Part shown: positions 1 to 8,210 of the stretch, piece after piece
Layout: each line of letters begins with the position of its first letter
Position numbering within the stretch: the stretch's first letter is position 1
Origin: Nitrospirae bacterium CG2_30_53_67
Lineage (GTDB): Bacteria; CG2-30-53-67
Assembly: GCA_001873285.1 (NCBI GenBank)
Contig: MNYV01000155.1
Location: 1 to 8,210, forward strand
Reading direction: 5' to 3'
DNA: 8,210 bases
Program-made: the position numbers and the translations under genes
The notes under the pieces: model-generated
Database searches by the model: none
Told to the model about the DNA's origin: nothing
Seen by the model: only the letters and a program-made list of their open reading frames with translations

Positions 1-847
1 GGTCCGCACGATCATCAAACCGGCTTAAAGCATCCAAAGCCGATTCCATAAGTTCCCTGGCTCTGTTTTTGGATTCCTGGATTCCATGGGCTGCCGGATA
101 GGTCTTTTTCCCCTTTTTCATGTCGCTTCCGGCCTGTTTCCCCAATGTTTTTTCATCTCCCATAAGATCAAGGATATCATCCGTAATCTGGAAGGCAAGC
201 CCGATCTTCTCACCATACTCCGTGAGATCCTGCATCTCCTGCTCACCGGCATTTCCTACGATCGCCCCGACCCGGACAGCCGTTCGGATCAAGGCCCCGG
301 TCTTGTGGGTATGAATATATTCCAGGATGGGGAGATCCACGGTATCTTTTCCCTCGGAAAGAATATCCACGGTCTGACCGCCGACCATCCCCATGCACCC
401 GGCCGCGGCTGCAATCTCCCGGACCATTTGCAGGCGTTTCCCGTCCTGAATCGGGGAAGATGCAGAGTCCGCAATCACATAGAAGGCATGGGTGAGGAGC
501 GCGTCACCGGCCAGGACGGCCACGGCTTCTCCAAAGGCCTTGTGATTTGAGGCCATGCCCCGCCGCATGTCGTCGTTGTCCATGGCCGGAAGATCATCGT
601 GGATCAAGGAGTAGGTATGGATCATCTCCAAGGCGCAGGCTGCGGGAAGCGCATGCTCCATAACGCCTCCGACGGCCTCACAGCCCGCAAGGGTCAAAAC
701 CGGCCTCAGCCTCTTTCCTCCGGAAAAAAGGCTGTAGCGCATGGCCGAGTGAAGCTTCTCAGGATAGTCCTGTTCCCTCGGAACAAGCCGGTTCATGGTC
801 CGATCGATGAGGTCCCGTCTCTCCTTGAGGTATGACTTTAAATCCAT
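1..847 (-). CDS. ispA: Polyprenyl (farnesyl/geranyl-type) diphosphate synthase, 3' end cut by window edge
   Basis: Cytosolic prenyltransferase of isoprenoid synthesis; it condenses isopentenyl diphosphate with allylic diphosphates (family knowledge). I translated the minus strand directly; 282 codons are visible and there is no stop before base 1. The short-chain synthase landmarks are present: GGKRLRP at residues 43-49, the first aspartate-rich motif DDLPAMDNDD at 84-93, GGQTVD at 156-161, and the second motif DDILD at 223-227. About 15 residues are probably missing at the C-terminus compared with usual ~297-residue IspA. I start at the ATG at 847 because MDLKSYL is a typical family N-terminus; there is no clear Shine-Dalgarno. 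An in-frame ATG at 889 would add 14 residues and shorten the gap to xseB. The product chain length (C15 or C20) cannot be read here. It follows xseB by 61 nt and is probably co-transcribed with it. Confidence 0.95.
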   Translation of the reverse strand, partial: MDLKSYLKERRDLIDRTMNRLVPREQDYPEKLHSAMRYSLFSGGKRLRPVLTLAGCEAVGGVMEHALPAACALEMIHTYSLIHDDLPAMDNDDMRRGMASNHKAFGEAVAVLAGDALLTHAFYVIADSASSPIQDGKRLQMVREIAAAAGCMGMVGGQTVDILSEGKDTVDLPILEYIHTHKTGALIRTAVRVGAIVGNAGEQEMQDLTEYGEKIGLAFQITDDILDLMGDEKTLGKQAGSDMKKGKKTYPAAHGIQESKNRARELMESALDALSRFDDRAD

Positions 848-908
848 GGCTGTTCTGCACGCGGCGGAATGTTGAAAAGGGATTTTCATGCTCAATTATG
901 GGTTCTTT

Positions 909-1145
909 TCATTCATGGTCCCCTGTGAGGTCAAAGGGCTCGATCCTCTCGTTTCCTTGATCATCACGAAACAGGATCTCAATTTTTTTCTCGGCCTCGT
1001 TCAATTTTTTATTGCAGAACCTGGCCAGGCGGATCCCATCCTCAAATCCCTTGAGGGAATCTTCCAGAGAGAGTTCTTCCCCTTCAAGCTTTTGCACAAT
1101 ATGTTCAAGCTTGGACAGGGCCTCTTCGAATTTCTTCTCCGCCAT
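909..1145 (-). CDS. xseB: Exodeoxyribonuclease VII small subunit
   Basis: 78 residues, the usual length for XseB. The protein begins [20 protein letters not shown] and continues with the family's [19 protein letters not shown] and the helical [13 protein letters not shown] stretch, so all of the short two-helix domain is present. Exonuclease VII degrades single-stranded DNA to oligonucleotides; the small subunit binds the large subunit XseA (family knowledge). GGAG lies 6 nt before the ATG at 1145 and supports this start. xseB followed by ispA is a common operon order in delta-type proteobacteria, usually with xseA directly upstream. Here no xseA is seen upstream; the next gene on that side is the DUF499 ATPase. 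The gene has its own promoter at 1178-1206. Confidence 0.96.
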
Positions 1146-1177
1146 GATTCGCTCCGGAAATAAAAATATTGTTGGAT

Positions 1178-1206
1178 ATTATTCTACAGAACCCCTTGTA
1201 AGTCAA
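1178..1206 (-). promoter_or_regulatory. Sigma70-type promoter for xseB-ispA
   Basis: On the minus strand the -35 box TTGACT (1201-1206) and the -10 box AATAAT (1178-1183) each match the consensus in 5 of 6 bases, with an exact 17-bp spacer (1184-1200). Transcription should begin near 1170, leaving a leader of about 25 nt before the xseB start at 1145. The position fits an independent promoter that separates the housekeeping pair from the defence locus upstream. Seen by eye; no score was computed. Confidence 0.6.
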
Positions 1207-1401
1207 GGGAAATACTTCAGCCGCGGCGGGCCGTTTGTCTGGGACATCGTTGAGACCGGCGTGACGGTCTGCAGGAAGTAACGAATGTGACCTTGGCCCC
1301 ATTGATTCACGATATAGGGCGGCGCCTCTGAAGAACAAGGAGAGAACCCAAACCGTACCCGAGGCGCCAATATCAAATTACCAAAGTCAGGCCCCAAGAG
1401 A
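1207..1401. other. Intergenic stretch between DUF499 gene and xseB promoter
   Basis: About 195 bp without a supportable gene. Minus-strand reading frames overlap it, but none has a recognisable domain. It contains one long-looped inverted repeat (1321-1368) and a short stem, AGACCG at 1253-1258 against CGGTCT at 1265-1270. Neither is followed by a T-rich tract in either direction, so I cannot call an intrinsic terminator for the DUF499 transcript. This is the likely left border of the defence locus. Confidence 0.5.
1321..1368. repeat. Inverted repeat GGCGCCTC / GAGGCGCC
   Basis: Perfect 8-bp arms at 1321-1328 and 1361-1368 are separated by a 32-nt loop, 34 bp beyond the DUF499 stop. GGCGCC is itself palindromic, so some of the symmetry comes free. 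It could be a Rho-dependent or processing structure at the transcript end, or a border mark of the locus. No function is shown by the sequence. Confidence 0.35.
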
Positions 1402-4158
1402 CTACTCAATCCCCACGGAGTCACTCAATCCAAGATCATCCAGAATCTGCCTGAGTTCCGATTCAATGTGTCCGGCAATATCCGAGTTCAGGGTGACCGA
1501 AAAGTTGACCCCTACCTGAAGATCATCCCCGGCTTTCAACTTGGGAAGAATCTTCGTGCCCAGACGGTTCCACAATTCCGGCGGGATTGTTCCGACCAGC
1601 CTCAGAGTCCGTTTTCCAGGTTCCGGGGTAGGCCCAGGTTCAGGACCGGGTTCTGGTCCAGGCTCTGGTCCCGGACCAGGTTCTGTAGGCTCCTCAGGTT
1701 TGGGTACTGCTTTCACTCCAGCCTTGAGTAATTCGGTTTTATCTTTTCTGAGCAAGAAGACACCGGATTCGAAGGCCACTTCTTCAGGAAGAATCAATTC
1801 TTTAAACCAGAGCCGCTCATAAGTACCATCCGCCTTCTGCCCCGAACCCAGACCGAAATCTCCGTTACTCACAAATTCAACGATCTTTCCCCGTAGAACG
1901 GTATCAGGATCTATTAATCTGGTTAACGATCCGTTCAGGAAGCTCTGCCGCAAACTGGTGAGCGGCCATGCGCCTGAAGCCTTCAGTGCCGGCGGCCAGT
2001 TACGGTCGATGTATCCCGCACCCACGGATTCATTCAGGAGGGCCTCCGATCTCATGGCCGTAATCACTCTGCCGCAAAGAGTCTCACTCATGCTCGCATG
2101 TCCGGCACCGATATCCACCACTCTCAGCCCATCCGGCTCCTGATTGTCGGAAAGAACCAGGTATCTATATCCGCCCCAAACCTCATCCTTGGCATCCTCT
2201 TCGGAAACTTCTATCCTGGCTTGTATATCCGCCCGATCCGTGCGGTCAAAGTCAGAGCCCAAAGTACCGTCCTTGATCTCATTAGCCACTCTCTTCCAGG
2301 CAAGCCAGATCTCGACATTCTCTCTCAGGTCACGCCCAGGTCTCTTCAGACACCAAACAAGAGATCCCGGATACAATCTCGGAGACTTCCCTCTCTGCTT
2401 TGTCCACTCTGCAACCTGATTGCGAAGCGGTCCGCTTCCCGTCCATTCATCCTTCGGATCCATCAAGACAAGAGTGAGCCTTGGAGTGTCCTGTATGGAA
2501 GAACTATCCTTTGGATATTTTACGATCGGGATGCCGGCTCCGCGTTCAAATTCTTTCACAACCAGATTATCCATTGCCGGTTTTATTTCAGAATCTTCAT
2601 CGAGGGAGGCTCTTCGGTCGCTGACGACCTTCTTCAAAGTGGGTTGATGCCTGATCTGGAACCCGTCCGACCCAATCTTCCGGATGAAAAAGGCCTTGGA
2701 TTCCAGAGCAAACGCCGCATTATCGACTGATGTCGTATCCACTCTCGGTTCTCCAAGTGCGAACCGAAGCTCGGGCAAATGGGCTACCTTGTCCACCTGA
2801 CCGCCGGAGGACTCAAAAAGTATGGTCGAGGCCACACGGCGATGAATGTCCCTAAGAGGTCCTTTGGTATCTGCATCCAAGGCCCCCGCATGGGAATGTT
2901 GGCCAGAGATGTCGGCCTCAATAGCGGCCACAAGCCTGGACTCGCCCAGTTGGCCGAGGATGACTCCCCGAAATTCCGGCGCCCCGAGTGGAGCAGAACC
3001 CAATGTAATCAACGGCTCATTTCGTGCCCGCTGATACGCGTCCCGATAGGCCCAGGATATCCACTGGGCAAGCATTGCCAGGGTTCCACGCGTTTGCTGA
3101 TACTGTTGAAGCGCTTGCCATTTCCGTTGAAAAACCGAAAGGGTCGCAGGATGAAAGGGGTAACAGGCTTCAAACCGGCTCCTCAGAAATTCTTTTGCCT
3201 TGGACTCCGTGGATGCCGTATCCACCGCAGTCCAATGGGATGGAAGCTCAGCCCGTCGTTCGAAGCACCAATCAGCATATGCCTTGGCAACATTTTTTCG
3301 GATCCTCTCGCTCCCCAAATCCTCAAACAGACGCCTCCGGACCACTTCGCTGATCTCGGTCTCGTCATTTGCGATCAAGTCCTTGGCCACGCGGCGGACG
3401 ACTTTTTGGATCCTGTCCTGCCATTCCATATCCCAGTCCGTCATCTCCACCTGGCTGCGTGGAAGACTGATGACTGCAGCACCCCGCGTCGTGCCGGTCA
3501 TGGCCACGGTTAGATTCTGGAGAAAGGCGTGAAAAGAGTCCGCCATTTCCCGATGCCGGTTCATAAAATTCAGTACTTCATCAAAGAGGATGAGCACGGT
3601 CCCGCCCGCTGCGTCAAACACCCTTCCGATTGTCTCGGTTCCAGGCGGCGTCGTTTTTGCAGCCTTGCCAAGTTCGGCTACGCCCTTGTCCCCGGCAAGC
3701 TGCCGTGCAACATCAATCCATGGAGTCTCACGCCCGTCCTGATGGTCCCATGCATTACCCACAAACACGGCCACCTTTGCTTCCGGAACAGCAGAGAGCC
3801 CGGCTCCCTGAAGAAGCTCTGAAACACCCGGATAGGCGCCGGCCTTCTTACCATTTTTAGCAAGGTGGTAGAGTGCCGTGAGGGTATGAGTCTTGCCGCC
3901 CCCGAACTGCGTGATCAGGGTCAAGACCGGCGCCGTGTCAGCAGTTTCACCGCTCAGACGGCGGAGGACCATTCCCGCGTGTTCTTTCAGAGCCCTGGTA
4001 AAGCACGTTCGTGAAAAGAATTGCTCGGGATTTCGGTAATCCTCCGGCGCCGTTTTTGCAACAACTTGTTCAAGGGCAATGGCAAACTCATCCGGATTAA
4101 ATGAACGGCCCTCTCGAACTTCTTTTCGTGGTGTTGCCACCTTGTACCAGGGTTCCAT
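1402..4158 (-). CDS. DUF499 (COG1483) AAA+ ATPase, core gene of methylase-ATPase defence system
   Basis: 918 residues from the ATG at 4158, which has AAGGAG 5 nt upstream. A GTG at 4171-4173 would add five residues but lies inside a repeat, and the two DUF499 remnants in this window also start MEPWYKV. The N-terminus [20 protein letters not shown] is characteristic of DUF499. Walker A is [10 protein letters not shown] at 82-91, Walker B VLILFDEV at 188-195 (D193, E194), and a sensor-like stretch AAVISLPRS follows at ~227-235. Near the C-terminus, just after residue 800, is a Pro-Gly-Glu linker, then a ~75-residue tail domain ([16 protein letters not shown] onward). DUF499 ATPases occur beside DUF1156 methylases in anti-phage loci and, as I recall, are related to the BrxC/PglY ATPases of BREX. 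The role as an NTP-driven core component is inferred. The frame is open throughout, and it is the last gene of the locus. Confidence 0.92.
1617..1698 (-). repeat. Pro-Gly-Glu repeat-coding linker in the DUF499 gene
   Basis: The DNA here is a run of imperfect 12-bp units encoding [19 protein letters not shown] and flanking residues. It links the ATPase body to the small C-terminal domain and is expected to be an extended, flexible spacer. Such tandem units change length easily by replication slippage. Confidence 0.75.
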
Positions 4159-4513
4159 AAAAACTCCTTTCACCGCGGAGGCGCAGAGACCGCGGAGAAT
4201 TCTTTAGCCCGACTGTCCACCCGCCAAGCTTCAGGTAGGTCAACAATTGGGCTTCGTGGATGGGTTGAAGGGCGTCCACCACCTTCAGTTCGAGTACCAC
4301 CGCTTCTTCTACAAGGAAGTCCAATCGGTATCCACACTCCAGTTTCACACCCTTGTATGTCACGGGCAAGGGAACTTGTCTATCGAATTTCAGACCTCGT
4401 AGCTGCATTTCATGGGCGAGGCATTCCTCATAGGCAGATTCCAACAAACCAGGCCCAATAGTCTTATGGACCTCAATAGCTGCCCCGATTATCTTTTCAG
4501 TGATTTCCTTCAT
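4097..4513 (-). CDS. GxxExxY family protein (PD-(D/E)XK-like), C-terminus replaced by repeat-encoded tail
   Basis: 138 residues; native sequence ends near residue 103. The name motif is at G22, E25, Y28 ([14 protein letters not shown]). A PD-(D/E)XK-like core is visible as D65 in [10 protein letters not shown] and E75-L-K77 in VVLELKVVD, followed by QLLTYLKL at 89-96. Family members normally continue after 'VGL' with a LINFN...LKDGIKR-type end. Here that end is missing, and residues ~104-138 are encoded by repeat copy 1 (4171-4197) and by the start of the DUF499 gene in another frame, so the reading frame overlaps the ATPase gene by 62 bp. The protein may be inactive. The biochemical role of the family is not firmly established; a nuclease-like fold is family knowledge. 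The start ATG follows a repeat copy and has only a weak AGAG-like ribosome site. Confidence 0.85.
4164..4169 (-). promoter_or_regulatory. Shine-Dalgarno site deciding the DUF499 start
   Basis: AAGGAG on the minus strand, 5 nt before the ATG at 4158. The repeat copy at 4171-4197 ends one base beyond it, so the insertion left the ribosome site of the ATPase intact. The equivalent sites of the two remnant starts are also still readable: AGGAGAGGA before 6008 and GAGGGGA before 4822. Confidence 0.8.
4171..4197 (+). repeat. 27-bp repeat, copy 1 (plus orientation)
   Basis: One of seven copies in the window of a 27-bp repeat with consensus start CACCGCRGAGGCGCAGAG, then GACGCAGAG. This copy varies in its last third (ACCGCGGAG). 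It lies between the GxxExxY gene's native end and the DUF499 ribosome site. Its CACCGC tip points to the ATPase, away from the GxxExxY gene. Confidence 0.9.
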
Positions 4514-4522
4514 ATCGCTTTT

Positions 4523-4549
4523 CTCTGCGTCCTCTGCGCCTCAGCGGTG
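4523..4549 (-). repeat. 27-bp repeat, copy 2 (minus orientation)
   Basis: The minus strand reads CACCGCTGAGGCGCAGAG followed by GACGCAGAG, one mismatch from the consensus. It ends 9 nt before the GxxExxY ATG, so it forms most of that gene's leader. It is inverted relative to copy 1 across the gene, with 325 bp between them. Confidence 0.9.
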
Positions 4550-4598
4550 AATCCTTCTTAATTCATTGCTTTGACATCCATTACTATCTTCGTCTTTC

Positions 4599-4625
4599 CT
4601 CTGCGTTCTCCGCGCCTCTGCGGTG
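4599..4625 (-). repeat. 27-bp repeat, copy 3 (minus orientation)
   Basis: The minus strand reads CACCGCAGAGGCGCGGAG followed by AACGCAGAG. It is a direct repeat of copy 2, 49 bp away. Both share the flank GGATT before CACCGC. It begins 5 bp after the stop codon of the DUF1156 remnant at 4631. The AT-rich spacer between copies 2 and 3 holds no gene. Confidence 0.9.
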
Positions 4626-4630
4626 AATCC

Positions 4631-4783
4631 TTATCGCGGTACCGCGAGCAGCATGGCGTCCAAGAGCCTTTTTTCCTCTGATCCCTTTGGGTAAAGAGCC
4701 GAGAGGGCATTTGCAAGCCTTAAGAAATCTGGGCCACGATCCTGCTCGGCCTTGATGAGCGCCCGAAAGCCGTGGGCCTGCCC
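4631..4783 (-). pseudogene. Remnant: last 50 codons of a DUF1156 methylase gene
   Basis: Reads GQAHGFRALIKAEQDRGPDF then LRLANALSALYPKGSEEKRL, ending LLDAMLLAVPR and TAA, in one uninterrupted frame. It matches the end of the methylase at 7226-8210 with five amino-acid differences in 50, while many codons differ silently. It has no start and joins directly to a DUF499 start remnant on its upstream side (4790-4822). It is the right border of cargo module 3, and the cassette repeat begins 5 bp after its stop. Confidence 0.88.
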
Positions 4784-4789
4784 TTCCTT

Positions 4790-4822
4790 TCACAAACTAA
4801 CCACCTTATACCAAGGTTCCAT
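4790..4822 (-). pseudogene. Remnant: first codons of a DUF499 ATPase gene
   Basis: An ATG at 4822 opens MEPWYKVVSL and stops at TGA 4790-4792. The first seven residues equal the intact ATPase and the eighth matches the other remnant (V). A GAGGGGA ribosome site precedes it and overlaps the end of the nuclease gene, whose TAG lies 2 nt upstream of the ATG. Homology is lost after about eight codons, and the DUF1156 end begins 6 bp later. A ten-residue peptide could be translated, but I see no reason to give it a role. Confidence 0.8.
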
Positions 4823-4824
4823 GA

Positions 4825-5799
4825 CTATTCCCCTCCCAATGGTCTTCTCAAATGCTCAAAAAGCTTCAATGCAGAACTTTTCAGGCGATACAAATTTGCA
4901 TACGCTTCAGGGGCAAAATCATTTTCTGCCTTGTACATTCTGTATCTTATTCCATCAGTCACGACGATGTCCCTGGTGACTCCCAACTCGACGAGATACC
5001 TCTTGGCCTGCTCAAGGGCACCTTCCACTCCGGCTCCAAGTCTCTTTGCCTCGATAACCAGATGACAATTTTCAGGATTCCGAGGTAAAGAACGAAAAAC
5101 GCATACATCAACTCGTTTCCATTTAATAGCAATCTGCTCCACCTGCCATCCGAGAGCGCGAAGTAACGGAACGACAAAATGCGCTATGAGTTCATCTTCA
5201 GTCGGATGTTCGCCGAAGGCTTGCTGGTTCCAATAGAAACTGAATAGGTCATGGGCCTGTGCAACCAAGCCTTGTAACGGTATCGGGACTTCATCCAACG
5301 GTGGTTCTTCTTCTGGTAACTTTGGCAATGGTGCAGTTTGCCAATGAACGGGCGGCGACTGAATGAACCGATAGGCGTAATCCAAAACCGTTGCATTGCC
5401 AACCTTTGAAATCCGCGGGGGATTTGCCCCAAAAACTAACTCATCAAATTTATATTCATCAGGTAATCGAGACCAGTGTACCCTCCTTGCGTGCTGCAAG
5501 TCCCATCCGTTAACATCATCGAACTGAGGAAGATACTGGTACCCACCATCCACAACCCCAACGGCCTGAATTGATGCTTGACTTACCCTCAGAAGGAATA
5601 TATCTCTCGGGATGACCTCGGACGCAAATCGTCGAACGTAACTTCCTTCAAATTCATCATCGCTCAGTTCGGGCCGCCATTCTCCTGCGTCACCGGGCCC
5701 AATTAAGGCAACGCCGTATTTTAGAAAAACGTCCGCATAGGACCGGGTAATTGGACCACCAGAGACCTGCCATACATTTCTTGTTATTGCTACCGCCAC
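4825..5799 (-). CDS. PD-(D/E)XK nuclease, HsdR N-terminal type, with possible EVE/PUA-like N-terminal domain
   Basis: 324 residues from a GTG at 5799, with GAGGTGA a few nt upstream overlapping the remnant methylase's stop. A longer frame opens from an ATG at 5913, but its first 38 codons are the DUF1156 remnant read out of frame, so I reject that start. Residues ~1-112 form a distinct unit with GVALIGPGDAGEW, RDIFLLR, IQAVGVV and a DVNGWDLQHARRVHW block; its shape recalls EVE/PUA-like DNA-reading domains, which is a tentative call. Residues ~175-315 are nuclease-like: E203 in HPTEDELIAHF, D231 in KRVDVCVF, E250-A-K252 in LVIEAKR, and Q264 in ALEQAKRY, the pattern of type I restriction R subunits. 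No helicase motor is attached. It could cleave DNA with foreign modification; that is inferred. It is the sole gene of cargo module 2. Confidence 0.82.
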   Translation of the reverse strand: MAVAITRNVWQVSGGPITRSYADVFLKYGVALIGPGDAGEWRPELSDDEFEGSYVRRFASEVIPRDIFLLRVSQASIQAVGVVDGGYQYLPQFDDVNGWDLQHARRVHWSRLPDEYKFDELVFGANPPRISKVGNATVLDYAYRFIQSPPVHWQTAPLPKLPEEEPPLDEVPIPLQGLVAQAHDLFSFYWNQQAFGEHPTEDELIAHFVVPLLRALGWQVEQIAIKWKRVDVCVFRSLPRNPENCHLVIEAKRLGAGVEGALEQAKRYLVELGVTRDIVVTDGIRYRMYKAENDFAPEAYANLYRLKSSALKLFEHLRRPLGGE

Positions 5800-5803
5800 C
5801 CCG

Positions 5804-5909
5804 TCACCTCGGTACCGCCAGAAACATGGCATCGAGCAGGCGCTTCTCTTCGTTGTTTTTTTGGGTAAAGAGCCGACAGGGCATTGGCCAAGTGTAGGAA
5901 ATCCAGGCG
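5804..5909 (-). pseudogene. Remnant: frameshifted last ~34 codons of a DUF1156 methylase gene
   Basis: Reads DFLHLANALSALYPK; then an A-run of seven (5856-5862 on the plus strand as T) shifts the frame. The intact gene has six at the same place (7278-7283). Removing one base restores NNEEKRLLDAMFLAVPR and the TGA at 5804-5806. After that correction only three of 32 residues differ from the intact methylase end. The stop lies 4 nt before the nuclease's GTG, and its AGGTGA serves as that gene's ribosome site. Confidence 0.85.
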
Positions 5910-5915
5910 GCAATG

Positions 5916-6008
5916 CTGCTTCAGGTGGATGGCGAACTCATCCGGATTAAACGACCGGCCCTCACGGACTTCCTTGCGCGGCGTGACTACTTTATACCAG
6001 GGTTCCAT
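5916..6008 (-). pseudogene. Remnant: first 31 codons of a DUF499 ATPase gene
   Basis: Begins [20 protein letters not shown] and runs to FAIHLKQ before switching to DUF1156-derived sequence. Over the first 27 codons 14 differ from the intact DUF499 gene, yet only one changes the residue (A8 to V). The ribosome site AGGAGAGGA before the ATG at 6008 is intact and overlaps the TAG of the DUF1828 gene. Read through, the fused frame would give a 72-residue chimera; I regard it as a recombination scar. Confidence 0.9.
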
Positions 6009-6017
6009 TATCCTCTC

Positions 6018-6785
6018 CTATCCCGCTAAGGCCTGCACATATTTTTCTCTGTGTGACCACACGGCTGGCTTTACCTCGTATGCTTCGAGCGCCTCGATTA
6101 CATCCCCTCCGACCTCCCTGTCCTGATCATTCAGGAAAGCATAGGCTTCTGATTCTTCACCGCGTGCCTCACGAGTGTCGGTGAGGCCAAACAGGTAGGT
6201 TCCGATAGTGTTCTTATTTGGCGCGTTAATCGCCTGAACAAGTCTTTCCGGCCTGCTCCGGGATTTCGGTATTAAGAAGTCTATGGCATGGTCAAAACCG
6301 CTTCTACCTGCAATTTTTACTCGGGGGCTATACCGCACATCGTGTTTGTCGAGAAACGCCCTCACATCCTCCCAGAAGAAGGTAGCGACCCGTGGCTGCG
6401 CCATGATAAACATATCATTCACTGCAAGCATCGCCTGTATGAACACGTGAAGGCGCTGCCCGATATTTCGCTGGGATGCTTCGACAAGAAGCCGGTTGCC
6501 ATCAAGTTTGACTCCAAAACCCTTGAGAACAGAATCCAGCACCGCCTTTCGCTTGGGCGTAGTCAGTTCAAGCCCGCTTGTTCGAAGGTCCGAAAGAGTA
6601 TAACCATCATCGGAAAGAATGATCTTCCCATTTTCCTTGATTGCATATATCTGCAGATGATCATTATGCCTGTCAAGAAAAGGAGTAGTAAGTTCGCAGG
6701 CGTTTTCCAGGCTTTCTACCGACAGCCCCTTGCGAAGCCACTCCACATAAGCATCTATGAGCTGCTTACATTCCTGTTTGTTCAT
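6018..6785 (-). CDS. DUF1828/DUF1829 domain protein
   Basis: 255 residues. The N-terminal half has the DUF1828 pattern, with LTTPFLDRHNDHLQIY (32-47) and IILSDDGYTLSDL (55-67). The C-terminal half has the DUF1829 pattern, with SPRVKIAGRSGFDHAIDFLI (153-172) and NAPNKNTIGTYLF (187-199). No membrane segment or signal peptide is seen. Its function is unknown to me. Such proteins are often found in defence islands and mobile regions, and this one sits inside a defence operon. The ATG at 6785 overlaps the stop of the DUF6978-like gene (ATGA), so the two are translationally coupled and probably act together. Its TAG lies within the ribosome site of the DUF499 start remnant, showing the same tight fit to the ATPase border as the other modules. 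Confidence 0.82.
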   Translation of the reverse strand: MNKQECKQLIDAYVEWLRKGLSVESLENACELTTPFLDRHNDHLQIYAIKENGKIILSDDGYTLSDLRTSGLELTTPKRKAVLDSVLKGFGVKLDGNRLLVEASQRNIGQRLHVFIQAMLAVNDMFIMAQPRVATFFWEDVRAFLDKHDVRYSPRVKIAGRSGFDHAIDFLIPKSRSRPERLVQAINAPNKNTIGTYLFGLTDTREARGEESEAYAFLNDQDREVGGDVIEALEAYEVKPAVWSHREKYVQALAG

Positions 6786-7216
6786 AAGAATCCGTCCTGA
6801 AAAGGAGGCGCCATGATATTGCAGTACCTACAGAAATCATCAAAGCTGTCCTGTATGCTGCTTGGATTCCTGAACTCATTGTTGTTGATCGGATACGCCC
6901 ACTTATCCTCGAAGCCTTCCAAGTATACATGAAGATGTGCCCCGTCAAGCCGTGTACCGTCTGGGTTCGTATGCGGTGCCCCATTAATATCGAGACGGAC
7001 AAGGACGATGACCTTTCTGCCCCTGTTTTGAAACTTGAGCTTTGACAAGCGTATAGTTCGACGCCACAAGTCGAGCAGAAATCGCTCTCGCGTGTCTTCG
7101 CTGACAAGCTCGTGTGTATGATCACTGCCCGGCGGCAGGGAAATCGTTACTGATTCTACAAAGTTCTTCCTCATTGCGATGAGGCCGTCTGCTTCAATTT
7201 GTGTCAATATGTCCAT
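6782..7216 (-). CDS. DUF6978-like small protein, partner of DUF1828 protein
   Basis: 144 residues. Key visible stretches are LTQIEADGLIAMRK (4-17), RTIRLSKLKFQNRGRK (53-68), VLVRLDINGAPHTNPDG (71-87) and HLHVYLEGFEDKWAYPI (94-110). The PHTNPDG and HLHVY histidines could be catalytic or metal-binding, but that is a guess. I assign it to the DUF6978 family from memory of the HTNPDG...DKWAYP pattern. It is the first gene of cargo module 1, 9 nt after the methylase stop, with no good Shine-Dalgarno, so it probably depends on translation of the methylase. It overlaps the DUF1828 gene by 4 bp. Confidence 0.72.
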   Translation of the reverse strand: MDILTQIEADGLIAMRKNFVESVTISLPPGSDHTHELVSEDTRERFLLDLWRRTIRLSKLKFQNRGRKVIVLVRLDINGAPHTNPDGTRLDGAHLHVYLEGFEDKWAYPINNNEFRNPSSIQDSFDDFCRYCNIMAPPFQDGFL

Positions 7217-7225
7217 AAGTTTCGT

Positions 7226-8210
7226 CTATCTTGGCACGGCTAAAAGCATCGCGTCAAGAAGTCTTTTCTCTTCGCTGTTTTTTGGGTAAAGCGCCGACAG
7301 GGCATTTGCAAGCCTCAAGAAATCAGGACCGCGATCCTGCTCAGCCTTTATGAGCATCCGCAAAGCATTCGCCTGCCCGCCGGCCTGAAGCAGCATTGCT
7401 GCATGTACCCGGTCGAGTGTGGTCGCCTCTTTCTCACCGCCGAGACGCGGAGAGCGCAGAGATTCTTCATTAAATAACCTTTTTGTCTTTCCTCTGCGTC
7501 CTTTGCGCCTCTGCGGTGGATTGTCTTCCAATTCAGGAAAGAGCAACTGCTGGTAATCCCTGCGAGGATCATGCTCAATCAAGTCGGCAACAGCATCGGC
7601 CCCATCATCACCAAAGAGCTGCCTGGCTCGCTCACTAACGGACAAGAGGCGAACCACCCCTTTTTGTGTCTCAATGATCCGTCCTTCCCAATCCGGAAGA
7701 TGAATCCCCAAGGGCTGAGCAAAACGCCGGGCGACATCGAAGACCAGGGAAAAACCTTTGCACCGCGGAGGCGCAGAGGACGCAGAGTCTTCATCATTTT
7801 CAACTTCTTCTTCCTCTGCGTTCTCGGCGTCTCTGCGGTGAGATTCTTCCCCATTCGTACTCTGAAGCGTCCAGAGAAATAGCGCCGTCAACCGCGCATC
7901 CTCTTCCAACGCCCCGGCTGCGCCGTTCCGAGCGCGGGCCCCTGCCTGCGCCGCGTCCCGCGACGCGGCAGGCAGGTCGTCCGTGCCAAGGATATTTTGG
8001 AGGGCGATGCGACCGACGGTCTCCCAGACATAGGCGAGATAGCCGCGTTTATGTGGTTCCTTGGCTTCAGGGTCACCGCCCAAGGGAATTGGCTTTCCTT
8101 CGGCATCTTCGACCTTGGAGTAACGGCTGTAAATCTCCAGAGCTGGCCCTATGCATGCGAAGACCAAGTCTGCACCTCGGACTCCCTCGTTTTGGAGCCT
8201 TTCCATCCAG
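7226..8210 (-). CDS. DUF1156 (COG1743) DNA methylase, C-terminal part; 5' end outside the window
   Basis: The frame is open to the right edge. The first ATG at 8206 is internal, because the preceding codon (Trp) and the following ERL...GADLVFACIGPALEIYSRYS belong to the conserved protein. Recognisable C-terminal blocks are GYLAYVWETVGRIALQNILG, GALEEDARLTALFLWTLQST, SLVFDVARRFAQPLGIHLPD and the end FLRLANALSALYPK...LLDAMLLAVPR. The DUF1156 domain and the methylase motifs lie further N-terminal and cannot be checked here. The family is an adenine-type DNA methylase paired with DUF499 ATPases in phage-defence loci. Three hydrophilic linkers are enlarged by in-frame palindromic repeats (7435-7518, 7761-7840, 7941-7976). 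It is the first core gene seen in the locus. Confidence 0.88.
   Translation of the reverse strand, partial: WMERLQNEGVRGADLVFACIGPALEIYSRYSKVEDAEGKPIPLGGDPEAKEPHKRGYLAYVWETVGRIALQNILGTDDLPAASRDAAQAGARARNGAAGALEEDARLTALFLWTLQSTNGEESHRRDAENAEEEEVENDEDSASSAPPRCKGFSLVFDVARRFAQPLGIHLPDWEGRIIETQKGVVRLLSVSERARQLFGDDGADAVADLIEHDPRRDYQQLLFPELEDNPPQRRKGRRGKTKRLFNEESLRSPRLGGEKEATTLDRVHAAMLLQAGGQANALRMLIKAEQDRGPDFLRLANALSALYPKNSEEKRLLDAMLLAVPR
7435..7461 (+). repeat. 27-bp repeat, copy 4 (plus orientation)
   Basis: CACCGCCGAGACGCGGAG followed by AGCGCAGAG. Paired with copy 5 (30-bp gap) as an inverted pair with CACCGC tips outermost. Inside the methylase gene it encodes, in the gene's sense, SLRSPRLGGE within a poorly conserved linker. 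Confidence 0.88.
7492..7518 (-). repeat. 27-bp repeat, copy 5 (minus orientation)
   Basis: The minus strand reads CACCGCAGAGGCGCAAAG followed by GACGCAGAG. It encodes QRRKGRRGK in the methylase frame. With copy 4 it can form a long hairpin in DNA or mRNA. The following GAAAGAC flank is shared with copy 3. Confidence 0.9.
7761..7787 (+). repeat. 27-bp repeat, copy 6 (plus orientation)
   Basis: CACCGCGGAGGCGCAGAG followed by GACGCAGAG: one of the best matches to the consensus. It encodes SASSAPPRC in the methylase frame and pairs with copy 7 across a 26-bp gap. Confidence 0.92.
7814..7840 (-). repeat. 27-bp repeat, copy 7 (minus orientation)
   Basis: The minus strand reads CACCGCAGAGACGCCGAG followed by AACGCAGAG. 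In the methylase frame it gives HRRDAENAE, the reading in which this repeat is often met in predicted proteins. It forms the inverted partner of copy 6. Confidence 0.92.
7941..7976. repeat. 36-bp hairpin, unrelated to the 27-bp repeat, inside the methylase gene
   Basis: CCTGCCTG (7941-7948) pairs with CAGGCAGG (7969-7976), and CCGCGTC (7951-7957) with GACGCGG (7962-7968). This makes a 15-bp stem with a 2-nt bulge and a 4-nt loop. In the gene's sense it encodes DLPAASRDAAQAG between NILGT and the ARNGAAGALEED block. It looks like a small palindromic insertion element kept in frame. Confidence 0.7.

Follow-up and report, generated by a model that had tools for sequence, protein, structure and literature searches.

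The window, a stretch of 8,210 nt that makes up the whole contig, carries the methylase-ATPase end of a defence operon of the Hma type, whose core genes encode a helicase (HmaA), a methylase (HmaB) and an ATPase (HmaC). All parts of the locus lie on the minus strand, in the order HmaB 3' end, cargo 1, scar 1, cargo 2, scar 2, cargo 3 and intact HmaC, which places three cargoes between methylase and ATPase (Table 1). Because the window is the whole contig, the 5' part of the methylase gene is missing. The remaining C-terminus alone matched the PADLOC HmaB model at 5e-4. It is 75% identical to residues 773-1072 of the methylase of a related locus, L004, which scores 6.8e-121 against HmaB and 5.7e-23 against DUF1156, and this identity points to an HmaB DNA-adenine methylase. 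The earlier note had called the methylase pieces of the window DUF1156 ends. That domain is at the N-terminus of the methylase (residues 14-71 in L004), outside the window, and the pieces are the C-terminal ends of a DUF1156-type methylase. Another contig of the same genome (C126) ends in a helicase that is 74% identical to HmaA of L171 and is followed by an AlbA-like cargo; contig ends break its linkage to the window. No relatives of the ATPase were found in phages or viral contigs, and plasmids held distant ones only.

Table 1. Features of the window
Feature	Position	Strand	Evidence or remark
HmaB-type DNA methylase, C-terminal 327 codons	7226..8209	minus	5' part past contig end
Four more CTCTGCG...GCGGTG repeat copies, within the methylase gene and in frame	7432..7843		
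Cargo 1a, DUF6978 (PADLOC PDC-M24A)	6782..7216	minus	Pfam 2.4e-43; PADLOC 1.1e-48
Cargo 1b, DUF1828/DUF1829 (PADLOC PDC-M24B)	6018..6785	minus	Pfam 6.9e-28; PADLOC 4.2e-99
Scar 1	5804..6008	minus	ATPase codons 1-31 (6008-5916) fused without change of frame to methylase end (about 5915-5804)
Cargo 2, predicted EVE/YTH-like reader + HsdR-type PD-(D/E)XK nuclease	4825..5799	minus	324 aa; GTG start
Scar 2	4631..4822	minus	ATPase codons 1-8 (4822-4799) + stop, then last 50 methylase codons (4783-4634) + stop
CTCTGCG...GCGGTG repeats around cargo 3	4160..4628		Copies at 4171-4197, 4523-4549, 4599-4625
Cargo 3, GxxExxY / PDDEXK_3 protein, C-terminally truncated	4207..4513	minus	Pfam 4.9e-38; NCBIfam 1.6e-39
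HmaC-type DUF499 AAA+ ATPase, complete, 918 aa	1402..4158	minus	PADLOC HmaC 1.7e-90 (residues 1-685); Pfam DUF499 1.1e-12

Cargo 1 is separated from the methylase stop by 9 nt, and its own stop from the following ATPase start by 9 nt. The same DUF6978 and DUF1828 pair is the sole cargo in the slot of locus L008, to which cargo 1b is 79% identical, and homology to the PDC models makes these genes candidates for phage resistance. For cargo 2, 4 nt lie between the methylase stop and the GTG at 5799, and 2 nt between its stop and the ATPase start. An AF2 model (pLDDT 80) places an EVE/YTH fold at residues 4-157 and an HsdR-type PD-(D/E)XK fold at residues 171-324. The fold of the reader domain is like that of the N-terminal domain of the VcaM4I restriction endonuclease (PDB 6yex; Z 10.8), whereas the C-terminal half differs from VcaM4I and instead matches the HsdR-type PD-(D/E)XK domain of 3h1t (Z 10.7), with D231, E250 and K252 invariant in an alignment of eight sequences. 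On this fold evidence, which joins a reader to a nuclease as in type IV enzymes, cargo 2 is predicted to be a modification-dependent nuclease. It matched no PADLOC or NCBIfam model. Its family occupies 13 slots, namely the window and 12 further loci; no relatives were found in viral contigs, and the plasmid hits were a single distant relative of full length (31%), present in two Cupriavidus records, and, from Photobacterium, a partial match. Cargo 3 belongs to the GxxExxY family (TIGR04256, 134.8 bits against a cut-off of 35), which is also present in the slots of L004, L042, L167 and L193. Relative to L193 it has lost its last ~20 residues, with the break at a CTCTGCG-type repeat, so that its open reading frame formally continues to 4097, into the ATPase start. 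We infer an antiphage function for the cargoes of the window.

The methylase stops (7226-7228, 5804-5806 and 4631-4633) and ATPase starts (6008, 4822 and 4158) given in the earlier note proved exact to the base. Its description of each cargo as bordered by both kinds of end is accurate for modules 1 and 2, with spacers of 2-9 nt, and less so for module 3, where 117 nt lie ahead of the cargo. Searches by tblastn with the resident termini recovered an extra ATPase start at 5916-6008 (residues 1-31, 90% identical) and extra methylase ends at 5807-5860 and at 4634-4783 (last 50 residues, 90%). A 20-residue ATPase-start profile scored 77 bits at 6008 and stayed below 8 throughout 1.1 Mb of control sequence; the 8-residue start at 4822 reached 27 bits on a 10-residue profile, for which the controls peaked at 16. 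A single frameshift, located in a stretch of A residues, interrupts scar 1. The ATPase piece of this scar shows 80% identity to the resident ATPase and 87% to those of L012 and L152, the resident gene ranking 25th, and so was not copied on the spot in recent times; duplication of the resident ends in place was rejected for this scar. A 22-nt stretch of scar 1 (5904-5925) matches the methylase gene (7384-7405) in inverted orientation, which suggested a template switch; since the stretch can also be read as ATPase codons 27-31, we place no weight on this match.

The earlier note had regarded the junction as a slot that can be refilled, and had proposed collecting such junctions, where cargo should be found, and searching them for extra core-gene ends. 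Among 82 related methylase-ATPase junctions, 66 held at least 250 nt of cargo, with gaps ranging from 8 nt (L026-L028) to 6.3 kb, which bears out this view. All three module types of the window also occur as single cargo elsewhere: besides the cargo 1 pair in L008, the cargo-2 nuclease in L003, L012, L030, L043 and L049, and the GxxExxY protein in L042, L167 and L193. Clear scars were present in four loci (the window, L018, L045 and L173), with one piece in L175, and stacks with scars occur independently in unrelated phyla. The pieces are always on the sense strand, with the ATPase start before the methylase end; reversed slots, used as controls, gave only single-query matches with E values of 0.001 or weaker. 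This recurrence of kind and order supports the claim that the fragments mark separate additions. Open in-frame fusions are found in L018, L045 and L173, and scar 2 of L018 is degraded. The two pieces share a frame at six of seven joints, for which chance would give about 0.007 if frames are independent, in a pattern noticed post hoc among few events. Stacks in L195, L019 and L172 have no scars.

Cargo differs within a trio of related loci (L171, L173 and L174) whose helicases are 91-92% and ATPases 89-90% identical. L174 has the order methylase-gamma-ATPase and L173 methylase-alpha-scar-gamma-ATPase; the scar plus gamma of L173 is 77% identical to the methylase end plus gamma of L174. No pair of nearly identical genomes was found that would represent one event before and after, and the joint was never caught fresh. 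A preferred joint was considered, given that L045, L173 and perhaps L018 scar 2 switch close to where ATPase codon 28 and methylase codon -24 resemble each other in frame; it was rejected, as alternative similarities are just as good and the remaining scars switch at other places. Similarly, we rejected homogenisation of the core ends at the DNA level, finding no clear drop in synonymous divergence near the slot. Codon identity, taken at sites where the amino acid is unchanged, was 0.47 near the ATPase start and 0.34-0.55 in the rest of that gene; at the methylase end it was 0.40. Without a clear rise near the slot, nothing points to frequent exchange in recent times through crossovers within the core ends.

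The methylase-ATPase slot is not unique, as the helicase-methylase junction acts alike and has its own matching scars. This second slot was filled in 37 of 48 junctions, and helicase-end pieces were found there in L004, L020, L041 and L197, the last with an in-frame methylase-start/helicase-end fusion. Weak end-piece matches in L008 and L026 were left out of these counts. Across both junction types no core-gene piece was found in the wrong slot, save marginal matches (E 0.001 and weaker).

These Hma junctions are slots for interchangeable cargo that can stack with scars in between, and the cargo probably comes from other Hma operons. As to how, we give about an even chance to a one-sided recombination route. 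The donor would be another Hma operon with a different cargo in the same slot. Homology on one side would come from the shared core genes, with the opposite end joined illegitimately or via a few matching bases. A joint that lies within both genes, close to the start of the ATPase and close to the end of the methylase, would create the order cargo, short scar, next cargo, with one complete methylase and one complete ATPase staying outside the stack; two such events would produce the three modules of the window. The scar pieces are too short to tell the donor half from the resident half. The scars keep start and stop signals, usually in frame, and so might let translation run from one cargo to the next, a role that we put forward tentatively.

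The same final order would result if a whole Hma operon were duplicated in tandem or integrated and the surplus ATPase and methylase then deleted to short scars, and unequal decay, as in L018 scar 2, is expected under ongoing deletion. However, no full tandem copy or long remnant was found in the 82 junctions, where all slot remnants are shorter than about 85 codons (ATPase ~920, methylase ~1070), and scar 1 of the window is no close copy of the resident genes, which makes this history unlikely. The repeated filling proposed in the earlier note is supported; the deletion of inserted core genes that it also proposed would be unnecessary, as a single one-sided recombination would yield the same scar directly. 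We regard as unlikely a cassette that moves as a closed circle made up of methylase end, cargo and ATPase start, with a single crossover in either core gene leaving the scar: short flanks and fixed order would be explained in one step, but no circular form was seen and the flanks lack a recombination-site signature. An orphan methylase-end/PIN toxin-antitoxin/ATPase-start segment in the genome of L018 (L166) would fit a circle; it adjoins a contig end and may be just a decayed second operon.

Inverted CTCTGCG...GCGGTG repeats flank cargo 3, which may be mobile in its own right. That a dedicated mobile element or site-specific recombinase acts at the junction is nevertheless very improbable, given that cargoes 1 and 2 lack terminal repeats, recombinase and target duplication, and that two junctions with different end sequences act alike with varying joints. 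The open in-frame fusions, the shared frame at the joints and the highly conserved termini (ATPase residues 1-30, 91% mean identity) could also mean that the scars encode ATPase-N/methylase-C peptides kept as regulators, adaptors or translation bridges. This is quite unlikely, because terminal conservation is a property of the full-length proteins, scar-free stacks exist, and in the window scar 1 is frameshifted and scar 2 stops early, while L018 scar 2 is wrecked. Finally, the window comes from a MAG, where it forms a short contig that breaks off within the methylase and contains repeats, as might be seen if assembly or binning had joined pieces of several Hma operons. Yet the same architecture occurs in other genomes, the L173 scar sits in a 1.28-Mb contig, and the helicase-end scar of L004 is shared with L042, from another assembly assigned to another phylum (96.5% over 2.6 kb), so that an artefact is extremely improbable.

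We know of no account of the route by which defence genes enter Hma operons. Paired scars in two slots provide direct physical evidence of repeated addition through the core genes themselves, which explains why cargo lies exactly at the junctions. Fragments of core-gene ends may also serve as markers for new defence genes without homology to known ones, cargo 2 being one candidate. It is conceivable, at somewhat less than even chance, that Hma-type operons are general capture devices in which every intergenic junction is a slot, core-gene ends are interchangeable homology arms and end-scars are a readable acquisition record, in frame for immediate cargo expression.

The one-sided route that we favour resembles homology-facilitated illegitimate recombination, in which one end is joined by homology and the other illegitimately, adding foreign DNA beside the anchor (PMC3240628); that process was described in the laboratory, whereas the Hma case is read from genomic end products. 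Type-1 BREX-related (BR) systems have the same core of DUF499 ATPase, N6-methylase and helicase with auxiliary nucleases inside the locus, and the relevant passages (PMC12839542) describe co-occurrence of effectors, with no scar or route of gain in those passages. DarTG2 or TgvAB within type I restriction-modification operons likewise places a second defence inside a first, at a probable recombination hotspot; it differs from the window in its host operon and single cargo, and the passages concerned mention no scars (PMC12255303, PMC11411939). Another close parallel is offered by the Hma-embedded candidate defences (HEC; Payne et al. 2024), defence genes between Hma core genes as described in citing papers (PMC11411939, PMC12111858, PMC12255303) and represented by HEC and PDC models in PADLOC. 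Embedding itself, which the earlier note had mentioned, is therefore already published, and the likeness extends to the cargo of L045, which matches HEC-01A at 1.3e-106, and to cargo 1 of the window, which resembles PDC-M24A/B. In contrast to HEC as those papers describe it, the window stacks several cargoes with paired core-gene fragments between them, and to our knowledge such stacks, with end-scars in pairs, are new.

The window is one entire 8,210-nt MAG contig, in which all genes of interest run right to left and every coordinate given in the earlier note proved right (Table). By sequence similarity, its core is that of an Hma operon, because the window ATPase matches HmaC (1.7e-90) and homologous neighbours match the methylase HmaB (6.8e-121) and the helicase HmaA (8.5e-172). 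Another contig of the same genome, C126 (L205), carries a helicase, a short AlbA-like remnant and, at the contig end, an AlbA-like cargo. This helicase segment is probably the missing upstream part of the window operon, and since it ends in AlbA-like cargo, the helicase-methylase slot is probably filled in this genome too. A 27-nt repeat (CTCTGCG...GCGGTG), which looks like a small mobile repeat, has 11 copies in the genome, seven of them on the window contig (sites at 4160-4628 and 7432-7843; also contig C59, L213), some in frame within the methylase gene and some around GxxExxY.

Core genes, cargoes and scars of the window, and core-gene end pieces in helicase-methylase slots of related loci
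Locus	Feature	Coordinates	Strand
Window	HmaB-type methylase, last 327 codons	8209-7226	(-)
Window	Cargo 1, DUF6978	7216-6782	(-)
Window	Cargo 1, DUF1828/1829	6785-6018	(-)
Window	Scar 1, ATPase codons 1-31 then methylase end	6008-5804	(-)
Window	Cargo 2	5799-4825	(-)
Window	Scar 2, ATPase codons 1-8 and last 50 methylase codons	4822-4631	(-)
Window	Cargo 3, GxxExxY, nuclease-like	4513-4207	(-)
Window	ATPase, complete, 918 aa	4158-1402	(-)
L004	Helicase-end piece	5631-5762	
L020	Helicase-end piece	4082-4219	
L041	Helicase-end piece	2917-3060	
L197	Methylase-start piece fused in frame to helicase end	3815-4045	

The end pieces in the window exceed chance. Against a control of 1.1 Mb of non-slot sequence, scar 1 scored 77 bits on a 20-residue ATPase-start profile (best control below 8), the methylase-end profile gave 75 bits at scar 2 and 45 bits at scar 1 (best control ~17), and the 8-residue ATPase start of scar 2 gave 27 bits on a 10-residue profile (control maximum 16). 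A 22-nt inverted match between scar 1 (5904-5925) and the methylase gene (7384-7405) may be chance.

We combined 51 loci from an ATPase scan with 52 regions reached by searching genomes sampled around four phyla; among those left once duplicates were removed, 82 have an ATPase start downstream of a methylase stop. The two are at least 250 nt apart in 66 junctions, with a maximum of 6.3 kb, and closer in the other 16; cargo families between them included an AAA_21/OLD-like ATPase with a DUF4276 partner, MNT with HEPN or HepT, DUF433 with DUF5615, TIR, AbiJ-like, 23S_rRNA_IVP, GxxExxY and the cargo-2 nuclease. L008 has the cargo 1 pair by itself in this slot (identities 67% and 79%); cargo 2 is likewise single in L003, L012, L030 and others (about 59-65%), as is GxxExxY in L042, L167 and L193. 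Thus, the window stacks three modules found singly in other genomes. Many contigs (L005, L009, L010, L015, L032, L046) stop no more than a few hundred nt ahead of the ATPase start, perhaps because of repeats or multicopy cargo at this junction.

Scars were also found in other methylase-ATPase slots. In L018, ATPase codons 1-61 joined in frame to a methylase end separate an MNT-HEPN pair from an ATPase-DUF4276 pair, and a second, decayed scar precedes a remnant of the cargo-2 nuclease. In L045, a methylase end is fused in frame after ATPase 1-28; next comes a DUF4276-type cargo that breaks off after 17 codons and continues in frame into about 66 methylase codons. L173, within a 1.28-Mb contig, has methylase codons fused in frame to ATPase 1-29, and L175 has a partial ATPase piece. 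Frame was kept at six of seven joints, a pattern spotted post hoc and only suggestive. Away from any ATPase gene, an ATPase start of ~29 codons at a contig edge (L053, 95-181) is a putative remnant of a lost Hma slot. The genome of L018 also holds, outside any complete operon, an orphan segment (L166) in which a PIN toxin-antitoxin pair lies between about 121 methylase codons and 134 ATPase codons, possibly a decayed operon or a captured cassette.

The helicase-methylase junction, filled in 37 of 48 cases, is a second cargo slot of Hma operons with its own scars. The L004 scar recurs in L042, which belongs to a different assembly placed in a different phylum (96.5% over 2.6 kb). When all four kinds of core-gene end were searched in all slots alongside reversed controls, each kind turned up in its own junction: ATPase starts and methylase ends between methylase and ATPase, helicase ends and methylase starts between helicase and methylase. 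Such a distribution is expected if operons recombine at corresponding junctions; cross-slot matches were single and marginal (E 0.001-0.005), comparable to the controls.

How the stacks formed is suggested by L171, L173 and L174, whose helicases (91-92% identity) and ATPases (89-90% identity) are nearly alike and whose cargo differs. L174 reads methylase, MNT-HEPN pair, ATPase; L173 reads methylase, cargo-2 nuclease, scar, MNT-HEPN pair, ATPase, and its scar plus MNT-HEPN pair aligns at 77% with the methylase end plus pair of L174. Local duplication was rejected as the source of scar 1, whose ATPase piece matches the window's own ATPase at 80% and is closer to those of 24 other loci. Both comparisons speak for segment import over local duplication. 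The earlier note had surplus core genes deleted down to scars; insertion of a whole operon with later deletion is possible but unnecessary, since no long core-gene remnant was found among the 82 methylase-ATPase junctions. Segment import could instead leave a scar in one event, through homology on one side and an illegitimate joint on the other, as known from transformation and conjugation (PMC3240628); either half of a scar may be the donor one. Separately, L152 and L153 have 94% identical ATPases and methylases that agree at 82-91% over the 3' kilobase and fall to about 50% nt upstream, a pattern suggestive of a swapped target-recognition region.

Cargo 2, present in 13 Hma slots, is predicted to join an EVE/YTH reader to an HsdR-type PD-(D/E)XK nuclease. 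In its structure model (pLDDT 80, pTM 0.74), residues 4-157 adopt an EVE/YTH-like fold (2p5d, Z 11.8; VcaM4I, Z 10.8) and residues 171-324 an HsdR-type nuclease fold (3h1t, Z 10.7; DrdV, Z 10.1). Eight homologues align without large gaps, with D231, E250 and K252 invariant; weak HSDR_N matches came from six of the eight, no NCBIfam model fitted, and the L003 homologue had no PADLOC match.

Hma-embedded genes have been reported by Payne and colleagues, as cited in PMC11411939, PMC12111858 and PMC12255303, and PADLOC HEC and PDC models match several cargoes of these loci. In the portions consulted of these three papers and of PMC12839542, a comparison that excludes the Payne preprint itself, we found no mention of core-gene ends separating stacked cargoes. 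Type-1 BR, as described in PMC12839542, has the same core as Hma loci, with auxiliary nucleases. BrxU and TgvAB are described as complementing a methylation-based system (PMC11411939), and the same role, that of a modification-dependent nuclease, would fit the predicted architecture of cargo 2.

Follow-up and report, generated by a model that had tools for sequence, protein, structure and literature searches.

The window (the whole stretch of 8,210 nt that was analysed, i.e., positions 1 to 8,210 of contig MNYV01000155.1, assembly GCA_001873285.1, from Nitrospirae bacterium CG2_30_53_67) appears, from its gene matches, to hold an Hma-type defence operon with an HmaB methylase and an HmaC ATPase, carrying embedded cargo. 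The contig stops within HmaB; in a related locus (L081) the HmaA helicase is present. Proceeding in the direction of transcription, the following features can be distinguished, all on the reverse (−) strand:

7226..8209, − strand: HmaB-type adenine methylase, 3' part only (contig edge); PADLOC HmaB, E 5e-4 for the fragment
6782..7216, − strand: cargo A gene 1, DUF6978 protein (PDC-M24A); PADLOC E 1e-48, Pfam E 2e-43
6018..6785, − strand: cargo A gene 2, DUF1828/DUF1829 protein (PDC-M24B); PADLOC E 4e-99
5916..6008, − strand: scar 1 part A', first 31 HmaC codons and ribosome-binding region; profile alignment
5804..5920, − strand: scar 1 part M', last 38 HmaB codons and stop; profile alignment, nhmmer E 3e-25
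4825..5790, − strand: cargo B, HSDR_N-like nuclease-domain protein; Pfam HSDR_N E 4e-5, just below the cut-off
4798..4822, − strand: scar 2 part A'', first 8 HmaC codons; profile alignment, nhmmer E 2e-3
4631..4783, − strand: scar 2 part M'', last 50 HmaB codons and stop; profile alignment, nhmmer E 6e-37
4513..4628, − strand: cargo C left repeats (copies 4589-4628 and 4513-4552); repeat D2, inverted repeat I1
4097..4513, − strand: cargo C, PD-(D/E)XK (PDDEXK_3) protein; Pfam E 2e-38, list of open reading frames
4160..4202, − strand: cargo C right inverted repeat, directly ahead of the ATPase; repeat comparison
1402..4158, − strand: intact HmaC (DUF499) ATPase; PADLOC HmaC E 2e-90

The conserved end of HmaB comprises its last 66 codons (7229-7426 in the window), and full-length HmaB proteins in related loci give HmaB matches with E values of 1e-111 to 5e-117. 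Between HmaB and HmaC lie three cargo units (7216-4097), the last of which, cargo C, has a reading frame that extends beyond the ATPase start and left repeats whose spacing from the methylase stop equals that in intact slots. When compared to the PADLOC models for embedded candidates, cargo A matches PDC-M24A/B, cargo C matches only Cas4 (E 0.005), and cargo B has no match. Cargo B belongs to slot family 1, which has 23 members and is found in further slots among the 100 that are described below.

Cargo of the PDDEXK_3 (GxxExxY) type is flanked by one 27-base repeat (CTCTGCGTCCTCTGCGCCTCTGCGGTG), inverted where it is present on both sides. Its sites in the window are 4160-4202, 4513-4552 and 4589-4628, and it was also found in L037, L067, L073, L023, L256, L030 and L035. 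Its spacing to the methylase stop and to the ATPase start is constant across phyla, and the 76 other slots gave a single match in 114 kb. The repeat further occurs inside the methylase frame of the window (7432-7461, 7482-7521, 7750-7792 and 7804-7843), in a hypervariable linker, and likewise in L023, L030, L035, L045 and L084, with recurring distances to the methylase end (~280 and 545-610 bases) in several phyla.

The codon counts that the first-pass annotation had reported for the two scars were reproduced. For the ATPase remnant at 6008-5928, 14 of 27 codons differ from intact HmaC, 13 of them silently and one by a replacement (V8 for A8). Since about 76% of the changed codons are expected to replace a residue under neutral change, the probability of finding at most one replacement in 14 is 1.2e-7. 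The methylase remnant at 4783-4634 differs from the resident gene in 5 of 50 residues, with 24 of the 29 changed codons being silent, and the remnant near 5804 differs in 3 of 32 residues once the frame is corrected for an extra base in the T run at 5856-5862. Profile alignment refined the boundaries of scar 1: the ATPase piece reaches 5916 (31 codons) and the methylase piece begins at 5920, with an overlap of A' and M' by 5 bases (AGCAG). Scar 2 also opens with an ATPase start (4822-4798), and here 14 filler bases lie between A'' and M''. Nucleotide profiles of the gene ends detect the window scars with E values of 1e-26 to 2e-3, and five dinucleotide-shuffled sets of all slots gave no ATPase match and one methylase match (E 0.79). 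A 22-base inverted match at 5904-5925 (repeat I5), initially read as an inverted methylase piece resulting from a template switch, was dropped as a coincidence, because HmaC up to codon 31 followed by HmaB from codon 29 suffices to describe the joint.

When the HmaC N-terminus was used to scan 84,980 species genomes, 80 loci were obtained; further genomes that were searched added more, and removal of duplicates left 100 distinct HmaB-HmaC slots from many phyla. The slots range in size from empty (~10-100 bases) to more than 6 kb, 90 of them having at least 60 bases, and recurring cargo includes an AAA ATPase with DUF4276, HSDR_N-like proteins, PDDEXK_3, nucleotidyltransferase/HEPN, DUF433 with a neighbour, and DUF6978/DUF1829. 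Clear scars occur in seven of the 100 slots, i.e., in the window (two), L050, L063 (two), L166 (two), L248, L253/L086 and L126, and L060 is a weak eighth case. In these scars an HmaC 5' end lies at a cargo border, and in most cases an HmaB 3' end comes next. If full-length HmaB and HmaC are compared to 125 kb of slot DNA, the matches consist only of HmaC 5' ends or of at most the last 83 HmaB codons, all in sense orientation. The scars mostly span 8-70 codons, as compared to ~920-1000 codons for the genes; the longest ATPase remnant is that of L166, which can be aligned with HmaC up to about codon 72 of ~920 and whose final part fits HmaB too. The same-genus genome G003 and the family members G001 and G004 contain no HmaC match, which counts, like the recurrence of scars in other slots, in favour of the slot joining proposed below. 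No mobile carrier was found across phages (no match), plasmids (relatives only, with less than 60% identity) and viral contigs (one, L123).

Such recurrence bears on the question whether the window could be a chimera that was assembled from several strains of a metagenome bin. With 8210 bases, the contig is a short one from a draft genome. Its positions 1-432 recur at 93% identity at the end of another contig (C72), which suggests strain variants in the assembly. However, the same scar architecture is present in independent assemblies, some of them on long contigs (G1382:C2, 1.28 Mb; G157:C18, 121 kb), and a chimera is extremely improbable.

Gene ends of this type were also encountered at places where an intact HmaC was not detected. 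The related genomes of L249 and L252 carry a DUF433 protein and its neighbour between an HmaB end and an HmaC start, adjoining the 3' end of what reads as a ribosomal protein L20 gene, and in L252 a 215-base copy of the L20-like gene end is present on the other side of the unit too. In L245 (9762-11085) a nucleotidyltransferase/HEPN pair lies between an HmaB end and 43 HmaC codons, with no intact HmaC found, and in L127 (9075-9194; G002, from the window's family) an isolated HmaC start occurs beside a DUF433-like pair without intact HmaC.

For A1 (the ATPase piece of scar 1), M1 and M2 (the methylase pieces of scars 1 and 2), comparison with the resident gave pS values of 0.75, 0.745 and 0.673, and pN values of 0.016, 0.090 and 0.106, respectively, where a pS of ~0.75 is expected for random silent sites. 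Since silent sites are saturated and protein changes are few, the scar and resident copies diverged as working genes, and the earlier proposal that the scars have a divergent, formerly functional origin is well supported. Identities to the resident (81% for A1, 75% for M1 and 75% for M2) are in the range of unrelated genomes or different phyla, and the number of genomes that are nearer to the scar than the resident is amounts to 37, 22 and 2, respectively. The GC3 of the scars is also higher than that of the same resident codons (A1, 0.67 vs 0.41; M1, 0.66 vs 0.50; M2, 0.64 vs 0.54), and M1 and M2 are only ~69% alike. To judge from these substitution patterns, truncation came after nearly all of the scar-resident divergence, which excludes a recent local duplication in this window; two full-length paralogues of ancient origin within a single genome are a possible source.

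The trees of gene ends that had been proposed for placing the scars were constructed, but they were undecisive because pieces of 80-200 bases provide too little sequence. In the methylase 3'-end trees, from which the misplaced row L044 was left out, M1 stands apart from the resident, but M2 is weakly its sister (support 88/92, unstarred), at a path length of 0.39 that makes it as distant as other phyla. A clade of all three copies, named beforehand as the refuting outcome, was 27.7 log units worse and was not rejected (p-AU 0.23). In the other slots, a sister relation of scar and resident methylase ends was rejected for L050 (p 0.034), nearly rejected for L166 (0.064) and recovered for L063 (85/73). 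The expectation that each scar would group with the cargo type that it borders was not borne out: no significant link was obtained (mean AUC 0.53, p 0.17), and the scar pieces show no preference for same-cargo loci. Linkage between cargo and flanks was considered as well, but even though same-cargo flanks are ~1-3% more alike, this likeness does not decay away from the slot, and the result was taken as negative.

These data allow local duplication to be weighed, by which unequal exchange within one operon would have copied HmaB 3' and HmaC 5' ends, with cargo entering or replacing the copies later. The two ATPase scars of L166 are 95% identical to each other over 62 bases (pN 0) and 71-72% identical to the intact ATPase, and as near copies of each other they indicate that local copying happens too; the sister relations in L063 and, for M2, in the window point in the same direction. 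On the other hand, a truncated copy in the window would have gained protein changes along with saturated silent sites, GC3 and the distance between M1 and M2 count against it too, and the joins between scars and cargo are placed as the intact joins of other genomes. The earlier phrase 'rather than local duplication' thus holds for a recent event in the window but fails as a general rule (L166), and as the origin of the scars local duplication is quite unlikely.

The copied joins are the strongest evidence that the scars are probably former slot borders and not stray fragments. The M'' stop is separated from the cargo C repeat by 8 bases, as in intact L037 and L256 (9 in L067), and the next 29 bases are nearly equal to those of L037 (TAAGGATTCACCGCAGAGGCGCGGAGAACGCAGAGG in the window, TGACGATTCACCGCAGAGGCGCGGAGCACGCAGAGG in the intact L037 slot). 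The window's transition from cargo A to A' is similar to that in intact L019 and L038. In L063, the join of cargo B to A' (AGACCGTAGGAGGATCGCG next to ATGGAACCC) resembles intact L055, and the join of M' to AAA cargo (TGAGGAG..TC.GATGCTGAAGAAGCTGACC) resembles intact L060; the join of M' to AAA cargo in L166 matches intact joins likewise. Since the borders copy intact joins, each cargo would still lie between the HmaB end and the HmaC start that it once had.

Because each scar border in the window copies the join of an intact HmaB or HmaC beside that cargo, we consider it probable (about 0.72) that the window results from the end-to-end joining of three former Hma cargo slots. The order would be HmaB-cargoA-A' / M'-cargoB-A'' / M''-cargoC-HmaC, with short gene ends alone left at the two inner borders (A'/M', 6008-5804; A''/M'', 4822-4631). 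Such an arrangement could arise if divergent Hma operon DNA entered and underwent homologous recombination with the resident slot on one side, and short-homology or end joining connected one HmaC start to one HmaB end on the other side; alternatively, a short-lived tandem may have been formed and later cut down. A single functional HmaB and a single functional HmaC would thereby enclose a longer list of cargo. The divergence, the GC3 values and the copied joins are also in favour of the earlier suggestion that the scars arrived already different from the resident genes; we infer a horizontal source, and arrival from outside is likely, not proven.

Short shared sequences were found at the joins of scar 1 (AGCAG), L166-S1 (CATGCGG.CATG) and L248 (GCtCTC), with 5-12 shared bases at some joins, and the L166-S1 spot is among the three commonest short matches between HmaC and HmaB. 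The joins of scar 2 and L050 contain 14 and 9 filler bases, respectively, and lack a clear stretch in common. This mixture of joints with shared bases and joints with filler is compatible with illegitimate joining. A junction hotspot at HmaC codons 25-29 and HmaB codons 38-42, first thought to be common to four scars, was rejected since L248 and L063 align a few codons off and other short matches are commoner. Only a general statement about short homology is kept for the scar joins.

An identical end product would be obtained from two complete Hma operons in tandem that were fused when a single deletion removed the DNA between an early point of HmaC and a late point of HmaB, and a second Hma locus does exist in some genomes (L014 and L020 share one genome; G491 has its loci on two contigs). 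However, among the 51 slots for which 5 kb or more of downstream sequence is available, none has a second full HmaB or HmaC next to the operon, which makes us lean to one-sided recombination with an illegitimate joint. Furthermore, random breaks would leave long pieces, yet all ATPase scars comprise at most ~72 codons. Fusion of tandem operons is a possible but less probable course of events. The shortness of the remnants also counts against the joining of slots proposed here, as that mechanism by itself gives no reason for it; it may be due to the way of joining, to later erosion or to selection against longer ATPase fragments. Other points against slot joining are that the trees place the scars with no named foreign lineage and M2 weakly with the resident, that scars and cargo types are not significantly linked, that the L166 scars were copied locally, and that filler takes the place of shared bases at the joins of scar 2 and L050.

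The scars could also have been maintained by selection if, as small A'-M' genes in frame, they lead ribosomes over the joint so that the next cargo is translated. The fusion has an open frame in L050 (62 aa), L063 (51), L166-S1 (118) and L248 (51), scar 1 of the window was in frame until it gained its extra base, and ribosome sites and stop-to-cargo distances are kept. Nevertheless, window scar 1 is frameshifted, scar 2 contains a stop and L166-S2 is out of frame, while scar residues change at otherwise constant sites and short matches in the same frame would yield fused frames even without selection. We regard such a role as very unlikely. Another idea is that a unit of an HmaB 3' end, cargo and an HmaC 5' end behaves as a mobile cassette that can also establish itself outside Hma operons; a short HmaC/HmaB match might serve to close such a unit into a circle. 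Lone units of this composition are carried by L245, L249 and L252, three genomes in which no intact HmaC was detected; movement as cassettes is conceivable but unlikely.

The joining of slots is of interest since Hma slots are a main source of new defence-gene candidates, and in the portions of the literature that were available the entry and stacking of cargo are not described. Scars that keep the exact former joins would form a physical record, from which the order and origin of cargo can be read, and they point to a step that is open to testing, in which the start of one HmaC becomes connected to the end of another HmaB.

Like integron gene cassettes, the window has serial cargo units that are gathered at one place, but its units are bounded by gene ends instead of recombination sites; a repeat search revealed no array-wide site or attC-like sites, and there is no integrase among the genes. 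Another parallel is homology-facilitated illegitimate recombination, in which one end has a homologous anchor and the other end is joined at a few shared bases (PMC6382021). This would produce a joint of the A'/M' type, and some of the joins share 5-12 bases; however, the process is known from laboratory transformation, and two of the joins described here have filler.

The Hma defence system consists of the HmaA helicase, the HmaB methylase and the HmaC DUF499 ATPase (PMC8565338), and is elsewhere named DUF499-centred BREX-related systems (PMC12839542). The window agrees with this by its HmaB and HmaC matches in the order HmaB then HmaC, and L081 has HmaA as well. The available text of these two papers does not mention gene-end scars between cargo. 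Hma-embedded candidates (HEC) and phage defence candidates (PDC) were found by 'guilt by embedding' (cited in PMC12988326), and the slots described here conform to that pattern: their cargo lies between HmaB and HmaC, cargo A corresponds to PDC-M24A/B, L063 contains HEC-01A/B and the nucleotidyltransferase of L050 is PDC-S09. Thus, embedding of cargo in Hma was already known, whereas stacked slots with gene-end scars go unmentioned in the accessible parts of the literature searched. The HEC/PDC work gives the cargo its names, and the window adds stacked cargo units with remnants of what were probably former slot borders.
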